DNA from: Mesorhizobium silamurunense
GTDB lineage: Bacteria > Pseudomonadota > Alphaproteobacteria > Rhizobiales > Rhizobiaceae
Reading direction: 5' to 3'
NCBI RefSeq assembly: GCF_014843825.1
Contig: NZ_JHQR01000063.1
Coordinates: 1 to 64,000 of the forward strand
Length of the DNA stretch: 64,000 nt
Below the pieces are notes generated by a model. That model did not search any database, was not told where the DNA came from, and saw only the letters and a program-made list of their open reading frames with translations. Positions 1-64,000 of the stretch are shown here, piece after piece. Numbering within the stretch: position 1 is the first letter of the stretch; every line of letters begins with the position of its first letter. A program made the translations under genes and the position numbers.

Positions 1-1827
1 CCTTGCCTGCACCAGCCCGTCCGAACCGGCGCCGAAGCGGGCGAGCGTCACCGGCAATTCCTCGCGTTTGGGGTTGAAGACGCCCGGCGGCCGGCCGGAC
101 AGCGGCACGCTGGCCAGGCCCGAGCGGACGAAGCCTTCGAACAGGATCGGTGCGGCCGAGACGTAGCCGGAGAGGCCGGGGATGGGGCTGGCGTCGGCAC
201 GGCCGACCCAGACGCCAAGCACGTAGCGGCCGTCGAAACCGACCGACCAGGCATCGCGATAGCCGTAGGAGGTGCCGGTTTTATAAGCGATGCCGCGCTG
301 GGCAGCGCCTTCCGGCGGCTTCACGCCGGACAGGATGTCGTCGATCTGCCAGGCGGCCTGGTCGTCGAGGATGGTGGCGGTGGTGCGCTCGGCATTGGCC
401 GGCTCGGTGCCGTCATGCAGCGTGTGCATCTTGCCGCCATTGGCGAGGCCCGTATAGAGCTGCACGAGATCGCGCAGCGTCACGCCGGCGCCGCCGAGGC
501 CGATCGCCAGGCCGGGCGCCTCGTTGAGCGGCAGGACCAGGTTGACGCCTGCCTGGCGGAAGCGCGCCGTGAGCCGCGCCGGTCCGACGGCGTCCAGCAC
601 CCGGATCGCCGGCACGTTGAGCGACAGCTGCAGCGCCTGCCTGATGCTGACGTCGCCCTGGTAGCCCATGTCGAAATTCTTCGGCCGGTAGCCGCCGAAA
701 TCGGCGGGGCGGGCCTCGATGATCGTCTCCTGCGCGATCAGGCCTTGCTCGAAGGCCAGCCCATAGATGAACGGCTTCAGCGTCGAACCGGGCGAGCGCA
801 CGACCTTGGTCATGTCGATCCAGCCCGAGCGGCTGGCGTCGAAGAAATCAGCCGATCCGACCTCGCCAAAAATGTCGCCGGTGCGGGCATCGGCCATCAC
901 CATGGCAATGGAGAGTTTCGGGCCGAGCTTCCTGGCGGCCTCCCTTGCCACCTGCTCCAGCCCCTGCTGGACGCTTTTGCGGATGGTCAGCTGCAGCGGC
1001 TTGCCAGGCTCGGCCTTGGGCAGCATGGCGTAGGACGCATGCGCCGCCAGCGCCGGCAGCTTGCGGCGCAGGCCGGAGACGTCGTCGAGGGCGGCGCGCG
1101 TGGCCTCTTTTTCGCCGAGCAAGCCGGCGGAGACCATGCGGTTGAGCACGCGGTCGCGCGCGGCATGCGCGATGTCGACGTTGCGGTCGGGCCGGCGTTT
1201 CTCGGGCAATTGCGGCAGTGCGACCAGCAGGGCCGCCTCCGACACGGTCAGCCGCTTCGGCTCCTTGCCGAAATAGGCGAGCGAGGCGGCGCGCACGCCT
1301 TCCAGATTGCCGCCATAGGGCGCCAGCGTCAGGTAGCGTTCGAGGATTTCGCGCTTGGACAACCGCCGCTCGATCTGGATGGCGCGCAGGATCTGCTTGA
1401 ACTTGGAACCCAGGCTGCGGCTGTCGCGCGGCTCGATCAGCCGGGCAAGCTGCATCGAGAGCGTCGAGCCGCCGGAGACGATGTGGCCGCTGGTGGCGAA
1501 TTGACCGGCGGCGCGGCACAGCGCCAGCAGGTCGACGCCACGGTGGTCCCAGAAGCGCTTGTCTTCATAGGCGACGAGCATGTCGACGAATTGTTTGTCG
1601 ACCTGGTCGAGCCGGGTCCCGAGCCGCCAGTAGCCGTCCGGTGTCGCAAAGGCGCGCAAGAGCTGGCCGTCGCGGTCCTGCACCTCGGTCGAGACCGTCA
1701 GCTTTGCCGGCAAAGGCGGCGGGAAGGAGCGGTCGAGTTCCCAAAGCGCGGCGATGGATGCGGCCGCAAAACAGGCAAGCGAAATGCCTGCGAGGGCGGT
1801 TCGCCTGAGGAATTTTCCGGAGAGCAT
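1..1827 (-). CDS. pbpC: Penicillin-binding protein 1C (3' end outside window)
   Basis: Bifunctional peptidoglycan glycosyltransferase/transpeptidase of the inner membrane. The frame is open from the ATG at 1827 to base 1 (609 codons seen), so the C-terminus, where the BiPBP_C domain normally lies, is outside the window. An N-terminal membrane anchor (about residues 10-27) is followed by the GT51 domain with the catalytic-Glu motif AYEDKRFWDH and the SGGSTLSMQLARL motif. The transpeptidase domain shows SPGSTLKPF (SxxK serine), SLN and KTGTSYGYRDA. The alpha-2-macroglobulin gene lies directly upstream on the same strand, the conserved pbpC-yfhM pairing, which supports the call. A repeat-rich 206-base gap separates the two genes. 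Large open frames on the other strand here are compositional shadows. Confidence 0.93.
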   Translation of the reverse strand, partial: MLSGKFLRRTALAGISLACFAAASIAALWELDRSFPPPLPAKLTVSTEVQDRDGQLLRAFATPDGYWRLGTRLDQVDKQFVDMLVAYEDKRFWDHRGVDLLALCRAAGQFATSGHIVSGGSTLSMQLARLIEPRDSRSLGSKFKQILRAIQIERRLSKREILERYLTLAPYGGNLEGVRAASLAYFGKEPKRLTVSEAALLVALPQLPEKRRPDRNVDIAHAARDRVLNRMVSAGLLGEKEATRAALDDVSGLRRKLPALAAHASYAMLPKAEPGKPLQLTIRKSVQQGLEQVAREAARKLGPKLSIAMVMADARTGDIFGEVGSADFFDASRSGWIDMTKVVRSPGSTLKPFIYGLAFEQGLIAQETIIEARPADFGGYRPKNFDMGYQGDVSIRQALQLSLNVPAIRVLDAVGPARLTARFRQAGVNLVLPLNEAPGLAIGLGGAGVTLRDLVQLYTGLANGGKMHTLHDGTEPANAERTTATILDDQAAWQIDDILSGVKPPEGAAQRGIAYKTGTSYGYRDAWSVGFDGRYVLGVWVGRADASPIPGLSGYVSAAPILFEGFVRSGLASVPLSGRPPGVFNPKREELPVTLARFGAGSDGLVQAR

Positions 1828-1847
1828 GGCGCTGCCCCACACCCTTA

Positions 1848-1970
1848 CCCTCTCCCCGTGAAGAACGGGGGGAGGGGGGCGTCAGCGTCGGAGCTTCTTC
1901 CTTCTCCCCGTTCCTCACGGGGAGAAGGTGCCGGTCCACCCTCCGCAGCTGCAGCGCAGCTGCTGCGGAG
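1848..1970. repeat. Cluster of three palindromes between pbpC and the A2M gene
   Basis: The gap between the two minus-strand genes holds three hairpins. One at about 1848-1879 has core CTCCCCGT paired with ACGGGG. One at 1900-1928 has a perfect 12-bp stem CCTTCTCCCCGT/ACGGGGAGAAGG with a 5-base loop. A CTCCGCAGC/GCTGCGGAG palindrome lies at 1941-1970. The first two belong to a C/G-rich hairpin family common between rhizobial genes (recognition, not searched). They could affect mRNA stability between the two genes; no T-run follows, so a simple rho-independent terminator is not supported. Confidence 0.75.
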
Positions 1971-2033
1971 GACGGGCAGGCGGACGAGGGGCAGCGCAAT
2001 CGCCATTTTTGTGATCGCCAGCGTCAGAGCAAC

Positions 2034-5000
2034 TTACTCCGCCTTGACCTCCATCATGCCGGAGGCGGTGCGGGCCGAATATTGCGGCCGGTACATGTCC
2101 TCCACCGTCGCCGCCGGATGGGCATAGGTGCCCGGCGTCACGGCGCGCACGACATAGGCCAGCGTGATGTTGCGGTCGCCGTCGCCTTCGTTCGGATTGA
2201 AGGCGGCGACGAAGCGGTCATCGCGGAACTCCAGATGCGCGGCATCGGTCTGCGCCAGCCAGGAAAAGTTCGACAATTGCGCGCTGGAGACCAGGCTCGG
2301 ATTGTCGATCTCGAAGCCAGCCGGCAACAGGTCGGTGACCAAGAGGCGCGATGGCCAGTTGTTCTGCTCATAGACCTTGAGCACGACCACGTAGCGTTCG
2401 TTCTGCCTGGCCTCGGTGATATTGGCCTCGGTGCCGTCGAGCCTGTAGTAGGTGCGATCGATGGTGAAGCCGTCGCCGCCGGCCGGCAGCGGCTCGACTG
2501 GCGCGGCCACCGCGGTGACCACCGCCTGCAGCGGCGTCGTGCCGGTGTTGGCTATGGTGAGCGGGCTGCCCTCGAGGTCGCTTCCGGAGACACGGTCGGA
2601 ATAGCCACCGGAATGCGGCGCGCCGTTGACGGAAAGCGTGATGGAATCGTTGCCTTCCTTCAGCGCCCGCGCCGCCAGCAGCATCCAGGATTCGTCCTGC
2701 GTGCTCGTCCAGCGGGCGTCGGCGCGTTCCCTGGCGACCAACCTGATCAGCTGCGGCACGATGCCCGGCACCGGCTTCGATTCCGCAGCCAGCGCCAGCA
2801 TCGCAGCGCCATCGCGGAGCGGCGAGCCGTAGTCGGAGCGGTAGTAGTCATATTCGGTGCTCGCCTGGGCCAGCCGCAGCGCCGTCTGGAAGGTGGCTTC
2901 CGAACGCTGCGTGTCGCCATAGAGCGCCAGGCTCGCCGCCAGTTGCGCGACGGCCATCGGGCTGGAGAAGGCTTCGAGCTGCGTGTCGGCATAATAGCGC
3001 AGATCGCCGATCGAGGCCTTCTTGTTGCGAGCGAGTACATAGAGCGCGTAGGCGATCTCGCTGCCGCGGTCCTGGACGTCCTGGTCGTAGCCCAGCGAGT
3101 TCTGCAGGTTGTTCAGCGCCTGGTTCATCGCCTGCGCCGGCACGTCGTATTTCTGCTCGCGCGCCCGGGTCAGGAACTCCGTCACATAGGCGTCGAGCCA
3201 GAGATCGCCGGAGCCCGGACCCCAAAGGCCGAAGCTGCCGCTGGAAGCCTGGTAGCTCAGCACCTTGTAGACGGCGTCCTGGATGCGCCCGTGCAGGTCA
3301 GGATCGCTCTCCATGCCGATGCTGGTGGCCATGTCGTTGACATAGAGCAGCGGCATCGCGCGGCTGGTCGTCTGCTCGGCGCAGCCATAGGGATAGCGGT
3401 CGAGCGTCATCAAGAGCGAAGGCACGTCGAAGGCCGCCGTCTGCGAGACGCCGACGCTGACCGAGACACCGTCGAGCACGCTTGCGGCGAGCAGCTCCTT
3501 GTCGACGCGAAGCGCGCCGCCATTGGGTTTCAGGTCGACCACCATGCGGTTGGTGATCGGAAGCTGCGCCGGGCGCACCGGCAGATAGAGCGTCTGCTCG
3601 ACCTCGGTGCCGCTGTCATGCGCAAGCTTGACGGTGATCGAAGCATCGCCCGCCGTCGCTGCGATTAGCGGGAAGGAGAGCGTCTGCCGCTTGCCTTGGC
3701 TAAGCGTCAGCTTCTCGGGCAGGGGCTTGTCGCCGGTCGAGAGATCCCCGGTCGCGGTGACCGACAGTTTGTAATCGCCGGCGGGACCGTCGGTGTCGGC
3801 GATGTCGAGGCGCATCGTAGCGGCATCGCCCGGCGCCAGGAAGCGCGGCAAGCCGGCGGTGATCACCACCGGATCGCGCACGATGACGTCGGTTTGAGCA
3901 TGGCCGACCGCTTCCTTGGTCCAGGCGACGGCCATGACGCGCACGGTGCCGTTGAACTGCGGGATGTCGAAGTCGATCCGCGCCTTGCCATTGGCATCGA
4001 GCTCAACCGGGCCGGAGAAGAAGGCGACCAGCTTCTCGGTCGGCGGGCTGCCCTGCGACTGCATGCTGGCGCCGTCGCCGCCGGTCCGCAATTTGCCGGT
4101 GGTGCCGAGCGAGCCGTCGATCAGGCGGCCATATAGGTCGCGGATATCGAGGCCCAGCATGCGCTGCCCGAAGAACCAGTTCTCCGGGTCGGGCGCCTTG
4201 TAGTTGGTGAGGTTGAGGATGCCGACGTCGACGGCCGCGACCATCACATAAGCATTGCTGCCGGGTTGCGCACCGTTGACGGCAACCGGTATCGACAGCT
4301 GCTGGCGCGGCGCGGTCTTTTCAGGCGGCGTCAGCGCGACGGCGAGCTGCTTTGAGCCCGGATCGACGGTCAGCCATTTGACGCCGATGGCGCGGGCCGG
4401 CATGCGCGATACCTGCGCATCGCCCGGCCTGAACAAAGTTGCCGTGATATAGGCACCGGCGCCCCAGTCATCGCCGACCGGGATATCGACCGTGCTGCCG
4501 CCGGCCGGCACCGAGGCGGTGACGGTCTTCAAGAGTTTATCCGCACCGATGGTGACCAGCAGTTCGCCGGCAAAATGCGGCGAGACCTTCAACTTGGCGA
4601 CTTCGCCCGCGGCATAAGTGTCCTTGTCGAGCGCGATCTCCAGGCCGTCAGGTGTCTCGGTGGTGGTCGAGGCGACATACCAGCCGGCGTCGAACTCGTA
4701 GCTGGTCGCCGGACCATCGGGGTCTGCCGTCTCGACCTCGAGACGGTAGCGGCCCCAGTCGACGGGCAGCGACACGGTCGCCTCGCCGTCGGCGTTGAGG
4801 TCGATCTGCCCGTTGGCGACGGCCTTGGTGAGGTTGACCGCTTCATAGTTCCAGGAATTGTTCGAGCGGTACCATTGGTAGTTGCGCTCGACCTTGACCA
4901 GCGACCACTGGGCGCCTTTCAGCTCCCCGCGCTTGCCATTCGGATCGACGGCGATGATGCTGAACTTCGCCGTCCCGCCTTGCGGAACCTCGCCGCCTTC

Positions 5001-7523
5001 GAAATCCGAGCGGATGCCGATCATTTCCTTTTCCGGATGCGCGGCGATATCGAGCGAGCGCTCCACGGCGCGGCCGCCGGCTTCGCGCATGCGAACGGTG
5101 ATCTTGGCGTTGATCAGCTTGGTGGTCGAAGGCAACTGGTCGATAGAGACCGGGAAGGTCGCCTTGCCGTCATCGCCGACGACGGGAAGGTTGGCTAAAG
5201 GCGTCACGGAAGGCTCGGCCGACTGCTCGTCGGCAAGACCGAAGGTGAAGTCCTCGAACCGGTCCCAGCTGCTCGTGGTCGACAGCGTCATCTCGCCTTC
5301 AAGCGCGAGGCCGGCGGCCGGCGCGCCGTAAAGGAAGCGGCCGTCGACGCTGACATTGGCGGTCTCGCCCTGGGCGATCTCCTTCTTGTCGGCCGTCAGG
5401 TCGAACTCGATGCGATCCGGCACGAAGTCTTCGACCAGGAACATCTGGCTCGCCACCGACGCCTGCTTGGGGTCGGTATAGATCGACACCGTCCAGGTGC
5501 CGCGCATGGCGTTGGCCTCGAGCGGCAGGTCGACGGCATGGCTGCCAGCGGAGGCGCCGTCAGTGACGATGCGGCGGTTCTCGACGCCGTCGGGACGGGT
5601 GAAGATGAAGGTCAGAGGCAGATTGTCGACCGCCTTGGCCGCGCCGTCGCGTGCAAGGGCCGCGACATGGACATCCTCGCCGGCGCGGTAGATGCCGCGC
5701 TCGGTCCAGGCATAGACGTCGAGCGCGCCGGGCGCGGCACGCCCGGCAACGCCGCGGTCCGACAGATCGAAGCCGGCGCGGCCCATGTCGAGGAAGACGA
5801 AGTCGTTGTCGCCCTGCTTGGCCATCAGCACGGCCGGCACCATGCCGCCTTCGCCGCGGGTGAGGCCGGGGTTGAACACGGCGTGGCCTTTGGCGTCGGA
5901 TGTCGCCGTGCCGAGGATATCATTGTTCTTGGCAAGCAGCGTCAGTTCAGCGCCGGCGATCGGCTTGGCGGAGCCGAGCGAGCGGGCAAAGACATTGAGC
6001 CCGTCCTGACCAGTATAGGTGGACAAGCCGATATCGGAAACGACGAACCACTGCGTGGCGCGCGAACCATAGTCGTCGCCCTTGTCGTCGACCGGCTGCG
6101 CGGTCAGCACATAGACGCCGGGTTTGCGCTGCGGGATCGCCTGGTCGACCGGGAACGAGGTGGTGACCTCCTTGTTGAGGTCGTTGGCGATGTCCAGCGT
6201 GCCTTCCCAGACAGGCTCGCCCATCTGGTCGGAAATGGTGGAAATATCATAGCCGTCGAGCTGATGCAGGAACTGGTAGCCGGACAGAAGCTGCGCCAGC
6301 GAACGGTCGCCGATGCGGTAGAGCTTCATCTTGGCGGCGGTCATGTTGACCGTGACGACCGGGATGCCGCGGCGGACGCCGGCCGGCAGCACGAAGCTGT
6401 CGCCGGTGAAGCGGGCGGACGGGGCGCGGTCCTGGACATAGATCGACAGCACGACCGGGGCGGCGATAGTCTCGCCGACCGCCGCCGGCAGGCCGGCGCG
6501 GAAGGTCACGTCATAGTGCTGGCCGTGTTCCAACCCCTCGACGCAGATCTGCTTGCCCTTGGCCTCGACGGCCTTGGGGGCGGCGTTGTCGACGGTGACG
6601 AACTGCGAATAATCGACGCCGGTCTTGACCAGTTCCTCGGAAAACTGGGCGCAGATGCGCGGCGAAGAGGAATCGGCCTCGACCGAGTGATCGATGACGC
6701 GGAAACCCTTGCGCGCCTTGAGATCGGCATATTCAGCCTGCACGGCCGGCGAGCTCACCAGCGCGAGGCTCGCCTCATAGGCCTGAATGGCCGGCCGGAA
6801 GAGGTCGCGCTTGTCGAGGCCGGCGCCAAGCAGCGCCAGCGCCTCGGCGCGGGTCTTTGCGGTACGCACCAGCTTGTAGGCGTTGAAAGCGGCCGAGGTG
6901 ACGTTTGCCGGCAAGGTCGAGGGCTCGGAGGTGTTGGAAGCCGGCTGCACGCCGAGCGTCTCGCGCGCCAGCGCCAGCCAGAGCGCGCCGTCGTCCGGCA
7001 GGATGGAAAGGGCGGCCTGGTATTTCTGCATGGCGAGACGATGATCGCCAGTCAGCGCCGCCTGCTCGGCCGCGGCCTGAAGTGCTGCCAGCCCTTCGGT
7101 CGGCTTGTCATAGGCCGGATCGGTCAGCTTGTTGCGGAACTGCTGGGCCTGGTCGGCCATCCAGTTGGGGAAGAAGGCAAGCGCCGGCGGCGCGCCGATA
7201 TCGGGGTCGCCATCGACGTTTGCGACTTTGCCGGCAATGGCGCCGCTGAAGGGTTTCAGCTGATTATAGTCGGATTTGAGAAAGCACCATTTGGCCTTGG
7301 TGTTGTAGGTGAAGGCGCGGCAGGCGGGGTCGCCGAGGCATGTCGTCGTGCATTGGTCGAGGCTGACATTCTGGTCGGACCTGAGGTCGAAACCGAAATA
7401 GTCGGAATTGTCCGTCGTCACGATTCGCCGGGCTTCGGCCGCAAGTGCCGCGCCGCTCGATGCGAGGAAAATAGGGGCGAAAAAGAGAAGCAGAAGGAAA
7501 GAGAGACCACGAGCCGCGCGCAT
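2034..7523 (-). CDS. Alpha-2-macroglobulin family protein with N-terminal PAN/apple domain
   Basis: Large (1829 aa) periplasmic protein of the bacterial alpha-2-macroglobulin family, thought to trap proteases that enter the periplasm, in partnership with PBP1C. The start at 7523 is chosen because a GGAGG lies upstream and it opens directly on a signal peptide (MRAARGLSFLLLLFF, cleavage near ALA-AEA). No lipobox is seen, unlike the E. coli lipoprotein YfhM. After the signal comes a Cys-rich PAN/apple-like module (about residues 30-85: DQCTTTCLGDPACRAFTYN), a helical TPR-like stretch, then macroglobulin domains. The thioester motif is YGCAEQ with Cys1381, between the A2M domain and the alpha-helical thioester domain. 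The middle of the motif is CAEQ rather than CGEQ or CLEQ, but the reactive Cys and Gln are kept, so thioester chemistry is expected. Confidence 0.93.
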   Translation of the reverse strand: MRAARGLSFLLLLFFAPIFLASSGAALAAEARRIVTTDNSDYFGFDLRSDQNVSLDQCTTTCLGDPACRAFTYNTKAKWCFLKSDYNQLKPFSGAIAGKVANVDGDPDIGAPPALAFFPNWMADQAQQFRNKLTDPAYDKPTEGLAALQAAAEQAALTGDHRLAMQKYQAALSILPDDGALWLALARETLGVQPASNTSEPSTLPANVTSAAFNAYKLVRTAKTRAEALALLGAGLDKRDLFRPAIQAYEASLALVSSPAVQAEYADLKARKGFRVIDHSVEADSSSPRICAQFSEELVKTGVDYSQFVTVDNAAPKAVEAKGKQICVEGLEHGQHYDVTFRAGLPAAVGETIAAPVVLSIYVQDRAPSARFTGDSFVLPAGVRRGIPVVTVNMTAAKMKLYRIGDRSLAQLLSGYQFLHQLDGYDISTISDQMGEPVWEGTLDIANDLNKEVTTSFPVDQAIPQRKPGVYVLTAQPVDDKGDDYGSRATQWFVVSDIGLSTYTGQDGLNVFARSLGSAKPIAGAELTLLAKNNDILGTATSDAKGHAVFNPGLTRGEGGMVPAVLMAKQGDNDFVFLDMGRAGFDLSDRGVAGRAAPGALDVYAWTERGIYRAGEDVHVAALARDGAAKAVDNLPLTFIFTRPDGVENRRIVTDGASAGSHAVDLPLEANAMRGTWTVSIYTDPKQASVASQMFLVEDFVPDRIEFDLTADKKEIAQGETANVSVDGRFLYGAPAAGLALEGEMTLSTTSSWDRFEDFTFGLADEQSAEPSVTPLANLPVVGDDGKATFPVSIDQLPSTTKLINAKITVRMREAGGRAVERSLDIAAHPEKEMIGIRSDFEGGEVPQGGTAKFSIIAVDPNGKRGELKGAQWSLVKVERNYQWYRSNNSWNYEAVNLTKAVANGQIDLNADGEATVSLPVDWGRYRLEVETADPDGPATSYEFDAGWYVASTTTETPDGLEIALDKDTYAAGEVAKLKVSPHFAGELLVTIGADKLLKTVTASVPAGGSTVDIPVGDDWGAGAYITATLFRPGDAQVSRMPARAIGVKWLTVDPGSKQLAVALTPPEKTAPRQQLSIPVAVNGAQPGSNAYVMVAAVDVGILNLTNYKAPDPENWFFGQRMLGLDIRDLYGRLIDGSLGTTGKLRTGGDGASMQSQGSPPTEKLVAFFSGPVELDANGKARIDFDIPQFNGTVRVMAVAWTKEAVGHAQTDVIVRDPVVITAGLPRFLAPGDAATMRLDIADTDGPAGDYKLSVTATGDLSTGDKPLPEKLTLSQGKRQTLSFPLIAATAGDASITVKLAHDSGTEVEQTLYLPVRPAQLPITNRMVVDLKPNGGALRVDKELLAASVLDGVSVSVGVSQTAAFDVPSLLMTLDRYPYGCAEQTTSRAMPLLYVNDMATSIGMESDPDLHGRIQDAVYKVLSYQASSGSFGLWGPGSGDLWLDAYVTEFLTRAREQKYDVPAQAMNQALNNLQNSLGYDQDVQDRGSEIAYALYVLARNKKASIGDLRYYADTQLEAFSSPMAVAQLAASLALYGDTQRSEATFQTALRLAQASTEYDYYRSDYGSPLRDGAAMLALAAESKPVPGIVPQLIRLVARERADARWTSTQDESWMLLAARALKEGNDSITLSVNGAPHSGGYSDRVSGSDLEGSPLTIANTGTTPLQAVVTAVAAPVEPLPAGGDGFTIDRTYYRLDGTEANITEARQNERYVVVLKVYEQNNWPSRLLVTDLLPAGFEIDNPSLVSSAQLSNFSWLAQTDAAHLEFRDDRFVAAFNPNEGDGDRNITLAYVVRAVTPGTYAHPAATVEDMYRPQYSARTASGMMEVKAE

Positions 7524-7806
7524 TGCCACATCACCCTCCAGACACTGCCAGCGTCCGGGCATGATCAAGCGTCAAGCGGGCTTGTCAACGCCGGAACGCG
7601 GCAGGTTTTCAACCTGCCAACGGTTTCCATGCCGGCCAAAGGCCGGTATTTCGACAGAACCTCTATGAGATGGATCACACTTTCTTGCGAAGATGCAAAA
7701 GGTGTGAATTCCAAGCCCGGTCTATTTCAGACAATTGGATTGTGGCCCCTTTACGAGCGTTTCAGAACTTCATTCCAATTTTAGTTTTGTCGACTAGGTT
7801 GTGTTA

Positions 7807-9735
7807 ATGCCGGCGTATGAAACGCAGATGTCAGGAGGGATCGCTCCAGGGCGCGGGCTTCCGCGCGCCCTGCTTTTCGCGCTTGTCTGCGCTACCGTGC
7901 TCGCCGGCGAAGCGCGCCCGGCGGCTGCCTTCGAGATTTTCGGCATCAAGCTTTGGGGTTCATCCAAGGACGAGGATGCCGACATCGTCGATCCGCTGCG
8001 CTATTCCGTAACCATCGACGCGCCGGACGCCGACAAGGATCTGGTCAAGAGACTGGAGAATGCCTCGGCGCTTAAAAATGACGAGGAGCATCCGGTGTCG
8101 GGGTCGCTCGGCCTGATGGCCAAGGCGCGCAGCGACCGCGAACAGCTTGTTGCCGCGCTTTACGCCGACGCTCGCTACGAAGGCGTGGTCACCATCACCA
8201 TCCAGGGCAAGTCTCTAGACGAACTGCCGCCGGATGCCGAGTTCAAGGGGCCGCAGCCCATCCCGGTGGTCGTCAGCATCGCCGCCGGGCCGAAATTCAC
8301 GCTGGGCGACATCAGGCTGAAAGGCGATGCCGCGGGCCTGGCAAGCGCCGATTTCGGCCTGATCGCCGGCGGCGATGCAGGATCGGGCGCGGTGCTCAAG
8401 GCCGAAGCGGCGATCGTACGCGCTCTGAAGGAAGAGGGCAGGCCGCTAGCCAAGGTGACGGACCGCGAGATCGTCGCCGATCACGCGACCTCCACCCTCG
8501 ATGTCACGCTGACGGTGGCGGCCGGTCCGGTCGCCGGCTACGGCGACACCACGGTCGAGGGCACCGAGAAGGTCGACCGTGACTTCACCGAATACATGAC
8601 CGGCTTGAAGCGGGGCCGGCAATATTCGCCGCAAGAGATTGACGATGCCCGCGATCGCCTGCTCGGGCTCGAGGTCTTCAATAGCGTGACCTTCAAGGAA
8701 GGCGACAGCCTCGACGCCCAAGGCAATATCCCGATCGACGTTGAGGTCAGCGAGCGCAAGCCGCGCTTTTTCGGCATCGGCGGCACGTTTTCGAATACCG
8801 AAGGCCTGGGGCTGGAAGGCTATTGGGGCCACCGCAACTTGTTCGGCCAGGCGGAGAAGCTGCGGATCGACGGTTCGATCAGCGGCATCGGCAGCAACAG
8901 CATTTCCGCGCTCAACTACAATGCCGGCATCATGTTCGAAAAGCCGGGCGTGCTCGGACCGACATCGAAGTTCTTCACCGGCATCAAGACGGTGTTCGAG
9001 CATCCCGACGCCTATGACCATTTCTCGGTCAAGGGCAATATCGGCGTCTCCTACGACCTCGACAAGAAGCAGAGGGTTTCGGCGGAATTCGCCCTCGACT
9101 ATTCGCGGATCACCGACGCCTTCGGCAAGCACACCTATCTGATCGCCAGCGTTCCGCTGCAATATGTCTATGACAGCCGCGACAACAAGCTCAATCCGAC
9201 CAGGGGTTTTCGCGCGCTCGCCTATGCCGAGCCGAGCTACGATATCCTGAACGGCTCGACCTTCCTCAAGCTGAAGGGCGAAGGCTCCGCCTACCAGTCG
9301 CTCGATACAGCCAGCAAATTCGTGCTCGCGGAGCGCGCCGTGCTCGGCTCTATCGTCGGCACCGGGCTGCAGAACGTGCCCGCCGACCGGCGCTTCTATT
9401 CCGGTGGCGGCGGCTCGGTGCGCGGCTATGCCTATCAGGGTATCGGCCCGAAGGACATCGACGGCCAGCCGATCGGCGGACTGTCCTTCTTCGAGACTTC
9501 GGTCGAGATGCGCATCGCCGTCACCGACACGATCGGCATCGTGCCTTTCGTCGATGCCGGCACTGTCTCGACGAAATCCTTCCCGGATTTCTCGGACGTC
9601 AAGGTCGGCGCCGGCGTCGGTTTGCGCTATCTTACGCCATTCGGGCCGCTGCGCATCGATGCCGCCGTGCCGCTCAACCGCGATCCGAGCGATCCGCATT
9701 TCGGCATCTATGCCGGTATCGGTCAGGCGTTCTGA
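7807..9735 (+). CDS. tamA: TamA, Omp85-family outer membrane assembly protein
   Basis: Outer-membrane component of the translocation and assembly module, a BamA relative. About 643 aa: a signal peptide (RALLFALVCATVLAGEARPAAA), three POTRA-like domains up to about residue 290, then a 16-strand beta-barrel with the Omp85 motif GGGSVRGYAYQG and a C-terminus ending in phenylalanine (IGQAF), typical for outer membrane insertion. Alternative starts are GTG 7801 and ATG 7828; no strong ribosome site separates them, so the first ATG is given. The tamB start follows after 2 bases, so the pair is one transcription and translation unit. Confidence 0.92.
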   Translation: MPAYETQMSGGIAPGRGLPRALLFALVCATVLAGEARPAAAFEIFGIKLWGSSKDEDADIVDPLRYSVTIDAPDADKDLVKRLENASALKNDEEHPVSGSLGLMAKARSDREQLVAALYADARYEGVVTITIQGKSLDELPPDAEFKGPQPIPVVVSIAAGPKFTLGDIRLKGDAAGLASADFGLIAGGDAGSGAVLKAEAAIVRALKEEGRPLAKVTDREIVADHATSTLDVTLTVAAGPVAGYGDTTVEGTEKVDRDFTEYMTGLKRGRQYSPQEIDDARDRLLGLEVFNSVTFKEGDSLDAQGNIPIDVEVSERKPRFFGIGGTFSNTEGLGLEGYWGHRNLFGQAEKLRIDGSISGIGSNSISALNYNAGIMFEKPGVLGPTSKFFTGIKTVFEHPDAYDHFSVKGNIGVSYDLDKKQRVSAEFALDYSRITDAFGKHTYLIASVPLQYVYDSRDNKLNPTRGFRALAYAEPSYDILNGSTFLKLKGEGSAYQSLDTASKFVLAERAVLGSIVGTGLQNVPADRRFYSGGGGSVRGYAYQGIGPKDIDGQPIGGLSFFETSVEMRIAVTDTIGIVPFVDAGTVSTKSFPDFSDVKVGAGVGLRYLTPFGPLRIDAAVPLNRDPSDPHFGIYAGIGQAF

Positions 9736-9737
9736 CG

Positions 9738-12700
9738 ATGAAGATATTCTGGCGCATCCTTCGCATCTGCCTTTACACGCTGCTCCTGCTGCTCGTGGTG
9801 GCGATCGGCGCGCTCGTTGTTCTGACCGGGACCGAAGGGGGCCGGCAAAATCTCACCGGCCTGATCTCGAAAATGGCCTCTACCGAGGATCGCAAGGTCA
9901 CCGTCAGCGGCATCGAAGGCATATGGTCCGGCGCGTTGCGGCTGGACCATGTCGTGCTGGAGGATCGCGCCGGACCCTGGCTGGTGGCGCGCAAGGTGGC
10001 GCTCGACTGGTCGCCCACTGCGCTCTTGTCGCGCAATTTCAACGCCGACCGCATCGCGGCCGAACGCATCGAGCTGGCGCGGTTGCCGCAAGCCAGCCAG
10101 CAGCCGTCACAAGGCGGCTCGACCGGCCTGCCGGTTTCGATCGACGTCAGGGAGATCGACCTGCCCGAGATCGCGCTCGGGCAGGAACTCGCCGGCAGCG
10201 GCATTGCGGAACTTGCCGCCAAGGGCTCGCTCAAGGCCGACCCGTCGCCGCTGGCGATCGACACGGTGCTCAACGTCGCCCGGCATGACGGCAAGCAAGG
10301 CAATGTCGACGCCAAGGTCCATTTCGCGCCGGCCGACAACAAGCTCGACCTCGATCTCAAGGCCTCGGAGCCGGCCGGCGGCATCATCGCCAACCTGCTC
10401 AAGCTCCCCGATGCGCCGCCCGTCGATATCGTCGTTTCGGGAACCGGGCCGCTCGCCAATTGGAGCGGCATCGGCACCTTCGTCGTCGACCGCCAGATCG
10501 TCACCCAGCTCACCGGCCGGCATCAGTTGAACGACAAGGGGCACTACGTAGAAGCCAAGGGCGACGGCGAATTCGAGCGCTTCCTGCCGGAGAAGTTCAA
10601 GTCGCTGTTTGCCGGCAAGACGAACTTCGACGTGGCCGCGACGGCGACCACGACCGGCGGCGTCGATATCGAGCGCGCCACTATCGAGAGCGGCACGGTT
10701 CACGGCACGGCCACCGGCAATGTCGACCCGAAGGGTGCCAGCGACCTTGCCGTCGAGCTTTCCGCCAAGGACAAGCCCGTCACCATCGATGTCGGCACCA
10801 GCGCGGTGCCGATCCTGGTCGCGGTCGGGAAGGCGACCGCGCGCGCCTTTGGCGATGGCAAGGCGCCGATGGTCGACATCGGCACCTCGTTGGCCTCGAT
10901 CGCTGTCGGCGGCACGCAGCTCAACAATGTGACGGGGGAAATCCACTCCGACGGCTTCGATGTCGAAAACCGCAGCGGCCCGGTCAGCGTCAAGCTCGCC
11001 GCCACCGGCCTGAAGACCGACGTGGCGACGCTGGCGCCGCTGGTGACGGGCAAGCTCGCCGCCGATCTCTCCGGTTCGATCAGCCGCGAGACCGTGACCG
11101 TCGACCATGGCACGCTGCGCAGCGACGCGCTGAATGCCGCGCTGACCGCCGGCGTCTCGCTCGCCGATCTCTCGATGACGCTGAAGATGAACGCCGACGC
11201 CGTATCGAAGGCGCTGCCGCCGCAGATCAGCTCGCTGCTTGGCGAACGGGTGAAATTCTCGGCCACCGCGACCCGCGATCCGGAAGGCGCCTTCGCGGCC
11301 AATGAGCTGGAACTCACCTCCGGCTCGCTCAGCGCCAGCGGCACCGCCAGCGCGCAAGGCTCCGACATCCAGGCCAACCTCAAGGGAACGCTGGGCGATG
11401 TATCGGCGCTGTCGTCGCTGGCGGGCACGCCGCTCGCCGGTGGGATCAATTTCGCGCTGAGCGCAAGCGGCCCGCGCTGGGCGCCGGATTTCTCGGTCTC
11501 GGCCGACAGCGCCAGCCTGACGGCCGCCGGCCGCACGGTGAAGGACATCAAGCTCTCGGCAAAGGGCAAGGCCGACATCGCCAACCCGTCGGCCGACGTT
11601 TCGCTGACCGGCAGCGCCGAGGAGCAGCCGCTCGACATCAGAGCCTCGCTGGTGACCGCCGATGGCAAGCGCTCGATCAGGGGGCTTAGCCTTGCGCTCG
11701 GCGACAACAAGGTTTCGGGCGATCTCGCGCTCGACGACCGGTTCCTGCCGCTCGGTACGCTGACGCTGGCCGTTCCCGATATCGCGCCGCTGGCGGCGCT
11801 CGGCGGTCAGGCGGCGACCGGCGACATCAACGGCACGATCGCCTTCGCCAAGGATGGCGAGGCGCCGAACGTCACCATCAATGCGGCAAGCACCTCGATC
11901 GCGCGCGGCGAGCTGGCGGCAAAGACGATCACCGTCGACGCGCTGATCGCCAACTACCTCAAGGGTCCGGCGATCTCGGGCACAATCAAGGCCGACAGCG
12001 TGACTTCCGGCAGCACGGTGATCAGCGGCATCGGCATCGATTTGAAGCGCGACGGCGACTGGACCAATTTTTCCGGCGGCGCGACGGCGTCGGGCATTCC
12101 GGCCACCGCAACCGGTCGCGTGAAGATTGCCAACGGCAAGACCAGCGTCGAGATCGCGTCCGGCGAAGCGACCGTGCGCGGCATCAAGGCGGCGATCGCC
12201 GAGCCTTCGAGCCTCGCAATCGCGAACGGCGTCACCAGCGTCGAAAAGCTCGCGCTCAATCTCGGTGGCGGCACGGCGACGGTTTCCGGCAGCGCTGGCC
12301 AGACACTCGACCTTACGGCCAATTTCGCCAGCCTGCCGGCGGCGCTCGCCAATGATCTCGTGCCCGGCCTCGACGCAGCCGGAACGCTGGAAGGCACGGC
12401 GCATGTCACGGGTCCTTCGTCCAACCCCGATGTTCAGTTCAACGCCAAGCTCGCCGGCGCCGAGACCAGCCAGACGCGTCAGGCGGGGCTCGGGCCGCTC
12501 AATCTCGATGCCGCCGGCAGCTATACGCTGGGGAGCGGTGTAGCATTGGACCACGCCACGCTTTCTGGTGACGGGATTTCGGGCAGGGCTGCCGGCACCA
12601 TCAATCCCAATGGCGCCAGCGACTTTTCCCTTGACCTCACCTCATCCGGACCCAGTCTGCCGCTGACACTCGGCAGTGCCGAGAGCCCGGTCAAGGTCAA

Positions 12701-15700
12701 GGTCCAGTCGTTGTCAGCAAGGATGGCAGGCGAAAGCACCCAAGCGCGGCTGGATGTGTCCGCGATACTACCTTCCATTGCCGCCAGCCAGGCGAAGGTG
12801 GACGGTCTGGCGCTGGTGCTGCATTCGGATGCGTTCGACCTCAAGGGCCGGGCAGGTCCGGTTTCCGGCACGGTCTCGGTGGACAGAATAGGCCTCGACA
12901 ATCCCATGATCGCGCCGCTGATCGCAGGCAAGGTCACGGCCGAGGTCAATGGTCGGCTCACGACCGACGCCGTCGCCGTCAACAGCGGCTCGTTCAAGAG
13001 CGATGCGCTCAATAGCCAGGTCGCTGGCCGGATATCCCTGGGTGACGGTGCCGTCGACCTCAATCTGAAAGCCGAAGTTGCTTCGTCCGCACTGCCAGCG
13101 GCGGTGCGTGGCATGCTTGGCGAGAGGGCGCAGTTGAGCGCCGGGCTGAAGCGCGATGCGAATGGCAATGTCAATGTCAACGGCTTGAAGCTGAATTCGG
13201 GCGCGCTGAGCGCCGACGGACAGGCGAGCCTTGCCGACGGCAAGGTCGCCGCCGATGTCAGAGGCGCATTGAGCGACGTTTCGCTGCTGTCGAAAGACGC
13301 CAAGGGCGCCATCGCTTTTGCCCTGAATGCGCAAGGTCCGATCATGGGGCCCGATCTGTCGCTGACGGTCGACAGCGACCGGCTTTCGGTGGCGGCGCGC
13401 GAAATCACCGGGCTGAAGCTGACCGCGACCGGCAAGGCGGATGCCGCCAATCCGGCGGCTAATGTGCAACTGACGGGCAATGTCGCCGGGCAGCCGCTGC
13501 AGGGCAATGCCGTGCTCGCCACCACCGGCGGCAAGAGCGCGATCAACGGGCTTTTGCTGTCGCTGGGATCGAACAAGATTTCCGGCGATCTCGCGTTGGA
13601 CGAGGCCTTCGTGCCGGTGGGCACAGTGTCGCTCGACCTGCCCGATATCGGGCCACTGGCCGCACTTGCGCTGGAAAAAGCGGAAGGCGACGTGCGTGGC
13701 ACGATCGCATTCTCGAAAGCGGGAAATGGGTCGAACGTCGCCATCAAGGCAAGCACGGCTGCGATCAGGCGCGGCGACGTTTCCGCCAAGAACGTCGCCA
13801 TCGATGCGCAGATCGCCAATTATCTTGCCGCACCTGTCATCTCCGGCAAGGTTCGCGCCGAAAGCGTGACTTCAGGCGGCACTGCCGTCACCGGCATCGA
13901 TGTCGACCTGAAGCGCGACGGCGATTGGACCGGCTTCTCCGGCGGCGCCACGGTCAAGAACATTCCGGCGAAGGCGGCCGGCCGGGTGAAAGTGGCGAAC
14001 GGCACGACGACCATCGAGCTCGCGTCGGGCCAGGCGACGGCGCAAGGGATCAAGGTGGCGATCGCGCAGGCCTCGACGGTGACCATTGCCAACGGCGCGA
14101 CGACGCTCGACCGGCTGGTGCTCAATCTTGGCGGCGGCACGGCGACGGTGACGGGCAAGGTCGCACAGACGCTCGACATCAACGCCAATCTGGCCAGGGT
14201 GCCGGTCTCGCTCGCCAACAGTTTCTCGGCCGGCCTCGATGCGGCAGGTTCGATCTCCGGCACTGTGAAGGTATCCGGCGCGTCGGCCACGCCGGCGGTC
14301 GCCTTCAAGGTCGACGCTTCCGGCGTACAGACCTCGCAGACGCGCGGCGCCGGCCTCGGCGGCATGAATGTATCGTCGTCGGGAACCTTTGCCGGCAACA
14401 AGCTCGCCTTCGACGCCAATATCAGCGACGGCGCCGGCCTAGGTCTCAAGGGTGGCGGCACGGTGACGACAGCGGGTACGCCGACCCTGGCGCTCGACTT
14501 CAACGGCAAGGTGCCGTTCTCCTTCCTTGCCTCGAAACTCGCCGCGCAAGGCCTTGCGCTCAACGGCACCGCCAATGTCGATGTGCAGGTGCGCGGTCCT
14601 GCATCCGCGCCGGTGATAAGCGGCAAAGTCACGACGTCCGGCGCACGCCTCATCGACGCGCGTTCCGGGCTTGCGGTCAACGATATCGCGGCCGACGTCT
14701 CGATCGGTGGCGGCGTCGCCAGGATCAACCGACTGACCGGCACGTTGTCGACGCGCGGCAGCCTTTCGGCCAGCGGCACCGTCGGCATCACGCCGGCGCA
14801 GGGTTTTCCGGCCGACCTGTCGATCAAGCTTACCGATGGTCGCTATACCGACGGCAGGGTGGTGACCGCCAACCTCGGCGGCGACCTGACCATCAAGGGG
14901 CCGCTCGTGTCGGCGCCGGTGATCGCCGGCACCATCAATCTGGCGAAGACGGTCATCACCGTGCCGGAAAAGCTGCCGGGGTCGCTCTCGGCGTTGGATG
15001 TGAAGCACAAGAACGCGCCGCGCGCGGTTCGCGCGCAGGACAGGGCGCTGAACCCGCCGACATCCAGCGGCAGCGGTAACAGCGGCAGCGGCCTTGTCCT
15101 CGACGTGACGGTAAACGCGCCGAACCAGATCTTCATCCAGGGCAGGGGCGTCGACGCCGAGCTCGGCGGCTCGCTGAAGCTGACCGGTCCGGCATCCGCG
15201 CCGCAGGCCGTCGGCACCTTCACCTTGCAGCGCGGACGGCTGACGATCCTCGCCAAGCGGCTGACCTTTACCGAGGGCACGGTCGGGTTCCAGGGTTCGC
15301 TGGTGCCCTATCTCAACCTGACGGCGACGACGACGACCAGCAGCGCCACCGTCACCATTGTCGTCTCCGGAGAAGCGACCAATCCCAAGTTCAACTTTTC
15401 CTCCGTGCCGGCGCTGCCCGAAGACGAGGTGCTGGCGCAACTGATCTTCGGCCGCTCGATGTCGAATCTGTCGCCGCTGCAAATCGCCCAGCTTGCCGAT
15501 GCGGCCGCGCAATTGGCCGGCGCCGGCGGCACGACCTCGCTGCTCGACAATCTGCGCAGCGCGATCGGCGTCGACGATCTCGATGTGACGACGGACGAGA
15601 AGGGCGGCACCGCGGTTTCGGCCGGCAAATACCTCAACGACCGCACCTATGTGACGATCCAGAAGGGCGACAAACCGGGCTCCGGCAAGGCGACGATCGA

Positions 15701-15791
15701 CCTCAATGTCGGGCGCGGCGTGAAGCTGCGCGGCGAGGCCAACGACGCGGGCGAAGCCAAGGGCGGTGTCTTTTACGAACGCGAATATTGA
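9738..15791 (+). CDS. tamB: TamB, translocation and assembly module inner-membrane protein
   Basis: Very long (2017 aa) AsmA/TamB-type protein. An N-terminal transmembrane anchor ([18 protein letters not shown]) is followed by repeated beta-rich segments that form the periplasm-spanning groove, and a C-terminal DUF490/TamB domain (about residues 1650-2017, containing [14 protein letters not shown]). It partners TamA and is implicated in outer-membrane protein and phospholipid transport. Residues about 323-945 and 949-1570 are homologous copies with a period of about 622-626 residues; for example [17 protein letters not shown] near 765 recurs as [17 protein letters not shown] near 1387. The start codon is 2 bases after the tamA stop. 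Confidence 0.93.
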
Positions 15792-16066
15792 CGGTGCGGT
15801 GCTCGCCTCAGCGGGCGCAAGAGGACTTTTGCCGCGCGCGCGAAGCCCTTATCCGCCTAGAATGTCTTGATTTAATCGCCCCGCCGATTTTTTGGGAAAT
15901 GTGCGGTGCACTAACAAATTTGCGTCAAGCCTGTCGCTATCACGCCAACCGGCCTCATTCCAAAGTTGCACATTCCCTAGCATGTTCCCACTCCACACCG
16001 TCTTTTGACATCACGGTCTGGATGCGGAATGTTAAAAGGCGGAAAGCCAAACAATGGGAGTTAGTC

Positions 16067-17719
16067 ATGGCAATCTATAAAAGTAACGGTGACCGCGTTC
16101 CGGACCACATCCTAGCCCTGGCCGAAGAAGCCAAGGCAGGAAAGGTCGACCGTCGCGAATTCCTGGCTTTGGCCAGCGTCTTCGGGGCGTCCACGGCGAT
16201 GGCCTATGGCCTGCTCGGCCTCGCTGATCCGACCCCGGCGAGAGCCGAGGACGTGCAGGGCAAGAAGGGCGGCACGCTGAAGGTCGCGCAGTGGATCAAG
16301 GACCCGAAGGATCCGCGCAAGGCCGACTGGTCGGAAATCGCCAATGCCGAGCGCCAGGCGCTCGAGCCGCTGGTCAAGTACACAACCGAATACACGTTCC
16401 GCCCCTATCTGCTGGAAAGCTGGGACGTGAATGATGACGCCACCGAATACACCCTGCATGTGCGCAAGGGCGTGACCTGGTCGAACGGCGATGCCTTTAC
16501 CGCCGATGACGTCATCTTCAACCTCAAGCGCTGGGCCGACAAGAAGGCCGAAGGCAATTCGATGCCCGGTCGTCTTGGCACCTTGGTCAAAGACGACAAG
16601 CTGGACGAGAGCGCCGTCACCAAGGTCGACGACATGACCATCAAGCTCAAGCTCGGCAAGCCCGACATCGCGCTGATCCCGAACATGTGCGACTACCCGG
16701 GCCTGATCGTCCACAAGAGCTTCGACGAGAAGGGCGGCGATTTCAAAGCCTGCCCGATCGGCACCGGTCCCTTCGAGCTCGTCTCCTACGATGTCGGCCA
16801 GAAAGTGGTCTACAAGCGCCGCGAGGACAACAAATGGTGGGACGGTGAGGTATTCCTCGACGGCATCGAGTTCATCGACTACGGCACCGACCCGGGTGCC
16901 ATGGTCAGCGCCTTCGAGGCTGGCGAAGTCCACACCAACTTCGAAACGTCGGCCGACTATGTGACGATCCTCGACGGTATGGACCTTGTGAAGTCGGAAG
17001 TGGTGACGGCCTCGACGATCGTGTGCCGCACCAATGTCAACAACAAGCCGTATGACAACCAGAAGGTCCGCAACGCGCTGCAGCTCGCGGTCGACAACAA
17101 TGTCGTCCTGCAACTTGGCTACGGCAATGCCGGCACGGTGGCCGAGAACCATCACGTGTGCCAGATCCATCCGGAATATTTCGAACTGCCGAAGATCAAG
17201 CGCGATCCCGCTAAGGCAAAGGCCCTGCTGGCGGAAGCCGGCAAGGCCGACTTCGAGCATGAGCTGATCACAGTCGACGAGGATTGGCACAAGAACACCG
17301 GCGATGCGATCGCCGCGCAGATGCGCGACGCCGGCATCAAGGTGAAGCGCACGGTGCTGCCGGGCTCGACCTTCTGGAACGACTGGACCAAATATCCTCT
17401 GTCCATGACCAACTGGAACATGCGTCCGCTTGGCGTCCAGGTGCTCGCGATCGGCTACCGCTCCGGCGAGGCCTGGAACGAGACGGCGTGGTCGAACCCC
17501 GATTGGGACGCCAAGCTCAACGCCGCGCTGGCCGTCGCCGACGCCGCCAAGCGCAAGGAGATGATGAAGGACATCGAGCAGATCCTGCAGGATTCCGGCA
17601 TCATCATCCAGCCTTACTGGCGCAAGCTCTACAGCCACTCGGTCAAAGCGGTGCAGAACTACAAAATGCACCCGACCTTCGAGCGCGATTACGGCAAGGT
17701 CTGGCTCGACCAGGCGTGA
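16067..17719 (+). CDS. Peptide-type ABC transporter substrate-binding protein
   Basis: Periplasmic solute-binding protein of family SBP_bac_5 (oligopeptide/dipeptide/nickel type), 550 aa. ATG 16067 has GGGAG upstream and gives a typical secreted protein; a longer open frame upstream is rejected. The N-terminal region is a probable Tat signal: [15 protein letters not shown] followed by a hydrophobic stretch and ATPARA-type cleavage near residue 60. The body shows the family pattern (GGTLKVAQW, then [20 protein letters not shown]). It heads a four-gene importer operon with two permeases and a fused ATPase. The actual ligand cannot be told from sequence. Confidence 0.9.
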
Positions 17720-17729
17720 TCGAACCGTG

Positions 17730-17753
17730 GGGGAAGGGCCTTGCCCCTTCCCC
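17730..17753 (+). terminator. Intra-operon hairpin after the binding-protein gene
   Basis: A perfect 9-bp stem GGGGAAGGG/CCCTTCCCC with a 6-base loop lies 11 bases after the stop codon. No strong T-run follows, so it is more likely a stabilising or partial-termination hairpin that lets the binding protein be made in excess over the permeases, as in many ABC operons. A second short palindrome (CTGGCCGC/GCGGCCAG) sits at 17875-17892. Confidence 0.55.
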
Positions 17754-17941
17754 TCAATCCCCGCACAATGCCGGAACCGGAAGCCGATGCCGCAAAGGGC
17801 GTGGGCTTTTCCGGCAACGGCATGCAACGAAAAAACAGGGTTGATCGCATTCGAGGGTCCGTTTGACAGGCAACCTGGCCGCTGGCGGCCAGATTGGTTT
17901 CCAGACAGGCTCCAACCCCAACCAGACCGGCAGGGGCCGCC

Positions 17942-18976
17942 ATGCTTTCTTTCATCCTCAGGCGTCTTGGCACGATGGCATTGACGATGCTGTGCCTGAC
18001 GTTGGTCGTCTTCTTTCTGATCAATCTCAACCCGAACCTGAAGAAGCTGGCGATCAGCCAGACCGAAATGCATACGTCGGCCGAGCAGCTAGAGGACTGG
18101 CTGGTCAACCACGGCTACCGCCAGAATTTCTTCGTTCGCTACGGGCAGTGGCTAGGTGTCTTGCCCAAGCAGCCGATCATCGATCCGGCGACGGGCAAGC
18201 CGGCGCAGCGCTTCTCTTTTTGCAACGATCCGGTCGAGCCGAAATTCTCGGGTGTCCTGCAGGGTGATTTCGGCTGCTCGACCAAGTTCAAGACGACGGT
18301 CGCGGCCAAGCTTTTTCCGGCGCTTGGCGCCACGGGGCTTTTGATGTTCTGGGTGCTGGCGGTGATGGTGCCGATCTCGCTGCTCATCGGCATCCTTGCC
18401 GGCATGCGCGAAGGCTCGCGCACCGACCGGACCCTGTCGGTCGCCTCGATCGCCTCGACGGCGACGCCCGAATACGTGTCGGGCGTCATCTTCACCGTCA
18501 TCTTCGCCTCGTGGCTCGGCTGGCTGAACGGCTCGGCGGCCTCGGCGAGCCAAGGCCTCACCTTCTACAATTTCACGCTTCCGGTGATGACGCTGGCCAT
18601 CTACGGCACCGGCTATATCGCGCGCATGACACGAGCCTCGATGGTCGAGGTGATGACGCAGCAATATATCCGCACCGCGCGCCTGAAGGGCCTCTCCTTC
18701 GGCAGCGTTGTCGTCAAGCATGCGCTGCGCAACGCGCTGATCGCGCCGTTCACCGTCATCATGCTGCAGTTCCCGTGGCTGCTGACCGGCGTCGTCATCG
18801 TCGAGGTGATGTTCCGCTATCAGGGGTTCGGCTACACCCTGGTCGAAGCCGCCGGAAACAACGACATCGACCTTTTGCTTGGCTGCTCGCTGGTTTCGGT
18901 GTTCATCGTGCTGATCACGCAGCTCATCTCCGATGTCGGCTACGCGTTTCTCAATCCGCGTATCAGGGTTCAATAG
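17942..18976 (+). CDS. ABC transporter permease (DppB/OppB type)
   Basis: Inner-membrane permease of the peptide importer, 344 aa. ATG 17942 is preceded by AGGGGCC and opens on MLSFILRRLGTMALTMLCL, a typical first membrane segment; the upstream extension is rejected. The BPD_transp_1 domain occupies the C-terminal two thirds, with the EAA-loop region RTARLKGLSFGSVVVKHALRN. A periplasmic insertion between the first and second membrane helices (about residues 45-130) is longer than in DppB. Followed after 12 bases by the second permease gene. Confidence 0.9.
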   Translation: MLSFILRRLGTMALTMLCLTLVVFFLINLNPNLKKLAISQTEMHTSAEQLEDWLVNHGYRQNFFVRYGQWLGVLPKQPIIDPATGKPAQRFSFCNDPVEPKFSGVLQGDFGCSTKFKTTVAAKLFPALGATGLLMFWVLAVMVPISLLIGILAGMREGSRTDRTLSVASIASTATPEYVSGVIFTVIFASWLGWLNGSAASASQGLTFYNFTLPVMTLAIYGTGYIARMTRASMVEVMTQQYIRTARLKGLSFGSVVVKHALRNALIAPFTVIMLQFPWLLTGVVIVEVMFRYQGFGYTLVEAAGNNDIDLLLGCSLVSVFIVLITQLISDVGYAFLNPRIRVQ

Positions 18977-18988
18977 GGGGCAGGGCGG

Positions 18989-20146
18989 ATGCAGACCGAA
19001 TTTATCAGCGCCTTCGACGTCGTGCTCGGTGTGCTTGAGCGTTTCTGGCCGGTGTGGATCGCGCTCGTCCTGGTGATGGGCGTTAGCTTTGCCTACAAGA
19101 AGAAGCTCGCCCTCTACGGCCAGCTCTTCGACAGCGGCGTCGGCATTGCCGGCGTCGGCATCTGCCTGTTCTGGCTGTTCACGGCGATCTTCGCCTCGAC
19201 CATCTCGCCTTTCGATCCGCTGGCGCAAGTGTCGATCATGAAGGACACGCTGCCGGGCGCGATCGAGCCGACATCGAAGCTCGTCTACTATTTCGGCGGC
19301 GACAAGCTGGCGCGCGATGTCTTCTCGCGCATGGTTTATGGCAGCCAGATCGTGCTGATCATCGCGCCGGCGGCGACCGGTTTCGCGCTGATGGTCGGCA
19401 TCACGCTGGGCCTGCCGGCGGGCTACTATGGCGGCAAGATCGACACGTTGCTATCGTTCCTCGCCAACCTAGTGCTGGCTTTCCCGGTCATCCTCCTGTT
19501 CTACCTGCTGGTGACGCCCGGGATCATGGACACACCGATCCCCTATGCCATGGCAGGGTTGTTCTTCCTGTTCCCGATCATTTTCTTCAGCGTGCTGTTC
19601 TGGACGCGTTTCAAGAACCGGCCGGACCGGCTCTATATCCTGCTTGGCATCACGCTCGTCGTCGGCGGCTGGATCTATGCCGGGCTCGTCTTCGACGCCG
19701 ACCCGCTGAAGATCGTCCACATAGATCCGAACCAGCTCAACATTTTCGTGGCGGTGGTGTTCGCTTCCAGCCCCGGCGTGTTCCGCATCGTGCGCGGGCT
19801 GACTATGGACATCAAGACGCGCGACTATGTGGCCGCAGCGCAGACGCGCGGTGAGTCGCCCTGGTACATCATGCTTTGGGAAATCCTGCCCAATGCGCGC
19901 GGACCGCTGATTGTCGATGCCTGCCTGCGCATCGGTTACACGACGATCCTGCTCGGCACGCTCGGCTATTTCGGCCTGGGCCTGGCGCCGGAAAGTCCCG
20001 ACTGGGGCACTGCGATCAAGGATGCCAGCCGCCTGCTGCGCTCCTTCATCCATCCTGCGCTGCCGCCGACGATCGCGCTGATGTCGTTCGTGCTCGGGCT
20101 GAATCTCTTGGCGGATTCGCTGCGCGAACAGTCGATGAAGGATTGA
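18989..20146 (+). CDS. ABC transporter permease (DppC/OppC type)
   Basis: Second permease of the importer, 385 aa, longer than the usual 280-300 aa of DppC because of an extra N-terminal membrane segment (about residues 20-40) and an added hydrophobic region in the centre (residues 175-240). The coupling loop reads DYVAAAQTRGESPWYIMLWE and the C-terminus has the family pattern SPDWGTAIKDAS. A GGGCAGGGCGG ribosome site precedes ATG 18989. It forms the transmembrane heterodimer with the preceding permease. Confidence 0.9.
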   Translation: MQTEFISAFDVVLGVLERFWPVWIALVLVMGVSFAYKKKLALYGQLFDSGVGIAGVGICLFWLFTAIFASTISPFDPLAQVSIMKDTLPGAIEPTSKLVYYFGGDKLARDVFSRMVYGSQIVLIIAPAATGFALMVGITLGLPAGYYGGKIDTLLSFLANLVLAFPVILLFYLLVTPGIMDTPIPYAMAGLFFLFPIIFFSVLFWTRFKNRPDRLYILLGITLVVGGWIYAGLVFDADPLKIVHIDPNQLNIFVAVVFASSPGVFRIVRGLTMDIKTRDYVAAAQTRGESPWYIMLWEILPNARGPLIVDACLRIGYTTILLGTLGYFGLGLAPESPDWGTAIKDASRLLRSFIHPALPPTIALMSFVLGLNLLADSLREQSMKD

Positions 20147-20193
20147 TGGCGGGGTCCCAGGCCCTACTTGCCCAGAGGACCCTAATTGCCCGG

Positions 20194-20259
20194 AGCATGA
20201 TCCCGAACCGAAGGTCAGCGTAGCAAAAAGTGGCACCCGGTTTCGGACAAGATCATGCT
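20194..20259. repeat. Dispersed rhizobial palindromic repeat (AGCATGATC type)
   Basis: The gap between the permease and ATPase genes contains AGCATGATC at 20194-20202 and its complement GATCATGCT at 20251-20259, with an inner pair CCGAACCG/CGGTTTCGG. This outline matches a palindromic repeat I recognise from many rhizobial genomes. It lies inside the operon and can fold in the mRNA. Confidence 0.7.
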
Positions 20260-20289
20260 AAAATAAGAAACTAAGGATTGGAGCGACCC

Positions 20290-22506
20290 ATGAACGAGGC
20301 AGTTCGAAATCCAGCCAAGCCGACCAATGGGCCGATCATCGAGATCGAGAATCTCTCGATCTCCTTCTTCACGCGCAAGGGCGAGATCCCGGCGGTGATG
20401 GACTTTTCCTGCACCGTCATGCCCGGCGAGGCGATGGGCATCGTCGGCGAATCCGGCTGCGGCAAGTCGACCGTGTCGCTCGGCATCATGCGCGACCTCT
20501 CCAATATCGGAAAGATCGTGGGCGGCAAGATCAAGTTCCAGGGCAAGGATATGGGCGAATTGTCCGAGGAGGAGCTTCGCGCCATCCGCGGCAACAAGAT
20601 CGCCATGATCTACCAGGAGCCGATGGCGAGCCTCAATCCGGCGATGAAGGTCGGTCAGCAATTGATGGAAGTGCCGCTGATCCACGACAAGGTGTCGAAG
20701 GAAGAGGCCTACAAACGCGCCCTCGAAATGGTACGCGCGGTGAGGCTGCCCGATCCGGAGCGCATGATGCGCTCCTATCCGCACCAGCTTTCCGGCGGCC
20801 AGCAGCAGCGTATCGTCATTGCCATGGCGCTGTTGTCGAAGCCGGCGCTGCTCCTGCTCGACGAGCCGACGACGGCGCTCGACGTCACCGTCGAGGCCGG
20901 CATCGTCGAACTGGTCAAGGGGCTCGGCGAAAAGTTCGGCACCTCGATGATCTTCGTGTCGCACAATCTCGGCCTCATCCTCGAGACCTGCGACAAGATC
21001 ACGGTGATGTATTCCGGCGAGGCGGTCGAGACCGGCAAGATCGAGGACGTCTTCGACCGGATGCGCCACCCGTATACACAAGGGCTGTTCCGCTCGATCC
21101 CGCTGCCCGGTGCCGACAAGAATTCGCGGCCGCTGATTTCCATTCCCGGGCAGTTGCCATTGCCGCACGAGCGGCCGAAAGGGTGCAATTTCGGCCCCCG
21201 CTGCCACCATTTCGTCGAAGGCGTCTGCAACGCGGCGGAAATCCCGATGATCGCCGTCGAAGGGCATGAGGGCCATTTCTCGCGCTGCGTGCGCTTCAAC
21301 GAGATCGACTGGGAAGCGCTGCCGCCCGGCGCCAAGAAGGTCAACGAAAAGGTCGAGCCCGGCGCGCCGGTGCTCAAGATCGAAGCCCTCAAGAAGTACT
21401 ACAAGGTCGGCGGCAGCGAGGTATTCGGTTCCAGCGAAGGCCGCGTCGTCAAGGCCAACGAGACGATTTCGTTCACCGCGCGCGAATCCGAGACGGTCGC
21501 GATCGTCGGCGAGTCCGGCTGCGGGAAGTCGACGCTTGCCAAGGTGCTTCTGGGGCTCGAGACCGCAAGCTCGGGCACGGTGACGCTGGGCAACAAGGAG
21601 ATCCAGTCGACCGGTATCGAGAGCCGCAATGTCGAGACCGTGTCTTCGATCCAGATGGTGTTCCAAAACCCGTTCGACACTCTGAACCCCAGCCACACGG
21701 TCGGCTCGCAGATCATCCGCACGCTGGAGAAGTTCAAAGTCGGCAAGACGGTCGCCGAGCGGCGCAAGCGCATGCTGGAACTGCTCGACCTGGTGAAGCT
21801 GCCGCGAGCCTTCGAGACCCGCAAGCCGCGCCAACTCTCAGGCGGGCAGAAGCAGCGCATCGGCGTGGCGCGCGCCTTCGCCGGCGATGCCAAGGTGGTG
21901 GTGGCCGACGAGCCGGTCTCGGCGCTCGACGTCTCGGTGCAGGCGGCGGTGACCGAGCTCTTGATGGATATCCAGCGCAAGAACAAGACGACGATGCTGT
22001 TCATCAGCCACGATCTGTCCGTCGTTCGCTACATCGCCGACCGCGTCGTCGTCATGTATCTCGGCTATATCGTCGAGCAGGGCACGACGGACCAGATCTT
22101 CTCGCCGCCTTACCATCCCTACACGGAGGCGCTACTCTCGGCGATTCCGATCGCCGACACCAGCGTCGTCAAGAAGCACATCGTGCTCGAGGGCGACATC
22201 CCGTCGGCGATGAACCCGCCGACCGGCTGCCCGTTCCAGACGCGCTGCGGCTACAAGAAGCTGGTGCCGGACAATCTCTGCGAGACGAAGGTGCCGCCGG
22301 TGAAGAATCTCGGCGACGGCCATATGAGCCTGTGCTGGCTTGCCGACGACGTGCTGGCGAAGATGGAGCCGGTCATCAAGTTCGATAAGGAGCATGCGGC
22401 GCATGAGGGCGTGCCGGATGACGCGCCGCATGGCGCAGGGCCGGGCTTTGCCGGTACTCCGCCGAAGCGTCCGAGCGGCAAGAAGCCCAAGCCGAAGCCG
22501 AACTAG
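20290..22506 (+). CDS. Fused double ATP-binding protein of peptide ABC transporter
   Basis: Single 738-aa polypeptide with both nucleotide-binding domains of an oligopeptide importer, equal to DppD and DppF fused. Domain 1 (about 15-290): Walker A GESGCGKST, signature LSGGQQQR, Walker B LLLDEPTTALD. Domain 2 (about 360-640): GESGCGKST, LSGGQKQR, VVADEPVSALD. Each is followed by an oligopeptide-transporter C-terminal Cys-containing segment (GCNFGPRCHHF; GCPFQTRCGY). The C-terminal tail is basic and proline-rich (KRPSGKKPKPKPN). ATG 20290 is preferred over the in-frame TTG 20278. The TAG stop codon is part of the repeat that follows. Confidence 0.93.
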   Translation: MNEAVRNPAKPTNGPIIEIENLSISFFTRKGEIPAVMDFSCTVMPGEAMGIVGESGCGKSTVSLGIMRDLSNIGKIVGGKIKFQGKDMGELSEEELRAIRGNKIAMIYQEPMASLNPAMKVGQQLMEVPLIHDKVSKEEAYKRALEMVRAVRLPDPERMMRSYPHQLSGGQQQRIVIAMALLSKPALLLLDEPTTALDVTVEAGIVELVKGLGEKFGTSMIFVSHNLGLILETCDKITVMYSGEAVETGKIEDVFDRMRHPYTQGLFRSIPLPGADKNSRPLISIPGQLPLPHERPKGCNFGPRCHHFVEGVCNAAEIPMIAVEGHEGHFSRCVRFNEIDWEALPPGAKKVNEKVEPGAPVLKIEALKKYYKVGGSEVFGSSEGRVVKANETISFTARESETVAIVGESGCGKSTLAKVLLGLETASSGTVTLGNKEIQSTGIESRNVETVSSIQMVFQNPFDTLNPSHTVGSQIIRTLEKFKVGKTVAERRKRMLELLDLVKLPRAFETRKPRQLSGGQKQRIGVARAFAGDAKVVVADEPVSALDVSVQAAVTELLMDIQRKNKTTMLFISHDLSVVRYIADRVVVMYLGYIVEQGTTDQIFSPPYHPYTEALLSAIPIADTSVVKKHIVLEGDIPSAMNPPTGCPFQTRCGYKKLVPDNLCETKVPPVKNLGDGHMSLCWLADDVLAKMEPVIKFDKEHAAHEGVPDDAPHGAGPGFAGTPPKRPSGKKPKPKPN

Positions 22507-22605
22507 AGTGGTTGACCGTTCCACGGAAACGCCGAACCACTCTATCTCTTTGTTTCACGCAATTCCGGACGGAAAACCGTTACATACTTTTCCTGGAATT
22601 GCTCT
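22504..22605. repeat. Composite intergenic repeat, copy 1 (about 100 bp)
   Basis: Two adjacent palindromes: AGAGTGGTT ... AACCACTCT at 22505-22543, then GCAATTCC ... GGAATTGC at 22559-22603 with the inner motif GGACGGAAAACCGTTACA. The same two modules recur in the same order at 51403-51502. The first module contains the stop codon of the ATPase gene, and the whole lies between convergent genes, where it could also end transcription. Confidence 0.8.
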
Positions 22606-22632
22606 GAGGGGCAGCGCGCTTCCGCGCCGCCA

Positions 22633-23223
22633 TCAGCTGCCGCACTGCCGCAGCTGCGTGGCGTAGTCGCTGGCCATCTGGTCGGTGGCGCGCGCGTAGT
22701 TCTGCACGCCGGCGTCACCGCGATTGCCGCGGCCGTAGGCCGACCAGCCAAGATAATAAGCGAGATAGAGGTTGTAAGTGTCGTTGCGAGCGACGCCGAA
22801 AGTGTCGACGGTCTTGGAATGATACCAGCCGACGAAATCGATGGCGTCGGCGAAGCGGCTGCGCCGCGCCGCCCAGTTGCCGGTCTCCATCTGATATTGC
22901 GACCAGGTGCCGTCGAGCGCCTGCGAGTAGCCCGCGGCGGTGGAGACATGCTTCCACGGAATGAAGCCGAGCAGCTTGGTGCGTGGCGGCCGGGCATTGC
23001 TCTTGAAGCCGGATTCCTTGCGCACCGTCGCCATCAGCACCGGGACGGGAATGCCGTATTTCTGCTCGGTGCGCTCGGCGGCGGACTGCCAGTTGTCGAA
23101 CCAGCCGTCATTCTGGTCGAAGACGGCGCAGACATTGTTGATGTGGCTGGGCGCCGTCGCGCAGGCCGAAAGCGCCAGCAGCACAGAGACAGCGACAATT
23201 TTACTAAAACTCGACCTACGCAT
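22633..23223 (-). CDS. Lysozyme-like transglycosylase SLT-domain lipoprotein
   Basis: Predicted outer-membrane or periplasmic lipoprotein of 196 aa. The signal peptide ends in the lipobox LSAC (Cys21). The rest is an SLT/lysozyme-like fold: the probable catalytic Glu70 lies in RKESGF, followed by PWKHVSTAAGYSQALDGTW, where a GYSQ-type motif is typical of lytic transglycosylases. The role would be local cleavage of peptidoglycan. It stands alone between convergent repeats and the divergently oriented mttB-like gene. The start is ATG 23223; no strong ribosome site is seen. Confidence 0.8.
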   Translation of the reverse strand: MRRSSFSKIVAVSVLLALSACATAPSHINNVCAVFDQNDGWFDNWQSAAERTEQKYGIPVPVLMATVRKESGFKSNARPPRTKLLGFIPWKHVSTAAGYSQALDGTWSQYQMETGNWAARRSRFADAIDFVGWYHSKTVDTFGVARNDTYNLYLAYYLGWSAYGRGNRGDAGVQNYARATDQMASDYATQLRQCGS

Positions 23224-23434
23224 CGGAAGACGAATAGGCGTAAATCATAAAAGGAGTCTTTCGAGCTTCCTTAACGCCGGCCGGGATAGGCCGATCATGG
23301 GTCTATCGATATTTCGACCGAATGTGTCGTATATCTTTTCGTCGATTTGAAAAAATGCCGCCGTGGCTAAAATCACGCCGGCAAATGGCGAATTCCTGAC
23401 AGCTACCGCGCCCGGCCAGCGCTCTGATGCGCGC

Positions 23435-24973
23435 ATGACCGAACCAAGACGAAAACGCGGTGCCGAGCGAACCAGCAACCGGGGGCCGTCCGCCATCCCG
23501 CAGTTGCCGCTCAGGCGCGTGACGAATCCTTACCCGCCGATGGCGGTGCTTTCCGCCGACCAGATCGAGGCCATTCATCAGGCGTCGATGCATATCCTGG
23601 AAAATTTCGGCATCGAGGTGATGAGCAAGAGGGCGCTCGCCCTGTTCGAACGCGCCGGCGCCAAAGTCGATCACAGCTCGATGAATGTGCGCCTCGACCG
23701 CGGCATGGTCGATGAGGCGCTGAAGACGACGCGCGCCAGCTACACGCTCACCCCACGCAACTCTGCCCGTGCCATCCATCTCGGCGGCAACACCATCAAC
23801 TTCACGCTGGTCGCCGGACCGCCCAACGTGCACGATATGGAGCGCGGCCGCCGCGCCGGCAATCTCGCCGACTACTCAGACCTCGTCCGGCTGGCGCAAC
23901 ATTTCAACTGCATCCATATGCTGGGCAACCAGGTCTGCGCGCCGATCGAATTGCCGGCCAACTCGCGCCATCTCGACGCCTATTTCGCTAATCTGACGCT
24001 AACCGACAAATGCTTCCATGTCTCGGCGATCGGACCGGGCAGGGCGCTTGACGGCATCGAGATGACGGCGATTGCGCGTGGCTTGACGCTCGACCAGATC
24101 GGCCAGGATCCCGGCGTCACCACAATCATTTCCGTCAACTCGCCGCGCCGCTTCGACGAGATGATGGCCGAAGGGCTGATGACCATGGCCGAGTTCGGCC
24201 AGTCGGTGGCGGTGACGCCGTTCACGCTGATGGGAGCGATGAGCCCGGTGACGCTTGCCGGCGCGCTGGCGCAGCAGAATGCCGAGGCGTTGTTCGGCAT
24301 TGTGCTGACGCAGCTGGTTCGGCCAGGCGCGCCGGTGATGTATGGCGCCTTCACCTCCAATGTCGACATGAAGTCCGGCGCGCCGGCCTTCGGCACGCCG
24401 GAAAACACCAAGGCCAACATTGCCTCCGGGCAATTGGCGCGGCGCTATAATTTGCCATATCGCACGACGCCGGGCTCCGCCTCGAACGCCGCCGACGCGC
24501 AAGGCGCCTATGAGACGCTGATGGTGCTGTGGGGCGCCGTGCTCGGCCACGGCAATCTCATCTACCACGCCGCCGGCTGGCAGGAGGGCGGGCTGACAGC
24601 CTCGTTCGAAAAGCTCATCATCGATGTCGAGATGATGCAGCACATGATGGAATTCCTGCGGCCGATCGTGGTCGATGAAGGCGAACTGGCCGTCGAGGCG
24701 CTGGGCGCCGTGCCGACCGGCGGCCACTTCTTCGGCTCGCCGCATACGCTGGAGCGCTACGCCACCGCCTTTTATCAGCCGATGCTTTCCAACTGGCAGA
24801 ATTACGAAGCCTGGCAGGAGGCCGGCGCGCTGGACACGACGGCGCGTGCGACGCGGCTGTGGAAGAAGGCGCTGGTGGAATATGTCCAGCCGGCCATGGA
24901 TCCTGGCGTGCGCGAGGCGCTCGAAGCCTATATCGCGCGCCGCAAGGAAGCGATCGGGCAGGGCGAGCCGTGA
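23435..24973 (+). CDS. MttB-family (trimethylamine methyltransferase-like) protein, non-pyrrolysine
   Basis: About 512 aa from ATG 23435 (MTEPRRKRG); an in-frame GTG at 23363 would add 24 residues. Belongs to the trimethylamine/betaine methyltransferase family: N-terminal ILENFGIEVMSKRALALF, then a TIM-barrel with YGAFTSNVDMKSGAPAFGTP and a C-terminal GGHFFGSPHTLERY segment. The frame is not interrupted by an amber codon, so it is the non-pyrrolysine type, which includes betaine demethylases such as MtgB. The next gene, 64 bases downstream, encodes a dimethylglycine/sarcosine-dehydrogenase-like enzyme, so a quaternary-amine demethylation route is inferred. The substrate and methyl acceptor are unknown. 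Confidence 0.85.
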   Translation: MTEPRRKRGAERTSNRGPSAIPQLPLRRVTNPYPPMAVLSADQIEAIHQASMHILENFGIEVMSKRALALFERAGAKVDHSSMNVRLDRGMVDEALKTTRASYTLTPRNSARAIHLGGNTINFTLVAGPPNVHDMERGRRAGNLADYSDLVRLAQHFNCIHMLGNQVCAPIELPANSRHLDAYFANLTLTDKCFHVSAIGPGRALDGIEMTAIARGLTLDQIGQDPGVTTIISVNSPRRFDEMMAEGLMTMAEFGQSVAVTPFTLMGAMSPVTLAGALAQQNAEALFGIVLTQLVRPGAPVMYGAFTSNVDMKSGAPAFGTPENTKANIASGQLARRYNLPYRTTPGSASNAADAQGAYETLMVLWGAVLGHGNLIYHAAGWQEGGLTASFEKLIIDVEMMQHMMEFLRPIVVDEGELAVEALGAVPTGGHFFGSPHTLERYATAFYQPMLSNWQNYEAWQEAGALDTTARATRLWKKALVEYVQPAMDPGVREALEAYIARRKEAIGQGEP

Positions 24974-25037
24974 AGGAACAGCTTGCCAATCTGATTCATT
25001 TCAATCTCTCAACTCACTGAAATAACGAGAAGAACCC

Positions 25038-27464
25038 ATGAAGTCGCATGCAAAGGTCGTGGTCATCGGCGGCGGTGTCGTCGGATGCTCGGTGCTGTTC
25101 CATCTTGCCCGCCACGGCTGGACCGACGTCGTGCTTTTGGAGCGCGATGAGCTGACCTCGGGCTCGACCTGGCATGCGGCCGGCGGCATGCACACCATCA
25201 ACGGCGATCCCAACGTCGCCAAGCTGCAGAAATACACGATCTCGCTCTACAAGGAGATCGAGGAGCTTTCCGGCCAGGCGACGGGCGTGCATCTGACCGG
25301 CGGCGTCTTGTTGGCGGCAACCGAGGCGCGGCTCGACTGGCTGCGCGGCGTGGTCTCCAAGGGCCGCTATCTCGGCATCGACCTCGAAGTGATCTCGCCC
25401 AGGGAAGCGGCCGAGCTGATGCCGCTCATCGACCCAAAACAATTTGTCGGCGCGGTGCGCAACAAGGAGGACGGCCATCTCGATCCGTCGGGCGTCACGC
25501 ATGCCTATGCCAAGGCCGCGCGGAAATTGGGCGCGGAAGCGGAGCGCTTCACCAAGGTCGAGGACATCGTGCGCCGGCCGGACGGCCTGTGGCGCGTCAT
25601 CACCAACAAGGGCGAGGTGGTGACCGAGCATGTCGTCAATGCCGGCGGGCTCTGGGCACGCGAAGTCGGCCGCATGGTCGGGCTGGAGCTACCGGTGCTC
25701 GCCATGGAGCACATGTACCTGATCACCGAGGACATGCCGGAGGTCGCCGACTGGAACAAGAAGACCGGCACCGAGATCATCCATGCGGTCGACTTCGACG
25801 GCGAGCTTTATCTCCGCCAGGAACGCGGCGGCATGCTGATGGGTACCTATGAGAAGGCCAACAAGGTCTGGTCCGAGTTCCAGACGCCTTGGAATTTCGG
25901 CCATGAACTGCTGGAGCCGGACATCGACCGCATCGCGCCGTCGTTGGAGGTCGGCTTCCGCCATTTCCCGGCCTTCCAGAAGGCCGGCATCAAGCAGATC
26001 ATCAACGGCCCCTTCACCTTCGCGCCGGACGGGAATCCGCTGGTCGGTCCGGTGCGCGGTCTGCCGGGCTTCTGGGTCGCCTGCGGCGTCATGGCAGGGT
26101 TTTCGCAAGGCGGCGGCGTTGGGCTGGCGCTCTCCAACTGGATGATCGAGGGCGACCCAGGCGCCGACATCTGGGCGATGGACGTGGCGCGCTACGGCGA
26201 CTGGGCGACGATGGCCTATACCAACGCCAAAGTGCGCGAGAATTATTCCCGGCGCTTCTCCATCCGCTTTCCCAACGAGGAGCTGCCGGCTGGACGGCCG
26301 CTGAAGACGACGCCGGTCTACGACACATTGTCCGCCAAGGGCGCCCAGTGGGGCGTGGCCTATGGGCTGGAAGTGCCGCTCTGGTATGCGCCCGAAGGCG
26401 TCAGGGACGAGTTCTCGTGGCGGCGTTCGACCGACTTCGATCATGTCGCGAAGGAGGTTGCCGCCGTTCGCAACGGCGTCGGCCTGTCGGAGATTTCAAG
26501 CTTCGCCAAATACAAGGTGACGGGCGAGGGGGCGGCAGCCTGGCTCGACCGCATGCTCGCCTGCAAGCTCCCCAAGCCCGGCCGCATGACGCTGGCGCCG
26601 ATGCTGAAGGAAGACGGCAAGCTGATCGGCGACTTCACGCTCGCCAATGTCGGAGAGGGCGAATGGTTCATCGCCGGCTCCGGCGTAGCGGAGCAATATC
26701 ACATGCGTTGGTTCGAGGCGCGTCTGCCCGAGGACGGCTCGGTCCGCATCGAGGCGCTGGGGCAGAAACTCACAGGCCTCGCCATCGCCGGGCCGAAGGC
26801 GAGGGAGGTGCTGGCCAAGGTCACCCGCGCCGATGTCTCCAACCCGGCATTCCCCTTCATGGCTGTCGCCAGGATGGATATCGGCATGGCGCCCTGCCTG
26901 GTCGGCCGCGTCAGCTATACCGGCGATCTCGGCTACGAGATCTGGGTGGCGCCGGAATATCAGCGCGCCGCTTACCAGGCGCTGATCAAGGCAGGCGAGG
27001 AATTCGGCATCGGCCTGTTTGGCTCGCGCGCGCTCAATGCGCTCAGGCTTGAGAAGAACTTCGGCTCATGGGCGCGCGAATACCGGCCGATCTATGGGCC
27101 GCTGGAGGCCGGGCTCGACCGTTTTGTCGCCTATGGCAAGGAAGCCGACTTCATCGGCAAGCAAGCGGTGCTTGCCGAGCGCAAGCAAGGCGGCAAGCTC
27201 AGGCTGCGCGCCTTCATCGTCGAGGCCACCGACGCCGATGTCATTGGCGACGAGGCGATCTGGCATGACGGCGCCGTGCGCGGCTGGGTCACCTCAGGCG
27301 GCTACGCTCATCATTCGAAGAAATCGGTCGCGATAGGTTATGTGCCGAAGGAGATCGCCGACAGGCCGGACGGCTTCGAGATCGAAATACTCGGCAAGCG
27401 CCATCCGGCACGGGTCCAACCGGCGCCTCTGTTCGACGCCAATTTCGAGCGGATGCGCGCCTGA
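25038..27464 (+). CDS. FAD-dependent dimethylglycine/sarcosine dehydrogenase-like protein
   Basis: 808-aa flavoenzyme with the domain order of dimethylglycine and sarcosine dehydrogenases. A DAO/FAD domain (residues 1-370) opens with the dinucleotide motif VVVIGGGVVGCS and has STWHAAG, whose His is the covalent flavin site in that family. A short middle (FAO_M) region follows (about 375-425), then GcvT-like aminomethyltransferase domains (about 430-700 and 720-805) that would bind tetrahydrofolate and accept the one-carbon unit. ATG 25038 has GAGAAGAA upstream. It probably acts on an N-methylated amino acid made by the preceding MttB-like enzyme. Its last codons form half of a long hairpin. 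Confidence 0.9.
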   Translation: MKSHAKVVVIGGGVVGCSVLFHLARHGWTDVVLLERDELTSGSTWHAAGGMHTINGDPNVAKLQKYTISLYKEIEELSGQATGVHLTGGVLLAATEARLDWLRGVVSKGRYLGIDLEVISPREAAELMPLIDPKQFVGAVRNKEDGHLDPSGVTHAYAKAARKLGAEAERFTKVEDIVRRPDGLWRVITNKGEVVTEHVVNAGGLWAREVGRMVGLELPVLAMEHMYLITEDMPEVADWNKKTGTEIIHAVDFDGELYLRQERGGMLMGTYEKANKVWSEFQTPWNFGHELLEPDIDRIAPSLEVGFRHFPAFQKAGIKQIINGPFTFAPDGNPLVGPVRGLPGFWVACGVMAGFSQGGGVGLALSNWMIEGDPGADIWAMDVARYGDWATMAYTNAKVRENYSRRFSIRFPNEELPAGRPLKTTPVYDTLSAKGAQWGVAYGLEVPLWYAPEGVRDEFSWRRSTDFDHVAKEVAAVRNGVGLSEISSFAKYKVTGEGAAAWLDRMLACKLPKPGRMTLAPMLKEDGKLIGDFTLANVGEGEWFIAGSGVAEQYHMRWFEARLPEDGSVRIEALGQKLTGLAIAGPKAREVLAKVTRADVSNPAFPFMAVARMDIGMAPCLVGRVSYTGDLGYEIWVAPEYQRAAYQALIKAGEEFGIGLFGSRALNALRLEKNFGSWAREYRPIYGPLEAGLDRFVAYGKEADFIGKQAVLAERKQGGKLRLRAFIVEATDADVIGDEAIWHDGAVRGWVTSGGYAHHSKKSVAIGYVPKEIADRPDGFEIEILGKRHPARVQPAPLFDANFERMRA

Positions 27465-27487
27465 AACCAGGCGCGCATCCGCTCGAA
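27444..27487. terminator. Perfect 20-bp-stem hairpin between convergent genes
   Basis: Bases 27444-27463 are exactly complementary to 27468-27487, with an AAAC loop. The left arm encodes the last residues (FERMRA) and part of the stop codon of the dehydrogenase; the right arm ends 2 bases before the stop of the convergent doxX gene. It probably ends transcription from both sides, although neither arm is followed by a long T-run. Confidence 0.75.
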
Positions 27488-27489
27488 GG

Positions 27490-27882
27490 TCAAGCGCTGC
27501 GACGGTTGTCGAGCGCGAAGGCGCCGGGGCCGGCAAAGATCAGATAGAGGAAGATGAAGCAGAACGAGATCGCTGAATCGCCGCCATTGTTGACCGGGAA
27601 GAAGTCGCGCGGCATGTGCGCCATGAAATAGGCGATCGCCATCTCGCCGCAGAGCAGGAACGCCACCGGGCGGGTGAAGAGCCCGAGCACCAGCAGGATG
27701 CCACCGGCGAATTCCAGGATGCCGGCCGCCAGCGGCAGACCGGTCAAGGCGCCGGCGTGCTCGCCGACGGGAAAATTGAACAGTTTCTGAGTGCCGTGCT
27801 CGATGAATTGCAGCGCCGTCACGATGCGCAGCACGCCCAGCGCCTGCGGCCGGTATTGGGCAAGGCCTTCGAAAAGCTTCAT
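27490..27882 (-). CDS. DoxX family membrane protein
   Basis: 130-aa inner-membrane protein with four hydrophobic segments and the DoxX signature region (LRIVTALQFIEHGTQKLFNFP and AGILEFAGGILLVLGLFTRP). The function of DoxX proteins is loosely defined; several are tied to oxidative stress or quinone chemistry. It is a single gene, convergent with the dehydrogenase, and the hairpin at 27444-27487 marks its 3' end. A second, distinct DoxX gene lies at 34368. Confidence 0.88.
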   Translation of the reverse strand: MKLFEGLAQYRPQALGVLRIVTALQFIEHGTQKLFNFPVGEHAGALTGLPLAAGILEFAGGILLVLGLFTRPVAFLLCGEMAIAYFMAHMPRDFFPVNNGGDSAISFCFIFLYLIFAGPGAFALDNRRSA

Positions 27883-28086
27883 CTAAAACTCCATTTTACC
27901 CGTCCGGACCGGCCATAAATTATCGTCCGGTAATGGACCACTCACTTCCCCTGGCCTGCCATCAACAATCGGTGATTGGAAATCGTTCCAGTCTGGTCCC
28001 CTAATCTTTTCTCTCTATGGTTGCATTCATGTCCTTATGGTTGTATTGGTATGTAGAGACACCAAACCATGAGGGTTGCCTTTGCC

Positions 28087-28575
28087 ATGAAAAAAGTCGT
28101 CATCAGCCTATTCGCAATCCTTGCAGGCACGAGTTTCGCCATGGCCGGCGACGCCGGTTGTGATGCATTCAAATGGCCGGTGGCACGCGAGCAGGCCCTG
28201 TTTCCGTCAGCGTCGGCCGCGCAGTCCGGCGCTGCCCTGGCGGTCGGGCAAGCGATGGATTTCACACTCGCGGCGGTCGACACGATCAGCTTTGAAGTGC
28301 CGCCGGAACGCGCACCGCCAGCCGGCACGTTCGGCGCCACGGCAAGCGTGACCGTACCACCTGAAGGCGAGCTCCAGTTCAGCCTGTCCGATGATGCCTG
28401 GATCGATATCGTGCAGGACGGCCATGCCGTGAAGTCGACGGCTTTCAGCGGCGTGAAGACCTGCCCGGGAATTCGCAAGAGCGTGCGCTTCAAGCTGTCC
28501 GCCGGTCCGGCCACCGTGCAGCTCAGCGGCGCCAAGAAGGCCGATCTCAAAGTGGCGGTACTGACGCCGGAGTGA
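28087..28575 (+). CDS. Small secreted protein of unknown function
   Basis: About 162 aa. ATG 28087 (MKKVVISLFAILAGTSFAMAG) gives a clean signal peptide; the in-frame ATG 28069 only adds six residues. The mature part is a beta-rich domain with two cysteines (AGDAGCDAFKWPV and VKTCPGIRKSVRF) that could form a disulphide, and a C-terminal segment (VRFKLSAGPATVQLSGAK) like those of small periplasmic proteins. I do not recognise a named family. It is monocistronic, followed by a strong hairpin. Confidence 0.75.
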   Translation: MKKVVISLFAILAGTSFAMAGDAGCDAFKWPVAREQALFPSASAAQSGAALAVGQAMDFTLAAVDTISFEVPPERAPPAGTFGATASVTVPPEGELQFSLSDDAWIDIVQDGHAVKSTAFSGVKTCPGIRKSVRFKLSAGPATVQLSGAKKADLKVAVLTPE

Positions 28576-28590
28576 CGCCTAAGAGGTGCA

Positions 28591-28633
28591 CAAGGCCGGC
28601 AGGACAGCGCGCTCCGCTGTCGTGCCGGCCTTG
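28591..28633. terminator. Long hairpin downstream of the secreted-protein gene
   Basis: CAAGGCCGGCA at 28591-28601 pairs with TGCCGGCCTTG at 28623-28633, and GACAGCG inside pairs with CGCTGTC. Lies between convergent genes and most likely ends transcription of the upstream gene; the following TTGGTCGTTC is only weakly T-rich. Confidence 0.65.
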
Positions 28634-28714
28634 GTCGTTCGGAAAGCAAGCAAGTGGCTTCCCGTCCGCTGCGCGGACCGCTCCTCGACCCCCATGATGG
28701 AAAATTGGCAGTTG

Positions 28715-29491
28715 CTACCGCACGGAGGCCAGCAGCGCGAAATGCGCGCCTTGCGGGTCCTGGCATTGGACGACCCATTGCGCGCTCGGCACCTCCATCG
28801 GTCCCATCAGCACCTTGCCGCCATTGTCGGCGACACGCTTGGCGGCGGCATCGATGGCGTCGACGTTGAAATAGAACAGCCAGACCGGGACCGGTATTTG
28901 CGGCGGCTTGTTCATCATGCCGCCGCCGGATTCAGGGCCGGCGCCGAAGGTCTGGTAGATGCCCATCTCGCCCATGTCGAACTGGCCGGCGCTTTCCCAG
29001 CCGAACTGGCCGGAATAGAAGTCGAAGGCGGCCTTCCAGTCCGAGGTGTAGAGCTCATGCCAGCCGACATGGCCAGGCGTGGTCGCGGGCACCGGCGGCT
29101 GTTCGGGCTGGTTGGGCTGCAGGAACATGAAGGTCGCGCCCTGCGGATCGGCGACGACGGCGAAGCGGCCGACGCCCGGAATGTCATCGGGCGCGCGGTG
29201 GACGGCGCCTCCTGCCTCCTGCAACGCCTTCGTCGAGGCATCGACGTCCTTGGTGTAGATGTAGCCGAGCCAGGCTGGCGGCATGCCCATCTTGGCGGCG
29301 TCTTCCGGGATCGTCATCAGCCCGCCGACGCCGCGCACGCTGGAGTTCATCACGATGTAGCGGGGCATGCCCGGCGCCTTGTCGAAGGGCTCGGCCCTCC
29401 AGCCGACAACGGCGGTGTAAAAGGCCTCGGCGGCGTCGAGGTCGGTGGTCATCAGTTCGTACCAGAAGAAAGGTTGGGGGGAATTCGGCAT
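28715..29491 (-). CDS. VOC (glyoxalase/bleomycin-resistance) family protein, two domains
   Basis: 258-aa cytosolic protein made of two vicinal-oxygen-chelate domains in tandem (about residues 5-115 and 130-250), each starting with the typical beta strand (FFWYELMTTDLDAAEAFY; GWHELYTSDWKAAFDFY). ATG 29491 is preferred over a start 15 bases upstream because GAGGAG lies ahead of it. The substrate cannot be told; such double-VOC proteins are usually annotated as glyoxalase-like. It stands alone. Confidence 0.87.
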   Translation of the reverse strand: MPNSPQPFFWYELMTTDLDAAEAFYTAVVGWRAEPFDKAPGMPRYIVMNSSVRGVGGLMTIPEDAAKMGMPPAWLGYIYTKDVDASTKALQEAGGAVHRAPDDIPGVGRFAVVADPQGATFMFLQPNQPEQPPVPATTPGHVGWHELYTSDWKAAFDFYSGQFGWESAGQFDMGEMGIYQTFGAGPESGGGMMNKPPQIPVPVWLFYFNVDAIDAAAKRVADNGGKVLMGPMEVPSAQWVVQCQDPQGAHFALLASVR

Positions 29492-29679
29492 GGTCGGTCT
29501 CCTCACCGGTTCAGGCAGCGATCGCGGTTCGATCCATCCTAGGACGATCTCGGCGACAGAAATCCGACATCTGGACCAGAAATCGAGGACGGCAAGGCGC
29601 TGGGGACCATGATCTTGCGCGTCATGCGATTTTCGACTTTGCTGCGGTCAAAGAGGGGCTGTGTTTTCCGTTGCGTCGA

Positions 29680-30405
29680 ATGTCGCTCACGCCTGAGCTT
29701 GTCGCTCTGTGCCACCGGGAGGAGGTCGATCCCGGTCCGAGCGGAGCCTGGACGCAACTGAGCGACAACGACTTCCGGGCGCTTGCCTTGCGCCTGTCAG
29801 GCGAAGCCGACGAGGGGCCGCTCTGGGTGTTCGCCTATGGCTCGCTGATCTGGAAGCCGGCCTTCGAATCCGTCGAGCAACGGCGAGCCTCGGCCTATGG
29901 CTGGCATCGCTCCTTCTGCCTTGATCTGGTGCGCTGGAGAGGCAGCGCTGCGCAGCCGGGGCTGATGATGGCGCTCGAACGCGGCGGGCGCTGCGACGGT
30001 GTCATCTATCGCCTGCCGGATGGCGAGAAGCCCGCCTAGATCGAAAGACTGTTGCGGCGCGAGATCGACGACCATGAAAGCATCAGCTCGGTCCGCTGGG
30101 TTCCGGTGCGCACGGCGCAAGGATCGCTGCGGGCGCTGGGCTTCTGGGTCGGCGTGACCGGCAGGGGCACGTCGCTAGGGCAGCCGCTGGAGAAGGTGGC
30201 GTGGGTGCTGGCGCGTGCCTGCGGCCATGTCGGTTCCGGCGCCGAGTATCTCTACAACACCGTCAGTCACCTTGAAGAATTCGGCATCCATGACCGCAAT
30301 CTGTGGCCGCTGCAGGAACTCGTCGCCGACGAGCTCAGGTCGATCCATCCTTCCAGGATTGAAAGCGCTGAGCCGGCCGCTGTCCCTGTGATGGCTGTAA
30401 CATGA
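29680..30405 (+). pseudogene. ChaC-like gamma-glutamylcyclotransferase broken by an in-frame TAG
   Basis: Two open segments (to 30039 and from 30040) are in the same frame and together make one ChaC-like protein of about 240 aa. The first has WVFAYGSLIWKP, the substrate-binding YGSL motif of gamma-glutamylcyclotransferases, and ends DGEKPA; after the TAG at 30037-30039 the frame continues IERLLRREIDDHE and the C-terminal part (GSGAEYLYNTVSHLEEFGIHD) is intact. A single CAG (Gln) to TAG change explains the break. ChaC enzymes cleave glutathione to 5-oxoproline and Cys-Gly. It could be a true pseudogene, a recent mutation or a sequencing error; the intact downstream half suggests the event is recent. 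Confidence 0.85.
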
Positions 30406-30454
30406 CTGCAATTATCATGTTTTTATGCAAGCAATACAGCGACTTGCCCGAAAA

Positions 30455-30470
30455 TTGACCAATTGATAAA
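30455..30470. promoter_or_regulatory. RutR-like operator upstream of preT
   Basis: TTGACCAATTGATAAA matches the E. coli RutR consensus TTGACCANNTGGTCAA at 12 of 14 defined bases. It lies 50 bases before the preT start, in an AT-rich promoter-like stretch. A second RutR-like palindrome precedes the aminotransferase gene at 38675, and a RutR-like TetR gene is in the cluster, so repression relieved by uracil or thymine is inferred. Confidence 0.6.
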
Positions 30471-30519
30471 AAAATAAAACGTGCTAGCCTTCCCCAAAAC
30501 GACAACAAGGGGAACTGGA

Positions 30520-31884
30520 ATGGCGACTGGTCATTTCATCGAAGGCATTGCCGGCGGCCGGTTGTCGGCCGAGCAATATGCTGACAATTTTTCCGATCTG
30601 CATCCGCCGCTCGACCATCACGAGGCGCTGGTCGAGGCCGATCGCTGCTACTTCTGCTACGACGCGCCGTGCATGAATGCCTGCCCGACCTCGATCGACA
30701 TTCCGATGTTCATCCGGCAGATCGCGACCGGCAATCCGCTGGGCTCGGCCAAGACGATCTTCGACCAGAACATCCTTGGCGGCATGTGCGCCCGCGTCTG
30801 CCCGACGGAGACGCTGTGCGAAGAGGTCTGCGTGCGCGAGGTCGCCGAGGGCAAGCCGGTGCAGATCGGCCGGCTGCAGCGCTACGCCACCGACGTCGCA
30901 ATGGACGAGAACAAGCAGTTCTACAAGCGCGCCGAGCCGACCGGAAAGACGGTCGCGGTGGTCGGCGCCGGGCCTTCGGGTCTCGCGGCGGCGCATCGTC
31001 TTGCCCGCCACGGTCATGACGTCACCATCCTCGAGGCGCGGCCGAAAGCCGGGGGCCTCAACGAATATGGCATCGCGGCTTACAAGAGCGTCGACGATTT
31101 CGCCCAGGCCGAGGTCGACTATGTCACCTCGATCGGCGGCATCGACATCCAGAACGGCAAGGCGCTCGGCCGCGATTTCCAGCTCTCCGACCTGATCCGC
31201 AACTACGACGCGGTGTTCCTCGGCCTCGGGCTTGGCGGCATCAATGCGCTCAGCGCCGATGGCGAGGATGCGGACGGTGTCGCCAACGCCGTCGAGTTCA
31301 TCGCCGAGCTCAGGCAGGCAAGCGATCTTGGCAGCCTGCCGGTCGGCCGGCGGGTCGTCGTCATCGGCGGCGGCATGACGGCGATCGACGCTGCCGTTCA
31401 GTCGAAGCTGCTCGGCGCCGAAGAGGTGACGATCTGCTACCGGCGCGGGCAGGAGCACATGAACGCCTCCGGCTTCGAGCAGGATCTCGCCGCCGCCAAC
31501 GGCGTCACCATCCGCCACTGGCTGCAGCCGAAGCGCGTCATTGCCGAGAACGGTAAGGTGTCGGCCATCGAGCTCGAATATACCGCGATCAATGGCGACA
31601 AGCTCGCCGGCACCGGCGAACGGCTGACGCTTGCCGCCGATCAGGTGTTCAAGGCGATCGGCCAGAGTTTTGCGCCAGCGGTGCTCAACGGCAGCGTTGC
31701 CTCGATCGAGCTCGAGGGCGGCCGCATCAAGGTCGACGCGGAAGGCCGCACCTCGCTCACAAAAGTCTGGGCCGGCGGCGACTGCATCTTCGGCGGCGAC
31801 GACCTGACGGTCTCGGCCGTGGCGCAGGGTCGCGACGCCGCCGAATCCATCCACCGGGCACTGACCTCTAACGGGAGGGCATGA
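30520..31884 (+). CDS. preT: Dihydropyrimidine dehydrogenase, NAD(P)-binding flavin subunit PreT
   Basis: 454-aa subunit that takes electrons from NAD(P)H and passes them through Fe-S and FAD to PreA, for reduction of uracil or thymine to the dihydro form. The N-terminal Fe-S region has CYFCYDAPCMNACPTS and GGMCARVCPTETLCEEVC; FAD and NAD(P) sites follow (VAVVGAGPSGLAAAHRLA near residue 146 and RRVVVIGGGMTAIDAA near 285). ATG 30520 follows AAGGGGAA; the longer frame from 30481 is rejected. Its stop overlaps the region of the preA start, so the two are translated together. Confidence 0.95.
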   Translation: MATGHFIEGIAGGRLSAEQYADNFSDLHPPLDHHEALVEADRCYFCYDAPCMNACPTSIDIPMFIRQIATGNPLGSAKTIFDQNILGGMCARVCPTETLCEEVCVREVAEGKPVQIGRLQRYATDVAMDENKQFYKRAEPTGKTVAVVGAGPSGLAAAHRLARHGHDVTILEARPKAGGLNEYGIAAYKSVDDFAQAEVDYVTSIGGIDIQNGKALGRDFQLSDLIRNYDAVFLGLGLGGINALSADGEDADGVANAVEFIAELRQASDLGSLPVGRRVVVIGGGMTAIDAAVQSKLLGAEEVTICYRRGQEHMNASGFEQDLAAANGVTIRHWLQPKRVIAENGKVSAIELEYTAINGDKLAGTGERLTLAADQVFKAIGQSFAPAVLNGSVASIELEGGRIKVDAEGRTSLTKVWAGGDCIFGGDDLTVSAVAQGRDAAESIHRALTSNGRA

Positions 31885-31886
31885 GC

Positions 31887-33200
31887 ATGGCAGACATCCG
31901 TAACACCTTCGTCGGCATCAAGTCGCCCAACCCGTTCTGGCTGGCTTCGGCGCCGCCGACCGACAAGGCCTACAATGTCGAGCGCGCCTTCAAGGCCGGC
32001 TGGGGCGGCGTGGTGTGGAAGACGCTGGGCGAAGAAGGCCCGCCGGTCGTCAACGTCAACGGCCCGCGCTACGGCGCGATCTGGGGCGCCGACCGACGTC
32101 TGCTCGGCCTGAACAACATCGAGCTGATCACCGACCGCGACCTGCAGACCAATTTGCGCGAGATGAAGCAGGTGAAGATGAACTGGCCGGATCGGGCGCT
32201 GGTCGCCTCGATCATGGTGCCGTGCGAGGAGGAGAGCTGGAAGGCGATCCTGCCCTTGGTCGAGGAGACCGGCGCCGACGGCATCGAGCTCAATTTCGGC
32301 TGCCCGCACGGCATGAGCGAGCGCGGCATGGGCTCGGCAGTCGGCCAGGTGCCGGAATATATCGAGATGGTGGTGCGCTGGTGCAAGCAGTACACGCGCA
32401 TGCCGGTTATCACCAAGCTGACGCCGAACATCACCGACATCCGCAAGCCGGCCCGCGCGGCCAAGGCCGGCGGCACCGACGCGGTGTCGCTGATCAACAC
32501 CATCAATTCGATCACCGGCGTCGATCTCGACAGTTTCGCGCCGCAGCCGACCATCGACGGCAAGGGCTCGCATGGCGGCTATTGCGGCCCGGCGGTCAAG
32601 CCGATCGCCATGAACATGGTGGCCGAGATCGCACGCGATCCGGAAACGCACGGTCTGCCGATTTCCGGCATCGGCGGCATCACCACCTGGCGGGATGCCG
32701 CCGAATTCATGGCGCTCGGCGCCGGCAACGTGCAGGTCTGCACGGCGGCCATGACCTATGGCTTCAAGATCGTGCAGGAGATGATCGCTGGGCTGGAGAA
32801 CTGGATGGAGGAGAAAGGCCATGCCTCGCTCTCCGACATCATCGGCCGCGCCACGCCTAACGTCACCGACTGGCAGTATCTCAACCTCAACTATGTCGCC
32901 AAGGCGCATATCGACCAGGACGCCTGCATCAAATGCGGCCGCTGCCACATCGCCTGCGAGGACACCTCGCACCAGGCGATCACCAGCATGGTCGACGGCT
33001 TGAGGCATTTCGAGGTGATCGATGCCGAATGCGTCGGCTGCAACCTCTGCGTCAATGTCTGTCCGGTCGAAGGCTGCATCACCATGGAGCCGCTGGCGGC
33101 AGGCTCGATTGACCAGCGCACCGGCAAGCCGGTGTCGCCGATCTACGCCAACTGGACGACGCACCCGAACAATCCGATGGCCAAGGTGGCGGCGGAGTAG
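31887..33200 (+). CDS. preA: Dihydropyrimidine dehydrogenase catalytic subunit PreA
   Basis: About 437 aa, FMN-containing dihydroorotate-dehydrogenase-like barrel plus a ferredoxin domain. The active-site loop is NFGCPHGMSERGMG, where CPH matches the catalytic Cys-Pro-His of mammalian dihydropyrimidine dehydrogenase. Two 4Fe-4S clusters are at the C-terminus (CIKCGRCHIACE and CVGCNLCVNVCP). ATG 31887 sits 8 bases after GGAGG; ATG 31881, which overlaps the preT stop as ATGA, is only 2 bases from it and less likely. First step of reductive pyrimidine catabolism, together with PreT; the later steps are encoded from 38.8 to 44 kb. Confidence 0.95.
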   Translation: MADIRNTFVGIKSPNPFWLASAPPTDKAYNVERAFKAGWGGVVWKTLGEEGPPVVNVNGPRYGAIWGADRRLLGLNNIELITDRDLQTNLREMKQVKMNWPDRALVASIMVPCEEESWKAILPLVEETGADGIELNFGCPHGMSERGMGSAVGQVPEYIEMVVRWCKQYTRMPVITKLTPNITDIRKPARAAKAGGTDAVSLINTINSITGVDLDSFAPQPTIDGKGSHGGYCGPAVKPIAMNMVAEIARDPETHGLPISGIGGITTWRDAAEFMALGAGNVQVCTAAMTYGFKIVQEMIAGLENWMEEKGHASLSDIIGRATPNVTDWQYLNLNYVAKAHIDQDACIKCGRCHIACEDTSHQAITSMVDGLRHFEVIDAECVGCNLCVNVCPVEGCITMEPLAAGSIDQRTGKPVSPIYANWTTHPNNPMAKVAAE

Positions 33201-33217
33201 GGAACAGCATTCGAACG

Positions 33218-33245
33218 AAAAGCAGCGCCTTCGGGCGCCGCTTTT
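33218..33245 (+). terminator. Rho-independent terminator of preTA
   Basis: AAAAGC-A-GCGCC, loop TTCG, GGCGC-C-GCTTTT: an 11-pair stem with one mismatch and a stable UUCG tetraloop, ending in a short T-run. It begins 17 bases after the preA stop. Confidence 0.85.
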
Positions 33246-33258
33246 AATTCCTTATTGC

Positions 33259-33289
33259 GGATAAAAAATATCCATGATAAAAGTTATCC
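33259..33289. promoter_or_regulatory. Possible operator upstream of the Rrf2 gene
   Basis: GGATAAAAAATATCC is an inverted repeat (GGATA/TATCC) and TTATCC recurs at 33284-33289, in an AT-rich stretch 21 to 51 bases before the Rrf2 start. The two TATCCATGA words are direct repeats 16 bases apart. Autoregulation is usual for Rrf2 proteins, so this is a plausible operator; not tested. Confidence 0.4.
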
Positions 33290-33309
33290 ATGAATAGAAG
33301 CATCAAATC

Positions 33310-33834
33310 ATGAAGCTCGGAGAAGGCGTCGAAGCGGCGATCCACTGCGCCGCCATGCTTGCCGGCGTCGACGGCAACAGCACCATGTCGGGCGCCGCCA
33401 TGGCCGAGGCCTTCGGCCTGTCGCCGAGCTATCTGTTGAAACATCTCAATCAGCTCACAGCGGCGCGTATCCTGGAATCGGTGCCGGGACCGGCTGGCGG
33501 CTACAGGCTGGCGCGATCGGCCGAGCGCATCACGCTTCTCGACATCGTGCTTGCGGTCGAAGGCAAAGAGCCTGCCTTCCGCTGCGGGGAAATCCGCCAG
33601 CGCGGCCCGGTCAGGCTCGACGCTTCCGCCTATGTGAAGCCGTGCGGTATCAATGCCGCGATGCTCAAGGCCGAGCGCGCCTATCGCGCCGCGCTTGCCG
33701 AGGCAAAGCTCTCCGACATCGTCGTCGATTTCATGAACGACGCCGATCCCCGCACGGTCTCTGCCAGTTGCGCCTTCGTCGAGCGCCACCAGCGACCGCA
33801 GAAAAATCAATCCAATCAACCCAGCAAAGTGTGA
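33310..33834 (+). CDS. Rrf2 family transcriptional regulator
   Basis: 174 aa. N-terminal winged helix (MAEAFGLSPSYLLKHLNQL, then the wing PGPAGGYRLAR) typical of Rrf2 regulators. Cys92 (FRCGEI), Cys112 (KPCGIN) and Cys153 (SASCAF) could bind an Fe-S cluster or react with oxidants, but the spacing is not that of IscR. The next genes, an AhpD-like protein 12 bases downstream and a DoxX protein, suggest it controls a small redox or nitrosative-stress operon. The C-terminal tail is hydrophilic and probably disordered. Confidence 0.88.
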   Translation: MKLGEGVEAAIHCAAMLAGVDGNSTMSGAAMAEAFGLSPSYLLKHLNQLTAARILESVPGPAGGYRLARSAERITLLDIVLAVEGKEPAFRCGEIRQRGPVRLDASAYVKPCGINAAMLKAERAYRAALAEAKLSDIVVDFMNDADPRTVSASCAFVERHQRPQKNQSNQPSKV

Positions 33835-33846
33835 AAGGTAAGAGAA

Positions 33847-34305
33847 ATGAAACAGAGGCTACAGTTCTTCGCCAAGGCGCCGGAGATCATGAAGGCGGTG
33901 ATGGCGCTCAACAAGGCGGTCGAGGAGTGCGGGCTGGAGGATAGCCTGATGCATCTCGTCAAGCTCAGGGCCTCACAAATCAATGGCTGTTCCTATTGCG
34001 TCGAGATGCACAGCCGTGAGGCGCGGCGCGACGGCGAGACCGAGACCCGGCTTTATCTTGTCGCCGCCTGGAAAGAATCGCCGCTGTTTTCCGAGCGCGA
34101 GCGCGCCGCGCTCGCCTGGACGGAGAAGGTGACGAACATCTCCGACAACGGCGTTCCGGACGATCTCTATTCCAGGACGCTCGAACATTTCTCCGAGGAG
34201 GAGCTGGTCAAGCTGACGGTGGTGATCGGCATGATCAACACCTGGAACCGGCTCTGCGTCTCCTTCCACGCCATCCATCCGATGCCGGCCGCGAAAGCTG
34301 CCTGA
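33847..34305 (+). CDS. AhpD-like carboxymuconolactone decarboxylase family protein
   Basis: 152 aa, all-alpha AhpD/CMD fold. Cys48 and Cys51 with His55 (NGCSYCVEMH) form the CxxC...H site of AhpD-type peroxidase or thiol-disulphide proteins, so a redox role is more likely than decarboxylation. It starts 12 bases after the Rrf2 gene, after an AGGTAAGAGAA stretch, and is followed by doxX; the three probably form one transcription unit. Confidence 0.88.
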   Translation: MKQRLQFFAKAPEIMKAVMALNKAVEECGLEDSLMHLVKLRASQINGCSYCVEMHSREARRDGETETRLYLVAAWKESPLFSERERAALAWTEKVTNISDNGVPDDLYSRTLEHFSEEELVKLTVVIGMINTWNRLCVSFHAIHPMPAAKAA

Positions 34306-34367
34306 GGTTTTGACTGGCGCGCGGGCTGTCGTGGCTCGCGCGCTTTCATTTGCGAGATCAATGGGAC

Positions 34368-34745
34368 ATGCTTGACAATTTTCAGAACGAGATTCTGTTT
34401 GCCGCGCGCTTGCTGCTTGGCGGCGCCTTCGTCTTTGCTGGCCTGCGCAACATCCAGAACACGAACCTGCTCATCCCGATGATGGCGGCTCGCGGCGTGC
34501 CGCAGGCGGGCCCGGCATTGTGGCTGGGCATCGTCCTGCAAGTCGCCGCCGGGCTGCTGGTGATTGGCGGCTTATGGACGGCGCTGGCGGCAGCCTGCCT
34601 GATTCTGTTCCTCATCGTCGCAACACCGATGTTCCATAATTTCTGGGACCATCAAGGTCCGGACCGCGCGTCTCGTATCAATGGCTTCGTCGGCAATGTT
34701 GCCTTGGCCGGCGGGTTCCTGGCGCTGATCGCGCACTATGCCTGA
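34368..34745 (+). CDS. DoxX family membrane protein
   Basis: 125-aa protein with four transmembrane segments (for example FAARLLLGGAFVFAGLRNIQ and LWLGIVLQVAAGLLVIGGLW). ATG 34368 is chosen over the in-frame TTG 34350. Third gene in the Rrf2-ahpD-doxX group; the intervening 62 bases contain no terminator. It is only distantly similar to the DoxX at 27490, so this is not a local duplication. Confidence 0.85.
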   Translation: MLDNFQNEILFAARLLLGGAFVFAGLRNIQNTNLLIPMMAARGVPQAGPALWLGIVLQVAAGLLVIGGLWTALAAACLILFLIVATPMFHNFWDHQGPDRASRINGFVGNVALAGGFLALIAHYA

Positions 34746-34845
34746 TGGCCCACTAGCGGATTCCGCGCAATTGATGGCTCAGTGTTAATCGCTCCGTCGC
34801 GATCGTCCTGTATTGGCAAATATAGGTTCGCCCCTTGGAGCGTTC

Positions 34846-35340
34846 ATGGAGCAGAGCTGGACCGCATTCTGGGCGCGCGTTTCGGAAGCCTTCCATCAGG
34901 CGCTGTTTCCGTTCCGCGCAATCGCGGAAGCCTTCGGCCGGCATCCAAATGACATGCAAATCTGGTGCTTCCTGTGCGGCGTCTTCTTCCTGGCGGTCGT
35001 CGGCGCGCAGAGCTACGGCGACATCATGCTCAGGCGGCGCGGCGCCGTTGCCAGCGGCAAGGTGGTGGGCATCGACAAGTCGGATGACGGCCCGGACACA
35101 CCGATCATCGAATTCGTCGACCGGCTGGGCAAGACCTGGCAGTTCAGTTCCTATTTGCCGGTCAACGGAACGACCGGGTCGATCGGCGCCGCGGTCGAAG
35201 TAATGTATGACCCTCTCCACCCGAAGCGGGCGCGCGAGGTGGGCCGCCCTCTCATGAAGACGGTCCACATGGTTGTCTGGTATGCGATCGTTGCCGGGCT
35301 GATGACGCTCGCCTTCTGGCCCGGCCTGATCTCCGACTGA
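34846..35340 (+). CDS. DUF3592 membrane protein
   Basis: 164 aa. Two transmembrane helices (about residues 45-62: WCFLCGVFFLAVVGA, and 140-158: VVWYAIVAGLMTLAFW) flank a beta-rich DUF3592 domain (RRRGAVASGKVVGIDKSDD, then VEVMYDPLHPKRAR, the typical YDP motif). ATG 34846 has GGAG 7 bases upstream. Function unknown; no operon partner is evident, and it is convergent with the SDR gene. Confidence 0.82.
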   Translation: MEQSWTAFWARVSEAFHQALFPFRAIAEAFGRHPNDMQIWCFLCGVFFLAVVGAQSYGDIMLRRRGAVASGKVVGIDKSDDGPDTPIIEFVDRLGKTWQFSSYLPVNGTTGSIGAAVEVMYDPLHPKRAREVGRPLMKTVHMVVWYAIVAGLMTLAFWPGLISD

Positions 35341-35352
35341 ACTATTCGCCGC

Positions 35353-36075
35353 TCACGCGGCGAAGCGCAGCCCGCCGTCGCAGGTCAGTACCTGGCCGGT
35401 CATGAAGCTGTTGGAGACCAGGAAGGCTATTGCCGCTGCGACATCCTCGGCGCGGCCGATGCGACCGACCGGCGTCTTGCCGGCATATTCGGCAAAGACC
35501 GCCTGTCGCTGCTCGCCCGGCAAAAAGTCCCACCAGGGCGTGTCGATGACGCCCGGCGCCACAACATTGACGCGCAGCGGCTTCAACTCGACCGCGAGGA
35601 TCGGCGCGACGGTCAAAAGCATGCCGTTGATGGCGCCGATGCCGGCAACGCCGGGCACCGCGAGCTGCGCCGAGACGGCCGAAATGAAGGTGACCGATCC
35701 CGCCCTGTTCAAGGTCGGGAGAGCAGCCTGCAGACAGGACAGCTGCGGCCGGATTTTTTCGTCGACGCCGCTGCCGATGTCGGCAAGGTCGAGGGTCGCG
35801 AACGGCCCAAGTCCCTTGCCGCCACTCGCAGCGAGAACGAGATGATCGAACCGGCCGAGACCGTCGAAGAAATGCCGGACCTCATCCGGCTTGGTCGCAT
35901 CAAAAGCAGCCTTGCCGACAGTGCCGCCAAGGCTCTTCCAGGCGCTCTTCAGCTTCTCCTCGTTGCGGCCGGTAATCGTCACTTTCATCGTGGGGCTGAC
36001 CAGCCGTTTGGCCGTGGCAAGGCCGATGCCGGACGAGCCGCCGATGATCACGCAATGTTCGATAGTCCCATTCAT
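35353..36075 (-). CDS. SDR-family oxidoreductase lacking the YxxxK catalytic pair
   Basis: 240 aa, short-chain dehydrogenase fold. The cofactor motif is intact (GGSSGIGLA) and the Ser-bearing strand reads SVTFISAVSAQ, but where classical SDRs have YxxxK this protein has GIGAINGML, with the Tyr and Lys both replaced. The C-terminal DTPWW and CDGG motifs are as expected. It may be a non-classical SDR or no longer a dehydrogenase. Its start overlaps the stop of the upstream SDR gene by 4 bases (ATGA), so the two are co-translated. Confidence 0.85.
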   Translation of the reverse strand: MNGTIEHCVIIGGSSGIGLATAKRLVSPTMKVTITGRNEEKLKSAWKSLGGTVGKAAFDATKPDEVRHFFDGLGRFDHLVLAASGGKGLGPFATLDLADIGSGVDEKIRPQLSCLQAALPTLNRAGSVTFISAVSAQLAVPGVAGIGAINGMLLTVAPILAVELKPLRVNVVAPGVIDTPWWDFLPGEQRQAVFAEYAGKTPVGRIGRAEDVAAAIAFLVSNSFMTGQVLTCDGGLRFAA

Positions 36076-36917
36076 GAATGCTGTTCCCTGGATGTCGTAG
36101 AAGATTGTCCGGTCAGTTCGAGGCTGAGGTCCCGCAACCGGCGGCGGGCCTTTTCGTCATAGGCCTGGGCATCCGCGCGCGATTCCCGCTGGCCGTCGAA
36201 ATAGAAGCCGCTACGTCCCTCAAGCGCCGGCGATGCGGCGAGGTTGAGGATGGCATCGGCACCAGTCTCGACCGAACTCCACGGCGTGACGCCCGCCTGC
36301 CGGACCATGGTGGTGTCCATGTAGCTTGCCGGGTGTAGCGCATTGACGGTGACGCCGGTGCCTTTGAGCCGTTCGGCCAGGTCGAGGGTGAACAGGATCT
36401 GCGCCAACTTGCTCTGGCAATAGGCGCGCACGCCGCTATAGCCGCGGGTCAGCATGACATCGTCGAAGTCGATCGCCTGCTGGCCGGCCGAGGCGACATT
36501 GACGATGCGCGCCGGTGCGCTTGCCTTGAGCAACGGCAGCAGTTCCGACGTCAGCAGGAAGCCGGCGAGATAGTTGACGGCGAAGCGCAGCTCATAGCCG
36601 TCGGCGCTCACCTGCCGCCTTGCGCTTTCGCCGCCGGTGCCGACGCCGGCATTGTTGATCAAAATGTCGAGCCGGCCGGTCCTGGCGCGCACGGCTTCGG
36701 CAAGGCGGCGCACCTCCGCAAGCGATGCGAGGTCCGCGGCGAGAAATTCCGCCTTGCCACCCTTTGCCTCGATGGCGGCCACCACATCCTCGCCCCGGCC
36801 TTCGTCGCGGCCATGCACCAACACGTGGGCGCCGGCGCTCCCGAGCCTTTCGGCGATCACGCGGCCGACGCCGTCCGTCGAGCCGGTGACGAGCACTGTC
36901 TTGTTTTTGAGTTCCAT
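36072..36917 (-). CDS. SDR-family oxidoreductase
   Basis: 281 aa. Classical features: TGxxxGxG cofactor motif (VTGSTDGVGRVIAE), NNAG (ILINNAGVG), catalytic Ser in VASAG and YxxxK as YCQSK. Resembles the retinol-dehydrogenase-like/WW-domain oxidoreductase-like group. ATG 36917 has AGGAGG upstream, so a longer frame from 36983 is rejected. It is the first gene of a two-gene unit and is divergent from an XRE regulator, which is likely its controller. Confidence 0.9.
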   Translation of the reverse strand: MELKNKTVLVTGSTDGVGRVIAERLGSAGAHVLVHGRDEGRGEDVVAAIEAKGGKAEFLAADLASLAEVRRLAEAVRARTGRLDILINNAGVGTGGESARRQVSADGYELRFAVNYLAGFLLTSELLPLLKASAPARIVNVASAGQQAIDFDDVMLTRGYSGVRAYCQSKLAQILFTLDLAERLKGTGVTVNALHPASYMDTTMVRQAGVTPWSSVETGADAILNLAASPALEGRSGFYFDGQRESRADAQAYDEKARRRLRDLSLELTGQSSTTSREQHS

Positions 36918-37007
36918 GTTCAGAGCCTCCTTATGCTGCTCTGAACTCAAGATGGGGCACGGCGCGCGGCGCAAACAGTTCAAACTTTATCCTGGTATCA
37001 GTACTGC

Positions 37008-37013
37008 TATAAT
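37008..37013 (+). promoter_or_regulatory. Putative -10 box (TATAAT) of the XRE gene
   Basis: A perfect TATAAT lies only 6 bases before the ATG at 37020, and no ribosome site precedes that ATG. If used, the transcript would start at or next to the start codon, giving a leaderless mRNA. The -35 region is not clear. Confidence 0.4.
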
Positions 37014-37019
37014 AACTTC

Positions 37020-37892
37020 ATGGATGCCGTGACCCAATCTCCCGAGGACAGCCGCCGCCACGAGCTTGGCGCCTTCCTGCGCTCGCGCCGTGAGCGACTG
37101 TCGCCTGCCGACATCGGTATCGCCACCGGCGCCAGGCGGCGTACCCCCGGGCTGAGGCGCGAGGAGGTGGCGATGATCGCCGGCGTCGGCACCACCTGGT
37201 ACACCTGGCTCGAGCAGGGCAGGGACGTGCGGCCCTCGGTGGAAGTGCTGACCGCGCTATGCGAGGCGTTGCGCCTCGATGCCGTCGAGAAGCGGCATCT
37301 GTTCATCCTCGCCGGCCGGCAACAGCCGGAACGCCGCTCAGCCGCGCCCGAGAAGGTCGACGGGACGCTACTGCACATGCTGCAGAGCCTCGTCCTGCAG
37401 CCGGCCTATGTCGTTGGCCGGCGCTGGGATGTGCTGGCCTGGAACGATGCAGCGGTTGCCGTGTTCGGCGACTATGGCCTGCTGGAGGGCGATGCCCGCA
37501 ACATCGTCCATCTGGTGTTCACCAGCCCGCACCACCGGCGGCTGCTGGTCGATTGGGAAGAACTCGCGCACGTGGTGCTCGCTTCGTTTCGCGCCGAGAG
37601 CGCGAAATATGTCGGCGATCCGGATTTCGAGCGGCTGATCGCGCTGATGATGCGCTCAAGCCCGGAGTTCCGGGATTGGTGGCCGAGGCGGGACGTGGCG
37701 CGAAGGCTGACGGGGGTGAAGCATGTCCGCCACCCGAGCGCCGGCGCGATGGCCTTCGAGCATATGAGCCTGTCGATCGACGACGGCTCGGATATGCGGC
37801 CGATCGTCTACACGCCGTTGCCTGAGCAGAATTCGATCGCCAAGTTGGAGAAGCTGCTCGAAGCGCAGCCTGCCGAGCGGCGCAGCGCCTGA
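37020..37892 (+). CDS. XRE-type regulator with MmyB-like C-terminal domain
   Basis: 290 aa. N-terminal helix-turn-helix (about residues 15-85: RRTPGLRREEVAMIAGVGTTWYTWLEQGRDVRPS, seen here in part) followed by the MmyB-like ligand-binding domain (DVLAWNDAAVAVFGDY; CAA-type pocket with HPSAGAMAFEHMSLSI). This family commonly sits divergent to short-chain dehydrogenases, as here, and responds to small lipophilic ligands. Start ATG 37020 has no ribosome site. Confidence 0.9.
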   Translation: MDAVTQSPEDSRRHELGAFLRSRRERLSPADIGIATGARRRTPGLRREEVAMIAGVGTTWYTWLEQGRDVRPSVEVLTALCEALRLDAVEKRHLFILAGRQQPERRSAAPEKVDGTLLHMLQSLVLQPAYVVGRRWDVLAWNDAAVAVFGDYGLLEGDARNIVHLVFTSPHHRRLLVDWEELAHVVLASFRAESAKYVGDPDFERLIALMMRSSPEFRDWWPRRDVARRLTGVKHVRHPSAGAMAFEHMSLSIDDGSDMRPIVYTPLPEQNSIAKLEKLLEAQPAERRSA

Positions 37893-37899
37893 TTGGATC

Positions 37900-38541
37900 T
37901 CAGCCTTTCGGTTTCAACCCGTCGAGGAACAACTGCTCGAGGAAGCGCGCGGCGTCCTCGAAGCGGCCTTCGCCGCCGCGATCGGGGCCGAGCACGGCGC
38001 GGACCTGGACATCGAAATCGGCATAATGCTGTGTCGTCGCCCAGATCGAGAAGATCAGATGCCAGGGGTCGGTGCGGGCGATCTTGCCGGCGCGCATCCA
38101 GCCCTTGATGACCGTGGCCTTCTCGTCGACCAGCGTCTTCAACTCGCCCTCCAGCATAGGCATGATGCGCGGCGCACCTTGCAGGATCTCATTGGCGAAG
38201 AGCCGGCTTTCGCGCGGAAAATCGCGCGCCATTTCGAGCTTGCGGCGGATATAGCTCTTGAGTTCGGTCATCGGGTCGCCGATGTCGTCGAGCTCGCGGA
38301 GCGGCGCCAGCCATGTGTCCAGGAGCCGCTTCATCAACGTCTCGTGAATGTCTTCCTTGCGGCGGAAGTAATAGAGAAGGTTCGGCTTCGACATGCCGGC
38401 GGCTTCGGCGATCTGGTCGATGGTCGAGCCGCGAAAGCCGTTAGTGGAGAAGACTTCGAGCGCGGCTTCCAGGATCAGCTCGCGCTTTTCCTGCTGGATG
38501 CGGGTGCGGCGGGGAGCTGAGCCTTCCATCGTGTCCGTCAT
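37900..38541 (-). CDS. rutR: RutR-like TetR family regulator of pyrimidine catabolism
   Basis: 213 aa. TetR helix-turn-helix (GSTIDQIAEAAGMSKPNLLYYF) and a ligand domain that closely resembles E. coli RutR over its length: LDTWLAPLRELD, IRRKLEMARDFPRESRLFANEILQGAP and DPWHLIFSIWATTQHYADFDVQV (each only partly quoted). RutR binds uracil or thymine and leaves its operator. Here it lies divergent from the beta-alanine aminotransferase gene, with RutR-like palindromes before that gene and before preT. Alternative start ATG 38529 is possible. Confidence 0.88.
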   Translation of the reverse strand: MTDTMEGSAPRRTRIQQEKRELILEAALEVFSTNGFRGSTIDQIAEAAGMSKPNLLYYFRRKEDIHETLMKRLLDTWLAPLRELDDIGDPMTELKSYIRRKLEMARDFPRESRLFANEILQGAPRIMPMLEGELKTLVDEKATVIKGWMRAGKIARTDPWHLIFSIWATTQHYADFDVQVRAVLGPDRGGEGRFEDAARFLEQLFLDGLKPKG

Positions 38542-38569
38542 CCTTGCCGGCCGCTGTTGCGCGGTCTTT

Positions 38570-38590
38570 CTGGACCAATCCTCTGGACCA
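38570..38590. repeat. Direct repeat CTGGACCA in the rutR promoter region
   Basis: CTGGACCA occurs at 38570-38577 and 38583-38590, 13 bases apart and about 30-50 bases upstream of the rutR start. Each resembles a RutR half site (TTGACCA), which would fit autoregulation; weak evidence. Confidence 0.35.
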
Positions 38591-38674
38591 GTTTTTCTCC
38601 GAGCCGTGGAGCGCGCTTTCGATGCCGCATTTCCGCTAGTAGTCCCTTGACCGCCGACAGGGCGGTGCTAACGT

Positions 38675-38690
38675 TTGTCCAACCGGTCAA
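38675..38690. promoter_or_regulatory. RutR-like operator upstream of the aminotransferase gene
   Basis: TTGTCCAACCGGTCAA matches TTGACCANNTGGTCAA at 12 of 14 defined bases and is an imperfect palindrome. It lies 94 bases before the aminotransferase start, in the divergent region shared with rutR. Confidence 0.65.
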
Positions 38691-38783
38691 AATTTTGCGT
38701 AGCACGAAAACGCAACGAAGACCAAGCCTTGGGAAGACCAAGCGTTAGCGCACCGAAACAGGTTACAAGGGGAAATCTTGGTC

Positions 38784-40112
38784 ATGTCCAACCGGCTGAA
38801 AGTCACGCCGAACGATCTCAGCGCATTCTGGATGCCGTTCACGGCAAACCGGCAGTTCAAGCAGGCGCCGCGCATGTTCGTGTCCGCCAAGGACATGCAC
38901 TACACGACGAGCGACGGCCGCAAGGTGCTCGACGGCACGGCCGGCCTGTGGTGCGTGAACGCCGGACACTGCCGGCCTAAGATCACCGAGGCGATCCAGC
39001 AGCAGGCAGCCGAGCTCGACTATGCGCCGGCCTTCCAGATGGGTCACCCGATCGTGTTCGAGCTGGCGAACCGCCTGGTCGATATCGCGCCCAAGGGCAT
39101 GGACCATGTCTTCTTCACCAATTCCGGCTCGGAATCGGTCGAAACCGCGCTGAAGATGGCGATCGCCTATCACCGCGTCAGGGGTGAAGGCTCGCGCACC
39201 CGCCTGATCGGCCGCGAGCGTGGCTATCATGGCGTCAATTTCGGCGGCATCTCCGTCGGCGGCATCGTCAGCAACCGCAAGATGTTCGGCACGCTGCTCG
39301 GCGGCGTCGACCATCTGCCGCACACCCACCTTCCGGAGAAGAACGCCTTCTCGAAGGGCGTGCCGGAGCATGGCGCGGAGCTGGCGAACGAGCTGGAACG
39401 CCTGGTTACGCTGCACGATGCCTCGACCATTGCTGCGGTCATCGTCGAGCCGGTCGCGGGCTCGACCGGAGTCATCCTGCCGCCGGAGGGCTATCTGCAG
39501 AAGCTTCGAGAAATTTGCACCAAACACGGCATATTGTTGATCTTTGATGAAGTGATCACCGGCTTCGGCCGCCTCGGCGCGCCGTTCGCGGCGGATTATT
39601 TCGGCGTCGCTCCGGATATCATGACCACGGCCAAGGGCGTCTCCAACGGCGTCATCCCGATGGGCGCGGTGTTCGTCAAGAAGGAGATCCATGACGCCTT
39701 CATGACCGGCCCCGAGCACATGATCGAGTTCTTCCACGGCTACACCTATTCGGGCAACCCGATCGCCTGCGCCGCGGCCCTCGGCACGCTCGACACCTAT
39801 AAGGAAGAAGGCCTGCTCACCCGTGGCGAGGAGCTGGCGCCTTATTGGGAAGACGCGCTGCACTCGCTGAAGGGCGAGCCGCATGTCATCGACATCCGCA
39901 ATATCGGCCTGATCGGCGCGATCGAGCTGGCGCCGATCGCCGGAAGCCCGACTAAGCGGGCCTTCTCGGCCTTCGTCAAGGCGTTCGAGCGTGGCGCGCT
40001 GATCCGCACCACCGGCGACATTATCGCGCTGTCGCCGCCACTGATCATCACCAAGGGCCAGATCAACGAGCTGATCGACCATGTTCGGGATGTGTTGAGG
40101 TCGATAGATTGA
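38784..40112 (+). CDS. Class III aminotransferase, probably beta-alanine:pyruvate transaminase
   Basis: 442 aa PLP enzyme of the omega-aminotransferase group. The PLP lysine is K284 in MTTAKGVSNG; upstream are LIFDEVITGFGRLG (PLP-binding Asp) and FTNSGSESVETALKMA. The N-terminal FWMPFTANRQFK is typical of beta-alanine-pyruvate aminotransferases. Ribosome site AAGGGGAA before ATG 38784 is nearly the same as that of preT. It would convert beta-alanine or 3-aminoisobutyrate, the end products of the pathway encoded around it, to malonate or methylmalonate semialdehyde. Confidence 0.9.
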   Translation: MSNRLKVTPNDLSAFWMPFTANRQFKQAPRMFVSAKDMHYTTSDGRKVLDGTAGLWCVNAGHCRPKITEAIQQQAAELDYAPAFQMGHPIVFELANRLVDIAPKGMDHVFFTNSGSESVETALKMAIAYHRVRGEGSRTRLIGRERGYHGVNFGGISVGGIVSNRKMFGTLLGGVDHLPHTHLPEKNAFSKGVPEHGAELANELERLVTLHDASTIAAVIVEPVAGSTGVILPPEGYLQKLREICTKHGILLIFDEVITGFGRLGAPFAADYFGVAPDIMTTAKGVSNGVIPMGAVFVKKEIHDAFMTGPEHMIEFFHGYTYSGNPIACAAALGTLDTYKEEGLLTRGEELAPYWEDALHSLKGEPHVIDIRNIGLIGAIELAPIAGSPTKRAFSAFVKAFERGALIRTTGDIIALSPPLIITKGQINELIDHVRDVLRSID

Positions 40113-40130
40113 GAGACCGGGCGCGGATAT

Positions 40131-40177
40131 CCCTCCCCCTTGAGGGGAGGGTGGCCGCGAAGCGGCCGGGTGGGGTC
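40131..40177 (+). repeat. Left inverted-repeat arm of element 1
   Basis: 47-bp composite palindrome: CCCTCCCC stem with GGGGAGGG, then GGCCGCGAAGCGGCC, then GGGTGGGGTC. It begins 18 bases after the aminotransferase stop and ends 44 bases before the DUF559 start. Confidence 0.85.
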
Positions 40178-40221
40178 CGCGGCGACGCGCGCCGACCTGA
40201 TCTTTTGCGAGGTCGTTCCTG

Positions 40222-40647
40222 ATGCCTAGGACCCGCGTGAGTTTCGAAATGCGGCAAAAAGCGCGCGCGCTTCGAATTCACGCGACCAAAGGTGAAAACC
40301 TGCTTTGGTATGAACTGCGCGAATTGAAGGCTTCTGGTCTCAAGTTCCGCCGACAGTGCCCCATAGGGCCATACATCGTCGACTTTGCCTGTCTCGCAGT
40401 AAAGCTGATCGTTGAGATCGACGGCGATTTGCATGAGCATGACAAAGGCAAACGCCATGATGCTGTCCGCGACGCCTATTTGCGTTTACTCGGATACGAC
40501 GTCTTTCGTGTCGATGAGCCCGATGTCATAAACAGTGCCTGGCACGTCGCGCAGGTGATCAAGGAAAAGGCCGCGCGTATGGCCGGCGACCCCACCCGAC
40601 CGCTTCGCGGCCACCCTCCCCTCGAGGGGGAGGGGGACGCCGCGTAA
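40222..40647 (+). CDS. DUF559 (Vsr-like) endonuclease-domain protein
   Basis: 141 aa. Typical DUF559 pattern: ARALRIHATKGENLLWYELR, FRRQCPIGPYIVDFACL, LIVEIDGDLHEH and a C-terminal GYDVFRVDEPDV. The VDF Asp, the ExDG Glu and the following His are the likely metal-binding residues of a PD-(D/E)XK-type nuclease. No methylase or other restriction gene is near. Residues from about 122 (DPTRPLRGHPPLEGEGDAA) are encoded by the right inverted-repeat arm, so the domain proper ends near 120. The gene lies within the repeat-bounded segment. Its natural role is unknown. Confidence 0.88.
   Translation: MPRTRVSFEMRQKARALRIHATKGENLLWYELRELKASGLKFRRQCPIGPYIVDFACLAVKLIVEIDGDLHEHDKGKRHDAVRDAYLRLLGYDVFRVDEPDVINSAWHVAQVIKEKAARMAGDPTRPLRGHPPLEGEGDAA
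40588..40634 (-). repeat. Right inverted-repeat arm of element 1
   Basis: Reverse copy of 40131-40177 with 45 of 47 bases identical. Overlaps the 3' end of the DUF559 gene and ends 28 bases before the amidohydrolase start. Confidence 0.85.
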
Positions 40648-40662
40648 ATGAGAGGACTTTGA

Positions 40663-41913
40663 ATGACCGCCCCCGGCGAGAATCTGCGTATCAATTCAGA
40701 CCGTTTGTGGGACTCCTTGATGGAGATGGCGAAGATCGGCCCCGGCATTGCCGGCGGCAACAATCGCCAGACGCTCACCGATTCCGACAGAGAAGGCCGC
40801 GAGCTCTTCAAATCCTGGTGCGACGAGGCCGGGCTCACGATGGGCGTGGACCAGATGGGCACCATGTTCATGACGCGCGCCGGCACCGATCCGGACGCGC
40901 TGCCCGTCTATGTCGGCTCCCATCTCGACACCCAGCCGACAGGCGGCAAATATGACGGCGTGCTTGGCGTGCTCTCAGGGCTCGAGGTCGTGCGCTCGCT
41001 CAACGATCTCGGCATCAAGACCAAGCATCCGATCGTCGTCACCAACTGGACGAACGAGGAGGGCGCGCGCTTCGCCCCGGCCATGCTCGCTTCCGGCGTG
41101 TTCGCGGGCGTCCACACCCAGGACTACGCCTATGCCCGCAAGGATCTCGATGGCTTGACCTTCGGCGACGAGCTGAAGCGGATCGGCTGGGTCGGCGACG
41201 AGAAGGTCGGCGCGCGCAAGATGCAAGCCTATTTCGAATACCACATCGAGCAGGGACCGATCCTCGAAGCCGAGAACAAGCAGATCGGCGTGGTCACCCA
41301 CTGCCAGGGCCTGTGGTGGCTGGAATTCACGCTGACCGGGAGGGAGGCGCATACCGGCTCGACGCCGATGAACATGCGCGTCAATGCAGGGCTGGCCATG
41401 GCGCGCATCCTGGAGATGGTGCAGACGGTCGCGATGCAGAACCAGCCCGGCGCCGTCGGCGGGGTCGGGCAGGTGAAGTTCTCGCCCAATTCGCGCAACG
41501 TTTTGCCGGGCACGGTGATCTTCACCGTCGACATCCGTTCGCCCGATCAAGCCAAGCTCGACGGCATGCGCGCCCGCATCGAGAAGGAAGCGCCGAAGAT
41601 CTGCGAGCCGCTCGGCGTCAAATGCTCGGTCGAGGCCGTTGGCCATTTCGATCCCGTGACCTTCGATCCGACGCTGGTCGGCCGTGTGCGCACGGCCGCC
41701 GAAAAGCTCGGCTACAGCCACATGAACCTCATTTCGGGCGCCGGCCACGACGCCTGCTGGGCGGCCAAGGTGGCGCCGGCGACCATGGTCATGTGCCCCT
41801 GCGTCGGCGGCCTCAGCCACAACGAGGCCGAGGACATCTCCAAGGAGTGGGCGGCGGCAGGCGCCGACGTGCTGTTCCACGCGGTGGTCGAGACAGCGGG
41901 GATTGTGGAGTGA
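40663..41913 (+). CDS. Zn-dependent carbamoyl-amino-acid amidohydrolase (beta-ureidopropionase-like, PydC/HyuC)
   Basis: 416 aa, M20 metallopeptidase-like fold of the N-carbamoyl-amino acid amidohydrolase/allantoate amidohydrolase group. Metal ligands are in GSHLDTQPTGGKYDGVLG (His, Asp), NEEGARF (Glu) and YFEYHIEQGP (His). The dimerisation domain has AHTGSTPM. From context it hydrolyses N-carbamoyl-beta-alanine to beta-alanine, the third step after PreTA and HydA. AGAGGA precedes ATG 40663. Allantoate or other ureido substrates are possible. Confidence 0.88.
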   Translation: MTAPGENLRINSDRLWDSLMEMAKIGPGIAGGNNRQTLTDSDREGRELFKSWCDEAGLTMGVDQMGTMFMTRAGTDPDALPVYVGSHLDTQPTGGKYDGVLGVLSGLEVVRSLNDLGIKTKHPIVVTNWTNEEGARFAPAMLASGVFAGVHTQDYAYARKDLDGLTFGDELKRIGWVGDEKVGARKMQAYFEYHIEQGPILEAENKQIGVVTHCQGLWWLEFTLTGREAHTGSTPMNMRVNAGLAMARILEMVQTVAMQNQPGAVGGVGQVKFSPNSRNVLPGTVIFTVDIRSPDQAKLDGMRARIEKEAPKICEPLGVKCSVEAVGHFDPVTFDPTLVGRVRTAAEKLGYSHMNLISGAGHDACWAAKVAPATMVMCPCVGGLSHNEAEDISKEWAAAGADVLFHAVVETAGIVE

Positions 41914-41928
41914 AGCGGCGGCGCTGTA

Positions 41929-42074
41929 CCCCCACCCCTAACCCCTCCCCACAAGGGGGAGGGGGACTGGCATCGCCGCCGCTTTCTCCGGTAGCGCAGC
42001 ACTTTAATAGTGGGATGATGATAGCGCGGCGCCAAACCTCCCTCCCCCTTGTGGGGAGGGATTGAGGGTGGGGG
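41929..42074. repeat. Inverted repeat doublet of element 2
   Basis: Arms 41929-41966 and 42037-42074 (38 bp each) are inverted copies matching at 33 of 38 bases. Each contains the CCCTCCCC ... GGGGAGGG hairpin, with loop ACAAG or CTTGT, and a flanking GGGTGGGG-like tail. The 70 bases between them show no gene. The layout resembles a REPIN-type doublet. It begins 15 bases after the amidohydrolase stop. Confidence 0.8.
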
Positions 42075-42109
42075 TACTCGCCTTGGCACCGACCGCGATC
42101 GACCCGACC

Positions 42110-42448
42110 ATGATCACGCGCGCAAGGGCGCTGCGCCGAAACATGACGGAGGGCGAACGCAAGCTCTGGTCTGAGTTGAAAGAGTTTCGTCGCCTTTATG
42201 GGCTGCATGCCAGGAAACAGGCACCTATCGGGCCATACATCGTGGACTTCGTCCTGCATGAGAAGGGCGTAGTCATCGAGGTGGATGGCGAACACCATTT
42301 CACGCCGGAGCGGATGGAGAAGGACCAAAAACGTGACGCCTGGCTTGGCCAGCAAGGCTATCGCGTGCTCAGATTTTCTACTGGCGAACTGGCGGAATCC
42401 TTCGACGGTTGTGTGGAAGAGATATTGCGGGAAGTTGGCGTGATGTAG
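42110..42448 (+). CDS. DUF559 (Vsr-like) endonuclease-domain protein
   Basis: 112 aa from ATG 42110; an in-frame TTG at 42062 would start inside the repeat arm and add 16 residues. Family motifs: ARALRRNMTEGERKLWSELK, KQAPIGPYIVDFVL, VVIEVDGEHHF and GYRVLRFSTGELAE. It keeps the same likely catalytic residues as the DUF559 protein at 40222 but the two differ at most positions, so they are not a recent local duplication. Confidence 0.86.
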   Translation: MITRARALRRNMTEGERKLWSELKEFRRLYGLHARKQAPIGPYIVDFVLHEKGVVIEVDGEHHFTPERMEKDQKRDAWLGQQGYRVLRFSTGELAESFDGCVEEILREVGVM

Positions 42449-42528
42449 TGTCGGCCCCCCACGTCTCGTATGTTTTGAACAACTAAAGCGCTCCGAAGAA
42501 GCGCAGCAAGAAAAAGGGAACAAGAGAA

Positions 42529-43980
42529 ATGACCAAAGTCATCAAGAACGGCACCATCGTCACGGCTGACCGCACCTGGAAAGCCGACGTCGTGTTCAGC
42601 CACGGCAAGATTATCGCCATCGGCACGGATCTGCATGGCGATCACGAGTTCGACGCCACCGGCTGCTACGTCATGCCGGGCGGCATCGATCCGCATACCC
42701 ATCTCGAAATGCCCTTCATGGGCACCTATTCGGCCGACGATTTCGAATCGGGCACGCGCGCGGCGCTTTCCGGCGGCACGACCATGGTCGTCGATTTCTG
42801 CTTGCCGGCGCCGCAGCAGTCGCTGCTCGAGGCGCTGCAGATGTGGGACAACAAGACGTCGAAGGCGTCCTGCGACTATTCCTTTCACATGGCCATCACC
42901 TGGTGGGGGAAGCAGGTGTTCGACGAGATGGCGACCGTGGTCGACAGGGGCATCACCTCGTTCAAGCACTTCATGGCCTACAAAGGCGCGCTGATGGTCG
43001 ACGACGACGAGATGTATGCGTCGTTTCAGCGCTGCGCCGATCTCGGCGCGCTGCCGCTCGTCCATGCCGAGAACGGCGATGTGGTTGCCGCGCTCTCGCA
43101 GAAGCTGCTTGCGGCCGGCAACAACGGCCCGGAAGGCCATGCCTATTCGCGCCCGCCGGAAGTGGAGGGCGAGGCCACAAATCGCGCCATCATGATCGCC
43201 GACATGGCCGGTGTGCCGCTCTATGTGGTGCATGTCTCCTGCGAGCAGAGCCACGAGGCCATCCGCCGCGCCCGCCAGAAGGGCATGCGGGTATTCGGCG
43301 AGCCGCTGATCCAGCACCTGACGCTCGACGAGACCGAGTATTTCAACAAGGACTGGGACCATGCGGCGCGCCGCGTGATGAGCCCTCCCTTCCGCAGCAA
43401 GTGGCACCAGGATTCGCTGTGGGCAGGCCTGCAGGCCGGCTCGCTGCAGGTGGTGGCGACTGACCACTGCTCCTTCACCACCAAGCAGAAGCGCAACGGC
43501 GTCGGCGACTTCACCAAGATCCCGAACGGCACCGGCGGCCTCGAGGATCGCTTGCCCATCCTGTGGACCACCGGCGTGAACACCGGACGGCTGACGATGA
43601 ACGAGTTCGTGGCGGTGACCTCGACCAACATCGCCAAGATCCTCAACATGTATCCGAAGAAGGGCGCGATCGTCGAAGGCGCGGACGCCGACATCGTGGT
43701 CTGGGATCCGAAGCGCAAGAAGACGATCTCGGCCAAGAAGCAGCAGTCGGTGATCGACTACAATGTCTTCGAAGGTTTCGAGGTGACCGGCCTGCCGCGC
43801 TTCGTCTTCTCGCGCGGCGAGCTCTCGATCGAAGAGTCCGACGTCAAGGTCAAGATCGGCCACGGCGAGTTCGTCGCGCGCGAGCCGAACGCCGCGGTCA
43901 ACCGGGCGCTGTCGACCTGGAAGGAGATCAGCGCGCCGCGCAAGGTGGAGCGTTCCGGCATTCCGGCGACCGGAGTTTGA
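42529..43980 (+). CDS. hydA: Dihydropyrimidinase
   Basis: 483 aa amidohydrolase that opens dihydrouracil or dihydrothymine to the N-carbamoyl-beta-amino acid. Metal-binding His pair in DPHTHLEMPF, carboxylated lysine K152 in FKHFMAYKGA, further ligands in VVHVSCEQSHEA and TDHCSF. The length is typical for the D-hydantoinase/dihydropyrimidinase family. It follows a purine-rich ribosome site (AAGGGAACAAGAGAA). Second step between PreTA and the PydC-like enzyme. Confidence 0.95.
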   Translation: MTKVIKNGTIVTADRTWKADVVFSHGKIIAIGTDLHGDHEFDATGCYVMPGGIDPHTHLEMPFMGTYSADDFESGTRAALSGGTTMVVDFCLPAPQQSLLEALQMWDNKTSKASCDYSFHMAITWWGKQVFDEMATVVDRGITSFKHFMAYKGALMVDDDEMYASFQRCADLGALPLVHAENGDVVAALSQKLLAAGNNGPEGHAYSRPPEVEGEATNRAIMIADMAGVPLYVVHVSCEQSHEAIRRARQKGMRVFGEPLIQHLTLDETEYFNKDWDHAARRVMSPPFRSKWHQDSLWAGLQAGSLQVVATDHCSFTTKQKRNGVGDFTKIPNGTGGLEDRLPILWTTGVNTGRLTMNEFVAVTSTNIAKILNMYPKKGAIVEGADADIVVWDPKRKKTISAKKQQSVIDYNVFEGFEVTGLPRFVFSRGELSIEESDVKVKIGHGEFVAREPNAAVNRALSTWKEISAPRKVERSGIPATGV

Positions 43981-43982
43981 GC

Positions 43983-44360
43983 GTGCGCGCAGCTCCCCTT
44001 TTCGTCGCGGCAGCCATGCTGCTGGCCGCCGGCCAGGCCTTTGCGGCCGGCATCGACCTCTCCAAGCCTTACGGCAACAAATCCGGCTGCATCAACAAGA
44101 ACGGCCAGGAAGTCTATGCCGAGGACATGCTGCTCCTGACCAGCGAGGCATTTGTCACGGTGGCGAGCGCCTGCACCTTCACCGACAAGAAGCCCCAGGC
44201 GGATGGCTCCCTTTTGGTGACAGCGCAGTGCGAGGCGGAAGGCGAGGAGGGGCAGACGCCTGCCCATTTCACCATCAAGCGCAGCGCCAAGAGCCCGAAG
44301 AAGCTGGTGATTGCCGGCGAGGACGGCACCGTGATGGGCGAAGTCTCCCGGTGCAAATGA
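43983..44360 (+). CDS. Small secreted protein coupled to hydA
   Basis: 125 aa starting with GTG 43983, 2 bases after the hydA stop, with GGAG at the end of hydA as ribosome site. Signal peptide RAAPLFVAAAMLLAAGQAFA; mature part of about 104 aa with four cysteines (SGCINK, SACTF, AQCEAE, SRCK) that could form two disulphides. I do not recognise a family. The tight spacing suggests it is translated with HydA although HydA is cytosolic and this protein is exported. Confidence 0.75.
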   Translation: MRAAPLFVAAAMLLAAGQAFAAGIDLSKPYGNKSGCINKNGQEVYAEDMLLLTSEAFVTVASACTFTDKKPQADGSLLVTAQCEAEGEEGQTPAHFTIKRSAKSPKKLVIAGEDGTVMGEVSRCK

Positions 44361-44383
44361 CGGCGAGAGCCCATCCTTCAGCT

Positions 44384-44788
44384 TCAGGCGACCAACGCAT
44401 CCAGTTCCGGCAGCAGGACCACGCTTTCCTGCTCGTTGGGATCGGTGCGGGCGATGACCGCCGAAGAGGGCGCGCCGCTCAGATTGGCCGGCAGATGCGG
44501 CACGCCAGCCGGGATGTAGAAGAGGTCGCCGGCCTTGACGAGGATATGATGCTCAAGCCGGTCGCCGTACCAAGTATGGACCTCGCCGGAGAGCACATAG
44601 ATCGCCGTCTCGTGGTTCTCATGCATATGCGCCTTGGCGCGGGCGCCGGGCGGGATGGTGAGAAGATGCATGCAGATGCCGGAAGAGCCGACGGTCTCGG
44701 CGGCAATACCGGCGAAATAGCTCAGCCCCTGCTTGCCTTCATAAGTGCTTTCAGGGCGAATAAGATGACAAGTGGATTTAGGCGACAT
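44384..44788 (-). CDS. Cupin-domain protein
   Basis: 134 aa, single cupin barrel. Metal-site pattern AHMHENHETAIYVLSGE followed by GDLFYIPAGVPHLPAN. ATG 44788 (MSPKSTCHLIRPE) is the likely start; longer frames upstream are not supported. It is convergent with the secreted-protein gene and divergent from the ABC transporter genes. The substrate is unknown; cupins of this shape are often small-molecule isomerases or dioxygenases, or act in storage or sensing. Confidence 0.85.
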   Translation of the reverse strand: MSPKSTCHLIRPESTYEGKQGLSYFAGIAAETVGSSGICMHLLTIPPGARAKAHMHENHETAIYVLSGEVHTWYGDRLEHHILVKAGDLFYIPAGVPHLPANLSGAPSSAVIARTDPNEQESVVLLPELDALVA

Positions 44789-44904
44789 CGGCAAGGCTCC
44801 GGGCGTCGATCGAATGGGACTGGACGAGTGGAAAACAACATCGACGCAAAAGCAACGGGATTTCATCCTGCGCGGCAGCGGCTGCGAAAGGCAGGTTTCT
44901 GCCA

Positions 44905-45696
44905 ATGAGCGGACAGTCGCCAGCCGTCGTCTCGGCAAGCAAACTCGGCCTCACCTTCCAGACCAATGATGGTCCGGTACAGGCACTGTCCAATGTCGAT
45001 CTCACCATTGGCAAGGGCGAATTCGTATCGTTCATCGGGCCGTCTGGCTGTGGCAAGACCACCTTGCTGCGCGTCATTGCCGATCTGGAGAAGCCGACGG
45101 CGGGGGCCATCTCGGTCAACGGCATGACGCCCGAGCAGGCGCGCGAAAGCCGAGCCTACGGCTATGTCTTCCAGGCGGCAGCCCTGTTTCCGTGGCGCAC
45201 GATCGAACGCAACGTGGCGCTGCCGCTGGAGATCATCGGCCTCTCCAAGGCGGAGCAGGCGGACCGCATCAAGCGCACCATGGAACTCGTCAACCTGTCT
45301 GGTTTCGAGAAGAAATATCCCTGGCAGTTGTCGGGTGGCATGCAGCAGCGCGCCTCGATCGCTCGCGCGCTGGCCTTCGATGCCGACCTGCTTTTGATGG
45401 ACGAGCCGTTCGGCGCGCTCGACGAGATCGTGCGCGACCATCTGAACGAGCAGCTTCTCTCGCTTTGGGACCGGACCAACAAGACGATCTGCTTCGTCAC
45501 CCACTCGATCCCCGAGGCGGTCTATCTGTCGACGCGCATCGTGGTGATGTCGCCGCGGCCGGGCCGTGTCACCGACATCATCGAATCGACCTTGTCCAGG
45601 AAGCGGCCGCTCGACATCCGCGAAACGCCGGAATTCCTGGCGATCGCGGCGCGCGTGCGCGACGGCCTGCGGGCCGGCCACTCCTACGAGGACTAA
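44905..45696 (+). CDS. ABC transporter ATP-binding protein (nitrate/taurine/ThiZ type)
   Basis: 263 aa. Walker A GPSGCGKTT, Q-loop VFQAAALFPWRT, signature LSGGMQQR, Walker B LLLMDEPFGALD, switch His in FVTHS. Belongs to the SsuB/TauB/ThiZ group, which serves importers with NMT1-type binding proteins. First gene of a four-gene operon with two permeases and a binding protein (44.9-48.7 kb). Position next to hydA suggests a pyrimidine-like or ureido substrate; this is inference. Confidence 0.92.
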   Translation: MSGQSPAVVSASKLGLTFQTNDGPVQALSNVDLTIGKGEFVSFIGPSGCGKTTLLRVIADLEKPTAGAISVNGMTPEQARESRAYGYVFQAAALFPWRTIERNVALPLEIIGLSKAEQADRIKRTMELVNLSGFEKKYPWQLSGGMQQRASIARALAFDADLLLMDEPFGALDEIVRDHLNEQLLSLWDRTNKTICFVTHSIPEAVYLSTRIVVMSPRPGRVTDIIESTLSRKRPLDIRETPEFLAIAARVRDGLRAGHSYED

Positions 45697-45699
45697 GGA

Positions 45700-46578
45700 A
45701 TGGACTCCTTCCGTTCCAAGATCATCCCCGTCACCACCATCCTCGTCGGCGTGGTGGCGATCTGGTATGTCTTTGCCGTTATCCTCAACGCGCCGTTCCA
45801 GCGCGATCTCGACCAGCGCGCAAACGAGACGCCCGGCGCGGTCGAATTCATCGGCAAGACGCTGTCGCAGCCGAAGCCGACGCTGCCGGCGCCGCACCAG
45901 GTGGCGGTAAACTTCTTCCAGAATACCTTCCTGCGCAGCGTCACCTCCAACCGAAGCCTGATCTACAACGCCTGGGTGACGCTGTCCTCGACGCTGCTCG
46001 GCTTTGCTTTCGGCACGGCGCTCGGCATCGTCATCGCGGTCGGCATCGTGCATGTGGCGACGCTCGACTGCAGCCTGATGCCGTGGATCATCGCCTCGCA
46101 GACCATTCCGATCCTGGCGGTGGCGCCGATGATCATCGTGGTGCTGGCGGCGATCGGCATCACCGGCCTGATCCCGAAGGCGCTGATCTCGACCTATCTG
46201 TCCTTCTTCCCGGTCGCGGTCGGCATGGTGAAGGGCCTGCGCTCGCCCGAGCTCATGCATCTCGATCTTATGCACACCTATAATGCCAGCGCCTCGCAGA
46301 CCTTCTGGAAACTTCGCGTCCCGGCCTCCGTGCCGTTCCTGTTCACCTCGATGAAGGTGGCGGTCGCGGCAAGCCTCGTCGGCGCCATTGTGGGCGAACT
46401 GCCGACCGGCGCGGTCGCCGGAATCGGCGCGAAGTTGCTGGCAGGCGCCTACTACAGCCAGTCCATCGACATCTGGTCGGCGCTGGTCGCCGGTTCAGTG
46501 GTTGCTGCGCTGCTGGTGATGGTGGTCGGCATTGCCGGCCGCCTGGTCGACCGCGCCATGGGCGGGAGGCCGGCATGA
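45700..46578 (+). CDS. ABC transporter permease (SsuC/TauC/ThiX type)
   Basis: 292 aa, about six membrane segments; a periplasmic stretch of about 60 residues follows the first helix (VGVVAIWYVFAVILNAPF). Coupling loop LMHTYNASASQTFWKLRVPASVPFLF is typical of the family (quoted part only). ATG 45700 lies 3 bases after the ATPase stop, after AAGG. Its stop overlaps the next start (ATGA). Confidence 0.9.
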   Translation: MDSFRSKIIPVTTILVGVVAIWYVFAVILNAPFQRDLDQRANETPGAVEFIGKTLSQPKPTLPAPHQVAVNFFQNTFLRSVTSNRSLIYNAWVTLSSTLLGFAFGTALGIVIAVGIVHVATLDCSLMPWIIASQTIPILAVAPMIIVVLAAIGITGLIPKALISTYLSFFPVAVGMVKGLRSPELMHLDLMHTYNASASQTFWKLRVPASVPFLFTSMKVAVAASLVGAIVGELPTGAVAGIGAKLLAGAYYSQSIDIWSALVAGSVVAALLVMVVGIAGRLVDRAMGGRPA

Positions 46579-47729
46579 TCTGGCTGAAACCATCCTGGCA
46601 AGCAGTGCTTGCGATCCTCCTTTGCCTGGTGGCCTTCGCGCTTGGCGCGATGTCGAAACCGGAAGCGGCCGCGCTGGCTGAGCCCGCTGCGACGATCGCC
46701 TACCCGTATATGGACACGAAGGGTCTGATCCTCGCGCTGCTGCTGATCGCGGCGCTGGTTTCCACGGTGAGACTGGCGCCACTTGTCGAAGGCGTCGTGC
46801 TGTTCGTTGGCGCCCATATTGCCGCCTGGCTGCTGATCAAAGGCATAGGCGGCTTCGAGGGCACTGCGTTGGCGCCTTACTTTTTGGCTCTCGCAGCCGC
46901 CTGGTTGCTTGCCTGGCGCTGCGTGGGCCTCCTGTCTTCGCTAAGGCCCGCGGCCAATGGGGCGAAGACTGCATTGCGCCTGGTCATCCCGGCGATCTTC
47001 GGCGCCTGGATCCTGATCATCTGGGAAGCGGTGACGCGCGGCGCCGGCATTCCCTTCATCCTTTTGCCGCCGCCGAGCGCCATCGGCGCGCGTATCGCCA
47101 ACTCGCTGCCGATCCTGGGGTCGGACGTTCGGCAGACGATCTTCAAGGCGGTGCTGATCGGTTACATCGTCGGCAGCTTCGCCGGCTTCATCGTCGCCAT
47201 CCTCGCCGACCGTGTGCCGTTCCTGCGGCGCGGGCTGCTGCCGATCGGCAACATGGTGTCGGCGCTGCCGATCATCGGCGTCGCGCCGATCATGGTCATG
47301 TGGTTCGGCTTCGACTGGCCCTCCAAGGCGGCGGTCGTCATCATCATGACCTTCTTTCCGATGCTGGTGAACACGGTCGCCGGGCTTGCCGCCTCCGGCC
47401 ATATGGAGCGCGACCTGATGCGCACTTATGCCTCGGGTTATTGGCCGACCTTGCTGAAGCTCAGGCTGCCGGCGGCAATGCCGTTCATCTTCAATGCGCT
47501 GAAGATCAACTCGACGCTGGCGCTGATCGGCGCCATCGTCGCGGAGTTCTTCGGCACGCCTGTTGTCGGCATGGGATTCCGCATTTCGACGGAAGTCGGG
47601 CGGATGAACATCGACATGGTTTGGGCCGAAATCGCAGTTGCAGCACTGGCGGGTTCGGTCTTTTATGGCGTGGTCGCTCTCGTCGAAAGAGCCGTCACGT
47701 TTTGGCATCCCTCTGTCCGTGGTGGATAG
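46575..47729 (+). CDS. ABC transporter permease with extended N-terminus
   Basis: 384 aa, overlapping the previous gene by 4 bases. The C-terminal 250 residues are a normal BPD_transp_1 permease (IIGVAPIMVMWFGFDWPSK; MRTYASGYWPTLLKLRLPA). The N-terminal 130 residues add about four hydrophobic helices not found in SsuC-like proteins. The two permeases are probably a heterodimer. Confidence 0.9.
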   Translation: MIWLKPSWQAVLAILLCLVAFALGAMSKPEAAALAEPAATIAYPYMDTKGLILALLLIAALVSTVRLAPLVEGVVLFVGAHIAAWLLIKGIGGFEGTALAPYFLALAAAWLLAWRCVGLLSSLRPAANGAKTALRLVIPAIFGAWILIIWEAVTRGAGIPFILLPPPSAIGARIANSLPILGSDVRQTIFKAVLIGYIVGSFAGFIVAILADRVPFLRRGLLPIGNMVSALPIIGVAPIMVMWFGFDWPSKAAVVIIMTFFPMLVNTVAGLAASGHMERDLMRTYASGYWPTLLKLRLPAAMPFIFNALKINSTLALIGAIVAEFFGTPVVGMGFRISTEVGRMNIDMVWAEIAVAALAGSVFYGVVALVERAVTFWHPSVRGG

Positions 47730-47768
47730 GGGCGGTGGGTTTGGGTGCTAACTTCAGAGGGTAAAAAC

Positions 47769-48740
47769 ATGAAAAGACTTGTAATTTCTGCTTTGGCCGG
47801 TGCGATGTCGCTGGCCGCTTTCCAGGCGATGGCCGCCGACAAGGTGACGCTGCAGCTGAAATGGGTCACGCAGGCCCAGTTCGCCGGCTATTATGTCGCC
47901 AAGGCCAAGGGCTTCTATGATGCCGAGGGCCTCGACGTCGACATCAAGCCAGGCGGTCCGGATATCGCGCCCGAGCAGGTGATCGCGGGCGGCGGCGCCG
48001 ACGTCATCGTCGACTGGATGGGCGGCGCGCTCGCTGCCCGCGAAAAGGGCGTGCCGCTGGTCAACATCGCCCAGCCGTTCAAGAAGGCCGGCATGGAGCT
48101 GGTCTGCCCGAAGGACGGCCCGATCAAGACCGAAGCCGACTTCAAGGGCCATACGCTCGGCGTCTGGTTCTTCGGCAACGAATATCCGTTCTATGCCTGG
48201 ATGAACAAGCTCGGCCTCAAGACCGATGGCGGCAAGGACGGCGTCACCGTGCTGAAGCAGAGCTTCGACGTGCAGCCGCTGATCCAGAAGCAGGCGGACT
48301 GCATCTCGGTCATGACCTATAACGAGTACTGGCAGCTGATCGACGCCGGCTACAAGCCGGAGCAGCTTACCGTCTTCAACTACTCGGCCATGGGCAACGA
48401 TCTGCTCGAGGATGGGCTCTACGCGCTGGAAGACAAGCTCAAGGACCCGGCCTTCGAGGACAAGATGGTGCGCTTCGTGCGCGCCTCGATGAAGGGCTGG
48501 AAATATGCAGTCGACAACTCGGATGAGGCGGCCGGGATCGTCATGGACAATGGCGGCCAGGACGAGAACCACCAGAAGCGCATGATGGGCGAAGTCGCCA
48601 AGCTGATCGACAACGCCGACGGCAAGCTCGATCCGGCGACCTATGAGCGCACCGCCAAGGCGCTGCTCGACCAGAAGATCATCGCCAAGGAGCCGTCGGG
48701 CGCCTACACCACCGCGATCACCGACAAGGCGATCAAGTAG
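47769..48740 (+). CDS. NMT1/ThiY-like ABC substrate-binding protein
   Basis: 323 aa, periplasmic. Signal peptide MKRLVISALAGAMSLAAFQAMAA; ATG 47769 has GAGGG upstream. The mature part starts with VTLQLKWVTQAQFAGYYVA, the hallmark of the NMT1/THI5-like group that binds pyrimidine precursors of thiamine (ThiY) and related ligands. Together with the neighbouring pyrimidine-degradation genes this suggests a pyrimidine, dihydropyrimidine or ureido compound as ligand; riboflavin or thiamine precursors remain possible. Confidence 0.9.
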   Translation: MKRLVISALAGAMSLAAFQAMAADKVTLQLKWVTQAQFAGYYVAKAKGFYDAEGLDVDIKPGGPDIAPEQVIAGGGADVIVDWMGGALAAREKGVPLVNIAQPFKKAGMELVCPKDGPIKTEADFKGHTLGVWFFGNEYPFYAWMNKLGLKTDGGKDGVTVLKQSFDVQPLIQKQADCISVMTYNEYWQLIDAGYKPEQLTVFNYSAMGNDLLEDGLYALEDKLKDPAFEDKMVRFVRASMKGWKYAVDNSDEAAGIVMDNGGQDENHQKRMMGEVAKLIDNADGKLDPATYERTAKALLDQKIIAKEPSGAYTTAITDKAIK

Positions 48741-48746
48741 GCCGAC

Positions 48747-48788
48747 TAAAGCGCGTCGTGTCTGAATGGATTCAGGCGACGCGCTTTA
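48747..48788. repeat. Dispersed rhizobial palindrome (TAAAGCGCGTCG type)
   Basis: TAAAGCGCGTCG at 48747-48758 is the exact complement of 48777-48788, with GTGTCTGAATGGATTCAG between. It begins 6 bases after the binding-protein stop and may act as a terminator or mRNA-stabilising hairpin. The type is one I recognise from Mesorhizobium-like genomes. Confidence 0.7.
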
Positions 48789-48800
48789 AGTTGTCGTTTA

Positions 48801-48846
48801 TGCATGTCGTTACCCCAAAACCGCTGCGCACTTTGGGCGACATGCA
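48801..48846. repeat. Dispersed palindromic repeat (TGCATGTCG type), copy 1
   Basis: TGCATGTCG ... CGACATGCA with the inner text CCCAAAACCGCTGCGCAC. A second copy is at 54374-54420, identical except for one substitution and one indel. Confidence 0.85.
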
Positions 48847-48870
48847 CTGACGGCACATCCTGATTTTGAG

Positions 48871-48893
48871 AACGGCGCCTCAGAGGCGCCGTT
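48871..48893 (+). terminator. Perfect hairpin terminator overlapping the lrp stop codon
   Basis: AACGGCGCCT and AGGCGCCGTT form a 10-bp stem with a CAG loop, followed by TCCTTTAT. It can end transcription of the ABC operon. The stop codon of the opposing Lrp-type gene lies at the stem-loop junction (48880-48882). Confidence 0.8.
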
Positions 48894-49338
48894 CCTTTAT
48901 GGTGTTCATGACGAAGCTGGTCTCGATCGAGGCGACACATTTCAGCCGCGCGATCTTTTCCTTGATGAAGCGCTCGTACTGTTCGAGGCTTCCTGCCACG
49001 ACCTTCAGCACATAATCGCGCGAGCCGGTGACGAGGTGGCATTCCAGGACCTCTTCCCAGCCGCGGATCGCTTCCTCGAACATAACGATCTCGTCCTCGT
49101 TCTGGCGGCTGAGCCGGATGGTGGCGATGGCAACCATGCCCCAGCCGAAGGCGGCCGGATCGACCAGCGCGGTGTAGCCCCTGATAACTCCGGCTTCCTC
49201 CAGCCGCCGCACGCGCCTCAGGCAGGGTGACGGCGACAGACCGATCCGCTCGGCAAGCTCGTTGTTGGTGATGCGGGCGTCGGCTTGCAGTTCGCGCAGG
49301 ATCTTGCGGTCGAAATCGTCGGCTATCTTCTGCTGCAC
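48880..49338 (-). CDS. Lrp/AsnC family transcriptional regulator
   Basis: 152 aa, starting at GTG 49338 with GGAGA 8 bases upstream; longer frames, including ATG 49407, are rejected because the family begins just before DFDRKILRELQADARIT. Helix-turn-helix NELAERIGLSPSPCLRRVRRL, then the RAM effector domain (DYVLKVVAGSLEQYERF). Divergent from the Cys/Met PLP-enzyme gene, which it probably controls in response to an amino acid. Palindromes that could bind it lie in the shared promoter region. Confidence 0.92.
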   Translation of the reverse strand: MQQKIADDFDRKILRELQADARITNNELAERIGLSPSPCLRRVRRLEEAGVIRGYTALVDPAAFGWGMVAIATIRLSRQNEDEIVMFEEAIRGWEEVLECHLVTGSRDYVLKVVAGSLEQYERFIKEKIARLKCVASIETSFVMNTIKERRL

Positions 49339-49353
49339 TTTCGGCTTCTCCGG

Positions 49354-49429
49354 GCAATATATTGCGGAAATGCGGCCACAAGAGCGCAAAAATAGCAAGG
49401 ACTGCATGATCGGGATCGCATAAATTGCG
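49354..49429. promoter_or_regulatory. Two Lrp-box-like palindromes between lrp and the PLP-enzyme gene
   Basis: GCAATATATTGC at 49354-49365 is a perfect 12-base palindrome, and CGCATAAATTGCG at 49417-49429 is a close variant. They are spaced about six helical turns apart (centres 63 bases) in the divergent promoter, as expected for an Lrp octamer wrapping DNA. Confidence 0.5.
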
Positions 49430-49461
49430 GTGCGACACTCCTCGAAAAGCAGGAAAAAGCC

Positions 49462-50745
49462 ATGACCGCGCCGCGCCCTTCGAAAACCCATATCGGCAAC
49501 CACAAGCTCCACCCGGAGACGCTGATGCTGAGCTATGGCTTCGATCCGCAGCTTTCGGAGGGCGCCGTCAAGCCGCCGGTGTTCCTCACCTCGACCTTCG
49601 TGTTCAAATCGGCCGAAGAGGGACGCGATTTCTTCGACTACACCTCCGGCCGCAAGGAACCTCCGAGCGGCGCGGCTTCCGGTCTGGTCTATTCGCGCTT
49701 CAACCATCCCAACAGCGAGATCGTCGAGGACCGGCTGGCGATTTATGAGGGGACGGACGCCTGCATCCTGTTCTCGTCCGGCATGTCGGCGATCGCGACG
49801 ACACTTTTCGCCTATGCTCGCCCGGGCGACGTCATCCTGCATTCACAGCCGCTCTATGGCGGCACCGAGACCCTTCTGACGCGCACGCTCGCCGGCTTCG
49901 GCATAGAGGCTGTCGCGTTCGCCGACGGCGTCGACGAGGCGGCGGTGCGCTTGGCTGCCGAAACGGCCGTCGGCAAGGGCCGCGTGTCGGTCATCCTGAT
50001 CGAGACACCGTCAAACCCGACCAACAGCCTTGTCGACATTGCGCTGATGCGGAGGATCGCCGACGAGATCGGCGTCCGGCAAGGAACGACGCCGATCATC
50101 GTCTGTGACAACACCCTGCTCGGCCCGGTATTCCAGCGGCCTATCGAACACGGGGCCGATGTTTCGGTCTATTCGCTGACCAAATATGTCGGCGGCCATT
50201 CCGACCTGATCGCGGGTGCCGCCATGGGCAGCAAGGCGGTCACCAAGCCGATCAAGGCGCTGCGCGGCGCGATCGGCACGCAGCTCGACCCCCATTCCTG
50301 CTGGATGCTCGGCCGCTCGCTGGAGACGCTGTCGATCCGCATGGAGCGGGCAAACGACAACGCCCGCCTGGTCGCCGAATTCCTGCGCGATCACCCCAAG
50401 GTCGAGAAGGTGCATTATCTGCCGTTCCTGAACGAAGAAACCTCCGCCGGCCGCACCTACCGGGCGCAATGCAGTGGCGCCGGCTCCACGTTCTCCTTCG
50501 ACATTCGCGGCGGCCAGAAGGCCGCCTTCACCTTTCTCAACAGCCTGCAGATATTCAAGCTGGCGGTAAGCCTCGGCGGAACGGAATCGCTGGCCAGCCA
50601 TCCGGCGGCCATGACCCATTCCGGCATTCCCTACGACGTGCGCCAGCGCATCGGCGTGCTTGAGACCACGGTCAGGCTGTCTATCGGTGTCGAGCACCCG
50701 GATGATCTGATCGCGGATCTGGCGCAGGCGCTGGCGGCCGTCTGA
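49462..50745 (+). CDS. Cys/Met metabolism PLP enzyme (methionine gamma-lyase/cystathionine gamma-synthase-like)
   Basis: 427 aa. PLP lysine K241 in [11 protein letters not shown], with SSGMSAI (phosphate site), ETPSNPTN and [13 protein letters not shown] as in the gamma family. The C-terminal substrate site reads [18 protein letters not shown]. The insertion [14 protein letters not shown] near residue 60 is unlike E. coli MetB. Divergent from an Lrp-type regulator, as is common for methionine gamma-lyase genes. Exact reaction (gamma-lyase or synthase) is not decided by sequence alone. Confidence 0.88.
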
Positions 50746-50767
50746 TCATTGCCTTCGTGGAATCCAG

Positions 50768-50793
50768 AAGGGGCGGGCGACCGCGCCTTTTTT
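50768..50793 (+). terminator. Rho-independent terminator of the PLP-enzyme gene
   Basis: AAGGGGCG pairs with CGCGCCTT (one mismatch) across a 6-base loop, followed by a run of six T. Confidence 0.75.
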
Positions 50794-50908
50794 GTTGGCG
50801 CCGGTAAAATATACGTGCGCAGGGAAACAAAGCGCCGGCCAACCGTTGCAATAGAGCATCCGCGCCGGGGGAGCCGTGGCGGATGCGTCAGCCAAACGGA
50901 GGTCCTCA

Positions 50909-51355
50909 ATGCGCATCCTATCCCTGTCGCTGCTTTCGGCTTTAGCCGTTTCGACCGCCTTCCTGCTCGCATCGCCGGCCATGGCCGAGACGATGAAGTT
51001 CAAGGCGACGCTCGATGGTGGCCAGCAGAACCCGCCTGTCACCACCAAGGGCAAGGGAACTGCCACATTCACATTCAACACCACCAGCAAGAAACTCACC
51101 TGGAACGTCAAATATTCCGGCCTCAGCGGGCCGGCGGTGGCCGCTCACATTCACGGCCCGGCCGCGATGGGTCAAAGCGCGGACCCGGTAATCCCGTTCA
51201 AGAAGCTCAAGAGCCCGATCAAAGGATCGGCGACATTGACCGATGCGCAAGCCACCGACCTCGAGGCCGGCAAGTACTATGTCAACGTCCACACCAAGGC
51301 GAATCCGGACGGTGAGATCCGCGGGCAGATCGAGAAGGCCGCCGGATCGATGTAG
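50909..51355 (+). CDS. Secreted CHRD-domain protein
   Basis: 148 aa. GGAGG precedes ATG 50909; signal peptide MRILSLSLLSALAVSTAF with cleavage near AMA-ET. The rest is one CHRD domain: KFKATLDGGQQNPPV, AAHIHGPA and YYVNVHTKANPDGEIRGQ. CHRD domains were first seen in chordin; the bacterial ones are extracytoplasmic and of unknown function. Monocistronic with a good terminator. Confidence 0.9.
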   Translation: MRILSLSLLSALAVSTAFLLASPAMAETMKFKATLDGGQQNPPVTTKGKGTATFTFNTTSKKLTWNVKYSGLSGPAVAAHIHGPAAMGQSADPVIPFKKLKSPIKGSATLTDAQATDLEAGKYYVNVHTKANPDGEIRGQIEKAAGSM

Positions 51356-51374
51356 CGGACTTTCCGCAGCCAGG

Positions 51375-51400
51375 AACGAGGCGGGCAACCGCCTCGTTTT
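51375..51400 (+). terminator. Rho-independent terminator of the CHRD gene
   Basis: AACGAGGCGG and CCGCCTCGTT form a 10-bp stem with a GCAA tetraloop, ending in TTTT. The composite repeat copy 2 begins directly after. Confidence 0.9.
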
Positions 51401-51402
51401 GC

Positions 51403-51502
51403 TAGAGCAGTTCGTCGGTTCGCGAAACGCCGAACTGCTCTGACTATTTGTTTTTGCGCAATTCCGGACGGAAAACCGTTACACACTTTTCCTGGAATTA
51501 CT
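51403..51502. repeat. Composite intergenic repeat, copy 2 (about 100 bp)
   Basis: Same two palindromic modules as at 22504-22605, same order and orientation: AGAGCAGTT ... AACTGCTCT, then GCAATTCC ... GGAATTAC with GGACGGAAAACCGTTACA inside. The second module is nearly identical between copies, while the first differs by compensatory changes that keep the stem. Both copies lie between convergent genes. Confidence 0.85.
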
Positions 51503-51507
51503 TCGTC

Positions 51508-53157
51508 TCACGACTTGTCGCGGATCTGGGTCAATGTGCGGGTCGGGGTGATCGCTTCGGGATCGAGCCTGATCTCGACGATCGCCGGCTTGCCGCTGGC
51601 GCGTGCGCGCTCGAAGGCGGCAGCGAAGTCTTCGGTCTTCTCGACCGTCTCGCCATGGCCGCCACAGGCGCGGGCGAGAGCGGCGAAGTCCGGGTTCTTG
51701 AGGTCGGTGGCGACGACCCGGCTCGGATATTCCCGCTCCTGGTGCATGCGGATCGTGCCGTAGATGCCGTTGTTGACGACGACCACGATGATCGGCAGGC
51801 CGTATTGCACGGCGGTCGCGAACTCCTGCCCGTTCATCAGGAAGCAGCCGTCACCGGCGAAGGCGATGACCTCGCGGTCCGGGTGCAGCGCCTTGGCGGC
51901 TACGGCCGCCGGCGTGCCGTAGCCCATCGAGCCGGAGGTCGGCGCCGCCTGCGTGGCGAAGCGGCGGAAGCGATGGAAGCGGTGCACCCAGGTGGCGTAA
52001 TTGCCGGCGCCGTTGGTGAGGATGGCGTCCTCCGGCAGTGCTTTTTCCAGGTAGTTCATGATCGGCCCCATCTGGACGGCGCCGGGGCCGGTCTGCGGTG
52101 GCGTCGACCATTCGAGATAGGCGGCGTGAGCTTTCGCCGTCTCGTCCGCCCATGACGGCGTGCCGGCCGGCCTTCGCTTGGCGAAAGCCTCGACGAAAGC
52201 CGACGGCGAGGCGTTGATCGCCAGGGTCGGCCGGTAGACGCGGCCGAGCTCGCCGGCATCGGCGTGGACATGCACCAGCGCCTGGTCGGGGTAGGGGCTC
52301 TTGAGCAGTGTGTAGTCGGAAGAGGGCATCTCGCCCATGCGGCCGCCGATAAGCAGCACGACGTCGGCCGCCTTGATCTGCGCCGCCAGCTTGGGATTGA
52401 TGCCGATGCCGACATCGCCGGCGTAGTTCGCATGAAGATGGTCGAACAGCATCTGGCGGCGGAAGGAGCAGCCGACGGGAAGCGACCATGTCTCGGCGAT
52501 CGTCTGCATCCGCGCCACCGCTTTCTCATCCCAGCGCGTGCCACCGAGAATGACGAACGGACGCTTGGCGCCGGCGAGCAGCATTTCCAGCGCGTCGATC
52601 TCGGCCTCACCGGGGCGCGTCTCGACCGGCGTGTGCGGAAGGGCTTCCGGCGCCTCGACCTCGCTGGTCAGCATGTCCTCTGGCAGTGAGATGACGACCG
52701 GGCCGGGGCGGCCTGACGTCGCCACCGCGAAGGCGCGGGTGACGAATTCCGGGATGCGCGAGGCATCGTCGATCTCGACCACCCATTTGGCGATGTCGCC
52801 GAAGAAACGCTTGTAGTCGACCTCCTGAAACGCCTCGCGCTCCTTGGCGTGGCTGGCGACCTGGCCGATGAACAGGATCAGCGGCACCGAATCCTGCATG
52901 GCGATGTGGATGCCGGCCGAAGCGTTGGTGGCGCCGGGGCCGCGGGTGACGAAGCAGATACCGGGCTTGCCGGTCAGGCGCCCCTGGCAGTCGGCCATCA
53001 TTGCCGCACCGCCTTCCTGGCGGCAGACAATGGTGCGGATCGACGAGTCATGCAGCGCATCGAGCACCGCCAGATAGGATTCGCCGGGAACGCAGAAAAT
53101 GCGGTCGGTGCCGTTCGCTTCGAGCGCCTCGACGATCAGTTGTCCGCCGGTCTTCAT
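51508..53157 (-). CDS. Thiamine pyrophosphate enzyme (acetolactate-synthase-like)
   Basis: 549 aa with the three TPP-enzyme domains. N-terminal: GVPGE-like FCVPGESYLAVLDAL and the TPP-activating Glu in CRQEGGAAMMA; central domain about residues 190-330; C-terminal TPP/Mg site AGDGCFLMNGQEFATA...VVVVNN. It differs from true acetolactate synthase and oxalyl-CoA decarboxylase in ways I cannot resolve. The start codon overlaps the stop of the CoA-transferase gene by 4 bases, so the two work together, perhaps in an acyl-CoA decarboxylation. Confidence 0.87.
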   Translation of the reverse strand: MKTGGQLIVEALEANGTDRIFCVPGESYLAVLDALHDSSIRTIVCRQEGGAAMMADCQGRLTGKPGICFVTRGPGATNASAGIHIAMQDSVPLILFIGQVASHAKEREAFQEVDYKRFFGDIAKWVVEIDDASRIPEFVTRAFAVATSGRPGPVVISLPEDMLTSEVEAPEALPHTPVETRPGEAEIDALEMLLAGAKRPFVILGGTRWDEKAVARMQTIAETWSLPVGCSFRRQMLFDHLHANYAGDVGIGINPKLAAQIKAADVVLLIGGRMGEMPSSDYTLLKSPYPDQALVHVHADAGELGRVYRPTLAINASPSAFVEAFAKRRPAGTPSWADETAKAHAAYLEWSTPPQTGPGAVQMGPIMNYLEKALPEDAILTNGAGNYATWVHRFHRFRRFATQAAPTSGSMGYGTPAAVAAKALHPDREVIAFAGDGCFLMNGQEFATAVQYGLPIIVVVVNNGIYGTIRMHQEREYPSRVVATDLKNPDFAALARACGGHGETVEKTEDFAAAFERARASGKPAIVEIRLDPEAITPTRTLTQIRDKS

Positions 53158-54329
53158 TTTGCTGATCTCTCCAGTTCGGCAAGAATTTCTTGCGTGTGCT
53201 CGCCAAGACGAGGCGAGGGGCGCTCATAGACGAGCGGGGTGCCGGACATCACCATCGGCGAACGCACCGAAGGCAGGCGATTGCCGTGGCCGTCGTCGAG
53301 GTCGAGCCGCATGCCGCGCGCGATCGTCTGCGGGTCGGCGAACATCTGGCCGATGGTGTTGATCGGGCTTGCGGGCACGCTTGCCGCTTCGAGCTTCGCC
53401 AAAAGCGGGTCGCGATCCCAGGTCGCCAGCGTTTCGATGATCAGTTCGCGCAGCTTCGCGCGGTTGGTGACGCGGGCGGGGTTGGTGGCGAAATCCGGAT
53501 TGGCGGGCAGGTCGGTGAGACCGACCACGGCGCAGAACTTGGCGAACTGGCCGTCATTGCCGACCGCCAGGATGATGTGCCCGTCCTTCACCGGCAGCAC
53601 CTCGTAGGGCGCGATGTTCATATGCGCGTTACCCATCTGCACAGGCGACTTGCCGGAGACGAGATAGTTGAGGTTCTGGTTGCCCAGCGCCGAAATCTGG
53701 CTGTCGAACAGCGCCATGTCGACATGCTGGCCTTCGCCGGTTTTTTCCGCGTGGCGAAGTCCCGCCTGGATGGCGATCACCGAATAGAGACCGGTGAACA
53801 GATCGGAGATTGCGACGCCTGCCTTCTGCGGCTCGCGGCCAGGCTCGCCGGTGATCGACATCATGCCGGCCATCGCCTGGATGATGAAATCATAGCCCGC
53901 GCGCGGCGCGTAGGGGCCGTCCTGGCCGAAGCCGGTGATCGAGCAATAGACGAGGCGCGGATTGATCGTCTTCAGGCTCTCATAGTCGAGGCCGTATTTC
54001 TTGAGGCCGCCGAGCTTGAAGTTTTCGATCAGCACGTCCGCTGTGGCAACGAGGCGGCGCAGCGTGTCGGCGCCCTCCGGCTTGGAGAAATCGATGGCGA
54101 CCGAGCGCTTGCCGCGATTGCAGGAATGATAATAGGCCGCCGACAGGTTCTCGCCGTCATGGCTCATGACGAAGGGCGGCCCCCATTTGCGGGTGTCGTC
54201 GCCGCCGTCCGGGCTCTCGACCTTGATGACATCGGCGCCGAGATCGGCGAGCAACTGCCCGGCCCAGGGTCCCGCCAGGATGCGGGCGAGTTCGATAACG
54301 CGAATGCCTTTCAGCGGAGGCTCAGTCAT
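53154..54329 (-). CDS. CaiB/BaiF family (class III) CoA-transferase
   Basis: 391 aa. Hallmarks: IELARILAGPWAGQLLADLG, IKVESPDGGDDTR, the catalytic Asp in AGYDFIIQAMAG, and GQHVDMALFD. Members move CoA between carboxylic acids (formyl-CoA:oxalate, carnitine, mesaconate and others). First gene of a two-gene unit with the TPP enzyme. The pairing resembles frc-oxc of oxalate degradation, but the specific substrate is not shown by the sequence. Confidence 0.92.
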   Translation of the reverse strand: MTEPPLKGIRVIELARILAGPWAGQLLADLGADVIKVESPDGGDDTRKWGPPFVMSHDGENLSAAYYHSCNRGKRSVAIDFSKPEGADTLRRLVATADVLIENFKLGGLKKYGLDYESLKTINPRLVYCSITGFGQDGPYAPRAGYDFIIQAMAGMMSITGEPGREPQKAGVAISDLFTGLYSVIAIQAGLRHAEKTGEGQHVDMALFDSQISALGNQNLNYLVSGKSPVQMGNAHMNIAPYEVLPVKDGHIILAVGNDGQFAKFCAVVGLTDLPANPDFATNPARVTNRAKLRELIIETLATWDRDPLLAKLEAASVPASPINTIGQMFADPQTIARGMRLDLDDGHGNRLPSVRSPMVMSGTPLVYERPSPRLGEHTQEILAELERSAK

Positions 54330-54373
54330 GGATCACCGTGGTTTGATGAAGCGCAGCCTAGAATCCTGCTTTG

Positions 54374-54420
54374 TGCATGTCGTTATCCCAAAACCGCTGC
54401 GCACTTTTGGGCGACATGCA
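54374..54420. repeat. Dispersed palindromic repeat (TGCATGTCG type), copy 2
   Basis: TGCATGTCG ... CGACATGCA, nearly identical to 48801-48846. It lies between two minus-strand genes, upstream of the CoA-transferase gene. Confidence 0.85.
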
Positions 54421-54442
54421 CTATCAATCGTAGCCGGCTGTG

Positions 54443-55402
54443 TCACGGCTCATGCTGTGGGCCACGCCAGTCAGACTTCAGCGCGCTGTCTGCCCAGGCG
54501 GCGAAATCGCCCATAATGATGTCGCGGTTGATCTCGTTCAGGCTTTCGTGGCGGGTGTCGGCGTAAACCTTTGAAACCAGATTCGAAAAGCCCATTCGGT
54601 CCATGCGCCGGGCGAGATGGTGAACCGCCTTGCCATAGTCCGACGCCGGGTCCTTCTCGCCGCCGACCAGATTGACGAAGAGGTCGCGGCGCACGCCGGC
54701 AAAGCTGGAATCCTTGCCGCCGTGAAGCGCCATCTTGACCACATCGCGCCACATCGAGATGGAGGCATCCCAGCCGCAGAGCGGATCGGCGATGTATTTG
54801 TCGACCTCGGCCGGATCGCGCGACAGCCAGTCGAACAAGGTCCGGTGGTCGGGCACGGCCTTGCCCCAGGCCTGGAAGGTGAGCCTCGGCAGCAGGCGCG
54901 ACGGCACGTCGGACCCCAGTCGCATCCGCTCCCAGCCGAGAATACCCAACGCCAACTGGCCGAGCAGGCCTTGCGAGAAATTTCCGTTCCAGATCGCTGC
55001 GGCATGAACACGCTCGGAATGGCGCAGGACGAAATTCAACGCGATCGAGGCGCCGAGCGAATGGCCGAAGACGATGACCGGCAATCCCGGATGCTCGGAG
55101 GCGATCAGGTCGTGGACGGCGCCGACATCCGCAATCACCTTGGCGATGCCGTCGACGTCGGCGAACCTGCCGAGCGGCGCATCGGGCGCCTTTGTCGCGC
55201 CATGGCCGCGATGGTCATGGGCGTAGACATGGAAGCCGCGCGGGGCGAGGAATTCGGCAAAGCGGGCATAGCGCTCCGCATGCTCGGCCAGGCCATGGTT
55301 GATCTGGATCGCCGCGCGCGGATTTCCACCGGCATGCTTCACATAGATGCATAGGTCGGCCCCGGTCGGTGAGGCCAGCCTGGTCTGCTTGTCGAATGGC
55401 AT
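54443..55402 (-). CDS. Alpha/beta hydrolase, lysophospholipase-like
   Basis: 319 aa, cytosolic. Serine hydrolase of the PldB/monoacylglycerol-lipase group: HGLAEHAERYARFAEFL near residue 36, YAHDHRGHG, nucleophile Ser115 in GHSLG, and a C-terminal His in ADTRHESLNEINRD. Acts on lysophospholipids or monoacylglycerols by family; the substrate is not known. No clear operon partner. Confidence 0.9.
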   Translation of the reverse strand: MPFDKQTRLASPTGADLCIYVKHAGGNPRAAIQINHGLAEHAERYARFAEFLAPRGFHVYAHDHRGHGATKAPDAPLGRFADVDGIAKVIADVGAVHDLIASEHPGLPVIVFGHSLGASIALNFVLRHSERVHAAAIWNGNFSQGLLGQLALGILGWERMRLGSDVPSRLLPRLTFQAWGKAVPDHRTLFDWLSRDPAEVDKYIADPLCGWDASISMWRDVVKMALHGGKDSSFAGVRRDLFVNLVGGEKDPASDYGKAVHHLARRMDRMGFSNLVSKVYADTRHESLNEINRDIIMGDFAAWADSALKSDWRGPQHEP

Positions 55403-55609
55403 ATCTCGCTCCCTTCGGGACTGATGGGCGAGGGTTTCGGCGGCGTCAAGAGAGCAGCGCCCGCGTGGACCAGGTTGACAGTATGCGCAGGAGCTGAAGC
55501 GTTCACCTGGGGATTATTTTCGCGCGGTGAAAAAGATCGCAATTCTGACACGTCGCCCGTTCTATTGTGACGAATCCAATACGGTTCGATGATCGCCGGG
55601 AGAGCGGGA

Positions 55610-56620
55610 ATGCGGGTTTGGGCACTATGGGGTTCGGTCTTGTTGGCTGCGGCCGGCGCCGGCGCGGCGAAGGCCGACGTCAAGATGAGCGGCACTTTCG
55701 TGGCCGAGAGCGCCTGTCCGGCGACGCAGGCCATCAAGAGCGGCAAGAACCCCGGCGACGTGTCCACCGAAGCAGGACAAAGCTATCAGCTTCTGGCCGG
55801 CAACAAGGATGAGCCGACCCACTATCTCATCCAGGTTCCGGGCGCCGATCCGGAGCGGCGTTGGGTGAAGATCAGCTGCGGCCACGTCACCGGCGGCAGC
55901 GCGTCGGCCACGCCGTCGCCTGCCGGCCAGACCAAGCCGTCGCAGCCTGGTTCCGGCAAGCCTGAATATGTCTTCGCGCTGAGCTGGCAGCCCGCCTTCT
56001 GCGAGACCAAGGCCAGCAAGCCCGAATGCAAGGCGCAGAACCCCAGCGAGTTCGATGCTTCCCACTTCACGCTGCATGGGTTGTGGCCGCAGCCGAACGG
56101 CAATTTCTATTGCCAGGTGTCGGCGGGCGACAAGGCCAACGACAATCCCGCGCATTGGGGGGATTTGCCACCCGTCGATCTCGACGCCAACACGCGCGCC
56201 GAGCTCGACCAGGTGATGCCTGGCACGGCCTCCAAGCTCGAACGCCACGAATGGATCAAGCACGGCACCTGCTACGGCAAGAGCCAGCAGGAGTATTTCT
56301 CCGACGCGCTCGATCTGATGCGTGCGGTGAACGCCTCGCCGGTGCGCGATCTCTTCACCAAGAGCATCGGCAAGCAGCTGACATCGGACCAGATCCGCGA
56401 TGCCTTCGACCAGGCCTTCGGCAAGGGTGCCGGCGAGCGCGTGCGCGTCTCCTGCCTTGTCGATCCGTCGAGCGGCCGGCGGCTGATCGGCGAGCTGACG
56501 CTCGGTCTCTCCGGTCCGATCGGCCCTGACAGCAAGCTCGCCGACCTGCTCAAGGCCTCGGCGCCGACGGGTAAGGCCGGCTGCCCGAAGGGCACGGTCG
56601 ACGCGATCGGGTTCCAGTAG
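55610..56620 (+). CDS. Secreted RNase T2 family protein with N-terminal extension
   Basis: 336 aa. GGGAG precedes ATG 55610 (MRVWALWGSVLLAAAGAGAAKA, signal peptide); ATG 55589 is less likely. Residues about 25-105 form an extra small domain with two cysteines, then a proline/serine-rich linker (SATPSPAGQTKPSQPGSG), then the RNase T2 domain with both catalytic segments: FTLHGLWPQ (CAS I) and ERHEWIKHGTC (CAS II). It would degrade RNA in the periplasm or outside the cell. RNase T2 of E. coli (Rna) lacks such an extension. Confidence 0.93.
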   Translation: MRVWALWGSVLLAAAGAGAAKADVKMSGTFVAESACPATQAIKSGKNPGDVSTEAGQSYQLLAGNKDEPTHYLIQVPGADPERRWVKISCGHVTGGSASATPSPAGQTKPSQPGSGKPEYVFALSWQPAFCETKASKPECKAQNPSEFDASHFTLHGLWPQPNGNFYCQVSAGDKANDNPAHWGDLPPVDLDANTRAELDQVMPGTASKLERHEWIKHGTCYGKSQQEYFSDALDLMRAVNASPVRDLFTKSIGKQLTSDQIRDAFDQAFGKGAGERVRVSCLVDPSSGRRLIGELTLGLSGPIGPDSKLADLLKASAPTGKAGCPKGTVDAIGFQ

Positions 56621-56633
56621 GCCGGCAGCCGGG

Positions 56634-57917
56634 TTAGGCGGTCTTTGGGGTCGCCTCACGGGCGCCGGCCTCGCTGCCCGGTTCGCCGATCACGCGGTCT
56701 CGGCCGCTCGACTTGGCCTTGTAGAGGCGCTGGTCGGCAAGCGCGAAGATGTCGGCCAGGCAGCGCGTCGTCTCGCTGACGGTGGAGACGCCGGCGCTTA
56801 CCGTTATGTTGAAGCGGCTGGTGTGCGTCGAGGTCTTGACCGCGTTCCTGATGCCTTCGCCGAGCAGCTTCGCTAGTGCATGCGGCTGCGGGCACAGGAT
56901 CGCAAACTCCTCGCCGCCGATCCTGAACACCTGCTTTTCGCTGCCGACGGTCTCGATCAACACGGCCGCGACCGATTTCAGCACCTTGTCGCCTTCGGCG
57001 TGGCCGAACCGGTCGTTGATCGACTTGAAGTGGTCGACGTCGACGATGAGCAGGCTGAGCGGTCTGGCGGTCCGGATGCCCGCCGCGACAGCCGCCTCGC
57101 CGTCGGCATCGAAGCTGCCGCGGTGCAGCAGCCCGGTGAGCCCGTCGCGGCCGACATGCTTGACCAGCGCCTCGTAGCGTTCGCGATAGGTGAGGGTGTC
57201 GAAGATGTCGGAGAGGCCGCGCGGCAGCGTGATGTCGTGGTCCTCGACCCACCTGAGATAGGCGACGAGCATGCCGCTGTAAGCGAGCGCCGCCGCCATC
57301 TTGGCGAACCACCCGCCGAAGAAGACCTCGATCGGTGCGCCGGCGACGAAATGCAGCGCGGTGAAGAAACCCGCCTGGTCGAATGTGAGCACACAGGCGA
57401 CGCAGGCGAGGATACGGGCGAAAGGCATGTGGCGCAGATAGGCGCCGAGCTTTTCGTAGAGCAGGATGATCAAAATGGCGTCGACGAAGAGCAGCGAGGT
57501 GCCCCACACCATCAGCCAACCCATCTCGTCGACGAAGCCGATATCCGGCATCCTGCCGTCGGGAAGCGGGGAGATCGCATGCAGGCGCAGGATCAGCAAC
57601 AGCACCAGTCCGATCATCAGCGCATTGCCGAGCAGCAGGCCGTAGATGGGCTGACGGACGGTCGCCGCGTCCTCCTTCATGTATAGCAGGAGCAGCATCA
57701 CCAGCTTGCCGGAGAACAGCACGGCCGAACCCGGCGAGACCATGCCGAAGGGCAGCGCAACGTAGAAGACGCTGGCGAGGTAGGTTTCGAGGAAGTGCAT
57801 GACGCCGATAGCGCAGACGAACACGCCAAGCCCGATGCGGCGCCGGAAGCGGAAGAGCGTGACCATGGCGCCGAAGTAGAGAACCGCTTCGGCAAGGAGC
57901 AGGACAGCGTTCAGCAC
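56634..57917 (-). CDS. Membrane-bound diguanylate cyclase (GGDEF)
   Basis: 427 aa. The N-terminal half (residues 1-230) has about seven hydrophobic helices and probably senses a signal in the membrane. The GGDEF domain (about 265-415) has the active motif RIGGEEFA and the substrate site DVDHFKSINDRFGH, so it should make cyclic di-GMP. The inhibitory RxxD site normally 5 residues before the motif is absent (GSEKQVF instead). No EAL domain. The start is GTG 57917. Confidence 0.92.
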   Translation of the reverse strand: MLNAVLLLAEAVLYFGAMVTLFRFRRRIGLGVFVCAIGVMHFLETYLASVFYVALPFGMVSPGSAVLFSGKLVMLLLLYMKEDAATVRQPIYGLLLGNALMIGLVLLLILRLHAISPLPDGRMPDIGFVDEMGWLMVWGTSLLFVDAILIILLYEKLGAYLRHMPFARILACVACVLTFDQAGFFTALHFVAGAPIEVFFGGWFAKMAAALAYSGMLVAYLRWVEDHDITLPRGLSDIFDTLTYRERYEALVKHVGRDGLTGLLHRGSFDADGEAAVAAGIRTARPLSLLIVDVDHFKSINDRFGHAEGDKVLKSVAAVLIETVGSEKQVFRIGGEEFAILCPQPHALAKLLGEGIRNAVKTSTHTSRFNITVSAGVSTVSETTRCLADIFALADQRLYKAKSSGRDRVIGEPGSEAGAREATPKTA

Positions 57918-58182
57918 TGCGTCGATCCGATCTTTCCCGAAATCGCGCCCTCACACGATTTTGCTCACCTGTCATCGTTTTGACGGCGAATGGTTAACCG
58001 CTGCTTTCGTCAGCCCGGACGGGGCGACGAAAAGATCGATACCAGGGACGGGTGCTCCAGCCCGGCGAAAGCTCCGGGACAAATTGCGGCATGCCGAAAG
58101 CGATTGCCGTTCGGCGCTTCATCGCCTACATAGCGCGCAACCCCCATTCAACCTGACACCTCAGTTTCCAGGGAAAGCACGC

Positions 58183-59832
<1,650 letters not shown>

Positions 59833-59863
59833 GGCGTCCCGATCCGTTGCAGGCATCCGCTAT

Positions 59864-59879
59864 TTGACCTAAATTGACC
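59864..59879 (+). promoter_or_regulatory. TTGACC direct repeat upstream of the antitoxin gene
   Basis: TTGACC at 59864-59869 and 59874-59879, exactly 10 bases (one helical turn) apart and 17 bases before the antitoxin ATG. This spacing suits co-operative binding of ribbon-helix-helix dimers, so autoregulation of the toxin-antitoxin operon is inferred. Confidence 0.5.
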
Positions 59880-59895
59880 GGATGGAGCTTCCCAT

Positions 59896-60144
59896 ATGAT
59901 CACGGTCGAATTGCCTGAGAGAGCCGAGAAGCTGCTGGCCGCCATGGCCAAGGAAAGCGGCCGTTCGACGGATCAGGTCGTGACAGAAGCCATCCTCGAG
60001 GCGATCGAGGATTGGCAGGACGCCAGGATAGCGGACGAACGCCTGAAGGATGACGACGGCGTTCGCGTTCCGCTGGACGACGTGATGCGGAAGCTTGAGC
60101 GTCGTGAAGCCGAGGAACGCCGCAAGAAGCCCGCCGCTGAATGA
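59896..60144 (+). CDS. Ribbon-helix-helix antitoxin
   Basis: 82 aa. The N-terminal ITVELPERAEKLLAAMAKESGRS is a ribbon-helix-helix fold (CopG/RelB type) that binds DNA; the acidic then basic C-terminus would wrap the toxin. ATG overlap with the toxin gene (ATGA at 60141-60144) is standard for type II modules. Confidence 0.88.
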   Translation: MITVELPERAEKLLAAMAKESGRSTDQVVTEAILEAIEDWQDARIADERLKDDDGVRVPLDDVMRKLERREAEERRKKPAAE

Positions 60145-60407
60145 ACTGGCGTGTCGAGTTCACGCCAAGAGCCGTGAAAGACATCGAACGGCTGTCGACC
60201 AAAGACCAACGCCGCATTCTAGAGTTCCTGAACCAGAGAGTATCGTCGCACCCCAACCCAAAGGCCCTTGCCAAACGGCTGACCGCGACCAGGGAAGAGG
60301 CTTGGCGTTTTCGCGTCGGCGACTACAGGGTCATCGCTCAATTCCAGGACAGCCGGCTGATCGTTCTGGTCGTGGAAGTTGGTAATCGTCGCGAAATCTA
60401 TCGATGA
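60141..60407 (+). CDS. RelE/ParE-family toxin
   Basis: 88 aa. RelE/ParE fold: [15 protein letters not shown], then a helical hairpin, [14 protein letters not shown] and the C-terminal [12 protein letters not shown], whose HRxxxYR-like end is a family mark. By family it is either an mRNA interferase or a gyrase inhibitor. Overlaps both neighbours: antitoxin stop (4 bases) and tam start (4 bases). Confidence 0.88.
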
Positions 60408-61195
60408 GCAATACCCCCACCGAGATGAAACCCGACTGGTCCGCCGCCCAATATCTGAAATTCGAGGATGAGCGCACGCGACCGGCGCGCGATCTGGCGG
60501 CGCAGGTGCCGGTCGACTTTCCGCGCCGCGTCGTCGACATAGGCTGCGGTCCGGGCAATTCGACGGAACTGCTCGTCGAACGCTGGCCGGATGCCGAGGT
60601 CAGCGGCTTCGACACCTCGCCCGACATGATCGAGAAGGCGAGGGCGCGGCTGCCCAACGTCAACTTCGCGCTTGCGGATGCTTCCGTCTGGCAGCCGGAA
60701 AACCCAGTCGACGTGATCTTCGCCAACGCCGTGTTCCAGTGGCTGCCGGAGCATCCGGCGGTGTTCCGGCGGCTGATGGGATTGCTGGCGCCCGGCGGGG
60801 CCTTGGCCATCCAGATGCCCGACAATCTCGGCGAGCCTTCGCATCGGTTGATGCGCGACACGGCGGCCGAGATGCCGTTCTCGGCCAAGCTCAAGGGCGC
60901 CGCTCGCGCGCCGCTGCCGCCGGTTTCCTTCTACTACGATCTTCTGTCGCCGCTCGCCGACCGCGTGGATATCTGGCACACGATCTATAACCATCCGCTG
61001 GCCGACGCCGAGGCGATCGTCGAATGGGTGAAGGCGACAGGGCTGAAGCCGTTCCTCGATCCGCTCGATGCGGACGAGAAGAAGACTTTCCTCGAAAGCT
61101 ATACCGCCAAGATCGCAAAGGCCTATCCGAAGACGGCGAACGGCAAGGTGCTGCTGCGTTTCCCTCGCATCTTCATCATCGCCAAGCGCGCCTGA
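60404..61195 (+). CDS. tam: Trans-aconitate 2-methyltransferase
   Basis: 263 aa SAM-dependent methyltransferase that esterifies trans-aconitate, which otherwise inhibits the citrate cycle. Motif [16 protein letters not shown], then [24 protein letters not shown] and the family-typical [20 protein letters not shown] region (partly quoted). Its ATG overlaps the toxin stop as ATGA, so translation appears coupled to the toxin-antitoxin module. Confidence 0.93.
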
Positions 61196-61326
61196 CTGTC
61201 TTCCGGTCAACTCACCGCGATAGCCGCGCGCAACAGAGGTTTAGGCTGGCATAAACCGGGCAAATGCTTCAAGGGTAGCCGCCGGCTTGCTTCGGAACAA
61301 AAGGCCGTGCCTCGGACGGATTGGAC

Positions 61327-62448
61327 ATGCATCGCGTCATCATCAGCGGCATCGGCGCCGAAATCCCCGAGCCTGTCATCACCAATGAAGAACTGGTCGA
61401 AAGCTTCAACAGCTGGGTCGACACAGAGAATGCGCGCCGCGCCGTCACCGGCGAGACGCCGCTGCAGAAATCGGACAGCGACTTCATCGTGCATGCGTCG
61501 GGCGTGCAGACCCGTCATGTGATCGAGCGCCAGGGCATTCTCGACCCGACCCGCATGGCGCCGCGCATTCCAGCGCGGCCGGACGACGCGCTGTCGCTGG
61601 AGGCGGAATTCGGCGTCGCTTCAGCCAGAAAGGCGATCGCCCATGCCGGCGTGGAACCGTCGGATATCGATCTGGTGATCTGCTCGGCCTCGCATCATCA
61701 GCGGCCTTATCCGGCGATCGCCATCGAGATGCAGGAGGCGCTAGGCACCAAGGGCGCCGGTTTCGACATGGGGCTCGGCTGCTCTTCCGCCGCGGCGGCG
61801 CTGCACATCGCGGTCAATCTGGTCAGGGCAGGGGCGCACAAGCGCATCCTGGTGTCGACGCCCGAGATCATAACTGGACATCTCAACTTCCGCGACCGGC
61901 AGACGCATTTCATCTTCGGCGACGCCTCCGTCGCCATGATCGTCGAAGGGCTCAGCCAGGGCGAGAAGCGGCCGGGACGCTTCGAGGTGCTCGACACGCG
62001 CACCTGGACGCAAATGTCGAACAACATCCGCACCAATCTCGGCTACCACACCCGCACCGCCCAGGATGATCCCTACCAGATCAAACTCGAAGGCAATCTG
62101 ATCAAGCAGATCGGCAACAAGGTGTTCAAGGAAGTCACTGTCGCCGGCCACAAATTCATCGTCGAGTTCCTGGCCGAGCATGGGCTGACGCCGCAAGGCA
62201 TCCGCCGCTTCTGGCTGCATCAAGCCAATGCGCGCATGAACGCGATGATCCTGAAACTCGCCTTCGGCCACGATGTCGGCCACGACCGCGCGCCGATGGT
62301 GCTGGAACGGCTCGGCAACACGGCGGGCGCCGGCGCGATCGTGGCGCTGTCGGAAAACCATGCCGACATGAAGGCCGGCGATTTCGGCCTGCTCTGCGCC
62401 TTCGGCGCCGGCTATTCGATCGGCGGCGCGCTGCTGAGGATGTTGTAA
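61327..62448 (+). CDS. Beta-ketoacyl-ACP synthase III-like protein
   Basis: 373 aa, longer than housekeeping FabH (about 320). Catalytic Cys152 in GLGCSSAAAAL, His in WLHQANARMN, Asn in GNTAGAGAIVAL: the full Cys-His-Asn triad, so it should be an active thiolase-fold condensing enzyme. The extra length lies in an insertion between residues 25 and 90. ATG 61327 follows a weak GGACGGA. Standalone, so a role in a special fatty acid or other acyl product is possible; initiation of normal fatty acid synthesis is not established. Confidence 0.88.
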   Translation: MHRVIISGIGAEIPEPVITNEELVESFNSWVDTENARRAVTGETPLQKSDSDFIVHASGVQTRHVIERQGILDPTRMAPRIPARPDDALSLEAEFGVASARKAIAHAGVEPSDIDLVICSASHHQRPYPAIAIEMQEALGTKGAGFDMGLGCSSAAAALHIAVNLVRAGAHKRILVSTPEIITGHLNFRDRQTHFIFGDASVAMIVEGLSQGEKRPGRFEVLDTRTWTQMSNNIRTNLGYHTRTAQDDPYQIKLEGNLIKQIGNKVFKEVTVAGHKFIVEFLAEHGLTPQGIRRFWLHQANARMNAMILKLAFGHDVGHDRAPMVLERLGNTAGAGAIVALSENHADMKAGDFGLLCAFGAGYSIGGALLRML

Positions 62449-62453
62449 CCGGC

Positions 62454-63020
62454 TCAGGCGGGTGCGAACGGCACCAGCATCGGCACGCGCCTGGCGTAGT
62501 CGTCATAGGCGGGTCCGAGCTCTCCGCGCAGGAAGCTCTCTTCCAGCCTGGCCTTGACGACGATGCCTATAAGCAGAAGGGCGGCGCCGGCAACGCCCCA
62601 AACGGTGCCCTTCGCCGCCATGGTGGCCAGGATCGAAAGCAGCAGGCCGGTATAGATCGGGTGGCGGACCAGCCGATAAGGCCCGGTGTCGACCACGCGA
62701 TGATCGGCCTTGGCGGTGACGGTGCCCGACCACAGCCTGCCCAGATGCAGGCGCGCCCACCACGCGAAGGCGATGCCGATGGCGATCAGGGCGACGCAAA
62801 TCCACGCCTCGGCAAGCGTCGGCGTCCAGAGCCGAAGCCGGCCGACATAGCCATGCGCCGGCACGAACAGCAGGACGGTGCCGGCGAGCCAAAGCACCCG
62901 ATACCGGGCCTCAGCCCTGAAGCCGGCGCGCTTTTGCACGGGATCGGCCCAGAAAGCTGCAAGCGCCCAGGACACCAGCCAGATCAGCCACAATGCCGCG
63001 ATTGCAGGTCCGGGTTGCAT
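62454..63020 (-). CDS. Isoprenylcysteine carboxyl methyltransferase-like membrane protein
   Basis: 188 aa with about five transmembrane segments. The C-terminal region has the ICMT/phospholipid methyltransferase pattern VVDTGPYRLVRHPIYTG and ELGPAYDDYARRVP, the SAM-binding part of the family. ATG 63020 is preferred over TTG 63026. The true substrate in bacteria is unknown. Convergent with the KAS III-like gene, whose stop is 5 bases from its own. Confidence 0.88.
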   Translation of the reverse strand: MQPGPAIAALWLIWLVSWALAAFWADPVQKRAGFRAEARYRVLWLAGTVLLFVPAHGYVGRLRLWTPTLAEAWICVALIAIGIAFAWWARLHLGRLWSGTVTAKADHRVVDTGPYRLVRHPIYTGLLLSILATMAAKGTVWGVAGAALLLIGIVVKARLEESFLRGELGPAYDDYARRVPMLVPFAPA

Positions 63021-63160
63021 GGTCAATCCTTATCGTTGCGCCGCCATTAAAGCGAAGCGGCGCAGCGAGCGGCCAGTAAGAACGTCGTGATCGCCACGAA
63101 CGCAGGACCCGGCCAACGCCGCATCGCGCGTGGGTGTCTCCTCGCGCTGAGGACCCGCGA

Positions 63161-63583
63161 TTATTGCGTGGCGGCCATCGCTGCCGCGACCAGCGCCTCG
63201 CCTGAATATTGCCGGCCGCCGATGCCCCAGCCGCCGTCGGGCGCATTGAGGATGTTGATCCAGGTGTTTTCGGGCCTGTGGCCCGGCAAGCAAAGGTCCG
63301 CGACGATCCTGGCGGCGGCTGTGATGAATGCCTCTCGCTCCTCGATGGAGGCCAGGCCGATGTTCGGCAATTTCAGCTCCACCATGACGACGGGCCGGTT
63401 GGTGCCGCCCGCATAGATGCGATGATTCGGCAGAACATGGACCGTTCCGCCGACGATTGCGGTGAAGAATGAATTCCCGGTGGCTCCGGAAGCTTCGATG
63501 AGCGCGGCGCTCAGGCGGGGCAGGATTTCGCGCTCGCCAGCTGCTGTCAGCACGCCTTCGGGCGCGGTCACGGTGATCGGCAT
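63161..63583 (-). CDS. Tautomerase-superfamily protein
   Basis: 140 aa. Begins MPITVTAPEGVLT, so Pro2 would be the catalytic N-terminal proline of the 4-oxalocrotonate tautomerase/MIF superfamily after Met removal. The length fits two beta-alpha-beta units (fused type). AAGGAG precedes ATG 63583. Divergent from a TetR gene that probably controls it. Confidence 0.8.
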   Translation of the reverse strand: MPITVTAPEGVLTAAGEREILPRLSAALIEASGATGNSFFTAIVGGTVHVLPNHRIYAGGTNRPVVMVELKLPNIGLASIEEREAFITAAARIVADLCLPGHRPENTWINILNAPDGGWGIGGRQYSGEALVAAAMAATQ

Positions 63584-63643
63584 GTCGGTTCTCCTTTGCT
63601 TGCTGCGGATGGCTCTGACGGCTCGGGTGCTTGCACTTGTCAG

Positions 63644-63694
63644 GTTACGTATTGATTGTTACGTTACTCGAAACAGGCGAGTCAATAGGTTTCG
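63644..63694. promoter_or_regulatory. Putative operators between the tautomerase and TetR genes
   Basis: GTTACGT occurs twice (63644-63650 and 63658-63664), and CGAAAC at 63669-63674 is mirrored by GTTTCG at 63689-63694. This AT-richer stretch lies between the divergent starts and is the likely target of the TetR protein. Confidence 0.45.
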
Positions 63695-63715
63695 TATCGA
63701 TCACTATGGAAAATT

Positions 63716-64000
63716 TCGAGAAGTCACGTGGAGGCAGGCCGCGCGCATTCGATCCGGAGGCGGCGCTCGACGCCGCGATGCATCTGTTCTGGGAACATGG
63801 CTATGAGGCGACCTCGCTTGCCATGCTGCGCGAGGCCATGGGCCTGACGCCACCGCAGATCTACAACGCTTTCGCCGACAAGGAGACGTTGTTCCGTCGG
63901 GCGCTGGTGCGCTACCACGAGAAGGAGATCGGGTTTGCGCTGGACGCGCTCAGCGCGCCGGTGCCGGTCAAGGAGGCGATCCGTTTGCTGCTGATGGGAG
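63716..64000 (+). CDS. TetR family regulator (3' end outside window)
   Basis: 95 codons seen, open to the window edge. Typical TetR N-terminus: GRPRAFDPEAALDAAMHLFW followed by helix-turn-helix GYEATSLAMLREAMGLTPPQ and YNAFADKETLFRRAL. Divergent from the tautomerase-like gene. Confidence 0.9.

Follow-up and report, generated by a model that had tools for sequence, protein, structure and literature searches.

BoxC/PIT/TM repeats, which have been found in more than 260 genomes and tied to genome instability, share with the DNA repeat considered here their pyrimidine, purine and purine third strands, their intergenic position, their frequent occurrence as inverted pairs and their wide distribution (PMC4666352, sections consulted). 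According to the same sections of that 2015 triplex survey, no mobility function had ever been found near these repeats, their origin was left unanswered, and an enzyme partner was not known to the authors (PMC4666352). REPIN-RAYT systems offer a second comparison. As in those systems, we find palindromic repeats that form inverted pairs, a large number of copies without a gene, and the gene of a cognate enzyme beside matching repeats; unlike in those systems, the enzyme, a DUF559 protein, is a PD-(D/E)XK nuclease and not a Y1 (HUH) transposase. REPIN-RAYT repeats end in a GTAG or CGTC tag. On our best reading, the DUF559-repeat system would be an analogue of REPIN-RAYT and not a member. The segment 40131-40647 described here is, in the interpretation towards which we lean with slightly better than even confidence, a gene-bearing copy of a repeat-based mobile element that also has gene-less derivatives, and whose DUF559 nucleases would act on the repeats and spread them.

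The window, that is, the whole stretch of 64,000 nucleotides of Mesorhizobium silamurunense DNA that was analysed, holds two DUF559 genes with the following features:

40131-40177, plus strand: left arm, with pyrimidine strand 40131-40138, purine strand 40144-40151, hairpin 40153-40167 and purine third strand 40168-40175
40222-40647, plus strand: DUF559 (PF04480) Vsr-like nuclease gene, 141 amino acids, from the open reading frame and a Pfam match
40588-40634, minus strand: right arm, repeating the left arm in inverted orientation, within the 3' end of the gene's coding region
41929-41965, minus strand: related-type repeat upstream of the second DUF559 gene (ends set by eye)
42040-42074, plus strand: related-type repeat with its third strand toward the second DUF559 gene (ends set by eye)
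42062-42448, plus strand: second DUF559 gene (Pfam domain at about 42116-42436; TTG start listed mechanically)

To the left of the first segment is a gene ending at 40112, which we take to be aminotransferase-like, and to its right one starting at 40663 that is presumably hydantoinase-like. When one arm is inverted, the two are identical at 45 of 47 positions, and at 55 of 62 after extension to 62 nt. A preliminary description, made from the letters of the window, had the gene enclosed by these 47-bp arms; the framing holds, although "enclosed" is slightly too strong because the open reading frame extends 13 bases past the right arm. The same description took the right arm to be translated as the C-terminal tail of the protein, and this is borne out by the reading frame 40222-40647, in which the arm codes for most of the tail predicted to be disordered. 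It also held the arms to be too alike for chance, with which two comparisons agree: inverted flanking arms with an alignment score of at least 20 occur at 17 of 35 first loci (a set that included L008 and L013 at wrong positions) versus 1 of 43 random placements, and, in a second set, at 25 of 50 testable loci versus 0 of 200 (3 of 53 loci were omitted, the match not being at the expected place). The second DUF559 gene of the window has a repeat pair upstream only, with no downstream arm, and the third strand of the repeat at 41929-41965 points away from the gene. In the source genome, of 7.04 Mb, a profile search found six DUF559 genes, and such repeats adjoin all six, four of them lying between arms and two having an upstream pair only (by eye). 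A known RNA family was considered and rejected, since the sole Rfam gathering match of the window, to Cis52_sRNA (RF02647; 18558-18731, minus strand; 67.9 bits versus a gathering score of 56), lies elsewhere.

Each arm consists, in order, of a pyrimidine strand, a short loop, the complementary purine strand, a hairpin-bearing loop and a gene-facing purine third strand; in the left arm, it is the third strand 40168-40175 that faces the DUF559 gene (we assigned the roles of the strands from the sequence and from the mirror test below). By this arrangement, the window arms are long-loop versions of the BoxC/PIT/TM intrastrand-triplex repeat, from which they differ in carrying a 15-nt hairpin in the second loop, as opposed to 3 nt in BoxC/PIT/TM as described in the sections of the survey consulted. 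The two nested hairpins per arm of the preliminary description are thus present, but are better read as a pyrimidine strand, a purine strand, a hairpin in the second loop and a purine third strand; and the "rhizobial hairpin repeat" that it named is real, but is the known BoxC/PIT/TM triplex motif, which was missed there, and its linkage to DUF559 goes far beyond rhizobia. The purine strand and third strand of the window arm, GGGGAGGG and GGGTGGGG, are one difference from a mirror image. Across 319 arms from 142 of 160 DUF559 loci, which are partly related to one another and so are not independent draws, the gene-facing side agrees with the mirror of the arm's own purine strand at a mean of 6.74 of 8 positions, against 6.20 with purine strands swapped between arms (sd 0.033; highest of 200, 6.31), 6.05 with the bases of each strand shuffled, and 6.08 for the outer side of the arms. 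The direct, unmirrored match is also raised (6.38 versus 6.18 permuted), but less than the mirrored one. A genome-wide scan of M. silamurunense for the strict E. coli-type pattern of the first hairpin gave 0 copies, and we therefore speak of the same architecture, not of the same sequence family. Variants of the arm were also seen. Another repeat is nested within the first hairpin at L207, L210 and L225; the pairs at L002, L160 and L167 have their hairpins inside and their third strands outside, the reverse of the order around DUF559 genes; and at the spots where the DUF559-linked types occur, L382 and others show one more type of Mesorhizobium pair, whose hairpin loop is longer.

The linkage of DUF559 genes with triplex-type repeats is strong. 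In 80 regions, from 60 other genera and 20 Mesorhizobium genomes (hand-picked, mostly strong matches, one per genome), a hairpin stands within about 300 bp of 71 of the 80 DUF559 genes, as against 73 of 968 other genes of the same regions lying more than 1.5 kb from DUF559, and on both sides of 37 versus 4; with the nearer genes included, the control values are 174 of 1201 for any side and 9 of 1201 for both. Pyrimidine-first hairpins in the 60 other genera reach a density of 6.67 per kb within 100 bp of DUF559, versus 0.048 per kb at 6-9.8 kb. Purine-first hairpins, counted as a composition control, were absent within 4 kb of DUF559 in either group, a weak control because such hairpins are rare everywhere. 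Within 350 bp, a hairpin is found in 52 of the 60 other genera (both sides, 33) and in 19 of the 20 Mesorhizobium regions (both sides, only 4). That the two merely share intergenic insertion spots by coincidence is an idea to which hotspots occupied by repeat pairs or, in other genomes, by unrelated sequence might lend something, but small control genes of the same regions have a hairpin on any side in 20 of 309 cases and on both sides in 0 of 309; this gene-level control leads us to reject it, and its probability is negligible. In a set of 80 named loci, the best 80 of at least 552 found through one peptide pattern, a hairpin lies within 350 bp in 72 and on both sides in 45, and the arm score is at least 20 in 46 (L261 was discounted as a masked-base artefact, which leaves the hairpin counts unaffected). 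These loci are mainly from Proteobacteria, with others from Chloroflexi, Gastranaerophilales, Aminicenantes, Spirochaetes and Patescibacteria and from Desulfobacterota-type and Nitrospirota-type records, several of the records being metagenome bins whose labels may be wrong. The enrichment of DUF559 genes next to the repeats, for which the preliminary description proposed to look, is therefore strongly positive far beyond rhizobia.

The type of arm, moreover, is matched to the type of protein. We typed 91 DUF559 domains (78 different), from Mesorhizobium loci and one same-family relative, by their nearest arm. Both sides carry the same arm type in 30 of 31 two-sided elements, and arm types change 6 times on the protein tree, versus 30.9 times with shuffled labels (0 of 200 as low), few forks of the tree being resolved and shared descent of single loci contributing to the match. 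The type C locus L005 is distant and sits on a long branch, so that its placement is unsure, and L009 and L025, labelled B by a coarse rule, differ in their hairpin. Judged by these sequences, arm type in Mesorhizobium follows DUF559 clade, and not merely through species history, because the genome of the window holds types A, B and C side by side. An enzyme gene flanked by its own repeat type is a feature of REPIN-RAYT as well.

The association extends to whole genomes. Among 288 genomes of the class, the genome of the window excluded, 48 of 71 with a full DUF559 (best E < 1e-20) have at least five copies of the first-hairpin pattern, versus 14 of 217 without, and among genomes of at least 3 Mb the numbers are 41 of 57 versus 9 of 83; 2251 of the 2509 copies are in DUF559-bearing genomes. 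Genomes with and without DUF559 are both present in 29 families; DUF559 goes with a higher copy number in 22 of these and a lower one in 5, and 2 are tied (sign test, p 0.0015). The PF04480 searches of control genomes name no E. coli, though YcjD of K-12 scores 167 bits. By comparison, Y1_Tnp, the RAYT-type family, shows no link with the repeats in the 288 genomes (12 of 59 versus 50 of 229, p 0.86), and PF01797 (Y1_Tnp) has no match in the M. silamurunense genome; we reject a RAYT-type transposase as the partner. The suggestion of an endonuclease-based counterpart of RAYT thus survives as a fair analogy, but the RAYT transposase family itself is unlinked. A DUF559 gene that is mere cargo of an element moved by another enzyme could account for the repeats that persist in the 14 of 217 genomes without a full DUF559; we know of no joining chemistry for the PD-(D/E)XK fold, which also speaks for such a passenger. 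Mere cargo would not be expected to belong to one family in 72 of 80 named loci from several phyla, nor to come in matched subtypes, however, and Y1_Tnp is excluded as the mover at the level of genome association, so that we hold this to be the least probable but one of the four alternatives that we weigh, and very doubtful.

The gene-bearing element also has gene-less counterparts, which number hundreds in some genomes. A 24-mer at the right inner end of the element occurs 113 times in 10 genomes (one mismatch allowed). In 29 of 30 fetched copies no DUF559 domain is present within 900 bp upstream, the sole exception being L003, an element of the window's own genome; the left third strand precedes the 24-mer by 32-67 nt in 19 of the gene-less copies, the left end not being measurable in the other 10. 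Gene-bearing and gene-less copies would thus stand in the relation usual between a mobile element and its non-autonomous derivatives. The gene-less copies recall MITEs in being short, in having terminal inverted repeats and in sharing an inner end with the gene-bearing element (29 of 30 copies); they differ from them in that no target-site duplication was found, the flanks having diverged, and in that the DUF559 element is without a known transposase. Behind one small gene, 30 orthologous spots have a DUF559 domain start within 250 bp in 13 cases and a short pair of the same type in 4, the rest having other pair types or remnants (types assigned by eye). At the site of the window, the element is present in 3 of 30 spots (the window, L176 and L191) and shortened, without a full DUF559 domain, in L190; in 8 there is a gap of 66-71 bases free of such arms, one spot retains a lone palindrome, a different insert of 0.85-1.05 kb occupies 16, and one is cut off by the contig end. 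Gene-less pairs, solo hairpins, inverted interiors and plain gaps resembling terminators are seen at two further sites. The syntenic comparison that the preliminary description called for thus reveals sites without the element, but neither exact insertion ends nor a target-site duplication were found at the sites compared, the flanks being too diverged. Other configurations were noted along the way. The interior of a gene-less pair is opposite in orientation in L350, L355 and L356 versus L352, between the same arms, as if inverted. Comparison of L154, L155, L157 and L169 with L164, L167, L158 and L162 shows two gene ends that lie 3 bases apart in some Mesorhizobium genomes and are separated by repeat pairs or long unrelated inserts in others.

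Both DUF559 proteins of the window match the Pfam family well above its cut-off of 20.6 bits (the first, 100.9 bits, E 4.8e-29; the second, 104.5 bits). They differ from Vsr in that neither reaches the NCBIfam Vsr cut-off (TIGR00632; 97.85), the second scoring 17.7 bits and the first having no match. The closest solved relative is NGO0050 of Neisseria (3hrl; sequence E 7e-37, fold E 6.1e-7), followed by the homing endonuclease I-Bth0305I (3r3p; sequence E 1.6e-4, fold E 2.6e-4) and Vsr (1vsr; fold E 0.011), with which the fold of the catalytic domain is shared. No intron is seen, a difference from I-Bth0305I. Foldseek also lists Toxoplasma gondii mitochondrial ribosome chains (best E 2.1e-4). 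The structure model has a mean pLDDT of 84.2, with residues 127-140 below 50, and predicts these C-terminal residues to be disordered. Twelve columns are invariant in 42 aligned relatives, including E25, E65, D67 and H71 (numbering of the window protein). Comparison of the window gene with two same-site orthologues gives a dN/dS of 0.04-0.05, and other comparisons with finite dS give 0.04-0.25, many dS values exceeding 1 and five comparisons being without a finite dS; by these values the gene is under purifying selection. Enterotoxin B chain profile matches (E 0.02 or worse) are weak and were taken as chance, and a known defence system was rejected, the PADLOC matches being weak (DpdF, E 0.0022 and 1.3e-5; homing endonuclease, E 0.00091).

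The kinship with I-Bth0305I, itself a mobile nuclease, raises the possibility of homing: older repeats would have moved by other means, and DUF559 would cut repeat pairs, into which its gene would be copied by repair against a gene-bearing pair. Besides the kinship in sequence and fold, the orthologous spot with a gene-bearing element in some genomes and a same-type gene-less pair in others is in line with homing, as is the weak homing-endonuclease match (E 0.00091) of the second window protein. Repeats are scarce in genomes without DUF559, however; clade-matched subtypes and the inner end that copies share are better accounted for if gene and repeat have a common origin; and no other mover was found, Y1_Tnp being the only family compared. 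Homing into repeats thus ranks next after the DUF559 element, as an unlikely alternative.

A different role, as a host nuclease for structures or mismatches whose adjoining repeats are binding, terminator or autoregulation sites, is suggested by the low dN/dS, by the recurrence of loci of one DUF559 clade with an upstream pair only, and by the many repeats that sit just behind stop codons (by eye). In Caulobacter, VsrA, which has a DUF559 domain, elicits an SOS response in cells without the ScmA cytosine methyltransferase, which fits this role too and, as a DNA-damage response, implies that DUF559 members act on DNA in cells (PMC12907096, part consulted). A host-side nuclease would nonetheless leave unexplained the hundreds of gene-less copies in some genomes, their shared inner end and the lack of repeats in genomes without the gene, and we regard it as improbable, more so than homing.

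The YcjD protein of E. coli K-12 belongs to the DUF559 family (167 bits) and has been placed among PD-(D/E)XK nucleases (PMC1189080, part consulted). Copy no. 9 of the 23 TM repeats listed for K-12, in the list as consulted, sits in the fabI-ycjD gap, and a degenerate BoxC hairpin overlaps the final 12 bases of ycjD, stop included. By chance, one of 23 copies would come to lie 250 bp or less from such a gene with a probability of about 0.004; this was one comparison, picked once the proximity had been noticed. Some E. coli strains are reported to have fewer TM copies (PMC4666352). The presence of ycjD varies: 3330 of 5426 genomes match a fabI-ycjD-sapF query over 80% or more of its length at one place; eefRABCD and ycjD are described as alternating at the fabI-ycjD site (PMC12817139, 2026, part consulted). 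Two E. coli strains without ycjD that we opened (L231 and L230, around fabI) have efflux genes at the same place.

In the DUF559 element that we favour, a DUF559 (Vsr-like, PD-(D/E)XK fold) nuclease gene would lie between two inverted triplex-foldable ends, each with a variable hairpin in its second loop, and the many short inverted pairs and single hairpins of the same genomes would be its non-autonomous derivatives and remnants. The ends may fold once they become single-stranded, as might happen in replication; the fold would be recognised by the cognate nuclease, which would nick beside it, and host repair or replication would then copy the unit or join it elsewhere. We lean towards this element because of the linkage, the subtype matching, the co-occurrence in genomes, the shared inner end and purifying selection, and also because of the mirroring of the third strand, the fold near I-Bth0305I and Vsr, and the lack of a Y1_Tnp link. 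PD-(D/E)XK nucleases hydrolyse DNA, and strand joining would need host factors, which counts against it. We also count against it the lack of a target-site duplication and of exact ends, the mere 4 of 20 two-sided Mesorhizobium regions, the 9 of 80 DUF559 genes without a nearby hairpin, the 14 of 217 DUF559-less genomes with at least five copies and the 5 of 29 families with the opposite trend. The same holds for the null result of the triplex survey, which, in the sections consulted, reports no correlation between triplex repeats and changes in the long-term E. coli experiment (PMC4666352).

Among the matches listed in the open-access literature, no paper joins DUF559 and triplex repeats, a report elsewhere being possible; none of the 14 open-access papers found to mention DUF559 has a title about repeats, and neither "DUF559" nor "ycjD" appears in the text of the triplex survey (PMC4666352). 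From the sequence comparisons, the DUF559 family is likely to be the partner missing so far for a widespread orphan DNA repeat. Evenly poised, in our judgement, is the broader proposition that it represents a new class of bacterial mobile element, with a lone Vsr-like nuclease gene and triplex-folding ends, that would be the source of BoxC/PIT/TM repeats in several phyla. Given a conserved partner enzyme, the origin of BoxC/PIT/TM becomes directly testable, and the partnership with a repeat is a clue to what a "domain of unknown function" does. Moreover, the system suggests that what RAYT transposases do for REP repeats may be achieved by different chemistry. If the proposition is true, E. coli YcjD would be a relic of the enzyme that once spread BoxC, and the DUF559 elements would be a case in nature where intrastrand triplex DNA is important.
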